Assembly (NCBI GenBank): GCA_028285405.1
Contig: JANQPH010000026.1
Span: forward strand, 1 to 64,000
Length of the DNA: 64,000 bases
Source of the DNA: Thermoleophilia bacterium
GTDB taxonomy: Bacteria; Actinomycetota; Thermoleophilia; Miltoncostaeales; Miltoncostaeaceae
Reading direction: 5' to 3'
The position numbers were made by a program, and so were the translations under genes. The notes beneath the pieces were generated by a model. That model was not told the origin of the DNA, made no database searches, and worked only from the letters and a program-made list of their open reading frames with translations. This document shows, one piece after another, positions 1 to 64,000 of the stretch. Positions within the stretch are counted from its first letter, which is position 1. Each line of letters starts with the position of its first letter.

Positions 1-1
1 G

Positions 2-1978
2 ATCTCGATGGTGCCGCCGCTGCAGTTCGACTACTGGCAGTGGGTCACCCTCGCCCTCGCGACGCCCGTCGTGCTGTGGGCCGGATGGCCGTTCCACGCG
101 GCCGCCGGGCGAGCCCTGCGCCACGGGACCGCCTCGATGGACACCCTCGTGTCGATCGGCACCCTGGCCGCCTGGGCGTGGTCCATCGCGGTGATGCTCT
201 TCACCAGCGCGGGCGATCCGGGCATGCGGATGTCGTTCGAGATCATCCCCGCCCGCGGCGAGGGACTGCACCACGTCTACTTCGAGGTCAGCGCCGTCGT
301 CGTCACCTTCCTCCTGCTCGGGCGCTACCTGGAGGCGCGCGCCAAGCGCAACGCGGGCGCGGCCCTCGCGGCGCTGCTGGCGCTCGGCGCCAAGGAGGCG
401 AGCGTGCTCGGGCCCGATGGTCGTGAGCACCGGGTCCCGATCGACGAGCTCACCACCGGGCAGCGCTTCGTGGTCCGCCCCGGCGAGAAGGTGGCGACCG
501 ACGGGGTCGTCGAGGAAGGTGCCTCCGCGCTGGACGAGTCGCTGCTCACCGGCGAGTCGATGCCCGTCGAGAAGGCTCCGGGCGACGAGGTCATCGGCGC
601 CACGGTCAACATGGGTGGACGCGTGGTCGTGCGAGCGACGAGCGTCGGGGCCGACACCGCGCTGGCGCAGATCGGACGGCTCGTCTCGGACGCCCAGTCG
701 GGCAAGGCGCCGGTGCAGCGCCTTGCCGATCGGGTGTCGGCGGTGTTCGTGCCGGTGGTGCTCCTCATCGCCGCCGCCACGCTGGGCTTCTGGCTCGGGA
801 CCGGCGAGTCGGCGGCGTTCGCGGTCACGGCGACCGTGGCGGTGCTCATCATCGCCTGCCCCTGCGCGCTCGGGCTCGCCACACCCACCGCGCTCATGGT
901 GGGCACCGGACGTGGGGCGCAGCTCGGCCTGCTCATCAAGGGCCCAGAGGTGCTCGAGTCGACCCGATCCGTCGACACGATCCTGCTGGACAAGACCGGG
1001 ACGGTGACGACCGGACAGATGCGCCTCGTCACGATGGCCGTCGCGGACGGCGTCAGCGAGGACGAGGCGTTCCGGCTCGTCGGCAGCCTCGAGGACTCCT
1101 CCGAGCATCCGATCGCGCGGGCGATCGCGGGCGCGGCGCGGGATCGGCTCGGCGAGCTGCCGCCACCCGAGTCATTCCAGAACCGCGAGGGCCTCGGGGT
1201 CGAGGGCGTCGTCGACGGGCACGGGGTGATCGTCGGCCGCCCGGCGCTCTTGGCCGACTGGGGCGTGCACCTCCCGGAGGCGCTGGATCGGGTTCGCCAG
1301 GACGCCGAGGGTCGGGGTCAGACTGCCATCGCGGCCAGCTGGGACGGCAAGCCGGCCGCGGTCTTCGTCGTCGCCGACACCCCGAAGGCCAGCTCCGTCG
1401 AGGCGGTGGGGCGCCTGCGCGGACTGGGGCTGCGGCCGGTGCTGCTCACGGGCGACAACCGCACGACCGCCGACGCCGTCGCCGCGCAGGTCGGGATCGA
1501 CGAGGTGATCGCGGAGGTCCTCCCGGCCGACAAGGCACGGGTCGTGGCCGAGCTCCAACAGGAGGGGCGCGTCGTCGCGATGGTGGGCGACGGCGTGAAC
1601 GACGCGCCGGCGCTCGCCCAGGCGGACCTCGGTCTCGCCATCGGCACGGGAACCGACGTGGCCATCGAGGCGTCGGACCTGACGCTCGTCTCGGGCGATC
1701 TCAACGCGGCGCCCGATGCGATCCGCCTCTCGCGCAGGACGCTCACCATCATCCGCGAGAACCTGTTCTGGGCGTTCGCCTACAACGTGGTGCTGATCCC
1801 CGCCGCGGCCGTCGGACTCCTGAACCCGCTGCTGGCGGGAGCGGCCATGGCGTTCTCGAGCGTCTTCGTCGTCACCAACTCGTTGCGCCTGCGCAGGTTC
1901 CGGCGCGAGCCCAGCCAGGGGCTGGATCCGCAATCGCTTCCCGGAGGCGAGAAGGGCGCTCGCGTCGCCGCCACCTGA
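2..1978 (+). CDS. copA: Heavy-metal (copper-type) P1B ATPase, 5' partial
   Basis: ATP-driven metal-ion exporter of the cytoplasmic membrane; the frame is already open at the window edge, so the N-terminal metal-binding domain and first helices lie outside. Counting from the first ATG (position 8), the TGES actuator motif (LLTGES) is near residue 180, the CPC metal site in a transmembrane helix near 284, the phosphorylated Asp of DKTGT near 328, the SSEHP motif of P1B ATPases near 365, and the GDGVNDAP hinge near 525, followed by two C-terminal helices. The CPC motif fits Cu(I)/Ag(I) pumps (CopA group) rather than Zn/Cd pumps, which also have CPC but a different last helix, so the metal is likely but not certain. 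No regulator is visible next to it within the window. Confidence 0.9.
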
Positions 1979-2038
1979 GCGGCGCGACCGAGAGCGAGGA
2001 GCCTGAGCCCGCCCCGGCCGGAGCCGGTCGGCGCGCCG

Positions 2039-2512
2039 TCACAGCTCCCGGAGGGGTGAGGCGGCGAATCGACTGGCGATCGCTGCACGGTTCCACGCGT
2101 TGATCGCGATGATCGCCGTCACGAGCCGGTTCAGCTCGTCGACCGAGAACTCCTCGCTCGCCGCCGCAAGCGCCGCGTCGACATCGCCGTCGGCGCTCAC
2201 CGTCGTGATGGCGTCCGTAAGCGCGAGCGCAGCTCGCTCGCGGCTCGTGAAGAAGTCGGAGTCTCGCCACGCCGCGAGGGCGAAGAGCCGCCGGGGGTCC
2301 TCACCGCCCTTGATGGCGTGCGCGGTGTGCGTGTCGATGCAGTACGAGCAGCGGTTGAGGATGCTGGCGCGCACCTTCACGAGCTCGTCCAGTCCCTCGC
2401 CAAAGGCGCCCGCGCTGCGGGTGATCGCCGCCAGGGCGCGGTACGCCTCGGGCAGTCCCTTCTTGATGTCGACCTGCTGGTCGGTGTCGCCTGCCGCCTC
2501 GGTTGCGCTCAC
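2039..2512 (-). CDS. Carboxymuconolactone decarboxylase/AhpD-family protein
   Basis: 157-residue alpha-helical protein of the AhpD-like family, members of which are thiol-dependent alkylhydroperoxidases. The redox motif is CSYCIDTH (Cys55, Cys58, His62), the arrangement expected for AhpD-like peroxidases. The open frame extends 13 codons further upstream, but a GTG at 2512 preceded by AAAGGAG with six-base spacing is the better start. It is the third gene of an ArsR-MMPL-AhpD run on the minus strand, 87 bases after the transporter. Role in organic-peroxide or thiol stress is inferred from the family; the physiological substrate is unknown. Confidence 0.82.
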   Translation of the reverse strand: MSATEAAGDTDQQVDIKKGLPEAYRALAAITRSAGAFGEGLDELVKVRASILNRCSYCIDTHTAHAIKGGEDPRRLFALAAWRDSDFFTSRERAALALTDAITTVSADGDVDAALAAASEEFSVDELNRLVTAIIAINAWNRAAIASRFAASPLREL

Positions 2513-2599
2513 GCGGTCTCCTTTCGACGCTGTTGTGGCTCTCCGCCGCACGACGTGCTGGGCCTGGCTCGCGCGCCGGCGGGCTCCGTGTGGCTGCGG

Positions 2600-4708
2600 T
2601 CAGTGGCCAAAGCGCACCTCCGGCAACACGCGGGTGATCCACGTCGGCTGCCACCAGGCGGCGGCGCCCACGAGCCGGAGGGCGACCGGCACCAGGAGGA
2701 GTCGAACCAGGAGGGCGTCGAGGAGGACGGCCGTCCCCAGGACGATCCCCATCTCCTTCGGCGGGATCGGGCCGGAGAGCGCGAAGGTGAAGAACACCGC
2801 GACCATCACGGCGGCGGCCGCGAGCACGACGGGTCCCGTGTAGGACATGCCGGCGACCATCGCCTCGCGGGCATCGCCCGTTCGGTCCCAGTGCTCCTTC
2901 ATCGACGACAGCAGGAACACGGTGTAGTCCATGCTGATCGCGAAGACCATCGCGAAGAAGAACACCGGGCCCCAGGCGTTGAGGAACCCCTGCGACTCGA
3001 ATCCGAGCAGCCCCGACAGCCAGCCTTCCTGGAAGATCAGCCGCGCCACGCCGAAGGCGGCACCGACCGCGAGCAGGTTGGTGACCACGCCGATCGCCGC
3101 GGCCACCGGTGCCTGGAAGGCGACCAGCAGGAGCAGGAACCCGAGGACCAGGACGATGCCGATCACCGCGGGCGTCACCCGTCCGAGGGACGACTCGAGG
3201 TCGACGTTCTCGACGGCAGCGCCACCGACGAGCACCCCGTCGGGCATCGCCGCGCGCAGGCGGTCGACGGTCGGACCGATCTCGGAGTCGGAGGGGTCGG
3301 TCGCCGGGATGGCCTGGACGAGTGCCAGGTCGTCCCCGCCCGCCTGCGGTGGCGTGACCGCGACGATGTTGGCATCGTCGCCGGCCGCGTCCGCCGCGAG
3401 CCCCATCTCCCGGGTCGGGCCGACGAGCTGGATCGCGCCCGGGGCGCCCGGACCGAACGCGGCGGCGACCTGCTCGTAGCCGACTCGGGAGGTGTCACCC
3501 GACGGAACCACGGCGATCGAGGGCATGCCCGTGCGCAGTCCGAAGACCGGGGCGGCAAGGAGAAGGAGGACGACGAGCGCCGCCGCGCCGAGCGGGATCG
3601 GGCGCCGCCAGATGCGCTGGGCCCACCCCTCGAACCGAGACGAGCGCTGGTCCTCGAGGCGCGCCCAGGGCAGGGCCCCCTTGTTCACCCGATGCCCGAG
3701 CGTGTGCAGCACGGCGGGGAGCAGGGTCAGCGTCGCCAGGAGGATGAAGACGACCGAGAGCATGATTCCGAGCGCCATCGACCGGAACGCCGGGCTCGGA
3801 ACGAGCATCACCGCCGTCAGCGAGATCAACACGGTGATGCCCGAGAAGAGGACGGCCTTGCCGGCGGTGTCCATCGTCTCCGTGATCGCATCGAGTCGCG
3901 ATCGCCGCTCGCCGAACAGGCTCTTGCGGTAGCGGAAGATGATGAACAGCGCGTAGTCGATGCCGAGCGCCAGGGCGAACATGAGCGCGAAGTTCATCGC
4001 CCAGATCGAGATGTCGAAGGTCTGGCTCAGCAGCACGAGCGATCCGGCCGAGGCGACCAGGCTGATGATCGTCAGAAGCAGTGGCAGCCCGGCGGCGACG
4101 AGCGCACCGAAGGCGACCAGCAGGATCGCCAGCGTCACAGGCCAGCTGATGATCTCCGAGCGGAGCATTGCCTCGCGGTTGGCCTCGTTGAAGTCCGACC
4201 ACATCCCCGAGGCGCCGGTGAGCTCGACGCTCACGGCGTCGGTCCCCGCGCCCTGGAGCTCGCCCTTGAGGTCGGTGGCGACGGCGACCATCTCGGTGGG
4301 ATCCGCCCCGGCCCCGCCCAGCACGACGGCCGTGCGGCGGTCCTCGCTGATCGTCACGCCAGGCCGCGGCGGGATGACGGCGGCGACCTCCGGCTCATCC
4401 GCCAGGGCCCGCTGCACGTCGGCGACGACACCTCGGAACTCGGGGTCGTCGAGCGTCGCCGAATCGGAGTGGACCACCGCCCACAGCGCGTACGAGTCGT
4501 TGCCGCCGAAGTTCGGCCCGATCAGCTCGCGCGCGTCGACGGACTCGGACCTCGAGTCCCACCAGCCGGCGCCCGAGAGCGCATGCTCGACCCGTGGGGC
4601 GAGCGCGCCCAGCCCGATGACCCCGACGATCCAGATCACGGCCACGATCCGGCCGTGGGTCGCGCACCAGCGGCCCAGCCGCCCGATCGGCCCGGCCCTC
4701 ACCGGCAC
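2600..4708 (-). CDS. MMPL-family RND transporter
   Basis: 702-residue membrane protein with the duplicated MMPL architecture: one N-terminal helix (about residues 20-38), an extracytoplasmic domain to about 185, a block of helices, a second extracytoplasmic region and a second helix block. The proton-relay Asp-Tyr pairs are visible as GIDYALF (D251-Y252) and SMDYTVF in the second half. MMPL proteins export lipids, siderophores or drugs in Actinobacteria; the cargo here cannot be read from sequence. It starts at a GTG only 22 bases after the stop of the ArsR gene, so both are very probably co-transcribed and the transporter is likely under ArsR control. Confidence 0.88.
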   Translation of the reverse strand: MPVRAGPIGRLGRWCATHGRIVAVIWIVGVIGLGALAPRVEHALSGAGWWDSRSESVDARELIGPNFGGNDSYALWAVVHSDSATLDDPEFRGVVADVQRALADEPEVAAVIPPRPGVTISEDRRTAVVLGGAGADPTEMVAVATDLKGELQGAGTDAVSVELTGASGMWSDFNEANREAMLRSEIISWPVTLAILLVAFGALVAAGLPLLLTIISLVASAGSLVLLSQTFDISIWAMNFALMFALALGIDYALFIIFRYRKSLFGERRSRLDAITETMDTAGKAVLFSGITVLISLTAVMLVPSPAFRSMALGIMLSVVFILLATLTLLPAVLHTLGHRVNKGALPWARLEDQRSSRFEGWAQRIWRRPIPLGAAALVVLLLLAAPVFGLRTGMPSIAVVPSGDTSRVGYEQVAAAFGPGAPGAIQLVGPTREMGLAADAAGDDANIVAVTPPQAGGDDLALVQAIPATDPSDSEIGPTVDRLRAAMPDGVLVGGAAVENVDLESSLGRVTPAVIGIVLVLGFLLLLVAFQAPVAAAIGVVTNLLAVGAAFGVARLIFQEGWLSGLLGFESQGFLNAWGPVFFFAMVFAISMDYTVFLLSSMKEHWDRTGDAREAMVAGMSYTGPVVLAAAAVMVAVFFTFALSGPIPPKEMGIVLGTAVLLDALLVRLLLVPVALRLVGAAAWWQPTWITRVLPEVRFGH

Positions 4709-4730
4709 CCGATGCCGAACCGGCGTGCGA

Positions 4731-5096
4731 TCACCGCGCGGACGTCTGCTCGGCGGTCGATCCGCTCACGGCGGCGAGCGCACGGTCGAGCTGCTCGATG
4801 ACGCCGCCGCACACCGCGTCACAGATGGCGAGGACGGACGGATCGACGATCCGGTAGCGAACGTAGTTTCCGTCCTTTCGGCGAGCGACGATCCCCTCCG
4901 CGTGGAGCAGGCCGAGGTGGCGGGAGACGTTCTGCTGAGTCGTCCCGGCGGCGGCGGTCAGCTCGCCGACGGTCGCCTCGCCGTCTCGGAGCGTGTTGAG
5001 CAGCCGGATCCGCGTGGGATCGCCGATGGCCGACAGGCGGCGAGCGATGCGCTCGACCATCTCGTCCGACAGGGCTGGCTGATCGCTCCGTGCCAT
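4731..5096 (-). CDS. ArsR-family transcriptional regulator
   Basis: 121-residue winged-helix repressor: DPTRIRLLNTL, then the recognition helix region TTQQNVSRHLGLL and the beta-wing RRKDGNYVRYRI. There is no CxC site in the recognition helix, but a CDAVC pair lies in the C-terminal helix, where some ArsR members bind metal or form a redox dithiol. A TTG start seven codons upstream is possible; ATG at 5096 is preferred because a -10-like GATATA lies six bases before it, suggesting a leaderless mRNA. Heads the ArsR-MMPL-AhpD operon and probably regulates it. The inducer is unknown. Confidence 0.85.
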   Translation of the reverse strand: MARSDQPALSDEMVERIARRLSAIGDPTRIRLLNTLRDGEATVGELTAAAGTTQQNVSRHLGLLHAEGIVARRKDGNYVRYRIVDPSVLAICDAVCGGVIEQLDRALAAVSGSTAEQTSAR

Positions 5097-5102
5097 GGGC
5101 GG

Positions 5103-5138
5103 TATATCAGCACACAAGTAAGTAGTTGTCTAGTTGTT
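5103..5138 (-). promoter_or_regulatory. Promoter and candidate operator of the ArsR-MMPL operon
   Basis: Reading on the minus strand, TAGACA (5133-5128) and an overlapping TGATAT/GATATA (5109-5103) are separated by 18-19 bases and end six bases before the ArsR ATG. A tandem 8-mer (TAGTTGTC at 5123-5130, TAGTTGTT at 5131-5138 on the plus strand) overlaps the -35 element and is a plausible regulator site. The assignment is by pattern only. Confidence 0.45.
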
Positions 5139-5238
5139 CTCGCGGTGGCCCGGTTCCTCCTGCTGCGGTCGCAACCGTGAACATCGCGATGCAGTCGGGA
5201 GGCTTGCGCCCTGTGAGCACGCCCTGCATGTTGGGGGC

Positions 5239-6588
5239 ATGCGACTTGGAGTCGTCCCGGCGCTCGCGGTAGGCGCGCTCCTTGTTGGTGGAGCAAGCGC
5301 AACCGGAGCCATCTCGGGTGAGGCGCGCCTGAAGGGAGAGCTCCGAAGCGCAGACCGCTCGGGGAACCAAACGCTCGTCGCCGGACGCGCTGGCCCCAAC
5401 CATGTCGCGGTCTGGTCGCACAGGGCACGAGGCCCGTGGCGCCAGCTGGTGCGGGTGCCCGCACGCAAGGCTCAGGCGATCACGGTGCTCGGGTCGCAAT
5501 CGGGTGCGGCACTGGTTGCATGGGAGGATCGGCAGTCGGGCGGCCGTCGGCACACCCGAGTGATGGAACGCAGCAATGCGACCTCGCCGTTTCGCGCCCC
5601 GGTCACGCTGTCGTCCGGCACGGGCTATGGCCACGCACCCCGAGCAGCAGCATCCGCGTCCGGACGCCAGGTCGTGGCGTGGCGAGGGGCACGCGGAGAG
5701 AGCGGAACCGTCTACGCGGTCGAGCGCGCGGCGGGTGGCGCCTGGACTCCGCCACGGGACATCGCGGGGCCCAGGGATCCGGGGCATCTGGACGGTCTCC
5801 GTGTGACCGACTCGGGTGCAGCCGCGTGGTGGAGCGAACGGTTCGGACCGGCCGAGCTCGACCTCGCGACGATCTTCTCGTCGAGCGGTGAGCCCGGGGC
5901 GTGGTCCGAACCGAGAGAGCTGGCCCGCTCGAGCGAGTCGGGTCCAGGCCCACCTCGGGTGGTGTTTCGAGCCGAGCTCGGCGTCGATGGCCGTGGGGTG
6001 CCCGCCGCGGTCTGGTCGGAACTGCGAGACAGCGCCAGAGGTGTCGTCGACTGCCTGCGTGCCTCCGCCTCGACCGGTCAAGCCCCCGTCGAGATCCTCT
6101 GCACACGTGACATCTCGATCACCGGCACCTGGCTGGCAACGCCCTCGAGCCGGGGCGGGTCAGTCCTGGCCCTCGTCGACGAGCGGGGACGAGTGGAGTT
6201 GCATCGGATTGCGCCGAACGCAGCCTCGGCGGCGCGGCTGGCGGCATTCCGCATCAAGAGATGGTCATTCTGGGAGCTGGCCGCGCTCGAAGAACGCCCG
6301 AATGGCAACATCCGCCTCATCCTGACGTCCGACCCGACGCTCAGCGGGCGCCCGGGACTCGATCTCATCACCGTCGAGACCACAGCTGACGGTCAGGTGC
6401 TGATGAGGCGCCGAGAGAGCCGCCGGAAGACCGGCGAGCTCCCGCTGGTCCTGCCGTTCGAGACTGCCCTGGGCGGCGTCTACCTGCCGGTGGACGACTT
6501 GGGCGACATCGTCGAGGCCGTTCGCACCAGTCGCTTCAGGCCTCCACTGTTCCAGCGGGTTGGCGTGCTGCTCCCAGCCCGCCAGTAG
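5239..6588 (+). CDS. Exported protein of unknown function
   Basis: 449-residue protein starting at ATG 5239 with an immediate signal peptide (MRLGVVPALAVGALLVGGA); the open frame runs back to 5134, but that extension has no membrane-targeting logic. The mature part consists of repeated short beta-rich segments with Ala-Trp and Val-Trp patches (VAVWSH, LVAWED, VVAWRG, AAWWSE), which is the look of a beta-propeller or similar repeat fold. No catalytic motif recognised. It is divergent from the ArsR operon and convergent with the zinc-binding lipoprotein gene. Many long secreted proteins of this kind occur in the window. Confidence 0.6.
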   Translation: MRLGVVPALAVGALLVGGASATGAISGEARLKGELRSADRSGNQTLVAGRAGPNHVAVWSHRARGPWRQLVRVPARKAQAITVLGSQSGAALVAWEDRQSGGRRHTRVMERSNATSPFRAPVTLSSGTGYGHAPRAAASASGRQVVAWRGARGESGTVYAVERAAGGAWTPPRDIAGPRDPGHLDGLRVTDSGAAAWWSERFGPAELDLATIFSSSGEPGAWSEPRELARSSESGPGPPRVVFRAELGVDGRGVPAAVWSELRDSARGVVDCLRASASTGQAPVEILCTRDISITGTWLATPSSRGGSVLALVDERGRVELHRIAPNAASAARLAAFRIKRWSFWELAALEERPNGNIRLILTSDPTLSGRPGLDLITVETTADGQVLMRRRESRRKTGELPLVLPFETALGGVYLPVDDLGDIVEAVRTSRFRPPLFQRVGVLLPARQ

Positions 6589-6679
6589 CGGCCACCGACC
6601 CCTGGCGCATCGCTCGGGACGATCCGCGCCGAGCGCGCGCCAGGACCGAGTGGACCTCCGTTGACCGAAGGGCGGCGCC

Positions 6680-7816
6680 TCAGGAAGCCTCGCCGAGATG
6701 GGTGGCGATGATCTGGGCGTTGCTCGTCAGCATGCCGAGGTAGGTGTCGGCGTCCGAGCCCTCCGCCCCGAGGGCACCCGTCGAGAGCTCGGGGGCCACC
6801 TCGACCCCCGCCTCCCGGGCAATGGTCTCGAGCGTCTCGGGGGTCACGATGTTCTCGGGAAAGATCGCCGGCACACCCGACTCCTTCACCTGCTGGACCG
6901 CGGCTGCGACCTCGGCGGCGGACGGATCCGCGCCCTCGGTCGAGAGGGAGTTCAGCGCCGCGCCGAGCACCTCGAAGTCGTGCTCCTGCGCGAAGTAGCC
7001 GAACGCGTCGTGGTTGGTGAACAGCACGCGCTGACCGGCAGGAACCACGGCCAGCGTCTCACTGACCTGGTCACCCGCGGACTCGATCTCGGCGACGTAG
7101 GCGGCGGCGCGCTCCTGGTAGGCGTCGGCGTTCTCGGGGTCGACCGCGGCGAGGGTGTCGGCGACGTTCTGGGCCATCACGACGCCGTTCGCGGCCGTGA
7201 GCCAGACGTGCGGGTCCGGGCCCTCGTGCGAGTGGTCGTGTCCGGCCTCGCCCTCGCCCTCGTGGGCGTCGCCGTGGTCCTCGTGCTTCTCCTCGTCGCT
7301 GTGCTTCTCCTCGTCACCGTGATCGTGCTCGTCACCGTGATCGTGGTCGTGGTCGTCCTCGCCCTCGGAGTGTCCGTCCTCCTCGCCGCTGGCGTGTGCC
7401 TCGTCCTCGCCGTGCGCGTGGCCGTCCTCCTCCGAGAACTCGATCAGCTCCACTCCGTCCGAGAGCTCGCTGACTCCCGCTTCGGTACCCGAGGCGTCGA
7501 CCAGGTCCTCGAGCCAGCTCTCGAAGCCGAGCCCGATCGAGAACACCGCCTGGGCCTCGGTGATCGCCTCGGCGTCCCCGGGCTCGGGCTCGAAGGTGTG
7601 CGCGTCGGAGTCCCGGCCGACGAGGGTCTGCACGTCGACGTCCTCGCCGCCGACGTTCTCAACGATGTCGGCGACGACCGTCGTCGTCGCGACTACGGGA
7701 ACAGCGCTGTCGGTCCCCGCCTCGTCGTCGTCGCCGCCACAGGCGGCGGCGCCAAGGGCAAGCGCGCCGGCGGCGAGCGCGAGCGCGGGGAACTGGACCG
7801 ATCTTCTCCGAATCAC
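6680..7816 (-). CDS. znuA: Zinc/manganese ABC transporter substrate-binding lipoprotein (ZnuA-like)
   Basis: 378-residue solute-binding protein that captures Zn2+ outside the membrane for an ABC importer (cluster A-1, TroA/ZnuA family). It has an N-terminal signal with a lipobox-like LGAAAC, the conserved DAHTFEP region, an exceptionally long Asp/Glu/His-rich loop (about residues 125-205) typical of zinc binders, then DPHVWL and the FTNHDAFGYFA segment with metal-ligand His. GTG at 7816 is chosen because GAGGAG sits seven bases upstream; 15 extra upstream codons are open. It follows the Zur-box-controlled COG0523 gene by 77 bases with a strong hairpin between. No cognate permease or ATPase gene lies in the window, so the importer must be completed elsewhere. 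Confidence 0.9.
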   Translation of the reverse strand: MIRRRSVQFPALALAAGALALGAAACGGDDDEAGTDSAVPVVATTTVVADIVENVGGEDVDVQTLVGRDSDAHTFEPEPGDAEAITEAQAVFSIGLGFESWLEDLVDASGTEAGVSELSDGVELIEFSEEDGHAHGEDEAHASGEEDGHSEGEDDHDHDHGDEHDHGDEEKHSDEEKHEDHGDAHEGEGEAGHDHSHEGPDPHVWLTAANGVVMAQNVADTLAAVDPENADAYQERAAAYVAEIESAGDQVSETLAVVPAGQRVLFTNHDAFGYFAQEHDFEVLGAALNSLSTEGADPSAAEVAAAVQQVKESGVPAIFPENIVTPETLETIAREAGVEVAPELSTGALGAEGSDADTYLGMLTSNAQIIATHLGEAS

Positions 7817-7859
7817 AAGAGGCTCCTCGAGTGGCGGGGTGTGTGAGCGAACGGGCCGC

Positions 7860-7886
7860 ACCCGGCCCGGCGACGCCGGGCCGGGT
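7860..7886 (-). terminator. Strong GC hairpin between COG0523 and znuA genes
   Basis: Perfect inverted repeat with 12-bp arms (ACCCGGCCCGGC / GCCGGGCCGGGT) and a three-base loop, located in the 77-base gap downstream of the COG0523 stop and 43 bases before the znuA GTG. There is no U-tract. It could be a partial terminator or processing stem that lowers or uncouples znuA expression from the upstream gene. Confidence 0.55.
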
Positions 7887-7893
7887 GGCGACC

Positions 7894-9090
<1,197 letters not shown>

Positions 9091-9113
9091 CGATCACCTC
9101 CGTTTCGAGTGTG

Positions 9114-9148
9114 GCCTAGATGAGAATAGTAATCATTCCTATCTAGGC
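9114..9148 (-). promoter_or_regulatory. Zur-like box 1, upstream of the COG0523-znuA unit
   Basis: The 15-mer TGAGAATAGTAATCA (9121-9135) fits the 7-1-7 pattern TGA-n-AAT-n-ATT-n-TCA known for actinobacterial Zur, with two core mismatches. It is embedded in a 35-bp inverted repeat whose outer arms GCCTAGAT (9114-9121) and ATCTAGGC (9141-9148) are perfect. It lies in the gap between the zur stop and the COG0523 start, so it should control the latter. Confidence 0.78.
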
Positions 9149-9194
9149 ACACCCGATCGGGTGTGGAGAGGTCAGCCCGAGGGCGCCGCCGGGA

Positions 9195-9659
9195 TCAGCG
9201 AGACGAGCGCGCGGCGGATCGTGTGCCCGTGCGCCGCCCCCGAAGGACGATCTCGTGTGAGCTCAACTCGAATCCCGCGCGTGCTGCGGCCGCCTCGACC
9301 GCGCGCTCGAGCTCGGGGTCGCTGAAGGGCGCCACCTCGCCGGTGGCATCGTCGATGAAATGGTGGTGGTGGGATCCCGGCGCGGCGATCTCGAAGCGGG
9401 CGATCCCGCTCTCGTCGACGAGTCGGCGGACGAGGCCGAGCGCCGTGAGTTCCTCGAGGATTCGATAGACGGAGGCCTGCCCCGCGCGTCCTCCCTGCTC
9501 GCGAAGACGCGCGACGATGTCGCTCGCGCCCAGGAGGCACTGGCCCTCACGGGCCAGGAACTCGATCACCTCAACCCGCGCCGCTCCCAGACGAAGGCCG
9601 GCGCCCGCCACTCGCTCCGTCGCGAGCGCGCGCCACGCATCCTGCTCCGCTGCGTCCAT
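9195..9659 (-). CDS. zur: Fur-family zinc uptake regulator Zur, without the cysteine zinc site
   Basis: 154-residue Fur-family repressor: N-terminal winged helix ([24 protein letters not shown]) and a C-terminal dimerisation domain with the regulatory SHHHHFID motif and a later FELSSHEI. Assignment as Zur rests on family similarity and on the surrounding zinc genes carrying matching boxes. The two CxxC pairs that hold the structural zinc of classical Fur/Zur proteins are absent; the only cysteine is in QCLL, so folding must use other ligands or none. No Zur-like box precedes the gene itself. It lies just upstream (in transcription order) of the COG0523-znuA unit but is separated from it by 104 bases containing a box. 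Confidence 0.82.
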
Positions 9660-9703
9660 GCGAAGAGCATCGCAGGGCGGTCGCGGCCCTGCGAGTCACA
9701 TGC

Positions 9704-10057
9704 TCAGGCGCGGACGTGCACCGCCCCGTGGTCGTCGCAGTGGGCGCCGTGCGGATGGTGCAGGTGCCCATCGACAAGGAAGTCGACGTGATCGCCGTGT
9801 GGTACCGGCTCGTGCCCACACCCGGGCCCGTGCTGATGGCCCTCGGGGTGGCCGGCGCACCGGTGCTCGGGGGTGCAGTCGTTCGGGTTGGCGCTCGAAA
9901 CGGCGATGACGTGCTCCTCGACGCCACCACTGTCGGGGTGGTGCAGGTGCCCGTCGTGCAGGTAGTCGACGTGGCCGTCGTGCTCGATCGCGACGTGACC
10001 ACAGGACGGCCCGTGAACATGGTCGTGCGGTGCGTGAAGTGTCTGTTCGTTGCTCAT
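9704..10057 (-). CDS. Histidine-rich duplicated protein, probable zinc buffer or chaperone
   Basis: 117-residue, cytosolic-looking protein with about 25 histidines and no signal peptide. It is built of two copies of one unit: HGPSCGHVAIEHDGHVDYL + DGHLHHP and HGPGCGHEPVPHGDHVDFL + DGHLHHP, about 60 residues apart. The density of His, Asp and paired Cys strongly suggests metal binding; zinc is inferred from its place between zur and other box-bearing genes and from a Zur-like box 47 bases before its ATG. A cytosolic zinc store released in starvation or a shuttle to the COG0523 GTPases are both possible. No enzymatic motif. Confidence 0.75.
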   Translation of the reverse strand: MSNEQTLHAPHDHVHGPSCGHVAIEHDGHVDYLHDGHLHHPDSGGVEEHVIAVSSANPNDCTPEHRCAGHPEGHQHGPGCGHEPVPHGDHVDFLVDGHLHHPHGAHCDDHGAVHVRA

Positions 10058-10103
10058 GCACCGAGAGTGCACGGGTGGGAGCGTCGACTCAAGACGCCAA
10101 GAA

Positions 10104-10118
10104 CGAGACCTATTCTCA
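10104..10118 (-). promoter_or_regulatory. Zur-like box 4, upstream of the histidine-rich gene
   Basis: On the minus strand the sequence is TGAGAATAGGTCTCG, sharing the first eight bases with box 1 and ending one base short of the TCA half-site. It is the weakest of the four sites and is accepted mainly because its position, about 50 bases from the start codon, matches the other boxes. Confidence 0.5.
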
Positions 10119-10202
10119 ACAGGACTGCCGCCCGCCGGCGCCGCGGTGGCGAGCGCCCGCGAGCCCGAACTCGTCCATCCGCCCCCCGTTCGTCCGCCCT
10201 GC

Positions 10203-10238
10203 TTGACATCGGACAGAACATGAGAATGATTCTCATCT
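10203..10238 (+). promoter_or_regulatory. Promoter with overlapping Zur-like box 2
   Basis: TTGACA (10203-10208) is followed after 16 bases by AATGAT (10225-10230). The perfect 7-1-7 palindrome TGAGAATGATTCTCA (10221-10235) covers the -10 element; it agrees with the actinobacterial Zur consensus at every fixed position. The GTG of the flavin oxidoreductase begins at 10239, so the mRNA is probably leaderless and a bound repressor would block the start site. Confidence 0.82.
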
Positions 10239-11492
10239 GTGTCCGCGACGGCGCAGAACCGACACGAGTGGCTCATCCTGGGATCGGGTATCCACGGCTG
10301 CCACCTCGCCCACCGCCTCATCGGAGCCGGTGAGGACCCAGCCGGGATCGCGCTGCTCGATCCGCACCCGCGCGCGCTCTGGGCCTGGGAGAAGCGCACC
10401 GACGCCGTCGGCATGCGCTATCTGAGATCCCCCGCGGTCCATCACATCGGCAGCGACCCCTACGAGCTTGGACGCCTTCGGCGAAGCAAGTCCGATCATC
10501 TCGGCGTCTACCAGCGCCCGTCCCTCGCCCTCTTCAATCGTCACGCGCGCGGAGTCGTCGAGACCGGCGGGATCGAGGCCCGCAGGATCACGGGCTGGGC
10601 ACGACGGATTGCGCCCGAGCGCGGCGGCTGGAGCGTCTCGAGCTCGGCCGGGGCGCTTCGTACGCGCCGGCTGGTGCTCGCCACCGGTCCTGCCGCGCCG
10701 AGCTGGCCGGAGTGGGCGCAGGCGGCGCGACGGTCGGGGGCGCCGATCCACCACATCCTCGAGCCCCGATCAGAGGTCGAGGCGCTCGGCGACGGCGGGA
10801 GCATCGTTGTCGTCGGCGCCGGGATGAGTGCCGCGCAGACCGCCTTCTCGCTCGCCGGACGAGACGGATTCGATGTCGTGCTCCTCGGACCGCCGCTCAG
10901 CCAGGCCCGCTTCGACAGCCATCCGATGTGGCTCGGGCCAACGCTCGTCGCCTCGCTCCGGCGAACACCCGACCTGTCCGAGCGGCGCCGGATGATCGAT
11001 GCCGGACGCTGCCCCGGAACCGTCACCGACGAGGTGGCCAGAGCCGTCGCGGGGGCGTGCGCCGAGGGCCGCCTGCGTCACGTGCACGGACGCGCGGTCG
11101 GTGCCGAGCCGACGCCCGGTGGGATCTCGGTCGAGACCGAGACCGGCGAATCGATCGACGCGTCGGCACTGCTCCTTGCCACCGGGTTCGCCCGCCGACC
11201 GCCGGGCGGTGGACTCCTCGCCCAGGCGGTCTCGGACCTGGGGCTTCCCGTCTCTCCCTGTGGGCGCCCCGTGGTCTCACCCGCCCTCGAGTGGGCACCG
11301 GGTCTTCACGTCACGGGTGGCCTGGCGGAGCTCGAGATCGGCGCGGCGGCACCCAACATCGCCGGCGCGATGCGTTGTGCGTGGGCGATCGTCAGCGGTG
11401 CCGGACCGGATCAGGCCGACGAGCTCACCCCGGCGCGCCAGTCGTCGCCAGCTCGCCCAGCTCCAAGTCCGGAGGCAGCTGGGGGCCGATGA
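10239..11492 (+). CDS. FAD/NAD(P)-binding monooxygenase-like oxidoreductase under Zur-like control
   Basis: 417-residue flavoprotein with two dinucleotide-binding sites: ILGSGIHG (about residues 13-20, FAD) and VVVGAGMSAAQ (about 189-199, NADPH), and the LATGF motif near 310, an arrangement seen in flavin-containing and lysine/ornithine N-monooxygenases. It lacks neighbouring siderophore synthetases. The GTG start sits three bases after a perfect Zur-like palindrome, so expression in zinc starvation is likely. Possible roles are modification of a zinc-binding metabolite or thiol oxidation; neither can be shown here. The last 68 bases overlap the 3' end of the convergent COG0523 gene. Confidence 0.75.
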   Translation: MSATAQNRHEWLILGSGIHGCHLAHRLIGAGEDPAGIALLDPHPRALWAWEKRTDAVGMRYLRSPAVHHIGSDPYELGRLRRSKSDHLGVYQRPSLALFNRHARGVVETGGIEARRITGWARRIAPERGGWSVSSSAGALRTRRLVLATGPAAPSWPEWAQAARRSGAPIHHILEPRSEVEALGDGGSIVVVGAGMSAAQTAFSLAGRDGFDVVLLGPPLSQARFDSHPMWLGPTLVASLRRTPDLSERRRMIDAGRCPGTVTDEVARAVAGACAEGRLRHVHGRAVGAEPTPGGISVETETGESIDASALLLATGFARRPPGGGLLAQAVSDLGLPVSPCGRPVVSPALEWAPGLHVTGGLAELEIGAAAPNIAGAMRCAWAIVSGAGPDQADELTPARQSSPARPAPSPEAAGGR

Positions 11493-12393
11493 GGATCGCG
11501 ACCGGTTCGAGGCGTTCGCCCCGGATCGGAGTGAGGCGCACGGCGTCGGCACCCTCGAGCCGCTCGAAGTAGCACCAGCCGCCGTCGCCCGCGAGTTGTG
11601 CGACCCCCTTCACTCGCACGGCCTCTGGCGGAAGGGCGTGCAGCCACGACTCGAGCGCCCCCCGCTCGACGAGCGGAGCGAGCGGGAACTCGGCGGCGCT
11701 GAAGTGGTGGCGACGAGGGTCGTGGTGGTGGTCAGCCGAAGCGCCGCCGAAGCGCCGTGGAGCGAGCTCGGGGGCATCGGCGATGCCCGCGACCGTCTCC
11801 GTGAGCGCCTCGACGCCGACCAGCCCGGCGCGCGGCGCCAGATCGGCAAGGGCCTCCTCGACGTCGCGCCGCCGTGTGGCATCGACCTCCTCCGCACGAG
11901 TGAGGACGATGTGGGTCGCCGTCTGCACCTGCTCGGCCTCGAGCTCGTTCTGCCAGCCGCGGCGCTGCCACCGTGAGACGTCGATCACCGAGACCTGGAC
12001 CGGCAGCGTGTAGCGCGCCGCCGCACGATCGGCTGCGAGGACCTCGATCAGCTCGGCGGGGTCCGCCGTGCCGTTCGCCTCGACGAGCATGACCGACCGC
12101 TCGGGAAGGGCCGCGCCCTCGAGCGCCGCGGTCAGCTCGGCCCGCGAGGCACAGCAGACGCAGGTGCCGCCGATTGGGACCACCTGCTCCGCCAGGCTCG
12201 GAATCGTCGCCGCGTCGACGCGGGCGTTCAGGTAGTCGTTGAGGATGACCGAGGGGGCGATGCCGCGTGCGTGGAGGCCCCGAACCATCGCTCGCACGAC
12301 GGTGGTCTTGCCGGCGCCGAGGACGCCCGTGATCAGCACGAGCGGGGTCAGCACGGGACCGGCCTCGGAAGGGGTGCCATCGGCGCGGGTCAC
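11425..12393 (-). CDS. Second COG0523 (CobW-type) GTPase, divergent subgroup
   Basis: 322-residue G3E GTPase, only distantly like its neighbour at 7894-9090. It has Walker A GVLGAGKTT (residues 23-31), the metal motif as GTCVCC (Cys78, Cys80, Cys81), a short His-rich patch (ADHHHDPRRHHF) before the C-terminal domain, and LTRAEEV where NKxD is expected, so nucleotide specificity may be altered. GTG at 12393 is chosen over the longer open frame because a TATCAT -10 element lies six bases before it and a Zur-like box begins eight bases upstream. Probable zinc chaperone used when zinc is low. Confidence 0.83.
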   Translation of the reverse strand: MTRADGTPSEAGPVLTPLVLITGVLGAGKTTVVRAMVRGLHARGIAPSVILNDYLNARVDAATIPSLAEQVVPIGGTCVCCASRAELTAALEGAALPERSVMLVEANGTADPAELIEVLAADRAAARYTLPVQVSVIDVSRWQRRGWQNELEAEQVQTATHIVLTRAEEVDATRRRDVEEALADLAPRAGLVGVEALTETVAGIADAPELAPRRFGGASADHHHDPRRHHFSAAEFPLAPLVERGALESWLHALPPEAVRVKGVAQLAGDGGWCYFERLEGADAVRLTPIRGERLEPVAILIGPQLPPDLELGELATTGAPG

Positions 12394-12400
12394 GCCTAGA

Positions 12401-12415
12401 TGATAATCGCTCTCA
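12401..12415 (-). promoter_or_regulatory. Zur-like box 3, covering the promoter of the second COG0523 gene
   Basis: TGATAATCGCTCTCA fits TGA-n-AAT-n-n-n-T-n-TCA and overlaps a GATAAT/ATTATC inverted repeat (12402-12407 and 12415-12420). The preceding bases GCCTAGA are the same as at box 1. The candidate -10 on the minus strand, TATCAT, is inside the box, and six bases separate it from the GTG, again indicating a leaderless transcript. Confidence 0.75.
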
Positions 12416-12495
12416 TTATCGGCCCAGGGCGGTTCACCGCATGGGCGGCAACCGTCGGGTCGAGCCCGACCGCGCAACCAGGTACGCCGACCCAG

Positions 12496-13518
12496 CTAGT
12501 CGATGCCGGCTCGGGTTCGCACGGGAATCCCCCGCTCGCGCGCGAGCGCATCGGCCACCCCACGCCGTGTCGCCTCGGCCACCCGACTCGGCTCGATCCC
12601 CGCGTCGATGAGCCGCTGAGCGAGGTGCTCCTCGCGTGCCTGGCGAAAGAACAGCACCGCGATCGCCCCGAACGCGAGCAGGCAGTGGAGCACCATCATC
12701 ACCGTGCCCGCGTGCCCCTGGTCCTCCAGGGGAGACAACCCCCACGCGACCGCCGCTTCGGCGTGTGAGCGGTAGAAGGCGGTCCCCGAGAACCAGTAGA
12801 CGTTGGCGATGATCAGGCCCACCGTCCAGACGCCGCTCATGTAGAGGCCCTTGGCGGCCGTGCCGAACCACGCGGGAGCCGGGAGCGGCTCGATGATCGG
12901 CGCCCACATGACCAGGCCGAGCGCGAGGAACGACACCTGCTGGAGCACCCACAGCGGACTGCTCATCAGCACCGCGTGGTGGACAGCCGGAAGCAACCAC
13001 ACCACGGTGCCGATGACCCACAGCGAGAACGCGAGCACCGGGTGCGCGAGCAGGCCGAGGCGCCGCCGTGTCGTCGCGGCCAGGCCGCGGATGCTCGTCG
13101 CGGGGACACCGAGCAGCAGCAAGAGCGGTGCGACCGCACCGATCAGCGTGTGCTGAAGCATGTGCGCCGAGAGCAGCCCCTGCTGGGCGATGCCGCCGAG
13201 CGGGGAGACGACGGCGATCAGGATGGCGGCGAGGCCCGCGAGGAAACTCGCCTGCCGAGTACCCGAGACCCCGCCACTCCGGCGAGCCCAGACCACGTAG
13301 AGGGCGCCGAGAACGATCACCCCGGCGACCTCGACCGGTGGAATCGCCCAGAGCGCGGCCAGATCCGTGCTCGAGTCGGCCGCGGGCCCCGAATGTCCGA
13401 GGTGGTACGCGCCGGAGCTCGGACCGAGCGCCGCCAGGAACACGGCAAGTGCGAGGAAGCTCGCCCCGGCGAGCAGCGCCAGCGGCCTCAGGCCGCCATC
13501 CCAGCGGACAGCGACCAC
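12496..13518 (-). CDS. ctaG: Cytochrome c oxidase assembly factor CtaG (caa3 type)
   Basis: 340-residue polytopic membrane protein of the caa3_CtaG family (not the Cox11-type CtaG): about seven to nine helices, with SAHMLQHTLIG, LPAVHHAVL and MMVLHCLLAFG carrying the conserved membrane histidines. Family members are needed for copper-centre assembly or copper supply to caa3-type oxidase. It overlaps the previous gene by 31 bases and is the last of a five-gene minus-strand operon. Confidence 0.85.
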   Translation of the reverse strand: MVAVRWDGGLRPLALLAGASFLALAVFLAALGPSSGAYHLGHSGPAADSSTDLAALWAIPPVEVAGVIVLGALYVVWARRSGGVSGTRQASFLAGLAAILIAVVSPLGGIAQQGLLSAHMLQHTLIGAVAPLLLLLGVPATSIRGLAATTRRRLGLLAHPVLAFSLWVIGTVVWLLPAVHHAVLMSSPLWVLQQVSFLALGLVMWAPIIEPLPAPAWFGTAAKGLYMSGVWTVGLIIANVYWFSGTAFYRSHAEAAVAWGLSPLEDQGHAGTVMMVLHCLLAFGAIAVLFFRQAREEHLAQRLIDAGIEPSRVAEATRRGVADALARERGIPVRTRAGID

Positions 13519-14933
13519 AGCCCGGCCACGGTGAGCGCGACCATCAGGAGCAACATCGGCGCCTGCGAGAGGATCGCCTCGCGGTGAGATCGCCCGAGCT
13601 CGAGTGCGCGGTCGTGGGCAAAGGCGAGCGCGAGGACGTGGCCGATGACGATGGCGGCGACCTGGACGGCCCAGATCGTCTCGGCCGAGACCAGCTCGAA
13701 GTTGATCTGGCTGTCGGCGGTCCCGAAGAGGTCCGTGCCCTGCCCGAGCGGATCCGAGGCCAGGCGAATGAGGTCCTGGCTCTGGAACACGAACAGCGTG
13801 AAGTAGTGGGCGACGAAGTAGGCGAACGCGATCGGAACGAGCGCATGGACGAACGCGGCCGCCATGCGCCCGAGGGTGGTGTGACGCCAGTGCGCAAGCC
13901 GGCCCGAGGCCGAGGAGCAGAGCTCGTAGCCGACGACGAAGACCGCCAGCGAGCCGAGCAGCCCGAACGTCCCGATGAGGACGCCGGCCTGGAAGTCGGT
14001 CAGTCCGATGTCGATGAGGCGCTCGCTCGCCGCGACGTCTCGGCGCTCCCAGAAGTCGCTGGCCGACAGGCCGTCGTAGGTCACCGTCGCGACCAGCACG
14101 GCGATCATCGCCACCATGCCCGGCTGGGGACGAAGGCGGGTCACCGCGAGGAACGGCGCGCGAAAGCCGAGACGCCGAGCCCCGTCGTCCTCGCTCTCTC
14201 GGACCTCGACCGGCGAGAGAAGGGCGAGAAGGCCGGTGTAGACCGAGAAGGCCTCACCGTGGTCGAGCCAGGTCCGAACACCCCAGCGCCACATCGCCCC
14301 CAGCGTCGCGAGGGTGTAGACGCCGATCAGGATCGCCAGCAGCCGCGGCTCGGCGGGTGTCGGATAGACCAGCTCGAACCAGCCGAAGGCGAGGAGCACC
14401 GCCGCGGCGGGCCAGACCCCCATCCATCTCGGAACCGGACGCTCCGGGCGGCGCTCCGGCATCCGCGCCAGGCGGGCGATGGTCGACCACGGGTTGACCT
14501 CGCGCCAGACGTTTCCGAACACGACGCTGAGCGGAACCAGGCCGACCCACCACACCACGAACACGACGAGCGGCGCCAGGTTTCCGCCGAGCCGCGTCGA
14601 GCCGAACGCCGCGGCGACCCACACGAGTCCGAATCCCGCCAGCACGAGCGCCCGGGCGCACCAAATCGTCACGGGCGAGAGCGCGAATGCCTCGAGCCAG
14701 CGCGGCGCGCGGCGCCAGCTGTCGCCGGTCAGCCGCGGCTGCGACCAGCCGACCGCGAGGCCGACGAACGAGACCACGAGCACGACCGCCGCGGCCCAGA
14801 AGAACGCGGAGATCGGAATCGGCGTCTCGGCACGACCCTGGACGCCGTGGGCGGCGGCCGTTGCGGGTGCGAGCGCACCGAGGAGCCCAGCCCAGCCGAG
14901 GAGATGCAGCGCACGCAGCGACAGGCCGCTCAC
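13488..14933 (-). CDS. Large polytopic membrane protein of a CtaG-linked operon
   Basis: 481-residue integral membrane protein with a cleavable-looking signal (GALAPATAAAHG) and about ten to twelve helices. The N-terminus after cleavage would expose a His (AAAHGVQGRAETPIP), the AHG start seen in copper-binding periplasmic proteins. Aromatic and charged residues (VNPWSTIARL, HYFTLFVFQSQD) occur between helices. I do not recognise a characterised family. GTG start overlaps the upstream stop (GTGA) and its 3' end overlaps ctaG, so it is translated with them; a role in metal handling or oxidase biogenesis is inferred from that context only. Confidence 0.72.
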   Translation of the reverse strand: MSGLSLRALHLLGWAGLLGALAPATAAAHGVQGRAETPIPISAFFWAAAVVLVVSFVGLAVGWSQPRLTGDSWRRAPRWLEAFALSPVTIWCARALVLAGFGLVWVAAAFGSTRLGGNLAPLVVFVVWWVGLVPLSVVFGNVWREVNPWSTIARLARMPERRPERPVPRWMGVWPAAAVLLAFGWFELVYPTPAEPRLLAILIGVYTLATLGAMWRWGVRTWLDHGEAFSVYTGLLALLSPVEVRESEDDGARRLGFRAPFLAVTRLRPQPGMVAMIAVLVATVTYDGLSASDFWERRDVAASERLIDIGLTDFQAGVLIGTFGLLGSLAVFVVGYELCSSASGRLAHWRHTTLGRMAAAFVHALVPIAFAYFVAHYFTLFVFQSQDLIRLASDPLGQGTDLFGTADSQINFELVSAETIWAVQVAAIVIGHVLALAFAHDRALELGRSHREAILSQAPMLLLMVALTVAGLWSLSAGMAA

Positions 14934-15358
14934 CCCTCGCCCCCGCTGTTGGCCGGTGCGTCCTCCTTGTAGACCGCCCAGATCCGCTCGCCGTCGTCCT
15001 CGTAGTAGACACGCGTCGGAAGGCCGATCGAGGAGTGCGCACGCAGGTGGATGACGTCGAAGTAGCGCGCGTCGGCGTCGCGGACCTCGAAGGTCACGGA
15101 GTCCTCGCCCGAGACCGGCTCGAATGCCTCGAGGGTGATGCTCGGCATCGCCACCTCCGACACCACGCCGTCGACGTACGCGTAGGACGCCAGGTCCGGC
15201 GGCGGCTCGAGCTCACCGAGCTCCGAGGGCGAGAACAGCCAGACGCCGACCCCGATCAGGGCGGTGACGCCGGCGGTTGCGACCACGACGATGGTCCGGG
15301 ACCACTGGCGACGCGGTGGGTCGGCCAGGGTCACCGGCGGCGACTCGTTCGGTGGCAT
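14930..15358 (-). CDS. Small membrane-anchored exported protein, paralogue of the operon lipoprotein
   Basis: 142-residue protein: a polar N-tail, one transmembrane helix (IVVVATAGVTALIGVGVWLF, about residues 21-40) and an extracytoplasmic beta-rich domain. The domain (ITLEAFEPV...HLRAHSSIGLPTRVYYEDDGE) aligns with the domain of the lipoprotein at 16215-16580 (IVLRTADG...HFESHAGVETLGFRIFYRTEGE), so the operon carries two versions of one module. The ATG shares one base with the upstream stop (TGATG). Function unknown. Confidence 0.65.
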   Translation of the reverse strand: MPPNESPPVTLADPPRRQWSRTIVVVATAGVTALIGVGVWLFSPSELGELEPPPDLASYAYVDGVVSEVAMPSITLEAFEPVSGEDSVTFEVRDADARYFDVIHLRAHSSIGLPTRVYYEDDGERIWAVYKEDAPANSGGEG

Positions 15359-16209
15359 CAGTTCCTTCCGGGATTGGGCTGGAGCGTGACGTCGACGACG
15401 ACCGGATCGATCGGACGCGGAAGCTGCACGGTGACCCGCGCTCGTCCGGCGGCGTCCGCCTCGAGGTCGTCGCCGACGAGCGCTCCCTGGCCGTCGAGGC
15501 GCAACGGGATCGGAGGACCCGGGGCAGGTGCCGCCAGCGGACGCAGGCTGATGGTGGCGCCGTCGGCCTCGACGGCCGTCCGGATCCGCCGCAGGTCCCC
15601 GGACGGGCCCGACAGGATCACTCGCGCCGCGTTCGGGCCCTCGGCACCAGGCGTCAGGGTGATCGTCGCCTGGACGTCTCCGTCCACCGCGGCGGTTGCG
15701 CTCACCTGCCGCTCGGGCCGCGGGAGCTCGGTCGCCGTCGCGGCGCCGACGAGCACGACCAGGCCAAGGGCGAGCACTGCCGTCGCCCCGCCAGCCGACG
15801 GCGCCGACCCGCCCCGAATCGGGACGATCCCCGCCAACAGCCCGAGGGCGCCGAGCGTGAGCGCGCCGATGGACCACCAGCCAAGGGCGCTTCCCAGCGC
15901 CCCCGCGGTTGCCCCCTCGAGCACGATCGAGCCGTTGACCTGGGTGGACCACAGCCCGATCAGCCCCGCCACGAGGGCGACGACCGCGGCGCCCGCAAGC
16001 AGGGCACCCCAGGGGAGGTGCGGTGTCTCGCGTCCCGAAGGATCACGGCCATCGCGTCGCCGACGACGGCGAAGCGCCTCGGCGACGATCGCAGCGGCGG
16101 CGACCAGGCAGACGACCGCAGCGGCGATCATGAGCCCGCGGGCCAGCTCGGCCCCCGCGGCGGCACGGATCGCGCTCTCGGCGTCGAGCGCGGCTCGTTG
16201 GGCGGCCAA
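15358..16209 (-). CDS. Membrane protein with C-terminal extracytoplasmic beta domain
   Basis: 283-residue protein with four predicted helices (about residues 25-45, 66-88, 100-125, 140-160) and a C-terminal domain of about 110 residues ending in VDVTLQPNPGRN. The overall plan, helices followed by an Ig-like exported domain, resembles CopD/YcnJ-type copper proteins, but no His or Met ligand cluster is seen, so that comparison is weak. It starts five bases after the lipoprotein stop and ends in a TGATG junction with the next gene. Confidence 0.6.
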   Translation of the reverse strand: MAAQRAALDAESAIRAAAGAELARGLMIAAAVVCLVAAAAIVAEALRRRRRRDGRDPSGRETPHLPWGALLAGAAVVALVAGLIGLWSTQVNGSIVLEGATAGALGSALGWWSIGALTLGALGLLAGIVPIRGGSAPSAGGATAVLALGLVVLVGAATATELPRPERQVSATAAVDGDVQATITLTPGAEGPNAARVILSGPSGDLRRIRTAVEADGATISLRPLAAPAPGPPIPLRLDGQGALVGDDLEADAAGRARVTVQLPRPIDPVVVDVTLQPNPGRN

Positions 16210-16214
16210 CGGGT

Positions 16215-16580
16215 CTATTCGAAGCCGAGGGTCGAGCCGGGGATCTCCTCAGCCGAGACCGCGTAGTCGGTCTCTCCCTCGGTCCGGTAGAAGATCCGAA
16301 AGCCGAGAGTCTCGACCCCAGCGTGTGACTCGAAGTGCTCCGGGTCGACCGCGGGCCGATCCTCGGCGGTCACCTGGAACGTGCGATCACCGTCGGCGGT
16401 GCGAAGCACGATCTCGTCGGGAGTCGCAGAGACGCTCCGGCCCTCGACGGTGAGGAGCTCGCCCCCACTCGCGCCGTCGTCGTTCGAGCTGCTCGAGCCG
16501 CCGCATGCGGCGAGTACGAATACCGAGAGGAGCGCGGCAAGCGCGGCGAGCAGGTGTGTGGTGCGCAGTTGGATTCTCAT
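16215..16580 (-). CDS. Small lipoprotein, first gene of the CtaG operon
   Basis: 121-residue protein with a signal peptide and lipobox (FVLAACGG, Cys about residue 25), a Ser/Asn/Asp-rich linker and a single beta-rich domain related to that of the gene at 14930-15358. ATG 16580 is chosen because it gives a proper signal peptide; the open frame extends 37 codons further. It is divergent from the CzrA-type regulator with 87 bases between starts, which suggests that this operon is the regulator's target. Confidence 0.68.
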   Translation of the reverse strand: MRIQLRTTHLLAALAALLSVFVLAACGGSSSSNDDGASGGELLTVEGRSVSATPDEIVLRTADGDRTFQVTAEDRPAVDPEHFESHAGVETLGFRIFYRTEGETDYAVSAEEIPGSTLGFE

Positions 16581-16650
16581 CGCGCGAGACGGTAGCCCCG
16601 CGCCCGAAAGGCGCTCAAGAGCGCACACACGATTCGAACACAGACCTGCA

Positions 16651-16675
16651 CATATGAACGGGCATGCATGTATGC
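16651..16675. promoter_or_regulatory. Candidate ArsR/SmtB operator
   Basis: An AT-rich island (CATATGAACGGGCATGCATGTATG) in GC-rich surroundings between the divergent lipoprotein and regulator genes. The left half, ATATGAAC, is like half-sites reported for CzrA/SmtB repressors; the right half is imperfect. Its position overlapping the regulator's start fits autoregulation and control of the CtaG operon. Confidence 0.4.
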
Positions 16676-17042
16676 TCGGCTCGTGAGCCACGAGAAACCC
16701 GCCGAGCCCGAGCCCATGGACCGCGCCAAGGCCGAGGAGGTCGCCCGCATCATGCAGGCGCTCGCGGCGCCGAGCAGAGTGATGATCCTCTGGCGCCTGA
16801 GCCTTGGCCCGGCCTCGGTGAGCGACCTCGCGAGAACGCTCGAGCTCAACCCGTCGGCGGTCTCACACCAGCTACGCGTGCTCCGGCTGCTGCGCCTGGT
16901 GGTGGGCGAGCGCGAGGGCCGGAGGGTCTCCTATGCCCTCCACGATCCGCACGTCGCGGACATGCTCGAGGAGGCCGCCTTCCACACCGAGCATGCCCGG
17001 CTGGGGCTGGTCGATCGCCAGACAGGAAGCGCTCGGCAGTAG
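16668..17042 (+). CDS. ArsR/SmtB-family metal sensor with intact CzrA-type site
   Basis: 124-residue winged-helix repressor (APSRVMILWRL; VSHQLRVLRLLRLV as recognition helix; EREGRRVSYAL wing). The last helix carries Asp93-x-His95 and His106-x2-His109, exactly the alpha5 ligand spacing D-x-H-x10-H-x2-H of CzrA (SmtB has Glu last). This predicts release from DNA on binding Zn(II) or Co(II). Starts at ATG 16668, GTG 16683 and ATG 16716 are all possible and keep the full domain. Divergent from the CtaG operon, its likely target. Confidence 0.85.
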   Translation: MYARLVSHEKPAEPEPMDRAKAEEVARIMQALAAPSRVMILWRLSLGPASVSDLARTLELNPSAVSHQLRVLRLLRLVVGEREGRRVSYALHDPHVADMLEEAAFHTEHARLGLVDRQTGSARQ

Positions 17043-17258
17043 GTCCCGGGAGAGGGGGCGCATTCGGGGCTCCGGAGTGGCGTGCGGTAGTCGGCGACTC
17101 TGCGGGGGAGGCACCGCCCCCCGGCCGAACCATCCAGCGCGTACCGCGTCTGGGCCTGCATCCCGCCCCCGGGGCGTGTCCGCCCGAGTCGCAATCGCGC
17201 GCGTCATGTGTGGTTGGTAGCTTTGCCCCGCCTGCTCCGACCACCGAACGGATGCCCC

Positions 17259-18641
17259 ATGAGCTCCTTCCGGATGCGATTCCTCGCCGGTACCGGCGCG
17301 CTCGCGGCATCACTCGGCCTCGCTGCCGCGACTCCGCTCGCGGCGGCCGCGCCGCCGGTGGTCGACGACGACCCCCGGCTCACGCTCGCCCAGCGCGGGA
17401 CGGCGGGAGCGCTCGATCGGACGTTCAACGCCCCCCGGGGCCTCCGGATCACTCCGGCCGGAGGAGACGCCGGGGGCAACGCGGTGGACGTGGGACGCAA
17501 CGGCTCGATCGTCGCCGCCGGGAGCGGGGGCCCCGGAGGCCAGGGCGCGCTGGTGCGATACCGATCGAACGGGCGGCTCGATCGCGCGTTCAGCCGGCTC
17601 GGCATCGCGAAGCTCGGCAGTCCCACCGGGTTCATCGAGTTCAGCGGCGTCGATGTCCTGCCCGGTGGCAGGACCATCGCGAGCGGGTCCTTGATCGGAG
17701 ACGCGAGCGGAATCGTCGTCGCCCGCCACCGACCGAACGGGCAGCTCGATCGGCGCTTCGGCTTCCCCTTCGGATGGGTGTTCCATCCGATCGCGGACCC
17801 AACCGAATTCGTTCTGTCCACGGCGCAGGCCGTCCAGCCGGACGGGAAGATCCTCGTCGTCGGCAACTACGTCGCGACCGCCGAGAGCAAACTCTTCGTC
17901 GCCCGCCTCAACTCGAACGGGACCCTCGACCCGACGTTCGGCCCCCTCCGGCGCGGCTACGTCCTCACGGACTTCGGCGCCGCCGTGGCGACCGCCGAAG
18001 ACGTGGCGCTCCAGGCCAACGGGCGCATCGTCGTCACCGGCTCCTCAACTCAGGTTGCCGACCAGTCCCCCTCGGAACTCCTGATCGCGCGGTTCACGCC
18101 GAGCGGCCTCCCGGACCCGACATTCGACGGCGATGGCTCGACCACGGTCCAGATCGGCTCCAACGCCGCAGGTGGCGCCGTAGAGGTCCAGCGCGACGGC
18201 AAGATCCTGGTCGGGGGCACCGGCAACTTCGTCGACGAGGACGGCTGGGTCGTCGCCCGGTTCCTCCAGAGTGGTGTCCGCGATCTCACCTTCGGACGGC
18301 TCGGGATCACCGAGATCCCGCTCGACTTCCCGCAGGGAGGAGTCGGTCAGGTGCAGGGGCTGGCGGTTCAGCGCAGCGGTCGCATCGCGCTTGGTGGCTT
18401 CTTCGGTCCCGAGCTCGCCGTCTCGTCGCTCTACGTCGCACGGCTGCGTGCGAACGGCGCGATCGACCGCGGGTTCGGGAGGTCGAGCGGCTACACCAAG
18501 ATCACCCCGGGCTCGTTCTCGCAAGGGGGCAGTCTCGCGCTCACTCCACGTGACGACCTGATCCTGACCGGCCAGGTGAACGTCGGAGGCGTGTTCTCCT
18601 TCGTCACGGCCAAGTTCCTCGGCCGCGCCCGGCGGGCCTGA
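17259..18641 (+). CDS. Exported delta-60 repeat (beta-propeller-like) protein
   Basis: 460-residue secreted protein: signal peptide (to about residue 32) and about seven repeats of roughly 55-60 residues with the delta-60 signature, for example VQPDGKILVVGN, VQRDGKILVGGT and the L-D-x-x-F-G turns (LDRTFN, LDRRFGF, LDPTFG, PDPTFDGDG). The repeats (DUF5122) form propeller-like structures in surface or secreted proteins; no catalytic role is known. ATG 17259 gives a good signal peptide; the frame is open from 17208. The 216 bases upstream show no clear promoter or RNA feature. Confidence 0.82.
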   Translation: MSSFRMRFLAGTGALAASLGLAAATPLAAAAPPVVDDDPRLTLAQRGTAGALDRTFNAPRGLRITPAGGDAGGNAVDVGRNGSIVAAGSGGPGGQGALVRYRSNGRLDRAFSRLGIAKLGSPTGFIEFSGVDVLPGGRTIASGSLIGDASGIVVARHRPNGQLDRRFGFPFGWVFHPIADPTEFVLSTAQAVQPDGKILVVGNYVATAESKLFVARLNSNGTLDPTFGPLRRGYVLTDFGAAVATAEDVALQANGRIVVTGSSTQVADQSPSELLIARFTPSGLPDPTFDGDGSTTVQIGSNAAGGAVEVQRDGKILVGGTGNFVDEDGWVVARFLQSGVRDLTFGRLGITEIPLDFPQGGVGQVQGLAVQRSGRIALGGFFGPELAVSSLYVARLRANGAIDRGFGRSSGYTKITPGSFSQGGSLALTPRDDLILTGQVNVGGVFSFVTAKFLGRARRA

Positions 18642-18824
18642 GCTCGCCAAACGCTGGGCGCCGGTCGGCCTCGCTCAGGGTGATCTTGGCAAGCCGCCTG
18701 GTGGACTCAGCCTTTGTCTCCCTCGGGTGGCCGCCGAGGTACTGAGGCCCTGAGCGGCCTCTCCTTCCCTGAGCGGAATCTCGCTGCTTCCGCGAGATCT
18801 CTTTCCTCAACCGACTTCTGGTGA

Positions 18825-18898
18825 CGCGCGAGCCAGGACTCGAACCTGGGACCTTCGGTTTCGTAGACCGACGCTCTATCCACCTGAGCTACTCGCGC
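18825..18898 (-). tRNA. tRNA-Arg (anticodon ACG)
   Basis: Complete cloverleaf on the minus strand: acceptor GCGCGAG paired with CTCGCGC, anticodon stem TCGGT/ACCGA with loop CTACGAA (anticodon ACG), T-loop GGTTCGAGTCC, discriminator G. CCA is not encoded. Confidence 0.97.
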
Positions 18899-18940
18899 TC
18901 GACGGACGATCGTAGCAGCGAGCCGCACCCCGTCCCGAGC

Positions 18941-19525
18941 TCAGGACGCCTCTCTGTCGTCCGGGTCGGGAGCGAGCAACGACGACAGGAGGCGCGCGGC
19001 GTCGAGGGCGCCCTCGGCCATCTCGTCCTCGCGGATCGACCGCCGCAGAAGCCCGGCAACGAACACCCCCTGCCACAGCCAGGCGACCTCCTCGGGGTCG
19101 AGATCGAGATCGATCGTGCCCTGCGCCTGATTGGCGCGAATCAGTCGCACGATCACTTCGCGCACGAGCCGAAACTGCTCGAGCAGCGCATCGGTGACTT
19201 CGGCGTCGCGCTGGCCCATGGCGATGGCGCCGAGGAGCACCCGCAGGTTGGCCAGTGCGTTCGGATCCCGGAGCCCTCCCTCGACGACGTCGCCGATCTG
19301 CACGGGCCCGTCGGCCCCGCCGACGTGTCCGAGCCTGTCCTGGCGCATCTCGCGCAGAACGGCGCGCAGCATGTCCAGCTTGGACTCGAAGTGCTGGTAG
19401 AGCACCGCCTCCGAGCAGCCGGCCGCCTTGGCGATCGAGGCGGTCGACGCCCCGTCGTAGCCGGCGCGCGCGAACTCGCCCTGCGCTGCGGCGAGGATCG
19501 CCGCCCGCCGAGCTGGCGCGCTCAT
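18941..19525 (-). CDS. TetR-family regulator
   Basis: 194-residue regulator with an N-terminal TetR HTH (AAQGEFARAGYDGASTASIA, then CSEAVLYQHFESK) and a helical ligand domain. The frame stays open much further; an ATG at 19699 has a good AAGGA seven bases before it but would add a 58-residue low-complexity tail, so the ATG at 19525 next to the HTH is given with moderate certainty. Divergent from an ABC exporter with a palindromic operator between them. Confidence 0.82.
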   Translation of the reverse strand: MSAPARRAAILAAAQGEFARAGYDGASTASIAKAAGCSEAVLYQHFESKLDMLRAVLREMRQDRLGHVGGADGPVQIGDVVEGGLRDPNALANLRVLLGAIAMGQRDAEVTDALLEQFRLVREVIVRLIRANQAQGTIDLDLDPEEVAWLWQGVFVAGLLRRSIREDEMAEGALDAARLLSSLLAPDPDDREAS

Positions 19526-19717
19526 TCGCTGACGCCGGCGACCCCCACCGGGGACGGCGCCGGGCGCGCCTGCGTCCTCCGGTTCCGTCGGAGTGTCGTC
19601 GTGAGCGTCCAGATGAACAGTCTGGCACCCGCCTCGGGGCGCGACAAACGAGCGTTTGCTCGTGAGCCGCCCAGTACCCGAGATCCAGAACGCGATCATC
19701 AGGCCGTCCTTCTTGAT

Positions 19718-19737
19718 TAGTAAGTGATCGCTTACTA
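19718..19737. promoter_or_regulatory. TetR operator
   Basis: Inverted repeat TAGTAAG-TGATCG-CTTACTA with perfect 7-bp arms in the gap between the TetR gene and the ABC exporter, 42 bases before the exporter ATG. Typical size and position for a TetR operator controlling both directions. Confidence 0.75.
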
Positions 19738-19779
19738 GTTTCCGCGGCGGTTGGATCGACCGCGACAGCCTGGAGACAG

Positions 19780-20541
19780 ATGAGTACTCCGAACCGCCGC
19801 ACACACTCCGCTTCCGGGCAGGACGCGCCCGCGATCCGGATGCGTGGACTGCATGTGGTTCGCGGCGGGAACGTCGTCATCCACGACATGGACCTCGACA
19901 TCGCCGCCGGACGCGTGACCGGCCTGTTCGGCCCGAGCGGGTGCGGCAAGACCACGCTCATGCGATCGATCGTCGGCTCGCAGCGCGAGGTCACCGGCGA
20001 GATCACGGTGCTCGGCCGGCGCGCCGGCGCCGCGAGCCTTCGCTCCGAGGTCGGCTACGTGACGCAGGCGCCGTCGGTCTACACGGACCTGACCGCGCGC
20101 GAGAACCTCGGGTACTTCGCGCGGGTGGTGGGCGTTCCCGCAACACGCGTGCAGGAGGTCATCTCGACGGTCGGCCTCGGTGAGCACGCGGATCGCCCCA
20201 CGCAGCATCTGTCCGGAGGCCAGCGCGCCCGGGTCTCGCTCGGGGTGGCGCTGCTCGGCACCCCACGGCTGCTCGTCCTGGACGAGCCCACGGTCGGCCT
20301 CGATCCGCTGATCCGCCAGGAGCTCTGGGCAGAGTTCCATCGGCTCGCGAGCGAGGGGGTGACGCTGCTCGTCTCGAGCCACGTGATGGACGAGGCAGCA
20401 CAGTGCGACGACCTGCTCCTCCTGCGCGACGGGCGGGTGGTGAGCCAGTCGAGCCCGGCGCAGCTGCTGGCGCAGACCGGCGCCGCCGACATGTCCGACG
20501 CGTTCCTTCGCATCATCGAGCGCGACGAGGTGGCCGCATGA
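19780..20541 (+). CDS. ABC exporter ATP-binding protein
   Basis: 253-residue ATPase with Walker A GPSGCGKTT (about residues 50-58), Q-loop VTQAP, signature LSGGQRARVS, Walker B LLVLDEPTVGLDP and the SSHVMDEA switch His. ABC-2-type drug or heme exporters of this class pair with one permease. GGAG precedes the ATG by four bases. The next gene starts within its stop (ATGA). Regulated in all likelihood by the divergent TetR. Confidence 0.9.
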   Translation: MSTPNRRTHSASGQDAPAIRMRGLHVVRGGNVVIHDMDLDIAAGRVTGLFGPSGCGKTTLMRSIVGSQREVTGEITVLGRRAGAASLRSEVGYVTQAPSVYTDLTARENLGYFARVVGVPATRVQEVISTVGLGEHADRPTQHLSGGQRARVSLGVALLGTPRLLVLDEPTVGLDPLIRQELWAEFHRLASEGVTLLVSSHVMDEAAQCDDLLLLRDGRVVSQSSPAQLLAQTGAADMSDAFLRIIERDEVAA

Positions 20542-21275
20542 GCCTTCGGATCACCATCGCCACGGCCGGGCGCGTGCTGCGCCAGCTGCTTCGAGACCCC
20601 AGGACGCTCGTGCTGATGCTCGCGGTGCCCCCGATCCTGCTCGCGCTGCTCTGGGGCATGTACTTCGACAACGAGGCGATCTTCGACCAGATCGGCGCGC
20701 CGCTGCTCGGCCTCTTCCCGCTCATCACGATGTTCCTCGTCACGAGCATCGCGATGCTGCGAGAGCGCACGAGCGGCACGCTCGAGCGACTCTTGTCCCT
20801 CCCCACGGCCAAGCTCGATCTGCTCCTGGGCTACGCGATCGCCTTCGGTGTCCTCGCCGTGGTGCAGATCGCGATCACCTCGCTCATCGCGTTCGGCCCG
20901 CTCGGTCTGGACAGCGAACGCTCCGTCGTCATCGTCGCCGCGGTGGCGCTCGGCAACGCCCTCCTCGGTGTGGCGTTCGGTCTGTTCGTCTCGGCCTTCG
21001 CCCGAACGGAGTTCCAAGCGGTGCAGTTCATGCCGGCGTTCGTCATGCCACAGCTCCTGCTGTCGGGCCTGTTCGTGCCACGCGATCAGATGGCCAGCGT
21101 GCTCGAGTGGGCCTCGTACGCCATGCCGATGACCTATGCCTACGAGGCACTCGACCAGGTCGTCTCGCCGGGCAGCCTCGGGACGGAGTTCGTCGTGAGC
21201 ATCACCGTGACGGTTGGCGCCACCCTTCTCGCGCTCGTGCTCGGCGCCGCAACGCTCCAGCGCCGCACGGCCTGA
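20538..21275 (+). CDS. ABC-2 type permease
   Basis: 245-residue permease with six predicted helices and the ABC-2 membrane family layout (MLRERTSGTLERLLSLPT after the second helix, MPQLLLSGLFVPRDQM in the fifth-sixth region). Overlaps the ATPase stop by four bases (ATGA), so both subunits are translated together. The substrate is not predictable; a TetR-linked drug efflux role is inferred. Confidence 0.88.
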   Translation: MSLRITIATAGRVLRQLLRDPRTLVLMLAVPPILLALLWGMYFDNEAIFDQIGAPLLGLFPLITMFLVTSIAMLRERTSGTLERLLSLPTAKLDLLLGYAIAFGVLAVVQIAITSLIAFGPLGLDSERSVVIVAAVALGNALLGVAFGLFVSAFARTEFQAVQFMPAFVMPQLLLSGLFVPRDQMASVLEWASYAMPMTYAYEALDQVVSPGSLGTEFVVSITVTVGATLLALVLGAATLQRRTA

Positions 21276-21360
21276 GCCGGAGGCCGTCGGCGGCCACTCC
21301 CTCCCGCGCGGACCATAGGATGGTGCCGCGAGACTCCGGGCAATCTGGGATCGGACGGGC

Positions 21361-22908
21361 ATGGGAGATCTGGACGAGGGGCTGCTCGAGCACGCCGAGC
21401 GCCCCGTCAGCCGGCGCACGTTCATCATGGGCGCGGGAGCAGCGACGGCGGGGTTGGCCTTCCCGTCGCTGAGCCTGGCCCAGGGCAAGCGCGCCTCCCC
21501 CACGGCCCAGCAGATCCGCCAGCTGCGAGCGGCGACCAAAGGCGCCGTCCTCACGCGCGGAAGCAACGGCTTCAACGTCGCCTCCCAGCCCTACGACACC
21601 CGCTTCGACGGCATCCGGCCGCTCGCGGTGCTGCTCGCCCGCAACGCCGGCGACGTGCAAGCGGCGGTCAAGTGGGCCGCCCAGAACAACATCGCGATCA
21701 CCACCCGCTCGGGCGGACACAGCTATGCGGGCTACTGCACGGTCCAGAACGGGCTGATCGTCAACGTCCGCAACCTGAAGTCGGTCACCCCGAACCCGCG
21801 GGGCCGCACTGCCCGGATCGGGTCGGGCACCCAGCTGATCGACTTCTACGCCGCCCTGGCCCGGCGCGGGCTCACCATCCCCGGCGGATCGTGTCCGTCG
21901 GTGGGGATCGCCGGCCTGACGATGGGAGGCGGCATCGGGCTCGCCGGTCGCCGCTGGGGCACGACCTCCGACAACGTCATCTCCGCCCAGATCGTCACCG
22001 CCGACGGGCGCCTCCGGAACGTCAGCGCCACGAAGGACGAGCCCCTCTACTGGGCGCTACGCGGAGGCGGAGGCGGCAACTTCGGCATCGTCACGAGCTT
22101 CCGGTTCCGGGCCTACCCGGTCAGGAGCGCGTCGTGGTTCATCGCCGAGTTCCCGTGGTCGGAGGCCGCCGACGTCGTCAACCGCTGGCAGCGCTGGGCG
22201 CCCAACACGACCAAGCTGCTCGACACCATCTGCACGCTCGGCACCGGCATCGGCACGCCGACCTGCACCGTGATCGGCCAGTACTTCGGCTCGGCGGCGG
22301 CCCTTCGCCGCGTCCTCAGAGGCCTGACATCGGTGGTCGAGCCGTCGTCGCTCAGCGTCGGGACGTCCGGCTATCTGGATCTGATGAAGCGCTGGGCCGG
22401 ATGCGCCGAGCTCTCCCTGGCTCAGTGCCATCTGCGAGGCGCGAGCCCCGGCGGGACCCTCCCCCGCGACACGTTCGCGGGGAAGTCGGACTACGTCGCC
22501 AAGCCGATGTCGCGGCGCGGCATCAACACGATGATCTCCTGGATCAACCGTCGCCAGCGCCAGTCGACGGGCTCGGGTGCGCTCGTGATGGACAGCTATG
22601 GCGGCGCGCTGAACGAGCCCTCGCCCACCGCCACGGCGTTCGTCCACCGCGACAACCTCTTCGCGATCCAGTACCTGTCGTACTGGGGCGCGCCGGGCAA
22701 CGCCTCGCAGAGCATCTCCTGGATCAGGGGCGTGCACCGAGCGATGCGCCCGTATGTCTCGGGGTTCGCGTACCAGAACTACATCGACGCCGATCTGAAG
22801 AACTGGCAGCGGGCGTACTACGGCAGGAACTTCCAGCGCCTGAAGGACGTCAAGAAGCAGTACGACCCGGACGACCTGTTCCGGTTCGCCCAGAGCATCC
22901 CGGTCTAG
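21361..22908 (+). CDS. Tat-exported FAD-linked oxidase (berberine-bridge-enzyme type)
   Basis: 515-residue oxidase of the VAO/BBE family. The twin-arginine signal is SRRTFIMGAG (residues 17-26). Covalent FAD attachment should be double: His120 in RSGGHSYAGY and Cys178 in GGSCPSVGIAG. The FAD_binding_4 domain is followed by substrate-domain segments and the C-terminal BBE motif (YQNYID, then YYGRNFQRLKDVKKQYDP near the end). Such enzymes oxidise sugars or secondary metabolites with O2, acting after export in folded form. Convergent with the TetR gene downstream. Confidence 0.88.
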   Translation: MGDLDEGLLEHAERPVSRRTFIMGAGAATAGLAFPSLSLAQGKRASPTAQQIRQLRAATKGAVLTRGSNGFNVASQPYDTRFDGIRPLAVLLARNAGDVQAAVKWAAQNNIAITTRSGGHSYAGYCTVQNGLIVNVRNLKSVTPNPRGRTARIGSGTQLIDFYAALARRGLTIPGGSCPSVGIAGLTMGGGIGLAGRRWGTTSDNVISAQIVTADGRLRNVSATKDEPLYWALRGGGGGNFGIVTSFRFRAYPVRSASWFIAEFPWSEAADVVNRWQRWAPNTTKLLDTICTLGTGIGTPTCTVIGQYFGSAAALRRVLRGLTSVVEPSSLSVGTSGYLDLMKRWAGCAELSLAQCHLRGASPGGTLPRDTFAGKSDYVAKPMSRRGINTMISWINRRQRQSTGSGALVMDSYGGALNEPSPTATAFVHRDNLFAIQYLSYWGAPGNASQSISWIRGVHRAMRPYVSGFAYQNYIDADLKNWQRAYYGRNFQRLKDVKKQYDPDDLFRFAQSIPV

Positions 22909-22956
22909 CCGGCGCCGGGGAGGACGGCCGGCGCGCCAGCCGCGACGTGGCCCACG

Positions 22957-23592
22957 TCACGACGACCGATGAGCCTTCAGCGCTCTGGTGAAGCGGTGGC
23001 GACCCGCCGCAACGAGGTTGGGGAGCAGCAGGGCGAGGTGATGCTCGATCCCGCGTAGCTGGTCCTCCCAGCCGATGTCCCGGCGCAGCTCCATCTCGCT
23101 CAGGTAGTCCATCCAGTAGCGGCTCAGCACCCAGAGCGAGCGGCCGAGCACGTCCAAATCGACCTCCATGTCCTTTCGAAAGAGCCCGGCCCGGTCGATC
23201 CGCTCGAGCAGGCCGCGGAGCGCCGCGTAGTCGTCGACCAGGACCCGATGGGGCGACTGGTGATCGGGGCCGGGCTCGATCTGCGCGTCGTCGCGCAGCA
23301 GGAACAGGTACCTGGCCGTCAGCTCCATCGCCAGGCTGAGGTGCTCGACGTAGTCGTCCTCGACCTCGCCCGGACGATCACCGACCCGCCGTTCGGCGAT
23401 GCGTTCGGCGACCTCCTCCTGCAGGCGCGTGACCAGGTCGCGCTTGGTGGGGAAGTGATACGTGAGGTTGCCCTGCGAGATCCCGACCGACGCGGCGATC
23501 TCGGTGAGGGTCGTGCTGGCGTAGCCCTTCTCGTTGAACCGGCGCCGAGCCGCCTCGAGGATCCGTTCGGCGGTCGTCGGTTGGCGCCCCAT
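22957..23592 (-). CDS. TetR-family regulator
   Basis: 211-residue regulator: TetR HTH (RILEAARRRFNEKGYASTTL, then GISQGNLTYHFPTK) and a helical C-terminal domain with aromatic residues (SRYWMDYLSEMEL). Divergent from the SnoaL-like gene; the two palindromes in the gap are its probable operators. Inducer unknown. Confidence 0.88.
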   Translation of the reverse strand: MGRQPTTAERILEAARRRFNEKGYASTTLTEIAASVGISQGNLTYHFPTKRDLVTRLQEEVAERIAERRVGDRPGEVEDDYVEHLSLAMELTARYLFLLRDDAQIEPGPDHQSPHRVLVDDYAALRGLLERIDRAGLFRKDMEVDLDVLGRSLWVLSRYWMDYLSEMELRRDIGWEDQLRGIEHHLALLLPNLVAAGRHRFTRALKAHRSS

Positions 23593-23625
23593 CGGCCCAG
23601 GTTAGCGCACCAGCCGAGCCGTTCC

Positions 23626-23670
23626 TTGACATTATAGGTTCGTAAACCTAGATTAGGTTTCATAACCTAA
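23626..23670 (+). promoter_or_regulatory. Promoter with twin TetR operators
   Basis: TTGACA (23626-23631) and TAGATT (23649-23654) with 17-base spacing. Two palindromes share the half-site: TAGGTT-CGTA-AACCTA (23635-23650) fills the spacer, and TTAGGTT-TCAT-AACCTAA (23653-23670) lies over the -10 and start site. Centres are 19 bp apart, so two dimers could bind next to each other. Confidence 0.8.
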
Positions 23671-23694
23671 TCACCCACCCCTCGGGAGTGTGCG

Positions 23695-24174
23695 ATGGCT
23701 CCGAACACCGTTTCGATCGACTCCTTCGCGAAGGACCACTGGTCCGATGCCGAGCGGCGCAACGCGGAGTTGATCGCCGACTTCGTCGGACTCCTGATGA
23801 ACGCCCACGACTTCGAGGCCATCCGCGAGCGCTATCCGAGCAGCTCCTATGTGCAGCACAGTCGGGGCATCCCCGACGGCATCGAGGGACTGGCCGGCTA
23901 TCTCGAGAGCCTCACGCGGCGGTACCCCGAGTACCAGTACGACGTGAAGCACGTCCACGTCGACGGCGACGTCGTCACGTTCCACTCCCACGCGACCCTG
24001 AAGGCGAAGGACCGCGGCAACGACCGCAAGGGCTTCAACATCATCGACACGTGGCGGGTCGTCGACGGGCAGATCACCGAGCACTGGGACGCGATCCAGC
24101 CCCTCAGCGGGTCCATGCGCCTTCTCGCCCTCGCCGTCGGTGGCCGCGTACGGAACACCAACGGGGTCTTCTGA
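23695..24174 (+). CDS. SnoaL-like/NTF2-fold protein
   Basis: 159-residue protein of the SnoaL-like NTF2 superfamily: RNAELIADFVGLL at the N-terminus, a SSYVQHSRGIPDG segment, RYPEYQYDVKHVHVDGD and HWDAIQPL near the C-terminus. Such proteins act as small cyclases, isomerases or ligand-binding proteins. GGGAG precedes the ATG by seven bases. As the only gene divergent from the TetR and behind the twin operators, it is probably induced by a small molecule that it binds or converts. Confidence 0.78.
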   Translation: MAPNTVSIDSFAKDHWSDAERRNAELIADFVGLLMNAHDFEAIRERYPSSSYVQHSRGIPDGIEGLAGYLESLTRRYPEYQYDVKHVHVDGDVVTFHSHATLKAKDRGNDRKGFNIIDTWRVVDGQITEHWDAIQPLSGSMRLLALAVGGRVRNTNGVF

Positions 24175-24218
24175 GAGACGCCATCGCGGCCGCCGGGAAC
24201 AGCCGCGCGGACGGTGAG

Positions 24219-24307
24219 CGGAGAGGGAGGGATTCGAACCCTCGAAGCGAGGTTAGTCGCTTAACCGCTTAGCAGGCGGCTGCCTTCGGCCGCTCGGCCA
24301 CCTCTCC
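24219..24307 (-). tRNA. tRNA-Ser (anticodon GCT)
   Basis: Minus-strand class II tRNA: acceptor GGAGAGG/CCTCTCC, D-arm GCCGAGCGGCC, anticodon loop CTGCTAA (GCT), long variable arm and T-loop GGTTCGAATCC; discriminator G, no encoded CCA. Confidence 0.97.
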
Positions 24308-24352
24308 GAGAGCCGCCATAGTAGTCGAGGTCACCACGAACGGAGGATCGAG

Positions 24353-24757
24353 ATGGCTGGCGATTTCCCGACGGACGAGATGGCCCTGACGCACATCCGG
24401 GTGGTCTCGGACGTCGACCGGGCCAAGCGCTTCTACGTCGAGGTCCTCGGGGCCGAGCTCTTCCGCGAGTACGGCGGCACGTCGGTGGTGCTCGAGTTCC
24501 TCGGCAACTGGATCCTGCTCGTCACCGGAGGCGGCCCCACCGAGGACAAGCCGACGGTCACCCTCGCCGAGCCGGACGACCCGGACCGGGTCAGCTCCGC
24601 GTGGACGATCCGCGTTCCCGACTGCCGAGCGGCATACGCGACGCTGCGCGACCGGGGTGCGGTGTTCCTGACCGAGCCCGTCGACCACGGGGTCGAGGTG
24701 CGGGCCTTCCTCCGCGATCCGGACGGGCACCTGATCGAGCTGAGCGAGGCGACCTGA
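24353..24757 (+). CDS. VOC-family (glyoxalase-like) protein
   Basis: 134-residue single-domain protein of the vicinal-oxygen-chelate superfamily: ALTHIRVVSDVDRAKRFYVE at the start, GGTSVVLEFLGN in the middle and FLRDPDGHLIELSEA at the end; His13 and Glu in LIEL are candidate metal ligands. Substrate unknown. No operon partner; follows the tRNA-Ser(GCT) and is convergent with the gene below. Confidence 0.82.
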   Translation: MAGDFPTDEMALTHIRVVSDVDRAKRFYVEVLGAELFREYGGTSVVLEFLGNWILLVTGGGPTEDKPTVTLAEPDDPDRVSSAWTIRVPDCRAAYATLRDRGAVFLTEPVDHGVEVRAFLRDPDGHLIELSEAT

Positions 24758-24784
24758 GTCATCGCCCCGGCGCCGGCCGCGCGG

Positions 24785-25501
24785 TCAGGTGGCGAACAGG
24801 CCCGAGCCGAACACGATCACGATGACGAAGATGAGGACGAACAGGACCGCAACGCCCGTGAACACGATGGTTCGGGACGTTGCCCTGCGCTTGGCGCGCT
24901 TCGTCTCGAGGGCGACGAGCTGCTCGTCCCACGCGCGCCCGCCGTCCTCGCCGCGATAGCGCACCTCGTCGGCCCGCTCCTCGTCGTAGGACTCGACCAG
25001 GCGGGCGCCGAACGCCGCGAGGTGGTCGACGAACGACCGGAACTCCTCCACCGACTTCTCCGGCGTCGATGAGCCCGTGAAGAGGCCGAACCGGCCGGCG
25101 AGCTCTCGTCGCTCCACGGAGACGGGCGGAAAGCCGTGCGGCCACGACTCGGCCAGCCAGCGACGGGTCTCGTCCTCGAGGGCGTTCCGGATCGCTTGCT
25201 CGGGCCAGCCGTAGACGACGAAGAGCTCGTCGAACTCCGGGTCGCCCGTCAAGACCTCGGGCAGCGCCAGCGACGTCCGCTTGCGGTTGTCGATCTCGGT
25301 GGTGATCACCCGTCCGCCGAGGTCGACCGCGACGCGGGTTCCCCGCAGCACCTTCGTGCCCTGACCGATCGAGGCGGTGTACGGCTCGAACCGGACCCGC
25401 TGGCCGCCCAGCTCACCGACCGCGACGTCCGCCTGCGTCCATGACAGCGGGGCGGCGACCGCCTCGTAGTACTCGGCCAGAACCTCTTCCCGCGATGCCA
25501 T
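24785..25501 (-). CDS. Tail-anchored membrane protein of unknown function
   Basis: 238-residue protein: about 205 soluble residues rich in charged and aromatic positions, a basic stretch (ALETKRAKRRATSRT) and one C-terminal helix (VFTGVAVLFVLIFVIVIVF) leaving four residues outside. The ATG is preceded by GGAGGGG. No family recognised. It immediately precedes (divergently) the tRNA-Ser(TGA) that borders the island. Confidence 0.65.
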   Translation of the reverse strand: MASREEVLAEYYEAVAAPLSWTQADVAVGELGGQRVRFEPYTASIGQGTKVLRGTRVAVDLGGRVITTEIDNRKRTSLALPEVLTGDPEFDELFVVYGWPEQAIRNALEDETRRWLAESWPHGFPPVSVERRELAGRFGLFTGSSTPEKSVEEFRSFVDHLAAFGARLVESYDEERADEVRYRGEDGGRAWDEQLVALETKRAKRRATSRTIVFTGVAVLFVLIFVIVIVFGSGLFAT

Positions 25502-25619
25502 CGCACCCCTCCGTGGGCCGCATGAGGCGTCCGCTTGCTGTGCAACCTACATCGGCGGGCCCGGCGACCGGGGTCCCCCGCTTGGCGAGCGCGCTCGGCT
25601 CTGGCAGCGTGTCGCGGTT

Positions 25620-25706
25620 GGAGGGGTGGCAGAGCGGACGAATGCAGCGGTCTTGAAAACCGCCGTCCGGGCAACCGGACCGGGGGTTCGAATCCCTCCC
25701 CCTCCG
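25620..25706 (+). tRNA. tRNA-Ser (anticodon TGA), integration site
   Basis: Plus-strand class II tRNA: acceptor GGAGGGG/CCCCTCC, anticodon stem-loop GCGGT-CTTGAAA-ACCGC (TGA), variable arm GTCCGGGCAACCGGAC and T-loop GGTTCGAATCC, discriminator G. Bases 25658-25706 recur exactly at 29860-29908. Confidence 0.97.
25658..25706 (+). repeat. Direct repeat, left copy (attL within tRNA-Ser)
   Basis: 49-bp perfect direct repeat running from the anticodon-stem 3' side to the discriminator base of the intact tRNA. This is the usual core for integrases that use tRNA 3' ends. Confidence 0.9.
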
Positions 25707-25834
25707 TCTTCTCCAAGGCCTCTTCGACGACAAGCAAGGCTCTCTGCTCAAGTCCACCCGAGACCGACACGGACAAGTGACCCACCTGATGCCGCATCCG
25801 ATGTCGAAGCAAAGGACGCTGCTGAGGTCATGCC

Positions 25835-26650
25835 TTAGCCGGTCGGCAGCTTTATCGCGGCGACTCCAACGTTCCCAGATTGAATTGTGCAGGGGCCGCC
25901 ACCAAGTGAGGTGACTTGCTGGGAGAAGGTCAGTGCCGTGCCCTCGGGGAACGGCCCATACGTCGCGTTCGTCGCGTGCCCACCGGAAGGCGACTGAATG
26001 CTCTGCCCGTTCAGCTGTGGGCTTCCGCTGTTGAGAGGCGAACAGCCAAGATCTGCCTCGAAACCGAGGCCATCCCGGGTGGTGAGGTAGATGGTGTTGG
26101 CGGCTGCCGTCCACGAGACCGAATAGAGCTCGAATGGGGCGCCGCTCGCCACGGCGCGAGCCGGGTACTGCTCAAACGCCACCAACTGCGACAATCCGGG
26201 TGGTCCTTGCTCGCCTGTGTCGCCCTTGGGCCCTGAAGGTCCGGTCGGTCCCGGAGCTCCTGCCACGCCTGGAGGGCCTTGTGCTCCCATGTCGCCCCTC
26301 TCTCCCTTAGGACCGGGCGTACCCGCGTTCAGCTTGGCGACCACCTCCGCCGACAGCGTGCTCTCGGGCAGTCCGCCGCCGACGCCACGTCGCTGGGTGA
26401 TTGGACCGCTGTCCTTGCCGACGAGCTCGTTGGGCTCGGCTCCGTAGATACCGAGAAGGTTCCACACACGCTTGCCCATGTTGATGGCTGCGCTGGCCCG
26501 CGCATTTGCCCCCTGCACCTCCGCCTTGGTCGCGAACTGGCTGTCAGGCTGAGCCTCCGCGCCGGGGGTCGCGGAAACAAGAGCAGTAATCCCAGCCGCG
26601 GCCAGGGCAACGCCTACGGCCGCACCGGTGAGTATTGGTCGAGTTCGCAT
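25835..26650 (-). CDS. Exported protein with collagen-like Gly-x-y repeats
   Basis: 271-residue protein: an N-terminal hydrophobic segment ([20 protein letters not shown]) ending near EAQPDSQ, a helical stretch, then about 15 Gly-X-Y triplets ([16 protein letters not shown] and [19 protein letters not shown] are parts), and a C-terminal domain of about 120 residues with two cysteines ([16 protein letters not shown]) that may form a disulfide. Bacterial collagen-like proteins trimerise and are displayed or secreted. ATG 26650 follows GGAG with suitable spacing. The only recognisable surface protein of the island. Confidence 0.8.
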
Positions 26651-27221
26651 CCTGGTCTCCAGTCGTAGAGGCCGCAAACGAGGGACAGCGGGCCCTCACG
26701 CCACCTCTGGCGCCCGCTCTCACCATCTAGCCCCTGGACACAGCCGACAAGTGAACAACGGCCCACGAGAACCTACGTCAGCCTTGGCGCCGATGGCGTC
26801 CCGATCTTATGGACTCAGTCAAGTTCGCACCAGACCGAACTGAGAGCCTCAGGGGGCGCACCCCTGCACATCTCTCACTCAATGGACTAGCCATAGAGGC
26901 GAACAAGCGCCAAGGCGGTCGCGGTCGCACAGGCTTGGCGACAGGCGCCCACACGGCCCAGCGCGGCAGATGCACACGCCCTCAAGCGGGCGAGCCGAGT
27001 TGTGGGGCGACGACAGCTTGCGAGCGCGAGATGAGTTCAACAGCGCAGGCGCACGAGCCGATCGAGCTCCTCGATAACGCACTTCCTATCGCTCGTGGTC
27101 GTCGGCGGCGTCGGCGCGGACGACCTGTCAACCTACATAGGTTGCAACAGCGGCACGATCACGCTCGACCTGTACGTCTACCCCTTTCTGAACGCCGAGG
27201 AGCAGAGCATGAATCGACCGA
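26651..27221. other. Island intergenic stretch without a supported gene
   Basis: 571 bases between the divergent collagen-like and HEPN-like genes. Short open frames here lack ribosome sites and family likeness. One palindrome stands out, CAACCT-ACAT-AGGTTG (27129-27144), about 78 bases before the next start; it could be an operator. The rest looks like mixed or decayed sequence. Confidence 0.5.
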
Positions 27222-28259
27222 ATGCGTTGCACGCCTTCACCTCACCGACTGACGACTGACGCATCGGTGCGCCGCCCAGTTGCCTATCGGACTGCTGTTG
27301 AATCGATGCCAGGCTGGATTTCGAGCGCCTTTGCGGACTTCCCCATTGGCTTCGCTTACCAGGACGACGGACTCAATCTCCACCTCTTTGGCAGTGGGCC
27401 CCCTTTCTGGACGCTCCACCCCGGCATCGCCTTCTGGGACGACGTGACTGGGACGCTTGAGGACTGGGCGGTAACAACGTTCGTGGCATCCAACCCGGTA
27501 CCAGTGGCACACAGCGCTGGCACTGCCACTCGTGGAGTGTGGCGGCCTGGGCTTGGAGACGAAGCGGCACGTCGCCAGGTCCTCGGATACCAGCTCGCAG
27601 AACGGCGCGGCGCTGAGCAGTCGGTATTGCTCTTGGTTGACAGGCTCCGCGACATCTTCTTGACACTGGAGCCGACTGGACCCGGCCTGCGAGCGTACGG
27701 GCCGCGGACGAGAGAGTTGCTGCTGCTCGCGTGCACGGAGGTCGAGGCCTACTGGGCCTACTACATGCGTCTAGCCGGCGAGAGCTCTTCGGCCCGCGGC
27801 TGGACAACCAGTGACTACGCGCGCCTCTGCGAGCCTCTTCACTTGCGCGAGTATCGGATCGAGCTTCAGCCGTACCCCGGGGCGCCCCGCGTCAGACCGT
27901 TCTTCGGCTGGGACGTCGCAGCGCCAACCCGGTCGCTCGGATGGTACGACGCATACAACCGCGCGAAGCACGATGCCCGAGTCAATGCCTCAGCCGCCAC
28001 AGTCGAGGCGTGCATCGAGGCCGTAGCAGCAGTTCTCGCCCTGTTCTGTTCGCGATTCAGCCCCACTTCGCTCTTCGAGCCAACGGCTCTAGGGTCGTGG
28101 ATCACACAGCTCTTCTCAATTGAGCTCGTCGATCCGCCCCTCAGCTCGTTCTACGTACCTCTCGTGGATGCGCCCGCGATTACCCGCAGGGGCGGGCTCC
28201 AGCATGGGGATCTGCAGAGGTCTGTCCAACCCTGGACCGTCCTGCCCCTAGCGATCTGA
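27222..28259 (+). CDS. Island protein with HEPN-like helical signature
   Basis: 345-residue protein without signal or membrane helix. The central part is helical (RELLLLACTEVEAYWAYYM) and is followed by PFFGWDV and the motif WYDAYNRAKHDARV, a pattern that I associate with HEPN-fold families; a strict RxxxxxH nuclease motif is not evident. N- and C-terminal parts are not recognised. ATG 27222 lacks a clear ribosome site; ATG 27306 is an alternative. Convergent with the other HEPN-like gene. Involvement in defence or phage interference is a hypothesis based on fold signature and island location. Confidence 0.55.
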   Translation: MRCTPSPHRLTTDASVRRPVAYRTAVESMPGWISSAFADFPIGFAYQDDGLNLHLFGSGPPFWTLHPGIAFWDDVTGTLEDWAVTTFVASNPVPVAHSAGTATRGVWRPGLGDEAARRQVLGYQLAERRGAEQSVLLLVDRLRDIFLTLEPTGPGLRAYGPRTRELLLLACTEVEAYWAYYMRLAGESSSARGWTTSDYARLCEPLHLREYRIELQPYPGAPRVRPFFGWDVAAPTRSLGWYDAYNRAKHDARVNASAATVEACIEAVAAVLALFCSRFSPTSLFEPTALGSWITQLFSIELVDPPLSSFYVPLVDAPAITRRGGLQHGDLQRSVQPWTVLPLAI

Positions 28260-28364
28260 GCTGGATCCGCTCCGGTCGAGACCGAAGAGAGGGGCATACG
28301 CCACCGCTTCGGAACACCTGATAAGCGTTCTCATCAGCCTATGAGTGCCCCAGGAACACCATGC

Positions 28365-29702
28365 CTACTGCCGCAGGTAGCGGCTCGTCTCGATACGACG
28401 CCTCGAGCCCCTCGACCCTTGACAGACCAGAGCATGTCCAGGGGGTTGCCCTGCGCAGTCCCTCTTGTTGATGAACGTGCGTGGCGCGAACACGGCGAGG
28501 TACCACACCGCGCCTTTGTCCCCTGGGAGAGCTAGGCCCCCGTGAGGGTTCATGTGCAACCAGCGGATCTCCATGCGGCCGGACTCGCCGCCGATTGACG
28601 CGTCCCCACGGAGGACGGCCACGTGAGCCTGCGAGAACTCGACAGAAGAGATCTCGAAGTAGTCCAGCGGATGAAGCTCGTAGATGCCCTTGACCCGCTC
28701 GACTCCCTGCCCGTTCGAATTCCAGACCCTAAGAATCTTGGGAGAGATGGCGTCGACGACCAAGCCCCAGCGCCCGTTCCTCCAGCTCTCAAGGAAGGCA
28801 GTTGCCTTCTTGACAACCCCTAGCTCCCAGAAGCCCGCGTCGCTCGCCTCGTACGTGATCGCCGCGAAGCGCTCGCGGTATTCCGTCTCCGTCGCGTATC
28901 GCCAGATGTCCTTCGCCAATTCACCGAGCGTCGGTTCCGGTTCCTCCGGCTGCTCCGCAGCCTCGGTAGCTCGCGCCCAGTCCTCAACGGCAAAGAGCAT
29001 GTTCCACGCCTTTGTCGCGACCACCACGTTGTCGAATCTGACGACAGATCCATGGACGATCCCGTGTCGATAGAGCTCGAACACCTCTTCGTCCATGCGT
29101 TTCTTGATCACCTTGCGGAAGGTGCGGAGAGCGTGTGTCAGACCAAGGTGGTGACCGACGACACTGTCCCATGCGACCATCTCGTCGGCATCCCTTGCGT
29201 GCAGCCCCCTTCTCTCTCCTGATCTGAAGTCGTTGACGAAACCGTCCATGACGGCGATGAGGTGGAGCGCGCAGCTATCGAACTCATTGGCTCGATAGTG
29301 CCTGAGTGCCCTCGCTAGCTGGCCGTCGCGCGCTGACCACTCCTCTCGGTAGCGAAGGTCTGCAACCCGCCCTTCGAGGAAGCCCTCTACTCCGTACGCG
29401 GAGATGAGCCGCGCTTCTGCTGCGGCTCCGCTACCCGCATCAAGTACCTCCCCGATGAACTCGGTGGGCAGCTTGTCGTCATAGACCCAGTTCCGCTCCC
29501 CTAGGCGCGCATAGAAGCGATCGACATTTTCGGCGAGCGCCTGCAGATCCCGCTCGATCTGCCTGATCTTCGGACGCTCGCGCCTCGCGACAAGTAGTGA
29601 CGCCGTCTTCAGCCCCTTCAGCTCCTTGCTCATCTTCTGGTAGGAGGGGAGATTCCGGGCAGACTGGTAGGGCTTCAGTGGCGTCTTGTCGTCCTTCGTC
29701 AC
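28365..29702 (-). CDS. Island protein with HEPN-type RxxxxH motif
   Basis: 445-residue soluble protein. An N-terminal coiled stretch (KIRQIERDLQALAENVDRFY) precedes a helical region ALRHYRANEFDSCALHLI...DGFVND and the motif LYRHGIVHG (R-H-G-I-V-H fits Rx4H of HEPN ribonucleases) followed by NVVVATKAWNML. The C-terminal third is a separate beta-containing domain (EISSVEFSQAHVAVLRG). GTG 29702 has a strong GGAGG five bases upstream. RNase or toxin activity is possible but untested; a non-catalytic helical protein is the alternative. Confidence 0.6.
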   Translation of the reverse strand: MTKDDKTPLKPYQSARNLPSYQKMSKELKGLKTASLLVARRERPKIRQIERDLQALAENVDRFYARLGERNWVYDDKLPTEFIGEVLDAGSGAAAEARLISAYGVEGFLEGRVADLRYREEWSARDGQLARALRHYRANEFDSCALHLIAVMDGFVNDFRSGERRGLHARDADEMVAWDSVVGHHLGLTHALRTFRKVIKKRMDEEVFELYRHGIVHGSVVRFDNVVVATKAWNMLFAVEDWARATEAAEQPEEPEPTLGELAKDIWRYATETEYRERFAAITYEASDAGFWELGVVKKATAFLESWRNGRWGLVVDAISPKILRVWNSNGQGVERVKGIYELHPLDYFEISSVEFSQAHVAVLRGDASIGGESGRMEIRWLHMNPHGGLALPGDKGAVWYLAVFAPRTFINKRDCAGQPPGHALVCQGSRGSRRRIETSRYLRQ

Positions 29703-29859
29703 CCGGGCCTCCTAGGTCGCAGTCTCCCTCTGATGATCACGGTCGTGGCGGACACCAGACAAAGACACCCGCTATCGCAAGCGCTATCGCGCGGGGGTCG
29801 CGAACGGCCAATGGTCGCCTTCCGCACTAAGGTTGTGGCGAGTGGTCGCGAGTCCTAAG

Positions 29860-29908
29860 AACCGCCGTCCGGGCAACCGGACCGGGGGTTCGAATCCCTC
29901 CCCCTCCG
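29860..29908 (+). repeat. Direct repeat, right copy (attR)
   Basis: Exact copy of the 49-bp tRNA-Ser(TGA) 3' end; the bases on its left no longer match the tRNA, so this copy cannot be a functional tRNA gene and marks the distal island boundary. Confidence 0.9.
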
Positions 29909-29995
29909 CTCACCGTCCACAGGCTGCCGGCGACCAGGACATGGGCCGGCCGTCTCGGAAGAACGACTCAGGCTCCAGGCGCAGCGAGATCGACC

Positions 29996-30418
29996 TCACC
30001 CCTCCTTGCGGGTGATCGCGATGACGGGGATGACCCTGCCAGCGGCCGTCTCCTCATATTCCGCGAACTGGACGTAGTCGGCCTTCTGGGCCTCCCAGAT
30101 CCGGTCGCGCTCTGCACCCACCAGCTCACTTGCCGTCGCCGCGAATCGCTCGGTGCCCACCTCGATGGTGACCTGCGGGTTGGCCATCACGTTGTAGTAC
30201 CAGGACGGGTGCTTCGGTGCGCCGGCCATCGTGGCGAAGACGATGTAGCGATCACCTTCGGGGCGATAGACGACCGGCGTCTCCCGTTCCTTGCCGCTCT
30301 TGGCTCCGATGGTGGTGAGGATGAGCATCGGCACGCCTTCGGACGCACCGCCGACCTTTCCACCATTGCGGCGGAACTCGTCCATGACCCATCGGTTCAG
30401 ATCACTTGCGTCGGACAC
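29996..30418 (-). CDS. F420H2-dependent (deazaflavin) nitroreductase-family protein
   Basis: 140-residue split-beta-barrel protein of the Ddn/FDOR-B family, which uses reduced F420 to reduce quinones or nitro compounds: MLILTTIGAKSGKERETPV, then YIVFATMAGAPKHPSWYYNV and NPQVTIEVG are the conserved blocks for deazaflavin binding. GTG 30418 follows GAGGTG closely; 12 upstream codons are open. Lies directly after the island boundary, on the chromosomal side. Confidence 0.88.
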   Translation of the reverse strand: MSDASDLNRWVMDEFRRNGGKVGGASEGVPMLILTTIGAKSGKERETPVVYRPEGDRYIVFATMAGAPKHPSWYYNVMANPQVTIEVGTERFAATASELVGAERDRIWEAQKADYVQFAEYEETAAGRVIPVIAITRKEG

Positions 30419-30533
30419 TTCGACACCTCTTGCGAGACAACTGGCTCCGCACACCGAAGCCTGGGGAGGCGACGCCCCTTCGACGGGTGGGGCTCCAAGG
30501 GTTTCGACTCAGCCCCGCCCGCGCAAGGGCTGC

Positions 30534-30690
30534 TCAGATGTTGCCCGGGGCCCGGCCCGGCACGCACGCCCTGGCCGTCCTGAGGCTCCGCCGAGAGCAG
30601 CGTCCGCTGAGCTTCGATGGGGAACGTAGATCGCGGTCAGCTGGCCCCGATCGATGCGGTCGAAGGATCCGCCAACAGACGTGCCGGCGG
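30534..30690 (-). pseudogene. Decayed 3' end of a second copy of the exported protein gene at 33748-34920
   Basis: About 157 bases align along their length with the last part of the intact gene 3.2 kb away (33751-33900), including the stop region and the shared segment GTAGATCGCGGTCA. In protein terms CWRI, DRID-x-x-QLTAIYV and ARACVPG are all recoverable but in different frames, so at least two frameshifts have occurred; the upstream four fifths of the gene is missing. Confidence 0.72.
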
Positions 30691-30691
30691 T

Positions 30692-31312
30692 TCAGCCTCG
30701 ACCGACCCCAGGCCCCCGCTCGAGCGACGGCCGGCGCCCCGCGCCCATGATCGGCGCCATCTCCTCGCCCTCGAACGACACACGGAATCCGGTCTGGACG
30801 ACCACGTCCTCGGTGCCCGCGCCGAGCAGTGCCGCGCGCACAGCGTCGCGCGAGAGGCCGAAGGGCTCGTCGTCGCCGGGATCGATCTCCCAGTCCCACT
30901 GGACGAAGATCCCCCCGGGGCCGAGCCGATCGACGAGCGCCCGGACCGTCGTCGGGTAGTCATCGAGGAACGCGCACACCGACGAGCAGACGACGAGGTC
31001 GTAGGTCGAGTCGCCCTCCGGGAGCGCATCGAGCGCCCGGACGTGTGCCCAGCCCGACCGATCGATCTTGGCGCGGACGACGTCGAGCATCGCCGGCGAC
31101 GTGTCCAGGGCGTCGACCTGTCGACACTCCTCGGCGAGGCGCTCGGTCAGCTGACCCGACCCGCATCCGAAGTCGAGTGCGCGCATACCCGAAAGTGTGA
31201 GGCCCCGCCGGTTCAGCTCGGCGATGAGCGAGGCGTGCGCCGCCGCCGCGTACGTCCGCACGGCCTCGTCCTCGTCCCATCCGGCCGCGTATTCGTCCCA
31301 GCTCGTCGACAT
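30692..31312 (-). CDS. Class I SAM-dependent methyltransferase
   Basis: 206-residue methyltransferase: motif I ALDFGCGSGQLTERLA (about residues 45-60), the acidic LDTSPAMLDVV of motif II, and YDLVVCSSV at motif IV. Substrate unknown. GGAG lies seven bases before ATG 31312; the open frame extends upstream without a good start. Its stop falls on the border of the decayed gene fragment. Upstream, a 51-codon reading frame ends in a TGATG junction with its ATG. Confidence 0.82.
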   Translation of the reverse strand: MSTSWDEYAAGWDEDEAVRTYAAAAHASLIAELNRRGLTLSGMRALDFGCGSGQLTERLAEECRQVDALDTSPAMLDVVRAKIDRSGWAHVRALDALPEGDSTYDLVVCSSVCAFLDDYPTTVRALVDRLGPGGIFVQWDWEIDPGDDEPFGLSRDAVRAALLGAGTEDVVVQTGFRVSFEGEEMAPIMGAGRRPSLERGPGVGRG

Positions 31313-31464
31313 CAGGCTTCTCCTACCAGGCCCGCGGAACTCGTGCCGGCGACGGCGACGACTCGGGCGGTTCGACGTGCCCCGGCCACCACGCGCGCGA
31401 CAGGACGACCGAGAGCGCGTGCGCCAACGAGGGCCCTGACCGGCGCCAGACGTTGGCCTTGACT

Positions 31465-31489
31465 CATTATTAGATTTGATCCAAACTGG
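31465..31489. promoter_or_regulatory. FurA-box-like element
   Basis: 19 of 25 bases match the operator/start region of furA (41262-41286 on the plus strand), with the imperfect palindrome TTAGATTTGATCCAA. It sits between the divergent methyltransferase and HTH-protein genes, so it could place either under peroxide or iron control. Confidence 0.5.
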
Positions 31490-31559
31490 AACACAGATTC
31501 TCTGGTCCGCGCGTGACCACCCGGTCGCCGCGGTGGTTGCCGACGAGGAGGTGGGTGCT

Positions 31560-32036
31560 TTGTCCGGCATGGACGCAAACGAGGTCTGGACGCGGATCGT
31601 GAAGATCGCCGAGGACGGACGAGCGATCCCACTCAAGAGCGGTTTGCGGCGCAGCTTCTACCTGTCCGGGCCGAACTCCGTTGGCATCAACGAAGTGACC
31701 GCGCCGGACATCTCCCGGGCCCAGATGACCCGAGCGCTCGAGCAACACCCTCTCTCGGAGTGGCCGTCGCGGCGCGTCCAAGACGTCGAGGACCTTGGGA
31801 ACACGGCCTACGTCTGGGCCTTGCTCAACGAGGTTGCGACGGGGGGAATTGCGCCAAGCGCAGAGATCCTCGAGGAGATTCGGGCACTCGCTACCCAGAT
31901 CAGTGACACGCGCCGTGTGCTCGAAAGCAGGATCCGCGTCGCCGCATCGGGCGATCTCTCGCTTCGCCAGATTGGCGAAGCCGCCGGGATGAGTCACCAG
32001 ACGGTCGCGCGGATCGTCGCCGAGGAGTCGGCGTAA
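31560..32036 (+). CDS. HTH-containing protein of a three-gene accessory operon
   Basis: 158-residue protein. The N-terminal domain (WTRIVKIAEDGRAIPLKSG, RRSFYLSGPNSVGIN) is not recognised; the C-terminus is a helix-turn-helix (LSLRQIGEAAGMSHQTVARI). TTG 31560 is chosen because GGAGGTG lies six bases before it; ATG 31569 is an alternative. It precedes the GIY-YIG-like gene by 24 bases. Probably the DNA-binding component of the operon: regulator or target recognition. Confidence 0.6.
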   Translation: MSGMDANEVWTRIVKIAEDGRAIPLKSGLRRSFYLSGPNSVGINEVTAPDISRAQMTRALEQHPLSEWPSRRVQDVEDLGNTAYVWALLNEVATGGIAPSAEILEEIRALATQISDTRRVLESRIRVAASGDLSLRQIGEAAGMSHQTVARIVAEESA

Positions 32037-32060
32037 GCCGGCCGGAGAAGCGCGAATCGC

Positions 32061-32807
32061 ATGTGTCCCGAAGCGTTGGAGACAAACACCCACAGGCGCC
32101 GCGCAGACGGTGACCGGCTGTACGAGCTTCTGGATGAGCTCGCCCTCCGCATCGGCGGACCGAGGAGCCTTGCCGACGCTCGCGCTCGTGATGGCTGGCC
32201 AGATCGAGGGGTCTACTTCTTCTTCGAGCCCGGTGAGCACAGAGCTCGAAGCGACGGTCTGCGCGTCGTCAGGGTCGGCACGCACGCCCTCAAGAAGGGC
32301 TCTCGGAGCACCCTCTGGCAGCGGCTGTCGCAGCACCGCGGCAACCGCGGCGGTAGCCGACCAGGAGGTGGGAACCATCGGGGGTCGATCTTCCGTCTGC
32401 TGGTCGGCACCTCCCTCATCGCTGAAGGGGTGCCGGAGGCCCGCGGGGCCAGCGTCACGTGGGGCCAGGGATCGACACCGCCACCGGGAGCACGAGATGC
32501 CGAGTACGGGCTCGAACGGAGAGTGAGCCAGGCCATCGGAGCGATGCCGGTGCTCTGGCTCGCCGTGGACGATCCCCCGGGGCCGGACAGCGACCGCGGT
32601 GCGATCGAGAGGAACGCCATCGCGCTCCTGAGCGGCCGCAGTCGCGAAGAGATCGATCCGCCAACGAGCGCGTGGGCCGGGCTCAGGTGCCACCGACAGA
32701 CGGTCTGCGAATCCGGACTGTGGAACTCCCAGCACGTCGACGACGCCTACGAGCCTGACTTCCTCGATCTCATAGAGCACTACGTGGGGAGCGTGAGACC
32801 CGCATGA
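32061..32807 (+). CDS. GIY-YIG-like nuclease-family protein
   Basis: 248-residue protein with a GIY-YIG-like core: DRGVYFFFEPGE (GVY at 50-52), VVRVGTH (VG at 72-73), then LWQRLSQHRG with the candidate catalytic Arg88, and a downstream Glu in YGLERRVSQ. These line up with the GIY, YIG, Arg and Glu elements, although the order of spacing is looser than in UvrC. The C-terminal part is unrecognised. It overlaps the next gene by four bases (ATGA). A nuclease acting on DNA is plausible; loss of activity cannot be excluded. Confidence 0.65.
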   Translation: MCPEALETNTHRRRADGDRLYELLDELALRIGGPRSLADARARDGWPDRGVYFFFEPGEHRARSDGLRVVRVGTHALKKGSRSTLWQRLSQHRGNRGGSRPGGGNHRGSIFRLLVGTSLIAEGVPEARGASVTWGQGSTPPPGARDAEYGLERRVSQAIGAMPVLWLAVDDPPGPDSDRGAIERNAIALLSGRSREEIDPPTSAWAGLRCHRQTVCESGLWNSQHVDDAYEPDFLDLIEHYVGSVRPA

Positions 32808-33241
32808 CTTCAGCGCCCCGCCGGGTCGGACTGGTCGGTTGTGTCAAGGGCAAACTGGACCATGCCGCGCCCGCCCAGAACCTCTACACGTCCCCCTTGT
32901 TCGGGAAACGCCGTCGCTACGTCGAGCGCACCTGCGAGCAGTGGCACGTGCTCTCCGCCCTGCACGGCTTACTCAGACCCGATGAGCCTGTCGCGCCGTA
33001 CGACAAGACACTCAACGATGCCTCCTGGGCTGAGCGACGACGCTGGAGCCAGCTCGTGCTGAGCCAGCTCGATCGAGAACTCGGGCCGGTCGGTCACACG
33101 GTCTTCGAGGTGCACGCCGGGAAGAACTACGTCGACTTCGGGCTCGTGGCGGGGCTCGAAGACCGGGGAGCCATCGTGGAGTGGCCAGTCAAGGGTCTCC
33201 CGATGGGCAAGCAGCTCGCCTTCTACGGGGCGCACCGCTAG
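32804..33241 (+). CDS. DUF6884-like protein
   Basis: 145-residue single-domain protein with the conserved start VGLVGCVKGKLDHAAPA, then LYTSPLFGKRRRYVE, WHVLSALHGLL and EPVAPYDKTLND. I recall this pattern as DUF6884, whose function is not established. Translationally coupled to the GIY-YIG-like gene, so the two products should be made in fixed proportion. No signal or membrane segment. Confidence 0.65.
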   Translation: MTSAPRRVGLVGCVKGKLDHAAPAQNLYTSPLFGKRRRYVERTCEQWHVLSALHGLLRPDEPVAPYDKTLNDASWAERRRWSQLVLSQLDRELGPVGHTVFEVHAGKNYVDFGLVAGLEDRGAIVEWPVKGLPMGKQLAFYGAHR

Positions 33242-33270
33242 GCCCTCGCTGCCTTCGCAGAAGACTCAGC

Positions 33271-33705
33271 TCAGGCAGCCTTGAGTCCCTCCACCCGGTC
33301 CTTGAGGCCCGCGGCGAAGCCATCGACGCTCTCCTGGAAGTCGCCACCGATCTTCTGGATGAAGGAGAACAGGCCGCCGCCGTGCTCCTCGGTGAAGGTG
33401 AAGCGGGTGCCCGGGCCCTCCGCGAGGAGATCGAAGGTCATCACCTTCTTCCCCAGCAACGGGATGCTCGCCGCCCAGACCATCCGCTGCGGAGGCGTGA
33501 ACTCGGCGACCTTCAGCTGTGACTCCGGGCGCTTTCCGGCGACGGCCGAATGCACGAGCCGGAGACGTTTGCCCGCGGCGATGCGCCCACCGAGATAGTC
33601 GATCCCGCTGTCCCACTCGGGATAGGCGTTGCCGTCGACGAGCACGCCCCACACGCGCTCCGGCGGAGCGGCGATCTCGACGGTTGCTTCGCGGATGATG
33701 CTCAC
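33271..33705 (-). CDS. SRPBCC-fold (START/Bet v1-like) protein
   Basis: 144-residue protein of the polyketide cyclase/START superfamily: VEIAAPPERVWGVLVDGNAYPEW at the N-terminus, then alternating strands and a long C-terminal helix (QESVDGFAAGLKDRVEGL). Hydrophobic-ligand binding or a small enzymatic role is typical. GGGAG lies seven bases before the GTG start. Single gene. Confidence 0.8.
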   Translation of the reverse strand: MSIIREATVEIAAPPERVWGVLVDGNAYPEWDSGIDYLGGRIAAGKRLRLVHSAVAGKRPESQLKVAEFTPPQRMVWAASIPLLGKKVMTFDLLAEGPGTRFTFTEEHGGGLFSFIQKIGGDFQESVDGFAAGLKDRVEGLKAA

Positions 33706-33747
33706 GGCAGCTACTCCCTCGGTCGAACGCCCCGGCGCAGACGGCTC

Positions 33748-34920
33748 TCAGATGCCCCCCGGAGGCCCGCCCGGCACGCAGGCCCTGGCGGCCCTGATGT
33801 CCGCGGGGAACGGGGCCCGCTGCCCCTTCGGCAGGACGTAGATCGCGGTCAACTGGTCCTGGTCGATGCGGTCGTAGATCCGCCAGCAGACGCCGCGCTT
33901 GCCACGGCGGTTGGGCGCGAGCAGCCGCCCCGTCCGCCTGTCGAAGCCCCGGGTGATCTGCTGCTTGGTGACCCTCGCGCGACGCGTGTTGCGCTTGGCG
34001 AGGCGCTTGCGGTACTCGCCATTGGGCCGCAGCAGCTTGGCGAAGAAGTTGACGCACTGGCGCGGGCGGAGGGTGACCAACGGGGGATTCGCGGCGCCGT
34101 CGCGCGAGACCAGCAGGTCGCCACTCGGGACACCGATGAACGGCTTTCGGAAGACCGGGCTCCGGTTGCAGAACCGCACGCGCGCACCGTGCCGGACGAT
34201 CGCGATCGGGGGATTGAGCTTCGCGCCCGAGGCGCTCGTATAGACCATCGTCGGGTTGCGTGACTTGAGCAGTCTCGGGATCACCGGCTCGGCGACGCCC
34301 ACATCGAGATCGAGGGCGATGTCGTCGACGTAGCCGTCGTTCGAGCTGCCGATGACCCTCGTGACGGTCAGCGTGACGCGCACGCTCCTGGTGCGCGGGG
34401 GCACCGAACCCGACGCCGACTTCGGAAGCAACATCGTCTCGTACCCGCGCTCGTCGGCCAGGACCGGCCCGATCGTTAGCCTGCCGAGGACTCCTCCCCT
34501 GGCGCCGAGGAACTCGGCGGTGATCACCGCGTTGTCGTCCTGGGTCCGGTACCCGCCGATCTGCGCCGACAGCGTCGCCATAGACTGACCGCTGTCGATC
34601 CTCGAGTGACCGCTCGCCGCAAGCGGGATGACCTGCTCCGCCGAGCTGTTCCCCGCCGGCCCCCCGAAGAAGAAGTTGCGCCCGCTGCCGGCCTCCGGGA
34701 AGCCGCCGATCCCATACTCCTGGGCCGAGATCGTCCCCACGCCCGGCGTCCACGAGGGGGGCCGAACGACCTCCAGGCCGAACCGGTCGGTCGCACCGGC
34801 ACCATCCTCCGCGCCACCGTTCTCGATGACGTTGGCGCCGACTGCGGCTGGTGCGAGCACGGCGATCGCGGCGAGGGCGACACCGCACGCGGGCAGGGTG
34901 AAGCCAGGTCGGGTCTTCAT
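33748..34920 (-). CDS. Exported protein of unknown function, intact paralogue of the 30.5-kb fragment
   Basis: 390-residue secreted protein: signal peptide (LPACGVALAAIAVLAPAAVGA), an N-terminal beta-sandwich region with GGAEDG and DDIALDLDVG segments (carbohydrate-binding-like), and a C-terminal basic domain with paired cysteines (RVRFCNRSP, RQCVNFF, GVCWRIYDRID, ARACVPGG). ATG 34920 follows GGGAG. The C-terminal cupredoxin-like look (VRFCNRSPVFRKPF) is suggestive but not convincing. Divergent from the GMC oxidoreductase. Confidence 0.62.
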   Translation of the reverse strand: MKTRPGFTLPACGVALAAIAVLAPAAVGANVIENGGAEDGAGATDRFGLEVVRPPSWTPGVGTISAQEYGIGGFPEAGSGRNFFFGGPAGNSSAEQVIPLAASGHSRIDSGQSMATLSAQIGGYRTQDDNAVITAEFLGARGGVLGRLTIGPVLADERGYETMLLPKSASGSVPPRTRSVRVTLTVTRVIGSSNDGYVDDIALDLDVGVAEPVIPRLLKSRNPTMVYTSASGAKLNPPIAIVRHGARVRFCNRSPVFRKPFIGVPSGDLLVSRDGAANPPLVTLRPRQCVNFFAKLLRPNGEYRKRLAKRNTRRARVTKQQITRGFDRRTGRLLAPNRRGKRGVCWRIYDRIDQDQLTAIYVLPKGQRAPFPADIRAARACVPGGPPGGI

Positions 34921-35113
34921 ACGGGCAGCTCCCGGAGGGGCGGGCGGGGACGCGGACACACTAGTCCCCGCCCCTGCGGCCCCCAACTGAACCGACGCCC
35001 AGGTTCCCTGGAGTAGCCTCTTTCGTGCACGGCAAGCGGATCCCCGGCCACGGGTGATTCCACGAGGTGCATAGTTCCTCGACTGTGCGCACGACCACGT
35101 ACCGGAGCGATTG

Positions 35114-36700
35114 ATGCCCGATGTCGACTACCTGATCCTCGGCGGCGGCACGGCGGGGTGCATCCTCGCGAATCGCCTGACGGAGTCGGGTCGAGATCAG
35201 GTCATGCTCGTCGAGGCCGGGGGCAAACCCCGCAACATCTTCATCCACATCCCGGCGGGTTTCGGCCACATGCTCCGCAACCGGCGGTTCAACTGGGCCT
35301 ACGAGTCGGTGCCGGATCCGGCCACCGACAACCGCAACATCCCCCTCCCCGCCGGCAAGGGGCTCGGGGGGTCCGGGCTCATCAACGGCATGGTGTACGT
35401 CCGCGGTCAGGAGGCCGACTACGAGGGATGGGCGGCCTCCGGGGCCACCGGCTGGGGATGGGAGGACGTCGAGCCGTACTTCCGGCGCGTCGAGGACTAC
35501 GCCCAGGGCGGAAACGGACGCGGCGCCGGCGGACCGCTCCACGTCACCCAGGTGCAGGAGCGCTTCTCCCTCGGTGAGGCCTTCCTTCGGGCGGCGGTCG
35601 AGGACGGCGGAAAGATCATCCCCGACTACAACCTGGACCAGGAGGGCTACGGCTACTACCAGGTCAACCAGTACCGGGGTCGCCGCTGGAGCCCGTACGA
35701 GGCGTACCTGGCCCCGGCCCTGAAGCGGTCGAACCTGGCCGTGATGGACCACACGATGGCGCTCCACCTCACCTTCGACGGCCGGCGCTGCACGGGCGCT
35801 CGGATCAGGAAGGGGGACTCGGAGCAGGAGATCCGCGCACGGCGCGGCGTGATCGTGACCGCGGGCGCGTTCCGCACGCCACAGCTGCTCGAGCTCTCCG
35901 GGATCGGACGCAAGGACGTCCTCGACTCGATCGGTGTGCCGGTCCGGCACGAGCTGCCCGAGGTCGGCGAGAACTACTACGACCACTACGCCCTGCGGAT
36001 GAACTGGAGGCTCCATGGCGTGCGGAGCCTGAACGAGTCGACCCGCGGCTGGCGGCTGGCATTGGCGGTCGCCCAGTACGCCCTGCGCCGCAAGGGCATC
36101 CTCACCCTCGGCCCGGCGCTCTGCCACGGGTTCATCGCGACCGGCGAGGACGGGGCGCGTCCCGACGCGCAGTTCCTCTTCATGCACGCCAGCTACGAGA
36201 ACGCCGCCCGGCGGGTCCTCGACAAGGAGCCGGGGATGACCATCGGGATCATCCAGCAGCGACCGCGCTCGGCGGGATGGATCCACGCGGCGTCCCCCGA
36301 CGTCACCGAGGACCCGGCGATCAACCCGCGCTTCATGAGCGCGCCCGAGGACGCGCGATGCGTGGTCGCGGCGATGCACCGCGCCCGCCGCCTGGTCGCA
36401 CGCCCGGCGCTGGCACCGCTCGTCGCAAGAGAGATGAACCCGGGGCCCGACGCGGACGCCGACGACGGCATGCTGGCCTGGGCGCGAGCGACCGGCCAGA
36501 ACCTCTACCACGCATGCGGCACCTGCCGGATGGGCAGCGACGACGGAGCGGTGGTCGACACCCGTCTCCGCGTGCGTGGCCTCGAGGGCCTGCGGGTCGC
36601 CGACGCCTCGGTCTTCCCGACGATCACCTCGGGCAACATCCACGCCCCCGTCCTGATGCTGGCCGAGCGAGCCGCGGACATCATCAAGGCCGACGACTGA
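35114..36700 (+). CDS. GMC-family oxidoreductase (choline dehydrogenase-like)
   Basis: 528-residue flavoprotein: FAD motif ILGGGTAGCILANRL (about residues 7-21), GKGLGGSGLINGMVYVRG (GMC signature 1), GVIVTAGAFRTPQLLELSGI (signature 2) and the C-terminal LYHACGTCRMG with FPTITSGNIHAPVLMLAERA. Oxidises alcohols with FAD as hydride acceptor; the exact substrate is unknown. ATG 35114 has GGAG seven bases upstream (TTG one codon earlier is less likely). A methyltransferase follows after 25 bases and may be co-transcribed. Confidence 0.9.
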   Translation: MPDVDYLILGGGTAGCILANRLTESGRDQVMLVEAGGKPRNIFIHIPAGFGHMLRNRRFNWAYESVPDPATDNRNIPLPAGKGLGGSGLINGMVYVRGQEADYEGWAASGATGWGWEDVEPYFRRVEDYAQGGNGRGAGGPLHVTQVQERFSLGEAFLRAAVEDGGKIIPDYNLDQEGYGYYQVNQYRGRRWSPYEAYLAPALKRSNLAVMDHTMALHLTFDGRRCTGARIRKGDSEQEIRARRGVIVTAGAFRTPQLLELSGIGRKDVLDSIGVPVRHELPEVGENYYDHYALRMNWRLHGVRSLNESTRGWRLALAVAQYALRRKGILTLGPALCHGFIATGEDGARPDAQFLFMHASYENAARRVLDKEPGMTIGIIQQRPRSAGWIHAASPDVTEDPAINPRFMSAPEDARCVVAAMHRARRLVARPALAPLVAREMNPGPDADADDGMLAWARATGQNLYHACGTCRMGSDDGAVVDTRLRVRGLEGLRVADASVFPTITSGNIHAPVLMLAERAADIIKADD

Positions 36701-36725
36701 GCCCCGGCGTCGGTCCTCGAGCGAC

Positions 36726-37550
36726 GTGACCGACTCCTCCCTCGACGCGCGCTACCGGGCGCTCCATCGGCTGGACAGCCCGGCCAACCGCGCCATCCGC
36801 GCCGACATCTGGCCACCCGAGGACGACATCGGCCAGCAGTCGTTCATCACCCCCAGGTACGTCGACGAGCTCGCGCGCCGAGCCGGCATCGGCCCCGACG
36901 ATCACGTCCTCGACGTCGGCAGCGGAGCCGGCGGGCCGGCGCTCTACCTCGCCGAGACCACCGGTTGCCGGGTGACCGGCATCGACCCGAACGAGGTCGG
37001 GGTCGAGGTGGCCGAGGGCTTGGCGGACGCCGCCGGCCTCGGCGACCGCCTCCGATTCGACTGCGCGGACGCGATGCGCATGCCGTACGCCGACGGAACC
37101 TTCACCGCGGCGCTCAGCCTGAACGTGGTCAACGTGATCGAGGACAAGGTCGGCCTGTTCCGGGAGGTCCGGCGGGTGCTCGGCCAGCGGGGTCGCTGGG
37201 CGCTGCTCACGGGCACGTTCGAGCTCGGCGACGGCGATGACGAGCTTCGGCGCCGGCTGACCCGCGACCACACCGTGCCCCTCCACGACGACACCGCCGA
37301 GCGCTATCGGGCCATGCTCGTCGAGGCGGGTTTCGTCGTCGACGAGATCACCGAGTACGTCTCGGACTTCCGCACGCAGATCGCTCGCTGGGGAGCGGCC
37401 AACCGGGCCCACATCGACGCGCTGCGAGCCGAGCAGGGCGCGACGCCGGCCGAGCGTCACCTCGCGTACTTCGACGCCTACCTCGAGCTCGTCGACGCCG
37501 GGCGGGCGGCCAACCACCTGTTCCTGACGACCGCCGGCTCGCCGCCCTGA
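36726..37550 (+). CDS. Class I SAM-dependent methyltransferase
   Basis: 274-residue methyltransferase with motif I HVLDVGSGAGGPALYLA (about residues 60-76), GCRVTGIDPNEV and DAMRMPYADGTFTAALSLNV, as in the UbiE/sterol-type small-molecule group. GTG start. Placed 25 bases after the GMC oxidoreductase in the same orientation, which suggests that the two act on one metabolite. Substrate unknown. Confidence 0.85.
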   Translation: MTDSSLDARYRALHRLDSPANRAIRADIWPPEDDIGQQSFITPRYVDELARRAGIGPDDHVLDVGSGAGGPALYLAETTGCRVTGIDPNEVGVEVAEGLADAAGLGDRLRFDCADAMRMPYADGTFTAALSLNVVNVIEDKVGLFREVRRVLGQRGRWALLTGTFELGDGDDELRRRLTRDHTVPLHDDTAERYRAMLVEAGFVVDEITEYVSDFRTQIARWGAANRAHIDALRAEQGATPAERHLAYFDAYLELVDAGRAANHLFLTTAGSPP

Positions 37551-37571
37551 GGGAGCACCCCGACTCGCCGG

Positions 37572-38432
37572 TCAGACGACTCCGGTCGTCACGGTGACCG
37601 GAGTCGCGCCGAGGACCACCCCACCCGGGCCCAGCGCGGCCGCCCGCCAGCGCCAAGCGACGATCTCGCCCGGGAAGCTGTACGGGGCGTCTCTTGGAAC
37701 GGTGAGCTCGACGTTCCCGTGCGGGCCGATCGGGGCACGCTCGTCGACGACGATCTGGCGACCGTAGTCGGGTGACGCGAAGAACATGCTGTCGGCGCCG
37801 TTACCGAGGGCTGTCTCCTCTTCGCATTGCAGCACAATCTCGCGTACGCCGGCCACGCGCTGAGCGAGGCGGCGCAGACCACGAACGGGCGCGTCCTCCC
37901 AGCCCATCTGCAGCGCCCCGCCACGTGGAACCTGTCCAGGCGTCGCGACCAGCAACACCTGCTGGCGAACGCCCGTGTTCCAGCCCTCGCGGGTCTCGGA
38001 CGCAACCGGGGGAAAGCCGGCGGCCGGCTCCCCAGCCCCTTGCGGCGACGCGATCTGGATCGTCACCTTCTCGGTGCGTCCGTCGATCTCGAATCGCGCG
38101 ACCAGTTGGATCTCGGCTCGCGCGGTGGAGACGCTGGGCGGCGCGTCCGAGGGCAAAGGCAACGCGAACTCACGCCAGTCGCCAGCGGCCGCGCCGAGCG
38201 GGAGTTGCAGATGTCGCTCGAAGTGCGTGTAGCGGTAGTCGAGCTCGGTGATCGTGCGGCCCGGGCTGTGTCTCCAGTCGTAGCGCTTGGAGCGCTCCCC
38301 GGGTACGTGTGACGCCTGGGACACCTGGACCAAGACAGACACGGGGCCGGGGTCGCGCGTTCGTACTCGCCCGGTGACCACGGTTCCGGGCTCGAACGGC
38401 CCCGCCTCGAGCTGCAGGTCCTGATCTCCCAC
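37572..38432 (-). CDS. Uncharacterised beta-rich protein
   Basis: 286-residue protein without signal peptide, built of beta-strand-like segments (TVVTGRVRTRDPGPVSVLVQ, RAEIQLVARFEIDGRTEKVT, ALQMGWEDA). Two tandem domains are likely; an arrestin-like or Spo0M-like sandwich comes to mind without firm support. The open frame extends into katG; GTG 38432 avoids that overlap. Lies downstream of katG in the same orientation with 95 bases between. Confidence 0.55.
   Translation of the reverse strand: MGDQDLQLEAGPFEPGTVVTGRVRTRDPGPVSVLVQVSQASHVPGERSKRYDWRHSPGRTITELDYRYTHFERHLQLPLGAAAGDWREFALPLPSDAPPSVSTARAEIQLVARFEIDGRTEKVTIQIASPQGAGEPAAGFPPVASETREGWNTGVRQQVLLVATPGQVPRGGALQMGWEDAPVRGLRRLAQRVAGVREIVLQCEEETALGNGADSMFFASPDYGRQIVVDERAPIGPHGNVELTVPRDAPYSFPGEIVAWRWRAAALGPGGVVLGATPVTVTTGVV
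37577..37606 (+). terminator. Inverted repeat downstream of the methyltransferase
   Basis: CGACTCCGGT paired with ACCGGAGTCG, 10-bp arms and 10-base loop, starting 27 bases after the methyltransferase stop and inside the last codons of the convergent gene. No U-tract. Candidate terminator for the plus-strand unit. Confidence 0.4.
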
Positions 38433-38527
38433 GAGGGCAGAGTACCCACGCGGCGCCGACCGCAGCGAGGCCTCGTCACTGCGGTCGGCGAGCTGGTCGT
38501 GAGCTGGCGCGGGACGCGCCCGCGCGG

Positions 38528-41240
<2,713 letters not shown>

Positions 41241-41267
41241 GCGAATAACGGTAGTGATGTCCATTAT

Positions 41268-41280
41268 TGGATTCAATCCA
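41268..41280 (-). promoter_or_regulatory. FurA box
   Basis: Perfect 13-bp palindrome TGGATTCAATCCA just upstream of furA-katG, in an AT-rich patch that includes TATTATTG-type sequence on the plus strand. A similar element occurs at 31465-31489. Confidence 0.75.
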
Positions 41281-41367
41281 GTTTGGCCGCATGAGAGCGC
41301 ATCGTTCGTCGCCCCCCGCGAGGGCGCACCCGGGTACTGTCGCTGCCGACGATCCGGGGGTCAGACG

Positions 41368-43053
41368 ATGACGATCACGAGAGCCTGCGCGACGCTGGCG
41401 ATCGGAGCCGCGGTGGCGCTGATCGGCGCCGGCTGCTCGTCCGACGACGACGCCGAGCCGGGCGCCCCGACGATCGTCGTCAATGCCGACGTCTACACCG
41501 TGGACGAGGCGCGCTCGCGCGCCGAGGCGTTCGCCTACGACGCGTCGGGTGAGCTCATCGCCGTCGGCGACGAGGCCGAGGTCCGAGCCGCGGCTGGTCC
41601 CGGCGCGCGCGAGATCGACGCCGGCGGGGCCTTCGTGTTGCCCGGCTTCCAGGATCCGCACGTCCACGTCCCCGAGGCCGGGCTCAACTCCGCCCTCTGC
41701 CTCTTCTCGCCCGAGGAATCGATCGAGGACTACGAGGTCCGCGCGGCCGAGTGCGCCGCCGAGCAGCCCGGCACGGGCTGGGTCCGCGGAGCCGGCGCGG
41801 CGGTCGCCTCGCTGCGTGACAGCACCGAGCTGCCGATCGACGTCCTGGATCGGGCCATCCCGGACCGCCCCGCGCTGATCATCGACGACCTCGGCCATGC
41901 GGTGTGGGCCAACAGCGCGGCCCTCGCCGCGGCGGGGATCGAACCGGACGAGCCGGACCCGCAGGGAGGGATCCTCGAGCGGGACCCGGACACGGGCCGG
42001 CTCACCGGCCTCGTGCTCGAGAACGCGCAGCACCGCCTGCGAGACGCCGCGGCCGAGGATCCGGACACGATCTACTCCGGCCTGCTGGTGGCGCTCGAGG
42101 AGCTCGCGGCCAACGGCATCACGAGCACCAGCGACGCGGGCGGCTACTGGACCCGGGGCCACTCCGAGGCGTGGATCCGGGCGGCCGAGGAGGGCGCCCT
42201 CACCGTCCGCGCCAACAACGCCCTCTACGTCTTCCCGGATCGCCCGATGGACGAGCAGCTGGAGGAGCTCACGCGCAGGTTCGACGACGACGGATCGGAC
42301 CGCCTGCGCTTCGCGACGGCCAAGGTCTACGTCGACGGCATCCTCGACCTCCAGACCGCGGCCGTCACCGACGGCTACCGCGACCCGATCGATCCCGATC
42401 GCCCCGGCGGGTTCGAGTACTTCCGGCCGGACCAGCTGCAGACGTACGCGCAGGAGCTCCACGACCGAGGCTTTCAGCTCAACGTCCACGTGATCGGCGA
42501 CGCGGCGACCCGACGGGCCCTCGACGCGGTCGCCGGGATCACGGCGTCAGACGTCCCCGAGCGGCGCCATCGCGTCACCCACACCTACCTGGTGGACCCG
42601 GCCGACCTGGGACGGTTCGCGCAGATCGGCGTGGTCGCGGATCTCCAGATGGCCCCCGACGCGATCGATCCCGCCTACCAACGAACGGTCGACGAGCTGC
42701 TCGCGTCGCCACCGGGCACCCTCGTCCCGACCGCGTCGCTGCTCGATGCCGGGGCCGACGTCACACTGTCGAGCGACTGGGACGCGGACCCGTTGTCGCC
42801 GCTCGGCACGATCGAGCGGGCGCTGACGCGACCGACCGAGGCGGTCCCGGACCTGGAGACGGCGATCGAGCTCGTGACGCTCGCCGGCGCGCGCGTGATG
42901 CGGCACGACGACACGACCGGCTCGATCGAGGTCGGAAAGCAGGCCGACTACGTGGTCCTCGATCGGAGCCCGTTCGAGGTTCCGCCAGACGAGATCGGCG
43001 ACATCGAGGTGGTGGAGACCGTGCTCGGCGGCGAGCGGGTGTTCCCCGGCTAG
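41368..43053 (+). CDS. Amidohydrolase-3 (YtcJ-like) lipoprotein
   Basis: 561-residue metal-dependent hydrolase of the amidohydrolase superfamily. It has a signal peptide and lipobox (LIGAGCSS), so it is anchored outside the membrane. Metal ligands are visible in GFQDPHVHVPE (HxH), the Lys in FATAKVYVDGILD, LNVHVIGDAATRRALDAV, and the catalytic Asp in LSSDWDADPLSP. YtcJ-type proteins hydrolyse amides or aldehydes; the substrate is unknown. ATG 41368 gives the signal peptide; the frame is open from 41185. Confidence 0.85.
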   Translation: MTITRACATLAIGAAVALIGAGCSSDDDAEPGAPTIVVNADVYTVDEARSRAEAFAYDASGELIAVGDEAEVRAAAGPGAREIDAGGAFVLPGFQDPHVHVPEAGLNSALCLFSPEESIEDYEVRAAECAAEQPGTGWVRGAGAAVASLRDSTELPIDVLDRAIPDRPALIIDDLGHAVWANSAALAAAGIEPDEPDPQGGILERDPDTGRLTGLVLENAQHRLRDAAAEDPDTIYSGLLVALEELAANGITSTSDAGGYWTRGHSEAWIRAAEEGALTVRANNALYVFPDRPMDEQLEELTRRFDDDGSDRLRFATAKVYVDGILDLQTAAVTDGYRDPIDPDRPGGFEYFRPDQLQTYAQELHDRGFQLNVHVIGDAATRRALDAVAGITASDVPERRHRVTHTYLVDPADLGRFAQIGVVADLQMAPDAIDPAYQRTVDELLASPPGTLVPTASLLDAGADVTLSSDWDADPLSPLGTIERALTRPTEAVPDLETAIELVTLAGARVMRHDDTTGSIEVGKQADYVVLDRSPFEVPPDEIGDIEVVETVLGGERVFPG

Positions 43054-43157
43054 ACCGCGTGCGACGCCCGTCGTCGCGCACACGAAACGCTTACAGGGAG
43101 TGCCTGCAACACCGGGGCCTTTCGCATGGCCCTGGGATTGTGGTCCACTCTGGCGCG

Positions 43158-44909
43158 ATGCTGCTCCGAACGACGCTGGCCGCCGCGGCGCTGCTCGGTG
43201 GCGCCGCCGTGGCCTCCGCGGCCGAGGCGCTGCCCGAGCCCGAGCCGAAGGGCCGCCAGGTCGTCACGCCCGGCGTGACCTACGAGCGCAGGGCGCTGTC
43301 GGACGGCAACCTGCTCCACGTCGTCCGGGCGGCGCCGAAGGCACGGTTCTCGCTCCAGCCCGAGTCGGTGGGCCCGACGCTCTCCTCACGGGCGAGCGTC
43401 ACGTCGCATGTCGCGTCCCAGCGCGGCACCGGTGCCGTGGCCGCGGTCAACGGCGACTTCTTCGGCGTCAGCTCCGGCCACCCCAGCGGAGCGCTCGTCA
43501 AGGAGCGGGAGATCCTGTCCGACCCGGAACCCAACCGGTCGGCACTCGTGCTCCCGCTGCCACGAGAGCGGATCTCGGTCGCCAAGCTCACCCTCGAGGC
43601 GACCTGGGCGGCCGAGCGGGCCGACGGTCGCAACCCGGTCCCGCGCAACATCCAGGCCGTCAACCGCCCGCGCATCCGTTCGAGCGAGACCATCCTGTTC
43701 ACCCGAGCCGCCGGCACCACGACGCCGAGCGACTCCAGCATCTTCGAGGTCTCGCTGCGCCTCGCAGAGCCCGGCTCGGTGTCGCTCGGCGACCGCCGCC
43801 AGGCCACCGTCGTCCGCAGGGCATCCGGCGGCGGCTCCGAGCTGGCGACGGGCCAGGTCGTGCTGGCCGGCGCCGGCTCGGCGGGCAACCGCCTGCGCAA
43901 CGACCTCCCGCTCGGAACGAAGGTCGAGATCGCGGCCGACATCCCCGGGGCCGGCGGTCGCGCGATCGGCGTGATCGGAGGTGGTCCCGCGCTCGTCCAG
44001 GAGGGCAGGCCGGTTCTGTCGCCCGGCGAGTCCTTCACCAGCTCGCAGCTGGCGGGCCGAACCTCGCGCACCGCGATCGCCCAGCACCGGAACGGCCAGC
44101 TCATGCTGGTGGGTGTCGAGGGCCCACTCCAGGGTCGGCCCGGCCTGTCGACGACCGGCCTCGCGCGCGAGCTCGTGCGGCTCGGCGCGCGGACGGCGAT
44201 CGGCCTGGACTCGGGCGGCAGCGCACAGATGGTGGTCGGGCCGCGCGCGGCCATCCCGTGGTCGTCCCCCCGCGCGGTCAGCACGGCGGCGGTCCTGCGT
44301 TACACCGGCCTCCAGCTCGATCCCCTGCCGGGCCGGCTCACCCCCAACGGCGACGGTGCCACCGACACCGCGACCGCCACCCTCTACAGCCCGGTGCCGG
44401 GAGCGGCTCGCGTGACCGCACGCCGTCGCGGCGGCGGCTCGGTCCTGCTGGCCGACACCAGGGTGGGACCCGGTGCGGCCACGGTCGCGCTCGACCCGAA
44501 GGCGGCCAACCTCCGGGACGGCGTCTGGACGATTCGCGCGCGGCTCGTCCCCGACGACGGCGCGCGTCCGACCGCCCAGTCCCGCAGGGTCCTGATCGAC
44601 CGCACGCTCGGCAACCTGGTGACACGCCCGCAGCGTCGAGGAGGAGCGCCCACCCTGGCGGCGATCTTCCGCCTCACGAGGGCCGCCAACGTGACCGTCA
44701 ACGTGCGACGGCCCAACGGCCGCCTGCTCGAGACCGTCGTTTCCGGCCGGCGGCTCGGACCGGGACGTCGAGTGGTCCGCTGGGACCGGACCGTCCGCGG
44801 CAAGACCGTCGGGGGCAGGGTTCGCGTGGAGGTCATCGCCCGCGGTCCGCTCGGCAACACCGGGCTGGCCGACACGACCCGCCTGCCCAGGGTCGCGGCA
44901 ACCAGCTGA
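43158..44909 (+). CDS. Exported phosphodiester glycosidase-family protein
   Basis: 583-residue secreted protein: signal peptide (TTLAAAALLGGAAVASAA), NAGPA/DUF2233-type domain with AAVNGDFFGVSSGHPSG, GGGPALVQEG, TAIAQHRNGQLMLV and TAIGLDSGGSAQMVV (catalytic core residues in the last block), then FlgD-like Ig segments (GRLTPNGDGATDTATATLYS). The family removes GlcNAc phosphodiester caps; several bacterial members act on cell-wall glycans. ATG 43158 gives the signal peptide. Confidence 0.84.
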   Translation: MLLRTTLAAAALLGGAAVASAAEALPEPEPKGRQVVTPGVTYERRALSDGNLLHVVRAAPKARFSLQPESVGPTLSSRASVTSHVASQRGTGAVAAVNGDFFGVSSGHPSGALVKEREILSDPEPNRSALVLPLPRERISVAKLTLEATWAAERADGRNPVPRNIQAVNRPRIRSSETILFTRAAGTTTPSDSSIFEVSLRLAEPGSVSLGDRRQATVVRRASGGGSELATGQVVLAGAGSAGNRLRNDLPLGTKVEIAADIPGAGGRAIGVIGGGPALVQEGRPVLSPGESFTSSQLAGRTSRTAIAQHRNGQLMLVGVEGPLQGRPGLSTTGLARELVRLGARTAIGLDSGGSAQMVVGPRAAIPWSSPRAVSTAAVLRYTGLQLDPLPGRLTPNGDGATDTATATLYSPVPGAARVTARRRGGGSVLLADTRVGPGAATVALDPKAANLRDGVWTIRARLVPDDGARPTAQSRRVLIDRTLGNLVTRPQRRGGAPTLAAIFRLTRAANVTVNVRRPNGRLLETVVSGRRLGPGRRVVRWDRTVRGKTVGGRVRVEVIARGPLGNTGLADTTRLPRVAATS

Positions 44910-44949
44910 TCGGGGGCACCGGGACGGCGGCGCGCACACCCGCTGAAGC

Positions 44950-45010
44950 CAGCCACAGTGCGCTCCCGGCGCGAAGACCCCTCAACCGCTGGGACGCTGC
45001 ACTGTGGCTG
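44950..45010. repeat. 12-bp perfect inverted repeat with 37-base spacer
   Basis: CAGCCACAGTGC (44950-44961) and GCACTGTGGCTG (44999-45010) in the 231-base gap between the phosphodiester glycosidase and DM13 genes; an inner CCC/GGG pair could extend the stem. May be a terminator with a long loop, a small RNA or a protein site. Confidence 0.5.
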
Positions 45011-45140
45011 ACATTTCGATGTTGGCAGCGGTGCGCCAAACGCCACCCGAGCGGCACCCAAGACCTTCTTGAGGCGGCTGTCGTACTCGTTTAAGGATTC
45101 GCCTCCACGGCCGTAATGCGCCGGTGCTGTCCTGTGCTGC

Positions 45141-45947
45141 ATGAGCACCGAGCACCCCTCCCCACGCCGGCGCGGCCTGCCGGCCCCCGCCCGCGTCGCC
45201 ATCGGCCTCGCCGTCCTCGTCGGCTCGGTCGTCGTCGTCCTGGTCGGAATGATCGTCTTCGCCGGCGAGCTCGCACCCGGGGGCCAGCGAGGCTCTCTCG
45301 CCGTCATGGCCCTGTGGTTCACGCTGCTCGTCGTCGCGGGGTTCCTGATCCAGCGGCGCGTGCGGTTCCTGCGCTGGCCGCTGGCGGTCGGGATCCTCGG
45401 CCCGATCATCGCGGTCATGGGATTCCTGACCTACACCAACTTCACCGACCGGGTCGTCGACGAGAACGTCGCGGTGGTCGGCGAGACCGCCCAGGAGACC
45501 CAGTCGCGGGCCGACGGCGTCGAGGCGAACGGGGCCGAGCCGGGCGCGAGCGAGCCCCAGGCGGCGCCGAGCGAGCCGGTCAACACCGAGATCGCGGCCG
45601 GCGCCTTCACCCGGCTCGGAAGCTACGACACGATGGGCACCGCAACCGCGATCGATCTCGCGGACGGAGGCCGGGTCCTGACGCTGACCGACTTCGAGAC
45701 GAGCAACGGGCCCGATCTGCTCGTCTACCTCGTCTCGGGAGACGTCAACTCGAACGGCGACGGGGACGACTTCGTGAACCTCGGCGTCCTCAAGGGGAAC
45801 ATCGGCGACCAGCAGTACGACATCCCCGACGGCGTGGACCTGGCCGAGTTCGACAGCGTGGTGATCTGGTGCCGGGCGTTCTCGGCGGGATTCGGGGTCG
45901 CGGAGCTGTCGCCCGCGGGCCCGGTCGAGGCGGGCGTCAGCGGCTGA
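45141..45947 (+). CDS. Membrane protein with extracytoplasmic DM13 domain
   Basis: 268-residue protein: three N-terminal helices (residues about 18-42, 52-68, 75-95), a linker, then a DM13 domain (FTRLGSYDTMGTATAIDLAD, TLTDFETSNGPDLLVYL, DQQYDIPDGVDL, VVIWCRAFSAGFGVAEL) with the single conserved Cys near residue 245. DM13 domains are proposed to take part in electron transfer via that Cys. Genes on both sides encode other exported proteins. Confidence 0.85.
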   Translation: MSTEHPSPRRRGLPAPARVAIGLAVLVGSVVVVLVGMIVFAGELAPGGQRGSLAVMALWFTLLVVAGFLIQRRVRFLRWPLAVGILGPIIAVMGFLTYTNFTDRVVDENVAVVGETAQETQSRADGVEANGAEPGASEPQAAPSEPVNTEIAAGAFTRLGSYDTMGTATAIDLADGGRVLTLTDFETSNGPDLLVYLVSGDVNSNGDGDDFVNLGVLKGNIGDQQYDIPDGVDLAEFDSVVIWCRAFSAGFGVAELSPAGPVEAGVSG

Positions 45948-45977
45948 CCGGACCGCGCCGGCGCGAGGTGCGCGGCG

Positions 45978-46958
45978 TCAGCCGCCAGCGGACGGGACGC
46001 GAAGCTGGCGCAGAAGGCCGCCGTAGTCCTCGTCGTCGTCCCCGAAGAAGACCGGGGCCTGCCCGTCGACGAGCGAGAGCGCCTCGATCTTGAGCCCGTT
46101 GCTCCGGCCGAGCTGCACGGGAGGCCGGACCGGGGTGAGCGCCGCACCCGATGCACCCTCGGACGAGAGGGTCGCGGCCTCGTAGACGGCGCTGTCGAAG
46201 GGGCCGAGGTCACCGGGGTCGAACGCCGCCGAGACGTAGACCGTCCCGTCGCCGTCGATGACCATCCCCGACGCCGGACGCGCCTCGGGGGGCTGCGCGA
46301 TCGTGAATCGCACCGACGTCCACTCCGGTCCGAACGTGACCGAGCCGTCCTCGCCGACCTCGATGTCGGTCATGTGGATCCGCGTCGTGTCGCTTCCCTC
46401 CGCTCGCTCGGCGTAGAGGAAGCGGTCCGCCCCACCGACCTCGGCCACGGCCGTCGCCTCGACGTTCACCAGCGGCTCCGGGGTGTCCGGCCACGGCACG
46501 GCTCCGGCGATCTCGACGTTCAGCTCGTCGTCCCAGGTCGCCACGTAGATGCTCGGATCGGGATCGTCGCCGTCGGCGTTGCTCTCGACGAGCAGCGCGG
46601 CGTTCCGGCCCGGCAGCTTGGCGATGCTCTCGAGGTCGTTGGGGACGTCGGGGAACTCGACATCGGTCAGGCTCGCGATCTCGATGCCGTCGGTGTCCAC
46701 GGGAGTCCTGACGATGCTGAGCCGGGGCTCGTCCCGCTCGTCCTCGTCGTCGCGGAGATCGTGCGCGACGAGGAAGGCCTCGCGCGAGGTCTCGCCCGCC
46801 TCCTCGGTCGCGAGCCACGCCATGCCGCTGAACTCGCGCGGAGCGATCACCTCGGCGTCGTCCGACGAGTCGTCGCCCCCGCACGCGACCAGACCGCCGG
46901 CGAGCGCCACGACGCCGAGCGGGAGGAGGAACACCCATCGCGAGCGAGCCCGTCTCAT
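45978..46958 (-). CDS. Lipoprotein of unknown function
   Basis: 326-residue lipoprotein: signal peptide with lipobox GLVACGG (Cys about 26), acidic linker, and a beta-rich domain with repeated strand-turn segments (ESIAKLPGRNAALLVES, NVEATAVAEVGGADRFLYAE, SGMVIDGDGTVYVS, GLKIEALSLV) reminiscent of propeller-type or SdiA-regulated/esterase-like phytase domains. No catalytic residues recognised. Single gene. Confidence 0.65.
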   Translation of the reverse strand: MRRARSRWVFLLPLGVVALAGGLVACGGDDSSDDAEVIAPREFSGMAWLATEEAGETSREAFLVAHDLRDDEDERDEPRLSIVRTPVDTDGIEIASLTDVEFPDVPNDLESIAKLPGRNAALLVESNADGDDPDPSIYVATWDDELNVEIAGAVPWPDTPEPLVNVEATAVAEVGGADRFLYAERAEGSDTTRIHMTDIEVGEDGSVTFGPEWTSVRFTIAQPPEARPASGMVIDGDGTVYVSAAFDPGDLGPFDSAVYEAATLSSEGASGAALTPVRPPVQLGRSNGLKIEALSLVDGQAPVFFGDDDEDYGGLLRQLRVPSAGG

Positions 46959-47059
46959 GACGACGAGCCTAGCCGCGCGGGCGGTCGCGAGTGACGCGCT
47001 CGTTCCACGCGATATCGCCAGAACGCGCTACGGTCAGGGCGTCTTGCGAGGAGGCGGGC

Positions 47060-47428
47060 GTGATCGAGGAGATCCCGACCCCCGGGGGCGCGCTCGGCTG
47101 GCGCTTCTCCGGGAAGGTCTCATCCGAGGACTACGCCGCGGTGCGCGAGCGGCTCGCCGAGGCCGTGGCGGCATCGGGCGATCCTCTGTGCGTGCTGTGC
47201 GTCGTCGAGCCGGACGCCCACTGGGGGCTCGACGCGCTGGCCGCGGACTCACGGCTGGCGCGGTACACGTTCAGGATGGGCCGGGTCGCCGTCGTCGGCG
47301 GGCCCTCGTGGACCTCGACGCTGGCATTCGTCGCCGACCTGTGGCCGGGCTGGAGCGTCCGCTACTTCTCGCCCTCGAGTCGCGCCGCCGCTGAGCGGTG
47401 GCTGGTGGGCGGCCGCGACCGCGCATGA
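47060..47428 (+). CDS. SpoIIAA/STAS-like protein
   Basis: 122-residue protein of the SpoIIAA-like (CRAL-TRIO/STAS-type) group: LGWRFSGKVSSEDYAAVRERL, then VLCVVEPDAHWGLDALAAD and VGGPSWTSTLAFVADLWPGW, ending in ESER-type helix SSRAAAERWLV. GTG 47060 is chosen because GAGGAGG lies five bases upstream. Its stop overlaps the ATG of the putative glycosidase (ATGA), which is an odd pairing for a cytosolic fold. Confidence 0.7.
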   Translation: MIEEIPTPGGALGWRFSGKVSSEDYAAVRERLAEAVAASGDPLCVLCVVEPDAHWGLDALAADSRLARYTFRMGRVAVVGGPSWTSTLAFVADLWPGWSVRYFSPSSRAAAERWLVGGRDRA

Positions 47429-49008
47429 CCGACGGAGGGTCAGGGCACGAGGCTCGCGCCGGCCGGCGACGGCGGGCGCGGCGCCGGCGGCTGGGCGCGA
47501 TCGGCGCGGCAGCGGTGCTCGTGGTGATCGGCGTCGGCGCCGCCGTGCTGCTCGCGGCCGGGTCGGGGACGTCGATCGACGTCGCGGGGCCCGAAGACGG
47601 CGAGGTCGTCGGCCCCGAGGCGCTCGCGTCGGGCCTGGTGGTCGACGCCGACGGCGAGGAGCCGACGGTGACCGTCGACGGCGCCGAGGTCTCGGTGGAC
47701 GGCAGTGGCCGCGTCGTCCTGGACGACCTCGCCGAAGGCGAGCACCGGATCACGGTATCGGCGGGATCGAGCGAGCGGTCGTGGTCGTTCTCGGTGGACC
47801 GGACGCCGCCCGCGCTCGACCTCGACCCGGTGGCGGTGACACGGGGCGCCCCGGCGACCGTGGCGGGCACCACCGACGAGCCGGCGACCGTCGCGCTCGA
47901 CGGCGCCCGAACGGAGGTCGCAGAGGCGGGCAGGTTCCAGCTGCGCGCCTCGCGCGTGACCCCGGGAGCGGGGGTGACCGTCACGGCCACCGACGTCGCG
48001 GGCAACTCGGCGCGCTCGCGGGCCGCGATCCGGCGGGTCGCGCGCGAGCCGGACGTGCCGGTGACCGGAGTCCACGTCGAGTCGTGGGCCTGGGACGATC
48101 CTCCGCTCCGGCGCCCCGTGCTCCGGATGCTCGAGCGCGGTGAGATCACGGCCGTGCAGCTCGACCTGAAGAACGAGGAAGGCGTCGTCGGCTACGACTC
48201 TCGGGTTCCCCGCGCCCGTGCGATCGGCGCGATACACCCCGGCTACGAGATCGAGAAGGCCATCAAGCAGATCCACGACCGCGGGGGCCGGGTCGTCGGT
48301 CGGGTCGTCGTGTTCCGCGACCCAATCCTGGCGAGCGCGGCGTGGAGCCGCGGCAACCGTGACCAGGTGCTCCAGACGCCGTCGGGTCAGCCGTACGGAG
48401 CCGGCTACGGAGGCTTCACCAACTACGCCAACCGTGCGGTCCGCGACTACAACACGGCCATCATCAAGGAGGCGGCGGCGGCCGGCGTGGACGAGATCCT
48501 GCTGGACTACATCCGCCGGCCCGACCGACCCACGAGCGAGTTTGTGGTCCCCGGAATGGCGGGTACCCACGAGGACGAGATCGTCGGGTACGTCGCCGAG
48601 GTCGAGCGGGCCCTCGCGCCGCACGGGACCCACCTGGGCGCCTCCGTGTTCGGGGTCGCCGCCGAGACGCCCGAGTACATCGCGCAGCCGATCCCCCGCA
48701 TGGCACGGCACCTCGACTACGTCTCGCCGATGGTCTACCCCTCCCACTGGGGCCCCGGCCAGTACGGCGTCGCCGATCCCGTTCGCCAGCCCGGCGACAT
48801 CGTCGAGCGCTCGCTCGCCCACTTCCTGCGCCAGGTGAAGGGCACCGGCGCGCGGGTCGTGCCGTGGCTGCAGGACTTCACGCTGGACGGCGTCGTCTAC
48901 GGCCCGGCCGAGGTCGAGGCCCAGATCCAGGGAGCCAAGCGGGCCGGCATCGACGAGTGGCTGCTCTGGAACCCAGCGGTCGAGTACACGTACGACGGAT
49001 CCGTCTGA
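47425..49008 (+). CDS. Membrane-anchored putative glycoside hydrolase (DUF4015)
   Basis: 527-residue protein: a short basic N-tail (RRRARRRRLGAIG), one transmembrane helix (AAAVLVVIGVGAAVLLAAG), about 150 residues of Ig-like beta repeats, and a TIM-barrel DUF4015 domain (GVHVESWAWDD, AVQLDLKNEEGVVGYDS, EILLDYIRRPDRP, YVSPMVYPSHWGPGQY, WLQDF, EWLLWNP). Asp/Glu in QLDLKNEEG and LLDYIR are candidate catalytic residues. Likely acts on cell-surface polysaccharide. Start overlaps the previous stop. Confidence 0.83.
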   Translation: MTDGGSGHEARAGRRRRARRRRLGAIGAAAVLVVIGVGAAVLLAAGSGTSIDVAGPEDGEVVGPEALASGLVVDADGEEPTVTVDGAEVSVDGSGRVVLDDLAEGEHRITVSAGSSERSWSFSVDRTPPALDLDPVAVTRGAPATVAGTTDEPATVALDGARTEVAEAGRFQLRASRVTPGAGVTVTATDVAGNSARSRAAIRRVAREPDVPVTGVHVESWAWDDPPLRRPVLRMLERGEITAVQLDLKNEEGVVGYDSRVPRARAIGAIHPGYEIEKAIKQIHDRGGRVVGRVVVFRDPILASAAWSRGNRDQVLQTPSGQPYGAGYGGFTNYANRAVRDYNTAIIKEAAAAGVDEILLDYIRRPDRPTSEFVVPGMAGTHEDEIVGYVAEVERALAPHGTHLGASVFGVAAETPEYIAQPIPRMARHLDYVSPMVYPSHWGPGQYGVADPVRQPGDIVERSLAHFLRQVKGTGARVVPWLQDFTLDGVVYGPAEVEAQIQGAKRAGIDEWLLWNPAVEYTYDGSV

Positions 49009-49054
49009 CGCGATCGGCGAGCTATGCTCGCCCCCCGAGGCGAGGACGAACGGC

Positions 49055-49657
49055 ATGGCAGGCAGGACGGGCAACTCCCGCATCGGCGGTCGCGGCAGTG
49101 TCGCGAGCGTCCTGGTCGCCGCCCTGCTGGCGGTCGCCGTCAGCCTCGCGCTCACCGGGTGCGGCGGCGACAGCTCCGACGACTCGACGACGGCCGCGAC
49201 GACCACGACGAGCGCCGAGGAGGCGTACGCGAACGGCCTGACCAACGCCGCCAAGGCGCTCGGCAGCTTCGGAACGGCGGTCAGCTCCGGGTCCAGCGGC
49301 GAGCAGACCGCTGACGACATCCGCTCCGCAATCGGTGAGTGGGAGTCCGCGATCGGCTCGATCACCGACCTCGACCTGCCGGCGAGCCTGCAGGGCCAGC
49401 GGGACACCCTCGTCGCCGACTCCCGGGCGTTCGTCGACGCCTGGAACGCGGTCGCCGACTCGTACGACTCGAGCGCCACCAACGGAGTCCTCGAGCTGGT
49501 CCAGATGCGCTCCCCGATCCTGCAGGGGGTCGACTCCCTGCAGGCGGCGATCACCGGAGCGCTGCAGGCCGCCGGAAGCGCGGCACAGAGCGAGCTCGAG
49601 AGCGCCCAGAACGAGCTCACCGACGCCCTCTCGGAGATCACCAGCCTGCGCCCGTAG
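49055..49657 (+). CDS. Small lipoprotein, helical
   Basis: 200-residue lipoprotein: signal peptide and lipobox ALTGCGG (Cys about 36), Ser/Thr-rich linker, then an all-helical domain of about 145 residues rich in Ala, Ser and Gln (QTADDIRSAIGEWESAIGSI, SELESAQNELTDAL). No known family. Follows the glycosidase by 46 bases and may be co-transcribed. Confidence 0.68.
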   Translation: MAGRTGNSRIGGRGSVASVLVAALLAVAVSLALTGCGGDSSDDSTTAATTTTSAEEAYANGLTNAAKALGSFGTAVSSGSSGEQTADDIRSAIGEWESAIGSITDLDLPASLQGQRDTLVADSRAFVDAWNAVADSYDSSATNGVLELVQMRSPILQGVDSLQAAITGALQAAGSAAQSELESAQNELTDALSEITSLRP

Positions 49658-49697
49658 TCGGGTCGGGCCGGTGCCGGCATGAGCGACGTGGCCAACC

Positions 49698-50129
49698 GTG
49701 AGCGAGACTGAGCCCCCAGCGCTGGTCGACCTCGCCACGTCGGTGGTCGAGGCGTTCGGCGCCGGCGACTGGGAGCGGCTGCGTGCCGAGGTCGCCGACG
49801 ACATCGAGTTCATGGCGAGCGGCACCGCCGCCGAGTGCCGCGGCGCCGACGCGTTCGTCGCCTATCTGGAGCGCGCTCGGGCCGGGCTGCCGGACCTGCG
49901 CTGCGAGGTCCTGGAGGCGACCGAGAGTGGGACGCTCGCCATCCTCACGATCAGGTGGACCGGGACCCACACCGGTGTCCTCCACACGGCCCTCGGCGAC
50001 ATCCAGCCGTCGGGGCGAGCCGTGAACGCCACGTCCCGGTGGATGTTCCGCCAGGACCACGGCCGGGTGTGCAGCATCCGCGCGCTGGACGCGCTGGGCC
50101 TGCTCGGGGAGTTCGGCGGACCGGACTGA
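49698..50129 (+). CDS. SnoaL-like ester-cyclase-family protein
   Basis: 143-residue NTF2-fold protein: ATSVVEAFGAGDWERLRAEV, DIEFMASGTAAECRGADAFV, ILTIRWTGTHTGVL and VCSIRALDALGLL. Cyclase, isomerase or ligand binding is typical of the family. GTG start. Ends before a bidirectional terminator. Confidence 0.78.
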   Translation: MSETEPPALVDLATSVVEAFGAGDWERLRAEVADDIEFMASGTAAECRGADAFVAYLERARAGLPDLRCEVLEATESGTLAILTIRWTGTHTGVLHTALGDIQPSGRAVNATSRWMFRQDHGRVCSIRALDALGLLGEFGGPD

Positions 50130-50146
50130 CCCGGGCCCGAGAACGA

Positions 50147-50173
50147 CGAACGGCCGCTCGCGGCGGCCGTTCG
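50147..50173. terminator. Bidirectional terminator between convergent genes
   Basis: Perfect 11-bp arms CGAACGGCCGC and GCGGCCGTTCG with a five-base loop, centred between the stops of the SnoaL-like gene and korB. No U-tract, as often in high-GC Actinobacteria. Confidence 0.75.
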
Positions 50174-50211
50174 AGAACGCGTGCGGCTGACTCCAGCCGC
50201 GTGAGCTGGGC

Positions 50212-51093
50212 CTAGCCGGCCTTGCTCATCGCCTTGCCCTTGGTGGTGCTGAAGCCGTCGAGCATCTTGTCGACGTCACTGGGCTTGGCGTTGTCGAGGA
50301 TGTGGCGGTACTTGTCGTCCAGCGTCGGGCGCTCGGACTTGTAGAGGATCCCGAGCGAGAAGTTGCTCCTCAGCGCCATCTCGAACGCCTTCCCGCGGTC
50401 GGTCACGTCGTGGTCCGGATCGATGTCCGTCACGAGCGCCTTCCACTGGTCGGTGGTGTTGTTGAACACCACGCATGGCGAGAGCGCGTCGATGAACGAG
50501 AAGCCCTTGTGCTCGACGGCCTGGACCATCAGCTCGGTCAGCGCCTTGGTGTTGAAGGAGGCGCCGCGAGCGACGAACGAGGCCTCGCACGCGACGGCGA
50601 ACGCCAGCGTGTTGAGCGGGGCCTCCATGTTGCCGAAGGGAGCCGCCGCTGCCTTGTGCTCCTCCTCGGAGGTCGGCGAGTTCTGGCCCTTGGTGAGACC
50701 GTAGGTCTCGTTGTCCATCACCAGGTAAGTGATGTCCAGGTTGCGCCGGGCGGCGTGCGGGAAGTGGCCCGCGCCGATCGCGAAGCCGTCGCCGTCGCCA
50801 CCGACCGCGATCACGTTCAGGTCGGGGTTCGCCAGCTTCACGCCCATCGCGGTCGGCAGCGGCCGCCCGTGCAGCGTGTGGAAGCCGTACGTGGCGACGA
50901 AGCCGGGAAGGCGGCTCGAGCAGCCGATGCCCGAGACGATCACGGTCTTGGCCGGGTCGAACTCGAGCTGCGCGAGCGCTCGATAGAGCGACGCGAGCAC
51001 GCCGAAGTCACCACAGCCCGGACACCAGATGGGCTTCAGGTCCGACTTGTAGTCGTTCGGCTTCAGCGCTGTGCCTGTTGCCGTGTCGCTCAC
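50212..51093 (-). CDS. korB: 2-oxoacid:ferredoxin oxidoreductase, beta subunit
   Basis: 293-residue TPP-binding subunit: IWCPGCGDFGVL with the CPGCG motif, SGIGCSSRLPG, HGRPLPTAMGVKLAN and the TPP/Mg motif GGDGDGFAIG...MDNETYGLTKGQ. With the alpha-gamma subunit it oxidises 2-oxoglutarate or a related 2-oxoacid to an acyl-CoA while reducing ferredoxin. GTG start overlaps the upstream stop (GTGA) and GGAAGGGG precedes it. No separate ferredoxin subunit is seen. Confidence 0.92.
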   Translation of the reverse strand: MSDTATGTALKPNDYKSDLKPIWCPGCGDFGVLASLYRALAQLEFDPAKTVIVSGIGCSSRLPGFVATYGFHTLHGRPLPTAMGVKLANPDLNVIAVGGDGDGFAIGAGHFPHAARRNLDITYLVMDNETYGLTKGQNSPTSEEEHKAAAAPFGNMEAPLNTLAFAVACEASFVARGASFNTKALTELMVQAVEHKGFSFIDALSPCVVFNNTTDQWKALVTDIDPDHDVTDRGKAFEMALRSNFSLGILYKSERPTLDDKYRHILDNAKPSDVDKMLDGFSTTKGKAMSKAG

Positions 51094-52802
51094 GCGATTG
51101 CCCCTTCCGTGATGAGGTCGTAGATGTCGTCTGCGGCGAACGGGAGCCCGTCGCACTTGGCATGGCTCTCGACATCGAGCTGGCACTCGGACCGCACCAG
51201 GCGCGCCAGCTGCCCGGTGTGGTTGATCTCGGGCACGATCACCCGCTTCGCGCCGCTCGCGAACGCTGCCGTCTGCTCGGCCGGGAACGGGGTCAGCACC
51301 CTCGGGTAGAAGGCCCCCACGGAGACTCCCTCGGCACGCGCCCGGTTGATCGCCTCGCGGGTGGCACCGAACGTCGATCCGAAGCCGATCAGCGCGATCT
51401 CCGGTCGCTCCTCGCCGTAGGAGGCGTGCCGGGCCGCACCATTGGCGAGCGGCTCGAGCTTCGCCCAGCGCTTGTGGCTCATCGCCAAGTGGTTCTCGGG
51501 CGTGTAGGCCGGGTGGCCGTACTCGTCGTGCTCGATACCGGTCGCAACGTGCTGGCCGCCCTCCTCACCGGGGATGCCCATCGGCGAGACCAAGTCCTCG
51601 GTCAGCTCGTACCGCTTGTAGTCGCCGTTGGCGTCCTTGGCGGTCTTGCGATTCACGATCTCGACCTGGCTCGTGTCGGGCCGCTCGACGACCGCCATCC
51701 GCGTCGCCAGCGCCTGGTCCGAGAGGATGATCACGGGCACCTGGTACTGCTCGGCGATGTTGAAGGCCTCGATCGCCGCCCAGAAGCAGTCGACGACCGA
51801 GACGGGCGCGATGACCACACGGGGTGCCTCGCCGTGGCTCCCATACATCGCGAGGTTGAGGTCCGACTGCTCCGTCTTGGTGGGCAGGCCGGTGGAGGGA
51901 CCGCCGCGCTGCGCGTCGACGATCACCAGCGGAACCTCGGCCATCCCCGCAAAGCCGAGTGCCTCCTGCATCAGCGAGATGCCCGGGCCGGCGCTTGCGG
52001 TCATGGCCTTCGCGCCCGCGTACGAGGCGCCGATCACCGACATGATCGAGGCGATCTCGTCCTCGCACTGGATCGTCATGCCACCCGTGCCCGGGAGCTT
52101 GGTCGACAGCCACTCGAGGATCTCGGAGGCGGGCGTGATCGGGTAGCCCGCGAAGTAGTCGAGGCCGGCGGCCACGGCGCCGAGGCAGATCGCCTGGTTG
52201 CCGTTCATGAGGACGCGGTCGCCGGTGACCTCGCCGGGCGGGCTGATCTGGCGGGCGCCACCCAGCGTCCCGGCCTCCTCGCCCCCGGCGCTCAGCGCCG
52301 CGATGTTGGCGTCCGCGACGCCCTCCTTGTGGGCGTAGCGACTGAGCACCAGCTCCTCGAGGGGCTTGGTGTCGAAGCCGATCACTCCGGTCGTCGCACC
52401 CACGGCGACCATGTTCTTGGCTCGGGCGGAGCCGCCGATCTCCTTAGCGAGCTCCTCCATGCGCACCGGGCGGGCGCGATCCTCGTAGCCGGCCGGGATC
52501 TCGACCGACTTGGCGTCGTAGAGGATCAGCCCGTCGTCGGCCAGGGCGTCGTGGTTGAGGTCCCACGCCTCCTGGTTGAAGCAGACGAGCAGGTCGGCCG
52601 TACGGCCGTGTGCGTAGATCGGCTCCGCGCCGATCCGCACCTGGTACATGCATGGTCCGCCCTTGATCTCGGCCGGGAAGGTCCGGAACGTCTGCGTCCA
52701 GTACCCGGCCCGGGCGGCCGCCTGGGTGAGGATGTCACCCGACGAGATCACACCCTCGCCGGACTCACCGGCGAGGCGAACTACGACTGAGTCTCGCTCC
52801 AA
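51090..52802 (-). CDS. korA: 2-oxoacid:ferredoxin oxidoreductase, fused gamma-alpha subunit
   Basis: 570-residue fusion of the gamma domain (VVRLAGESGEGVISSGDILT, FPAEIKGGPCMYQVR) and alpha domain (GNQAICLGAVAAGLDYFAGY, PITPASEILEWL, ASIMSVIGASYAGAKAMTAS, FYPRVLTPFP). The KorAB type of aerobic Actinobacteria serves as an alternative TCA step. TTG 52802 is taken as start because GGGAGG lies seven bases upstream; the open frame extends back to GTG 52868. Coupled to korB. Confidence 0.92.
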   Translation of the reverse strand: MERDSVVVRLAGESGEGVISSGDILTQAAARAGYWTQTFRTFPAEIKGGPCMYQVRIGAEPIYAHGRTADLLVCFNQEAWDLNHDALADDGLILYDAKSVEIPAGYEDRARPVRMEELAKEIGGSARAKNMVAVGATTGVIGFDTKPLEELVLSRYAHKEGVADANIAALSAGGEEAGTLGGARQISPPGEVTGDRVLMNGNQAICLGAVAAGLDYFAGYPITPASEILEWLSTKLPGTGGMTIQCEDEIASIMSVIGASYAGAKAMTASAGPGISLMQEALGFAGMAEVPLVIVDAQRGGPSTGLPTKTEQSDLNLAMYGSHGEAPRVVIAPVSVVDCFWAAIEAFNIAEQYQVPVIILSDQALATRMAVVERPDTSQVEIVNRKTAKDANGDYKRYELTEDLVSPMGIPGEEGGQHVATGIEHDEYGHPAYTPENHLAMSHKRWAKLEPLANGAARHASYGEERPEIALIGFGSTFGATREAINRARAEGVSVGAFYPRVLTPFPAEQTAAFASGAKRVIVPEINHTGQLARLVRSECQLDVESHAKCDGLPFAADDIYDLITEGAIA

Positions 52803-52884
52803 CTCTGGTCCTCCCTTCCCGAGCGGGCATGCAGGCGCGCGCGCGTAGTGGCCTTTCCTTGCAGCCACGACTCGGGCTCACAGC

Positions 52885-52898
52885 GCGTTCGCGAACGC
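52885..52898. promoter_or_regulatory. Perfect 14-bp palindrome upstream of korAB
   Basis: GCGTTCGCGAACGC, about 83 bases before the korA TTG in the 298-base gap to the VOC gene. Size and position fit a dimeric regulator, but the GC-rich core could also arise by chance. Confidence 0.35.
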
Positions 52899-53100
52899 TA
52901 TCGCAGTGTGTGACGATCCGCACTAGCTTCGGTATCCCGAAGGCGTGCGATAAGGGGGCCCTTCTGTCCTCACCCGGAATCGGCCGCAATTTGCGAAGAC
53001 GAGCCGGGCCCCGGCTCACGCCTGCCAGAGCCTGCCGTCCGCTGATGGAGAACGTCGGGACAGATGCCCGGACTGACCGGGCCGTCCGACGAGGCCGAGC

Positions 53101-53472
53101 TCAGGCCTCGTGGATGACGAGCACGTTGCCATCGGGGTCGGCGATCATCGACATCCACGCGCCCCACTCCTGCTCGGCGGCGGGCATCGTGACGATCGCG
53201 CCCCTGTCGGCGAGGTCCTGCGTGGTCGCCTCGACCTGAGCCGAGGCGAGGATGATGCCGGTGAATCCCCCCGCGTCGCGGGTCTCGTCGGCCGGCTGGA
53301 GGACGATTCCGGCGCCCTCTCCCCCGACCGGGCCGACGACGACGAACCGGCCGTCCTCGCCGAACGGCATGTCCATCCGCTTCTCGAGGCCGAGCGCCTC
53401 GGTGTAGAAGCCGATGGCGGCATCGAGGTCGTCGACCCAGATGGTGGCGAGCGAGACTCCGTCGATGGCCAT
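53101..53472 (-). CDS. VOC-family protein, last gene of the GerW-TPP operon
   Basis: 123-residue glyoxalase/dioxygenase-fold protein: VSLATIWVDDLDAAIGFYTE at the start, RFVVVGPVGGEGAGIVLQ in the centre and MIADPDGNVLVIHEA at the end. AAGGAG lies four bases before the ATG. Starts 27 bases after the TPP enzyme gene. Substrate unknown. Confidence 0.8.
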   Translation of the reverse strand: MAIDGVSLATIWVDDLDAAIGFYTEALGLEKRMDMPFGEDGRFVVVGPVGGEGAGIVLQPADETRDAGGFTGIILASAQVEATTQDLADRGAIVTMPAAEQEWGAWMSMIADPDGNVLVIHEA

Positions 53473-53499
53473 GCCGCTCCTTCGCGTCGTGGGTGCGTC

Positions 53500-55140
53500 C
53501 TACAGCGCGGCGATGACCGCGCCGAGCTTCTCGGTGAGCTCCGCGTTCGCCGAGTAGTCGACCGGGCACGACACGACCGACACGCCCGGCTCGGCCAGGG
53601 CCTGGCGGAGCGTCGGAAGGAGCTCGTCCGCCGAGGAGACCGCGTGACCCGTCGCGCCGTACGCCTCGGCGTAGCGGACGAAGTCGGGGTTGCTGAAGCC
53701 GACGTGGGACTGGCGCTCGAGCTCGAGCTCCTGCTTCCAGCCGATCAGCCCGAAGCCACCGTCCTCCCAGATCAAGATCGTGATGTCGATCCCGTGGCGA
53801 ACCGCGGTCTCGATCTCCTGGCTGTTCATCATGAACGCGCCGTCGCCCATCGTGGCCATCACCTTGCGGTCCGGGCGCAGCATCTTCGCCGCGATCGCGC
53901 CCGGAAGCGTGAAGGCCATCGTGGCCAGCCCGTTCGAGATCATGCAGGTCTCGGGCGCGTAGGTCGGGTAGAGCCGCGCGAGCCACATCTTGAGCGCCCC
54001 GGTGTCGCACAGCAGGATGTCCTCGCGGCCCATCGCGGCCCGGATGTCGCTCACGATCCGCGCGGGGGCGAGCGGGAACCGGGTGTCCGCCGCGCCGGTC
54101 GCGAGCTCATCGGCGAGCAGGCGTCGGGCCGGCGTGTCGCTGCACGGCATCACCTCGCGCCGGCGCCCCGCCTCGCCCAGCGCGTCGAGCGTCTTGCCGA
54201 CGTCACCCTGCAACCCGACCGAGAGCTGATAGCCAGCGTCGACCTCGGCGGTGCTCCGGTGGACGTGCACGATCGCCTTGTCGTGATCGGGATTCCACCG
54301 GGAGGGCGGGTACTCGACCGGGTCGTAGCCGACCGCGACCACGCAGTCGGCCTGCTCGAAGCCGAAGTTCGTGTAGTCGCGCATCATGAAGCCGATGGTC
54401 CCGAGCGCGTTCGGGTGATCGTCGGGCATCACGCCCTTGCCGAGGAACGTTGTCGCGACCGGGAGGTTGAGGCGCTCTGCCATGCGGACCAGCTCGGACG
54501 ACGCCTCCTCTCGGCTCACGCCGGCGCCGGCGAGCACGATCGGGGCACGCGCGGAGTCGATCACCTCGATGGCCCGCGCGACCTGTGAGATCGAGGGTGC
54601 GGTCGGCCGTGGCCGGTTGACGCGAAGCGGCGCGCCCTCGACCTCCAGCGCGGCCAGGTCCTCGGGCACGATCAGCGCGGTCGCGCCCTGGCGCTCCGAC
54701 TCGGCCTCCTTGAAGGCCTTGCGCACCATCTCGGCGGCGGCCTCGGGAACCAGCAGCATGTGGCCCCACTTCACGACCGGGTCGAACAGCGCGACCAGGT
54801 CGACGACCTGATGGGACTCCTTGTGCTGGCGGTCGAGGCTCGCCTGCGCCGAGATCGCGACCATCGGGTGGCTGTCGAGCTGGGCGTCCGCGACACCGAG
54901 CAACAGGTTGATCGCCCCGGGCCCGAGCGTCGCGAGGCACACCCCGGCACGCCCCGTGAGCCGGCCGACCATCTCGGCCATGAACGCGGCCGCCTGCTCG
55001 TGGCGGGTGAGGACGAACTCGATCTGGTCGGAGTCCGCCAGGGCCTGAACGAGATGCAGGTTCTCCTCGCCGGGGATGCCGAAGACGTACTCGACGCCCT
55101 CGTTCTCGAGGGCCGCCACGATGAGGTCGGCGGTGTTCAC
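53500..55140 (-). CDS. TPP-dependent enzyme of the acetolactate synthase large-subunit family
   Basis: 546-residue three-domain TPP enzyme: the Glu of GIPGEENLHL (residues about 21-30) that activates TPP, central PIVLAGAGVSREEA domain, and GDGAFMMNSQEIETAVRHG as the Mg/TPP motif followed by WEDGGFGLI. No acetolactate-specific regulatory partner is adjacent, so another 2-oxoacid decarboxylase or ligase role is possible. Starts at GTG 55140 within the stop of the GerW gene (GTGA). Confidence 0.85.
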   Translation of the reverse strand: MNTADLIVAALENEGVEYVFGIPGEENLHLVQALADSDQIEFVLTRHEQAAAFMAEMVGRLTGRAGVCLATLGPGAINLLLGVADAQLDSHPMVAISAQASLDRQHKESHQVVDLVALFDPVVKWGHMLLVPEAAAEMVRKAFKEAESERQGATALIVPEDLAALEVEGAPLRVNRPRPTAPSISQVARAIEVIDSARAPIVLAGAGVSREEASSELVRMAERLNLPVATTFLGKGVMPDDHPNALGTIGFMMRDYTNFGFEQADCVVAVGYDPVEYPPSRWNPDHDKAIVHVHRSTAEVDAGYQLSVGLQGDVGKTLDALGEAGRRREVMPCSDTPARRLLADELATGAADTRFPLAPARIVSDIRAAMGREDILLCDTGALKMWLARLYPTYAPETCMISNGLATMAFTLPGAIAAKMLRPDRKVMATMGDGAFMMNSQEIETAVRHGIDITILIWEDGGFGLIGWKQELELERQSHVGFSNPDFVRYAEAYGATGHAVSSADELLPTLRQALAEPGVSVVSCPVDYSANAELTEKLGAVIAAL

Positions 55141-55568
55141 GGCCGACCCGGAAACGCCATGCGCCGCACGCCACGGGCGATGCCGAGCGCGGCGAGCAGG
55201 CTGGTCACGATGGTCACGCCGAGGCGGGTGGCATCGACGATCGGTCGCACCGTGACGCCGTCGGGACCGATGTCGATGACCGCGACGGGCCGGCCGACAG
55301 CGGACCCTCCGCCACCGCCCCCGCCGCCTCCGCCGCGCGACTCCTCGTCCTCCTCGACCTCGGTGCCGAAACCGCCCCCGAAGCCGAACCCGCCGGCGCG
55401 CTCGATCACCGACGCGGTCACGATCACGCGCTCCCCGACTGCCTGGGGCTCGCCGAAGACGTCCCTGGCGCCGACGCCGCCCATGACCTTGGCCAGCGCC
55501 GCCTCGACGCGGGCGCCGATCCTGTCCGGCTCGAGCACGTGCTCGTCCACCTCTCCTGGCGAGCTCAT
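55137..55568 (-). CDS. GerW/YtfJ-family protein
   Basis: 143-residue protein with the GerW pattern: VEAALAKVMGGVGARDVFGE, GERVIVTASVIERAGGFGFG, a glycine run of about ten residues, then GRPVAVIDIGPDGVTVRPIV and a C-terminal hydrophobic segment. In Bacillus GerW is needed for spore germination; in Actinobacteria its role is not established. Overlaps both neighbours by four bases (ATGA before, GTGA after). Confidence 0.8.
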   Translation of the reverse strand: MSSPGEVDEHVLEPDRIGARVEAALAKVMGGVGARDVFGEPQAVGERVIVTASVIERAGGFGFGGGFGTEVEEDEESRGGGGGGGGGGSAVGRPVAVIDIGPDGVTVRPIVDATRLGVTIVTSLLAALGIARGVRRMAFPGRP

Positions 55569-55873
55569 CGCAACCTCCCAACGATCATGGCGACAACGGA
55601 TAGGGCTCCGAGCATGGCGGCGATCGCGCGCATGCGCGAGTGGATGTCCGTAACGCGGACCCGCTCGCGGCGACCGTCGGCATGGCGCACCTCGATCAGT
55701 GACGGCGCCAGTCGCGAGGTGACGGCGGCGACCGGGCCCAGGCGCACTCCGAAGGCGGACTCACGGGCGATGGGTGTCAGCTCGAGCCCCGCGACCTGGA
55801 GCGGCGAGACACGATGCTCGCGCCTGCGCCGCGACCACCCGACGGCTGTCGCATATGCGAGTCTTCGGCCCAC
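55565..55873 (-). CDS. Small membrane protein upstream of gerW
   Basis: 102-residue protein with a basic N-terminus, a soluble middle (LELTPIARESAFGVRLGP) and one C-terminal helix (RAIAAMLGALSVVAMIVGRL). The frame is open from 56086, but the upstream part is low-complexity; GTG 55873 is preferred. Unrecognised; its ATGA overlap with the GerW gene suggests joint function. Confidence 0.5.
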   Translation of the reverse strand: MGRRLAYATAVGWSRRRREHRVSPLQVAGLELTPIARESAFGVRLGPVAAVTSRLAPSLIEVRHADGRRERVRVTDIHSRMRAIAAMLGALSVVAMIVGRLR

Positions 55874-55930
55874 GCTTCGAGACTCTAGAGGGCCCCGCCG
55901 GAGCGTCGAAATGCACCCCTCGGGAGGACC

Positions 55931-56959
55931 GTGAGCCCCAGCCCAGATTGGTACCCGGACCCCACCAACGCGTCGCGCCTGCGCTACTGGGACGGGGTCA
56001 TGTGGACCCAGTGGGTGACGACCGACGGCGACACCAGCGAGGACCCGATCGCGGGCACCCCCCCTCCGCCGCCGGCCGAGGGTCACGCCGGCTGGTCCGG
56101 AGTGCGCGCCGAGCCCGCGGCACCTGCCGAGCCGCCGCAGCCGTCTGCGCCCGCGTCCGAGCCGCCGACGGCGTATCGCCAGCAGCAGGCCGGGCAGCCC
56201 ACGAGCTCCGGACCGCTGCCGGCCGAGGCGGCCCCGGCCAACACCCCCCGCTCGCTCACCCCACCGTCGGTGGCGCCGCCGGCGCCCGCCGAGCAGCTCT
56301 ACAGCTCGAGCATCGACCAGGTGCTGCTTCGGGGCGGCCTCGGCGTCGCGGCCCTCGGCGGGATCATCACCACGTTCTCGGCCGGGCAGGTGGGTGCGCA
56401 GCAGGAGATCCTCGGCAGACCGTCGGAGCTGGACGTCGGCGGCGGAGCGTTCACCGCCCTCGTCGCGGCGATCGTGATCATCGGAGCGGCGGCGGCCCCC
56501 TGGCTCTGGGCGCAGATCACCGGCATCGGCATCGCGGCCGCGCTCGCCATCGGGTCGGCGTTCGCCGTCATCTCGTTTCGCACCAACGAGGACTTCGTCG
56601 AGATACTCGACGTCTCGCTGGGGACCGGCGGCTGGATCATCCTCGCCGGATCGCTCGTCGCGTTCGCCGGCCTCGCGCTCGCCCTGCTCGGCATCGCGAT
56701 GCGGCCGCCGAAGCAGCAGGAGCCCGACAAGTCCAAGGGCGTCGCCGCCCTGGTGCTCGGCATCGCCGGCTTCCCGCTCGGCTTCGCAGCCGCGCTCGGG
56801 GTGACCTTCGGGCTGCTCGGGATGGCCGAGAGCCGGAATGCCAAGGAGGGCCGGGGGCTCTCGCTCGCCGGGTTCATCGTCGGGCTGGTCGCGCTCGTCC
56901 TGTGGTTCCTGATCGTGACCGCCGCGATGTTCTTCGCGGAGCCGACCTCCGGGAGCTAG
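55931..56959 (+). CDS. DUF2510 membrane protein
   Basis: 342-residue protein: N-terminal DUF2510 (WYPDPTNASRLRYWDGVMWT, near residues 7-26), a Pro/Ala-rich linker of about 90 residues, then two helix blocks (residues about 135-155, 170-215, 235-260) and a DUF4190-like C-terminal pair (ALVLGIAGFPLGFAAALGVT, LSLAGFIVGLVALVLWFLIV). Typical actinobacterial envelope protein of unknown role. GTG start. Confidence 0.8.
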   Translation: MSPSPDWYPDPTNASRLRYWDGVMWTQWVTTDGDTSEDPIAGTPPPPPAEGHAGWSGVRAEPAAPAEPPQPSAPASEPPTAYRQQQAGQPTSSGPLPAEAAPANTPRSLTPPSVAPPAPAEQLYSSSIDQVLLRGGLGVAALGGIITTFSAGQVGAQQEILGRPSELDVGGGAFTALVAAIVIIGAAAAPWLWAQITGIGIAAALAIGSAFAVISFRTNEDFVEILDVSLGTGGWIILAGSLVAFAGLALALLGIAMRPPKQQEPDKSKGVAALVLGIAGFPLGFAAALGVTFGLLGMAESRNAKEGRGLSLAGFIVGLVALVLWFLIVTAAMFFAEPTSGS

Positions 56960-56984
56960 CCCAGCCAGCCCCCGCGCACGGGCG

Positions 56985-57371
56985 TCAGCGCTTTCCGGCG
57001 AGCTCGAGGTTCTCGTCCCACCTGACGACCAGCGCGTAGAGCACGAGCACGCTGATCGCGATCGTGACGATTCCCCAGAGCGGGAACGCCGCGAGGAACG
57101 CGACCTGGGCGGCCATGTTGAGCGTGACGATGACGACCGCGCCCCACCTGGCGAGCCCGTTGGCGCTGAAGAGGCCGGCGCCGATGAGGATCAGGAGGAT
57201 CCCCAGGATCAGCGTGATCACGCCCCACGTCGTGAAGTCGAAGACCAGGAGCCCGGCGCTGGTCACCGCGAAGTACTCGTCGTCGAAGATTGCGGCGAGC
57301 CCCTGCAGGACGTCGAACACCCCGATGACGATCGCCATGATGCCCGCGAAGTAGATCCACCCCGTCCACAC
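56985..57371 (-). CDS. Four-helix membrane protein (DUF7144-like)
   Basis: 128-residue protein with four helices and the conserved GWIYFAGIMAIVIGVFDVLQ, DDEYFAV and LVFDFTTWGVITLILGILL. A common actinobacterial family without known function. GTG 57371 start. Single gene convergent with the DUF2510 gene. Confidence 0.8.
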   Translation of the reverse strand: MWTGWIYFAGIMAIVIGVFDVLQGLAAIFDDEYFAVTSAGLLVFDFTTWGVITLILGILLILIGAGLFSANGLARWGAVVIVTLNMAAQVAFLAAFPLWGIVTIAISVLVLYALVVRWDENLELAGKR

Positions 57372-57516
57372 GATGCGCCGCTCCGATCGTCGATTTGCCG
57401 CCGGGCAGCCTAGCCCGCGATCGATCGCATCGGACCGCAGGTGGGGCGCCCCCTGCCGGAACCCCGCACGGCTTCCTCATGCGCCCCGAACAATCGTTCA
57501 CGCGGCGACCGTCATG

Positions 57517-57535
57517 AACGGCCACCATGGCCGTT
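57517..57535 (+). promoter_or_regulatory. Hairpin upstream of the diguanylate cyclase
   Basis: AACGGCC-ACCAT-GGCCGTT (7-bp perfect arms), ending 29 bases before the ATG and followed by GTTCC. A 5'-leader stem or terminator; no match to a c-di-GMP riboswitch is seen. Confidence 0.4.
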
Positions 57536-57564
57536 GTTCCAGGTGACACCACTCGGGAGTGACC

Positions 57565-58611
57565 ATGGAACGGTCGAGGCACATCCGCAGCGGCGCACGG
57601 GTACTCGGGCGGCTGACGACACGGGGCGCGGGCACCGCGCTGGCCCTCGCCATCGGTACGGCGGCGATCGGGAGGACCACCTCGACGCACCGGCCGAGCC
57701 CGGCCCGGCGGGGCGGCGTCGAAGGGCTTCGCGCGGCGGCGGCCCAGGCCACGCTGCGACGGATCGCAACCGCGATCGCCGAGGGCGGCACGCTCGACGA
57801 GCTGCTCGAGCGCGTCGTCCACGAGGGTCGCATCCTGCTGGACGCCCAGCGCGTCGAGGTCGCGGTGAACGACCCCCGCGCCGGCAGCGTGTGGGCCGGG
57901 ACCGGCGCGCAGGGCCTCCGCGAGGACGACGCCGCGCGCGGGACCGCGGCGCTCGTCGACCGCCGGCGGCCGCGGACGCTGGTCGCGGCGATCCCGGGCA
58001 GAGGAACGCGGCAGGCCTTCGTGGTCGCCGACGGCGCATGCTCGCCCGACGCCGACCTCCTGATCGACGAGCTGGCTCGGCTCGCCGGACTGGCCCAGGC
58101 CCGCGCCGATGAGCACGCCCGCCTGCATGCCCTGGCGCGAACGGACGCCCTGACCGGACTCCGCAACCGCCGCGCCTTCGACGAGCGCCTCGCCGACGAG
58201 GTGACGACCGCCCGCCGGTTCGGTCGGCCGCTCTCGCTGGCGATCCTCGACATCGATCGGTTCAAGCGCGTCAACGACGAGTTCGGCCACATGGCCGGGG
58301 ACGAGACGCTTCGAGCCGTGTGCGGGGCGGTGGCCGCACAAGCCCGGGTCGAGGATCTCGTCGCGCGAATCGGCGGGGAGGAGATCGCGTGGCTGATGCC
58401 GGGCGCGGCGCCCCCCGCAGCGAGGGTCGCCGGCGAGCGAGCACTCGACGCCATTCGAGACCTCGGGCTGCCGGTGGGATGTGTCACCGCGTCATGCGGC
58501 CTGTCGCAGCTGCGCCGCTCAGACGCGAACGGGTGCGACGTCCTGCGCCGGGCCGACTGTGCCCTGTACGAGGCGAAGGCGGCCGGGCGGAACCGGCTGG
58601 CGCTCGGCTGA
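57565..58611 (+). CDS. Diguanylate cyclase with N-terminal GAF-like region
   Basis: 348-residue protein: N-terminal helix region (GAGTALALAIGTAAIG), a GAF-like sensor part (TLRRIATAIAEGGTLDELLE to about 180), and a GGDEF domain with DALTGLRNRRAFDERL, LDIDRFKRVNDEFGH and the active-site loop as GGEEI (residues about 272-276). Synthesises c-di-GMP from two GTP if active; the final Phe to Ile change is tolerated in some cyclases. GGGAG lies five bases before ATG 57565. Single gene. Confidence 0.88.
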   Translation: MERSRHIRSGARVLGRLTTRGAGTALALAIGTAAIGRTTSTHRPSPARRGGVEGLRAAAAQATLRRIATAIAEGGTLDELLERVVHEGRILLDAQRVEVAVNDPRAGSVWAGTGAQGLREDDAARGTAALVDRRRPRTLVAAIPGRGTRQAFVVADGACSPDADLLIDELARLAGLAQARADEHARLHALARTDALTGLRNRRAFDERLADEVTTARRFGRPLSLAILDIDRFKRVNDEFGHMAGDETLRAVCGAVAAQARVEDLVARIGGEEIAWLMPGAAPPAARVAGERALDAIRDLGLPVGCVTASCGLSQLRRSDANGCDVLRRADCALYEAKAAGRNRLALG

Positions 58612-58662
58612 TACCCGCGCGCTGCCGGTCGAGGTCGGGCCCGCCGCGGCTGGGAGCTCAGC

Positions 58663-58699
58663 TATCATCCGGCGCGTGAACGGCTTACGCAGCCGTTGA
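58663..58699 (+). promoter_or_regulatory. Leaderless promoter, mini-ORF and hairpin before the CNNM gene
   Basis: TATCAT (58663-58668) is followed after seven bases by GTG (58676) of a seven-codon frame, MNGLRSR, whose TGA (58697-58699) overlaps the TTG start of the next gene. CGGCT-TACGC-AGCCG (58681-58695) makes a hairpin inside it. This looks like a leaderless leader peptide with translational coupling. Confidence 0.5.
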
Positions 58700-60066
58700 G
58701 CGATTCCGTCGCGCTCATTGCAGCGCTGCTATTGGTGCTGCTGAACGGGTTTTTCGTCGCCGCTGAGTTTGGCCTCGCAAGGGCCCGGCACACGCGCGTC
58801 GAGCTGCTCGTCGAGTCGGGCAGTCGTTCAGCGGCGCTGGCAAAACGCGAGATCGCGAACATCGACCGCTACCTCGCGGCGTGCCAGCTCGGCATCACGC
58901 TTGCCAGCCTGGGTCTCGGCTGGCTCGGTGAGCCCGCGTTCGCCCACCTGCTCGAGCCGCTGCTCAGCACGATCGGTCTGGGCTCCGCCTCGTCGGTGGT
59001 GGCGGCGACGATCATCGCCTTCGTCATCATCACCGTGCTGCACGTCGTCGTCGGAGAGCTGGCGCCCAAGACGATCGCCATCCAGAAGCCCGAGGCGACC
59101 GCGCTCGCGGTGGCGCGACCACTCGAGCTCTTCCGCTGGATCTTCGCCCCGATCATCTTCGTCCTGAACGGCGCCGGAAACGCCCTGGTCCGCGCGATCG
59201 GGATCAAGCCGGCGACCGAAGCCGAGCTGGCGTCGACGCCCGAGGACCTTCAGCGCCTGATCGCCCAGAGCGAGAAGGGCGGGGCGATCGACCCCGATGA
59301 CGCGGACATGCTCGAGGGCGTGTTCGGCCTACACGAGACCCAGACTCAGACGATCATGACCCCGCGGCTCGAGGTCACCACACTCGAGGGCGACATGCCG
59401 GTCCGCGACGCCCTGAAGCGCGCGCTCGAGACCCGGCACTCGCGCTTTCCGGTCGTCGACGAGAACGACGTCCTCGGCGTGATCCACCTGAGCGGCCTCT
59501 CGCGCGGTGTGCTCGAGCGGGGGGACTCGGTCCCCGTGCGCGAGCTGACCGATCCGGCGCTGTTCGTGCCCGAGACCAGGCCGGTCGACGACCTGCTGAG
59601 CGACCTCCAGCAGCAGCGGACCTCGCTCGCGGTGGTGCTGGACGAGTACGGCGACTTCGCGGGCGTCGTCGCGGTCGAGGACATCATCGAGGAGATCGTG
59701 GGCGAGATCCACGACGAGCGCGATCGCGCGCCCGCCGTCGACCGGATGCCCGATGGGCGACTCATCGTGCGCGGGCACGTCTCGCTCGAGGACCTGCGCG
59801 ACTATGGCATCGAGGTCGTGGACGAGACCGTCACGAGCATCGGGGGGCTGGTCTTCACCCGCCTCGGCCGCCTGCCCGAGACCGGCGACATGGTCGAGGT
59901 GGACGGCTGGTCACTGACCGTCGAGGCGACCCAGGGCACCCGTATCGGCCTGGTCGCGATCGAGAAGATGCCCGAGCCCACCCCGTCCGACACCGAGCCA
60001 TCGACCGACGCGAGTCAGAACGGCTCCGGCGCCGAGCCCTCCGCCTCGGAGCAGCCGCAGAGCTGA
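58696..60066 (+). CDS. CNNM/CorC-family (hemolysin-like) membrane protein
   Basis: 456-residue protein: CNNM (DUF21) domain with four helices (residues about 5-150; LLLVLLNGFFVAAEFGLARA, HVVVGELAPKTIAIQKPEAT), two CBS domains (IMTPRLEVTTLEGDM; LAVVLDEYGDFAGVVAVEDI), CorC_HlyC domain near 350-430 and a disordered acidic tail. Family members export Mg2+ or Co2+ or regulate ion balance. The TTG start fits the family N-terminus. Confidence 0.9.
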   Translation: MSDSVALIAALLLVLLNGFFVAAEFGLARARHTRVELLVESGSRSAALAKREIANIDRYLAACQLGITLASLGLGWLGEPAFAHLLEPLLSTIGLGSASSVVAATIIAFVIITVLHVVVGELAPKTIAIQKPEATALAVARPLELFRWIFAPIIFVLNGAGNALVRAIGIKPATEAELASTPEDLQRLIAQSEKGGAIDPDDADMLEGVFGLHETQTQTIMTPRLEVTTLEGDMPVRDALKRALETRHSRFPVVDENDVLGVIHLSGLSRGVLERGDSVPVRELTDPALFVPETRPVDDLLSDLQQQRTSLAVVLDEYGDFAGVVAVEDIIEEIVGEIHDERDRAPAVDRMPDGRLIVRGHVSLEDLRDYGIEVVDETVTSIGGLVFTRLGRLPETGDMVEVDGWSLTVEATQGTRIGLVAIEKMPEPTPSDTEPSTDASQNGSGAEPSASEQPQS

Positions 60067-60087
60067 TCGGGCTCGTGCCCGACGACC

Positions 60088-60936
60088 TCAGGCGCCCGAG
60101 CGCAGCTGCCCGGAGAGCGCGCCGCGGTACATGAGCGCCTGGGCGCCGCAGCGGGCACCGAGCGCCGCGGCGTCGTCGAGCGAGTGGCCGAGGCCGAGGC
60201 CGACCGTGAGCCCCGCTGCGAAGCTGTCGCCCGCCCCGTAGGTGTCGACGACCGGCCCCGGCACCGCGGCGGGAGCGTATGCACGCTCGCCGTCGGCGTC
60301 GCGAATCCGCCCACCCTCGCCGCCGTGCGTCCATACGTACGCGGCCGGAGCCGGATCGAGGTCGCGCGGGTCGAAGGCCTCGTCGACGTCGGTCGCGCTC
60401 GCGACGATCACGTCGGGCCGGACGCCCGACTCGGCGAGCGCGGCGAGACGACGGGCCGTGACAACGAGGATCGGGCACTCGCGCGCCCGCCGGAGCGCGG
60501 CCGGATCGTGCCCGGTGAAGAAACACGAGCTCGCCTCCGACAGCAGCTCCCACGGCAGCGGGTCCTCGGCGGTCGCGATGACCGGCGCGCCGACGATGAC
60601 GATCGCGCGGTCGTGATCGTCGCCGGTCGCGCTGATCCCCCACGTCTGTGGCTGCGCCCGTCGGACGGCGTGGACCGCGACGCCCTCGGCCTCGAGCCGC
60701 TCCTTGGTCGCGTCACCGCGCGCGTCCGCGCCGAGCGCGGTGAAGAAGTCACACGCGACGCCGAGCTTGGCGACCTGCGCGGCAGTGACCGCGCCTCCTC
60801 CGGCCGGCTCCTCGATCGGGTCGGCCAGGCGGGTGATCTCGTCGGGCGCGGCCAGGCGGCCGTGGACGTGCACGATCCACTCGACATGCCCGATCACGGC
60901 GACGCGCCGTCGTCGACCGGGCGCCGGCTCGCTCAA
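60088..60936 (-). CDS. PfkB-family carbohydrate kinase
   Basis: 282-residue sugar or nucleoside kinase: VAVIGHVEWIVHVHG at the start, GGGAVTAAQVAKLG near 47-60, and the ATP/catalytic signature VVDTYGAGDSFAAGL (Asp is the general base). Substrate unknown. TTG at 60936 overlaps the serS stop (TTGA), so it may be translated by reinitiation; pairing with a tRNA ligase gene is not explained by function. Confidence 0.85.
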   Translation of the reverse strand: MSEPAPGRRRRVAVIGHVEWIVHVHGRLAAPDEITRLADPIEEPAGGGAVTAAQVAKLGVACDFFTALGADARGDATKERLEAEGVAVHAVRRAQPQTWGISATGDDHDRAIVIVGAPVIATAEDPLPWELLSEASSCFFTGHDPAALRRARECPILVVTARRLAALAESGVRPDVIVASATDVDEAFDPRDLDPAPAAYVWTHGGEGGRIRDADGERAYAPAAVPGPVVDTYGAGDSFAAGLTVGLGLGHSLDDAAALGARCGAQALMYRGALSGQLRSGA

Positions 60937-62213
60937 GCGGCGCCGTCCGCCCGGGGCTCGATGCGAGGCGGCGCGCCGCGCTCGACGAGGGGCGCGGGCA
61001 CGTCCACCGCCCCGTCGTCACGCTGGTGGTTCTCGAGCAGGGCGATGATCGTCCGCCCCACGGCGACGGCCGTCCCGTTCAGCGTGTGGACCGGCACGGT
61101 GCCCTTGCCTTCGGGCGGCCGCATGCGCGCCCGCAGGCGCCGAGCCTGATAGTCGGTGCAGTTCGAGCAGCTCGTGACCTCTCGGTACCGACCCTGGCTC
61201 GGGATCCACGCCTCGCAGTCGAACTTGCGCGCCGCCGATGCGCCGAGGTCGCCGACCGCGATGTCGACGACGCGGTACGGGATCTCGAGCTCACCCAGGA
61301 TGCGCTCCTCGATGGCCAGGATCCGCTCGTGCTCCTGCCCGGACTCCTCCGGCGCCGTGAACGAGAACATCTCGACCTTGTCGAACTGGTGGACCCGGAA
61401 GATGCCCCGGGTGTCGCGGCCGGCCGCACCCGCCTCCCGTCGGAAGCAGGTCGAGATCCCCGCGTACCGCACCGGCAGATCGTCGGCCGGGATGATCGAG
61501 TCGAGGTGCAGGCCGGCGAGCGGCACCTCCGAGGTGCCGACCAGGTAGAGGTCGTCGTCGGCCGTCGCGTAGATCGACTGGCGATCGGTCGGAAAGAAGC
61601 CGGTTCCATACATCGCGCTCTCGCGCACGAGCACGGGCGGGATCACCGGCAAGAACCCCTCGCCCTCGAGCACGTCGAGCGCAAACGTCACGAGGGCCAT
61701 CTGCAGCCGCACGAGCGGCCCCTTCAAGTACGCGAAGCGTGCGCCAGAGACCGCGGCGGCGGCCTCCATGTCGAGGGCACCGGCGGCCTCGGCGAGCTCG
61801 ACGTGGTCCTTGGGGTCGCCCAGAGCCGGCGGCGTGCCGACCTGTCGCAGCTCGACGCTGTCGTCCTCGCCGCCGTCCGGAGCCTCCGGGGCGGCGATGT
61901 TCGGCATGGCCAGCAGCGCCTCGTCACGACGCGCGTCGAGCTCGCGGAGCGTCTCCTCCTCGCGGTCCAGCGCGTCCGCCAGGCCGCGGCTCTGCGACTC
62001 GAGGTCGGACGAGTCGCCGCCGTCGCGCCGGATCGCGCCGATCTCCTTCGAGATGCGGGCGCGCTCGGCCCTGGTCGCCTCGACCCGCGCGCGCAGCGCG
62101 CGCGCCTCCTCGTCGAGGGCCTGCACCTCGCGCAGACCCTCCACGGTTCCGCGGCGGGCCATCGCCGCCCGAACGCCGTCGGGGTCCGACCGGATCAGTC
62201 GCAGATCGAGCAA
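60933..62213 (-). CDS. serS: Seryl-tRNA synthetase
   Basis: 426-residue class II synthetase: N-terminal coiled coil (LDEEARALRARVEATRAERA to about residue 100), motif 2 STCFRREAGAAGRDTRGIFR and motif 3 HTLNGTAVAVGRTIIALLEN. Charges the Ser tRNAs, two of which are in this window. TTG 62213 is the start, matching the LLDLRLIRSDP family N-terminus; GAGG is only three bases before it, which is short. The STAS gene ends 10 bases upstream. Confidence 0.95.
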   Translation of the reverse strand: MLDLRLIRSDPDGVRAAMARRGTVEGLREVQALDEEARALRARVEATRAERARISKEIGAIRRDGGDSSDLESQSRGLADALDREEETLRELDARRDEALLAMPNIAAPEAPDGGEDDSVELRQVGTPPALGDPKDHVELAEAAGALDMEAAAAVSGARFAYLKGPLVRLQMALVTFALDVLEGEGFLPVIPPVLVRESAMYGTGFFPTDRQSIYATADDDLYLVGTSEVPLAGLHLDSIIPADDLPVRYAGISTCFRREAGAAGRDTRGIFRVHQFDKVEMFSFTAPEESGQEHERILAIEERILGELEIPYRVVDIAVGDLGASAARKFDCEAWIPSQGRYREVTSCSNCTDYQARRLRARMRPPEGKGTVPVHTLNGTAVAVGRTIIALLENHQRDDGAVDVPAPLVERGAPPRIEPRADGAA

Positions 62214-62223
62214 CTGCCTCGCG

Positions 62224-62577
62224 CTACTCGGGCGCCGGCTCGGAGAGCGAGGCGAGCACGGACTCGTAGTCCTCGCCGAACGTGAAGGCACGCCTGAGGC
62301 CGGCGATCTCGAACACCCGGCGCAGGCGACGCTGCGGGCAGACGAGCCCGAGCTGGCCATCGCCCTCGCGGGAGCGGTTCAACAGGCTCACCAGGGCGCC
62401 GAGCCCGGAGGAGTCGACGAGCGTCACGTCGCTCAGATCGATGACGATCCGGGTCGAGGCGGGGTCCAGCTCCTGGATGTCGTCGCGAAACCCGCCCACG
62501 GTGTAGATGTCGAGCTCACCGCTGAGCGTGACCACCGCGGTGTCGCCGCGCATCTCGGTGGTCATCTCGAGCCCCAC
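62224..62577 (-). CDS. STAS-domain anti-sigma factor antagonist
   Basis: 117-residue SpoIIAA/RsbV-type protein: VVTLSGELDIYTVGGFRDDI, IVIDLSDVTLVDSSGLGALV with the phosphorylatable Ser in DSSG, and a FEIAGLRRAFTF end. It frees sigma factors when dephosphorylated by binding anti-sigma kinases; none is adjacent. GTG 62577 or ATG 62565 as start. Confidence 0.88.
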   Translation of the reverse strand: MGLEMTTEMRGDTAVVTLSGELDIYTVGGFRDDIQELDPASTRIVIDLSDVTLVDSSGLGALVSLLNRSREGDGQLGLVCPQRRLRRVFEIAGLRRAFTFGEDYESVLASLSEPAPE

Positions 62578-62647
62578 GACGGCGATCGTACCCGCCCGCG
62601 GCGACCGGCGCGGCGTCCACCGTGCGGCATCCGCCAGCAGCCGGCGG

Positions 62648-63496
62648 TCACGCGCGCGTGCGGTAGAGGTGGACCGTGATCGGGGCGAACACCGCCGTGA
62701 ACGCGGCGGCGACCCCGAGCACGATCCCGATCTGCGCCGGGTCGGCCGAACCGGCCATCAGGTCGCGCGATGCCGTCGTCAGGTGGCTGACCGGATTGAC
62801 GTCGACGAACGCCTCGAGCCAGCCCGGCAACGTTGACGGATCCACGAACACGTTGCTGATGAACGTCAGCGGGAACATGGCCATGAAGCCCGCGTTGGTC
62901 ACCGCGGTCGGCGAGCGCAGGAGCAGCCCGAGCGTCGTGAACACCCACGCCAATCCGCTCGCGAAGACCACGACCAACGCGATCGCCGCGACGACCCCGA
63001 GAGCACCGGCGTCCGGACGAAATCCGACGGCCAGGCCGACGAGCACGACCACGATCCCGGCGAGGGTGAAGCGCACGCTGTCGCCGAGGATCGCACCCGT
63101 CAGCGGCGCCGATCGCGGCGTTGGGAGCGAGCGGAATCGGTCTACCACGCCCTTGGTCACGTCGGTGTTGATGGTGGTGCCCGAGTACACGCTCACGAAC
63201 AGCACCGACATCACCAGGATCCCGGGCACGATGAACTGCGCGTACTCCTCGGTCGAGCCCGTGATCGCGCCGCCGAACAGATACGTGAACATGAGGACGA
63301 AGAGCACCGGCGTGACCGTGACGTCGAGCAGCTGCTCGGGCACGTGCTTGATCTTCAGCATCCCGCGCCAGCCGAAGGTGAGCGTCGCCGACAGCAGGCC
63401 CGGCCGCGTGGGTCGCTCGCCGGAGGCGATGACCGACGCGGGCACGTGCGCCGGCGCCGCGTCCGTGTCCCTGGCGCTCGTCTCGGTCGCGCTCAT
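62648..63496 (-). CDS. ABC-2 permease (DrrB-like)
   Basis: 282-residue permease with six helices and the ABC-2/DrrB pattern ([91 protein letters not shown]). Pairs with the upstream ATPase, whose stop overlaps its ATG (ATGA). Drug or lipid export is inferred. Confidence 0.88.
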
Positions 63497-64000
63497 CGCT
63501 CCCGCCCTCCCTGCTCGTCGTCGACTGAGGGCTCGGGCGGATGGCCGGTGATCGCGAGGAAGACCTCCTCGAGGCTCGGTTGCCCGAGCGCGAACTCCGC
63601 GACGTCGATGCCGGCGTCGTTCAGCTCCGCAAGCGCCCTGGCGGCGGCCTCCTGTCCGTCGATGCGAGCCGACAGGGCACCGGGGTCCCCGTCGGCGGTG
63701 ACCTCGGTCGCCAGGGCGCGCTCGAGGAGGGCCGTTGCCTCGCCTCGACGCTCCGGGTCCATCAGGCGTACGTGCAGCGCACCGGCCCCGACCGACGCCT
63801 TCAGGCGGCTCGGGCTGCCCTCGGCGATCACCTTGCCGTGATCGATGACGGCCACGCGGTCGGCCAGCTGGTCCGCCTCGTCGAGGTACTGGGTGGTCAG
63901 GAGCACGGTGGTCCCCTGGGCCACGAGCGCGCGGACGATCTCCCACACCTGGCTCCGCGAGCGAGGATCCAGGCCGGTCGTCGGCTCGTCGAGGAACATG
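63493..64000 (-). CDS. ABC exporter ATP-binding protein (DrrA-like), 5' part outside the window
   Basis: C-terminal 169 residues of the ATPase: Walker [20 protein letters not shown] and the [17 protein letters not shown] switch region, then a DrrA-type C-terminal domain ending [16 protein letters not shown]. The Walker A and signature lie beyond the right edge. Coupled to the permease gene by ATGA. Confidence 0.9.

Follow-up and report, generated by a model that had tools for sequence, protein, structure and literature searches.

The question raised by this locus is whether four similar 15-bp elements, packed in 3.3 kb of a Thermoleophilia contig, act as operators of a single regulon, and which metal this regulon answers to. 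We analysed the whole 64,000-nucleotide stretch (64 kb) in which they lie, referred to here as the window, and consider it very probable that the elements are operators of a Zur-type repressor that would switch four units by zinc. All four 15-mers reported in a preliminary description of the sequence are present. Its gene calls (ZnuA, a ZigA-type COG0523 protein, a second COG0523 protein, a flavoenzyme and a His-rich protein) were also right, but it had overlooked a Fur-family gene inside the cluster. The features are the following:

6680 to 7816, minus strand: znuA, zinc-uptake substrate-binding lipoprotein with a His/Asp/Glu-rich loop (PF01297, E 3.6e-72)
7894 to 9090, minus strand: zigA, COG0523 zinc metallochaperone GTPase (NF038288 ZigA equivalog, 634 bits against a cut-off of 600)
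9121 to 9135, no strand assigned: site 1, 15-bp box TGAGAATAGTAATCA, upstream of zigA(-znuA); putative 21-bp double operator TGAGAATAGTAATCATTCCTA at 9121 to 9141
9195 to 9659, minus strand: Fur-family regulator of the Zur type, without either structural CxxC motif (PF01475, E 2.6e-23, 120 residues)
9704 to 10057, minus strand: His-rich protein of 117 aa with 26 His and 5 Cys in two repeats; its gene immediately precedes that of the Fur-family regulator
10104 to 10118, minus strand: site 4, box TGAGAATAGGTCTCG, upstream of the His-rich and Fur-family genes; 21-bp form TGAGAATAGGTCTCGTTCTTG at 10098 to 10118
10203 to 10230, plus strand: predicted promoter TTGACA-16-AATGAT, its -10 overlapped by the box at 10221 to 10235
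10221 to 10235: site 2, 7-1-7 palindrome TGAGAATGATTCTCA with 0 mismatches, lying over the -10 of the promoter that serves the flavoenzyme gene
10239 to 11492, plus strand: flavoenzyme with the predicted two-domain fold of N-hydroxylating monooxygenases (best family PF13454, E 7.8e-12)
11425 to 12393, minus strand: second COG0523 GTPase, with a CxCC motif (PF02492, E 1.9e-28), its 3′ end overlapping that of the flavoenzyme gene by 68 bp
12401 to 12415: site 3, 15-bp box TGATAATCGCTCTCA, 7 nt ahead of the second COG0523 start; putative 21-bp double operator TGATAATCGCTCTCATTATCG at 12401 to 12421

The pattern first proposed as common to the four sites, TGAKAATNNN[T/A]NTCA, fits three of them exactly and deviates at the last base in site 4. 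In the 64-kb window its loose form TGAKAATNNNNNTCA has exact matches only at 9121, 10221 and 12401, and the palindromic form TGAKAATNATTMTCA, allowing up to 3 mismatches, occurs at 5 places where shuffled sequences would give 0.40. The 7-1-7 Zur palindrome that had been read into all four sites is exact in site 2 only. Sites 1, 3 and 4 seem better taken as double operators of 21 bp than as 15-bp boxes: they match TGAKAAT-N7-ATTMTCA with 2, 1 and 3 mismatches, respectively, and this form occurs 6 times in the window at up to 3 mismatches, against 0.67 expected. Taken by itself, the 5-9-5 half-site pattern (GAKAA-N9-TTMTC) shows no enrichment in the window (25 matches against 22.9 expected), and hence the double-operator reading depends on the longer 21-bp pattern. 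The sole promoter-like site between 6500 and 12700 is that at 10203–10230 (0.1 expected). Its predicted RNA start coincides with the GTG codon at 10239 or lies close to it, which would make the flavoenzyme transcript leaderless. An operator placed over promoter elements, the position of a repressor, thus appears clear for site 2 only; at the other sites the distance to the start codon suggests it.

We trained a weight matrix solely on boxes that precede znuABC or zur in genomes of this class other than the present one. It gave scores of 35.6 for site 2, 27.6 for site 3, 26.0 for site 1 and 19.4 for site 4, ranking them first, second, third and fifth in the 64-kb window, where 0.23 matches per 64 kb are expected at score 13 under a Markov model. 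The only other comparable matches lie at 28319 (21.4) and 9127 (15.9), the remainder scoring at most 6.4. The match at 9127 overlaps site 1, of which it forms the second half. The one at 28319 outscores site 4 and lies between convergent genes, where it serves no gene, so that the motif alone yields some false matches.

In the rest of the genome, further strong boxes precede znuCB (C32), a second znuA (C40), where the box is an overlapping double one, and a DsrE/CzcO-like operon (C53). The CzcO-like protein of this operon had no match in 100 relatives at E 1e-50, and its relatives in other phyla adjoin the flavoenzyme. Several 3-mismatch matches elsewhere in the genome are coding noise. Zinc-free ribosomal paralogues are common in the Zur regulons of Actinobacteria and not essential to them; S14 and L33 were checked, and the genome holds just one gene for each.

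Site 4 is the weakest of the four. It departs from the palindrome at 3 positions, and other matches in the genome with that many mismatches resemble coding noise; relatives carry a GSGAA-N9-TTCSC-like element at a similar position before the His-rich gene, with palindromes of the GCGAATGCGACTCATTCGC or GGGAA-N9-TTCCC type and not TGAGAATNATTCTCA. It is possible, if doubtful, that the sites do not form one regulon and that site 4 is the Cys4-less Fur protein's own operator, serving autoregulation with a specificity unlike that of sites 1–3. This comparison covers few sequences, however, and in this genome one half-site of site 4, TGAGAAT, is perfect and its matrix score lies far over background, both of which argue for including it in the common regulon, probably as a 21-bp site.

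To see how the box is placed elsewhere, we turn to 101 related genomes, which contained 74 box matches against 3 for the reversed control. Thirty box loci were taken automatically, 21 of them from outside family f6. Zinc genes adjoin the box in 19 of these 21 (18 without this genome), and the remaining 2 end at contig ends; among informative relatives outside f6 the box is therefore found beside zinc genes in 18 of 18. Against the Zur reading, no recognisable zinc genes lie next to the box in f6 genomes. Two pairs of loci, L022 with L034 and L023 with L036, appear from their lengths to be identical contigs and do not count as independent evidence. The box is linked to znuABC in most of 20 inspected loci, each of the 5 zigA orthologues that other relatives yielded bears one, and in one relative (G019) the flavoenzyme gene is divergent from zigA, with a single box common to both. 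Since it precedes znuABC or zigA across relatives, and here also znuCB, the second znuA and the DsrE/CzcO-like operon, the original assignment to a Zur regulon is well supported.

The boxes of the Fur family for iron, manganese and zinc are alike, so that the metal has to be deduced from the genes and not from the box. An iron or manganese regulator of the Fur type (Fur or Mur), with ZnuA-like transport serving manganese or iron, would agree with the fact that TGATAATNATTATCA-like boxes are common to Fur-family regulators, that the best PDB match of the window Fur protein is Pseudomonas aeruginosa Fur, and that ZnuA scores well with MntC models, though below cut-off. We nevertheless judge it decidedly unlikely, in view of the ZigA equivalog match, the His-rich loops in both ZnuA proteins of the genome, the tie of the box to znuABC and the alternative S14 and ZigA genes that adjoin the flavoenzyme elsewhere. 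A chance likeness of AT-rich 15-mers in a GC-rich genome, which the 3-mismatch noise and the strong box without a gene at 28319 might favour, has a negligible probability against the shuffle and Markov expectations given above and the conservation of the box, which other genomes also have ahead of these genes, and for sites 1–3 the cross-genome matrix appears virtually to eliminate it.

The flavoenzyme is predicted to have the fold of N-hydroxylating monooxygenases. The best Foldseek matches of its AlphaFold2 model (pLDDT 91) are SsDesB, DfoA and PvdA, with TM scores of 0.70–0.73 (SsDesB, E 4e-19, TM 0.73). By sequence, the Lys_Orn_oxgnase family (PF13434) scored 22.0 against a cut-off of 21.3, over 70 residues only, and a PDB search with the flavoenzyme profile returned only weak matches to other flavoproteins. 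It belongs to a multi-phylum family in which zinc-starvation genes adjoin about half of the sampled loci, the partners elsewhere being ZigA, His-rich proteins and an alternative (zinc-free) S14. Zinc-linked copies are found in Actinomycetota, Chloroflexota, Planctomycetota, Bacillota, Myxococcota and other phyla. A generic palindrome search before the gene in distant phyla gave convincing boxes at few loci, for example in Mesobacillus (TCGTAATCATTACGA) and Phycisphaerales (TGACAATCATTTTCA). In Mesobacillus the flavoenzyme gene is immediately followed by one of the zigA type. Judged by gene neighbourhoods, this zinc-starvation setting across phyla appears to be new.

The sensor may be either of two paralogues: a canonical Cys4 Zur encoded on contig C25, in which the CxxC motifs are present, or the protein of the cluster itself, in which both structural-zinc CxxC motifs are absent. 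The latter falls in a Zur-type clade of 12 proteins that have this loss in common (support 99/98) and whose genes are usually paired with a His-rich gene; this clade, too, is apparently new. A point against the Zur reading is that a sensory Cys before HHHH, as in Mycobacterium tuberculosis FurB, is absent from all three Fur-family proteins of the genome, being replaced by Glu in the cluster's protein and likewise in the C25 paralogue. In five relatives with Zur boxes no Zur-type protein other than the Cys4-less one turned up at E 1e-15. The balance tips slightly towards the cluster's protein also reading the boxes. Its His-rich partner has no Pfam or NCBIfam match and could, as a guess, be a zinc store; the pairing of both genes is kept in six other genomes.

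The model that we favour starts from what is observed, that is, the boxes, their association with znuABC in relatives, the families to which the genes belong and the recurrent neighbourhood of the flavoenzyme. From these we infer zinc repression, the roles of the proteins and, except at site 2, where the promoters lie. Zinc-loaded repressor would occupy boxes that overlap four promoters at the -10 or around the start, and keep off zigA-znuA, the His-rich and Fur-family genes, the flavoenzyme gene and the second COG0523 gene. A drop in zinc would release the repressor and turn on the four units, plus znuCB, the second znuA and the DsrE/CzcO-like operon. ZnuABC would then import zinc, ZigA and the second GTPase would pass it to client proteins, the His-rich protein would bind it or hand it on, and the flavoenzyme would act as a zinc-starvation enzyme.

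We also put forward, tentatively, an undescribed zinc-starvation module. Its core, the N-hydroxylase-fold flavoenzyme, would travel with ZigA in a large number of phyla; to this core Thermoleophilia may have added a Zur-type regulator that gave up its structural zinc site so as to be made and to work when zinc is scarce, and which its His-rich operon partner may load or unload. We propose to liken such a zinc-cheap regulator to the zinc-free ribosomal paralogues. For the widespread Zur-controlled COG0523 GTPases, whose clients are poorly defined, the flavoenzyme is a concrete candidate partner, as it accompanies ZigA, His-rich proteins and zinc-free S14. A Zur-type repressor without structural Cys4 zinc would probe the need for the structural site in zinc sensing, and whether a zinc-cheap regulator is reserved by bacteria for times of starvation.

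Among known systems, SsDesB, DfoA and PvdA share with the flavoenzyme the predicted fold across nearly its whole chain (TM about 0.7) and the GxGxSAAQ and LATGF motifs. They differ at 15–19% identity, in the conserved His/Cys set of the flavoenzyme family, and in setting, as its cluster holds no siderophore synthesis genes. The zigA gene agrees with the ZigA/YciC COG0523 metallochaperones in passing the ZigA equivalog cut-off, and Pseudomonas putida and Bacillus anthracis are among the earlier examples of two Zur-linked COG0523 genes in the same genome (PMC2770081). The same COG0523 survey lists sites in Bacilli, proteobacteria and cyanobacteria, and mentions no flavoenzyme among the partners (PMC2770081). 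The Zur regulons of Streptomyces coelicolor and M. tuberculosis resemble the present one in having znuABC, a yciC-type COG0523 gene and a 7-1-7 box like TGAAAATGATTTTCA, and they contain zinc-free ribosomal paralogues (PMC6103462). In this genome S14 and L33 have a single gene each, the half-site is TGAGAAT where theirs is TGAAAAT, and the FurB-type sensory Cys of M. tuberculosis is not in the proteins here.

Another close parallel is the Zur regulon of Corynebacterium glutamicum, with boxes over promoters, leaderless starts and znuABC units, and with an experimental list that contains no ribosomal paralogues either (PMC2823685). Its cg0794 and cg0795, a COG0523 and an oxidoreductase gene, are divergent, each with its own Zur box (PMC2823685), an arrangement resembled by the flavoenzyme and zigA genes of G019; cg0795 is likened to the window flavoenzyme by gene arrangement only. 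The claim that the present regulon is broader than usual is therefore new only in part, since in C. glutamicum Zur is known to control an oxidoreductase gene as well as one for a COG0523 protein (PMC2823685). What this genome has beyond C. glutamicum are the His-rich gene, the Cys4-less Fur-family gene, the second COG0523 gene and the DsrE/CzcO-like operon.

Genes of the zinc cluster in the window:
6680-7816, minus strand, znuA
7894-9090, minus strand, zigA
9195-9659, minus strand, Fur-family gene
9704-10057, minus strand, His-rich gene
10239-11492, plus strand, flavoenzyme gene
11425-12393, minus strand, second COG0523 gene

The four 15-mers that the preliminary description had proposed as Zur operators are all present where it placed them: site 1 (9121) between the Fur-family gene and zigA, site 2 (10221) upstream of the flavoenzyme, site 3 (12401) upstream of the second COG0523 gene, and site 4 (10104, minus strand) upstream of the His-rich/Fur pair. 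Its list of cluster genes stands with one addition, the Fur-family gene at 9195-9659, which it did not mention. The flavoenzyme and second COG0523 genes lie tail to tail, their 3′ ends sharing 68 bp (11425-11492). Beyond the znuA end of the cluster we observed a P-type metal ATPase-like reading frame called by eye (8-1978, plus) and an ArsR-family regulator (PF01022; 4731-5117, minus), which may have a role in metal export.

With up to three mismatches, TGAKAATNATTMTCA occurs at 5 places in the window, against 0.40 expected, and the box at 23 places in the whole genome, against 2 with a reversed control. We then scored the window with a 21-column matrix built from 14 boxes preceding znuABC or zur-type genes, taken from other genomes only. 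Sites 2, 3, 1 and 4 ranked first, second, third and fifth. The one other place above site 4 was 28319-28333 (TGATAAGCGTTCTCA, score 21.4, rank 4), between the 3′ ends of convergent genes, where no credible gene start was found. The overlapping half of double site 1 at 9127 scored 15.9, and remaining positions scored at most 6.4, 13 bits under site 4.

Across 101 genomes, the box with at most one mismatch gave 74 matches, against 3 with the control. Thirty box loci were chosen automatically, 9 from genomes of one family of relatives (f6) and 21 from elsewhere. At the nine f6 loci no zinc genes were recognised by the queries used. Among the other 21, 19 (18 without this genome) have znuABC, zigA, the flavoenzyme or a His-rich gene alongside; the remaining two end at contig edges. 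Each of the five zigA orthologues identified in further relatives also carries an upstream box. On this evidence, we take the box, from sequence, as the putative Zur operator of most of the class, Thermoleophilia.

Boxes found elsewhere in this genome (contig:position):
C32:16765, strong box, upstream of znuC-znuB
C40:29782/29788, strong overlapping double box, 9 nt upstream of a second znuA
C53:13525, strong and perfect box, upstream of a DsrE-related/CzcO-like operon
C40:14083 (about 4084 of inspected stretch L003), box with matrix score 22.2, between divergent TetR-type and membrane-protein genes

The last of these is possibly an extra regulon member or a TetR operator. The C53 operon (7526-9678 of stretch L002) encodes a DsrE-related protein matching NF040913 above cut-off, then a small reading frame, then a CzcO-like flavoprotein ending in CCGNECVC; in Chloroflexota, Gemmatimonadota and Myxococcota, relatives of these two proteins are encoded close to the flavoenzyme gene. 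A search of the genome for S14 and L33 found a single gene each, and hence no zinc-free paralogue for these two classic actinobacterial Zur targets.

Site 2 is a single box that matches the 7-1-7 palindrome perfectly. The 21-bp pattern TGAKAAT-N7-ATTMTCA, made up of two overlapping 7-1-7 boxes, fits sites 1 and 3 and, more weakly, site 4; binding by two dimers has been described for E. coli Zur (PMC6103462). The sole promoter-like site in the region precedes the flavoenzyme, and the site 2 box covers its -10. Since the GTG start codon lies 8 nt downstream of this predicted -10, a leaderless flavoenzyme transcript is suggested, resembling those mapped for several Zur targets of C. glutamicum (PMC2823685). 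Upstream of His-rich/Fur operons in relatives (stretches L159, L160, L162 and L185) there is, at a similar distance, a conserved palindrome unlike the Zur box, GSGAA-N9-TTCSC; site 4 may thus be read by a regulator other than that of sites 1-3.

The genome encodes three Fur-family proteins. One, on contig C25, has both structural CxxC motifs, its best matches among solved structures are FurB of M. tuberculosis and Zur of S. coelicolor, and its orthologues adjoin znuABC in relatives. The protein of the zinc cluster has neither motif and a single Cys; it belongs to a 12-member Cys4-less clade (support 99/98) inside the Zur-type group of the class. One of the 12 (L164) has a CxxC at another place. 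Seven of the 12, the window's own included, are paired with a His-rich gene. Both kinds occur together in several genomes; in five (G003, G014, G015, G016, G045) the Cys4-less kind alone was found at E 1e-15, and boxes nonetheless precede znu or zigA genes. The third Fur-family gene (40929-41204, minus), its CxxC motifs intact, lies outside the cluster.

Relatives of the flavoenzyme were confirmed on 192 stretches from many phyla. Neighbours were surveyed at the best-scoring 80 loci, a non-random set including some short contigs: a close ZigA-type gene lies within about 5 kb at 31, at least one neighbour with a strong zinc link (ZigA, His-rich, zinc-free S14, ZnuA/B, C53-type proteins or the second COG0523 type) at 41, and any zinc-linked neighbour, Fur and other COG0523 proteins counted, at 48, leaving 32 with none. 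The flavoenzyme gene of Mesobacillus maritimus is directly preceded by a Bacillus-type Zur box, TCGTAATCATTACGA, and the gene that follows it is of ZigA type. The flavoenzyme occurs in 13 of 396 sampled Actinomycetota genomes, some with boxes or a ZigA, S14 or CzcO-like neighbour. Zinc-free type S14 genes were seen near it on L116, L117, L120 and L068 (other Actinomycetota and a Bacillus). The AlphaFold2 model of the window's flavoenzyme is confident (pLDDT 91), with low confidence for roughly the final 20 residues, encoded in the 3′ overlap; the closest solved structures to the model are N-hydroxylating monooxygenases (15-19% identity).

Judged from sequence, the Zur regulon is well supported as real. 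Among the open papers searched, none was found to describe this flavoenzyme as a zinc-linked family spanning many phyla, or a Zur without Cys4 whose partner is a His-rich protein. The Cys4-less regulator and the travelling flavoenzyme would merit bench work. Expression in a zur mutant and binding show that C. glutamicum Zur controls the COG0523 gene cg0794 and, divergent from it, the oxidoreductase gene cg0795 (PMC2823685). A GTPase-plus-oxidoreductase Zur regulon was thus already known: the general idea is established, and the membership is partly new.
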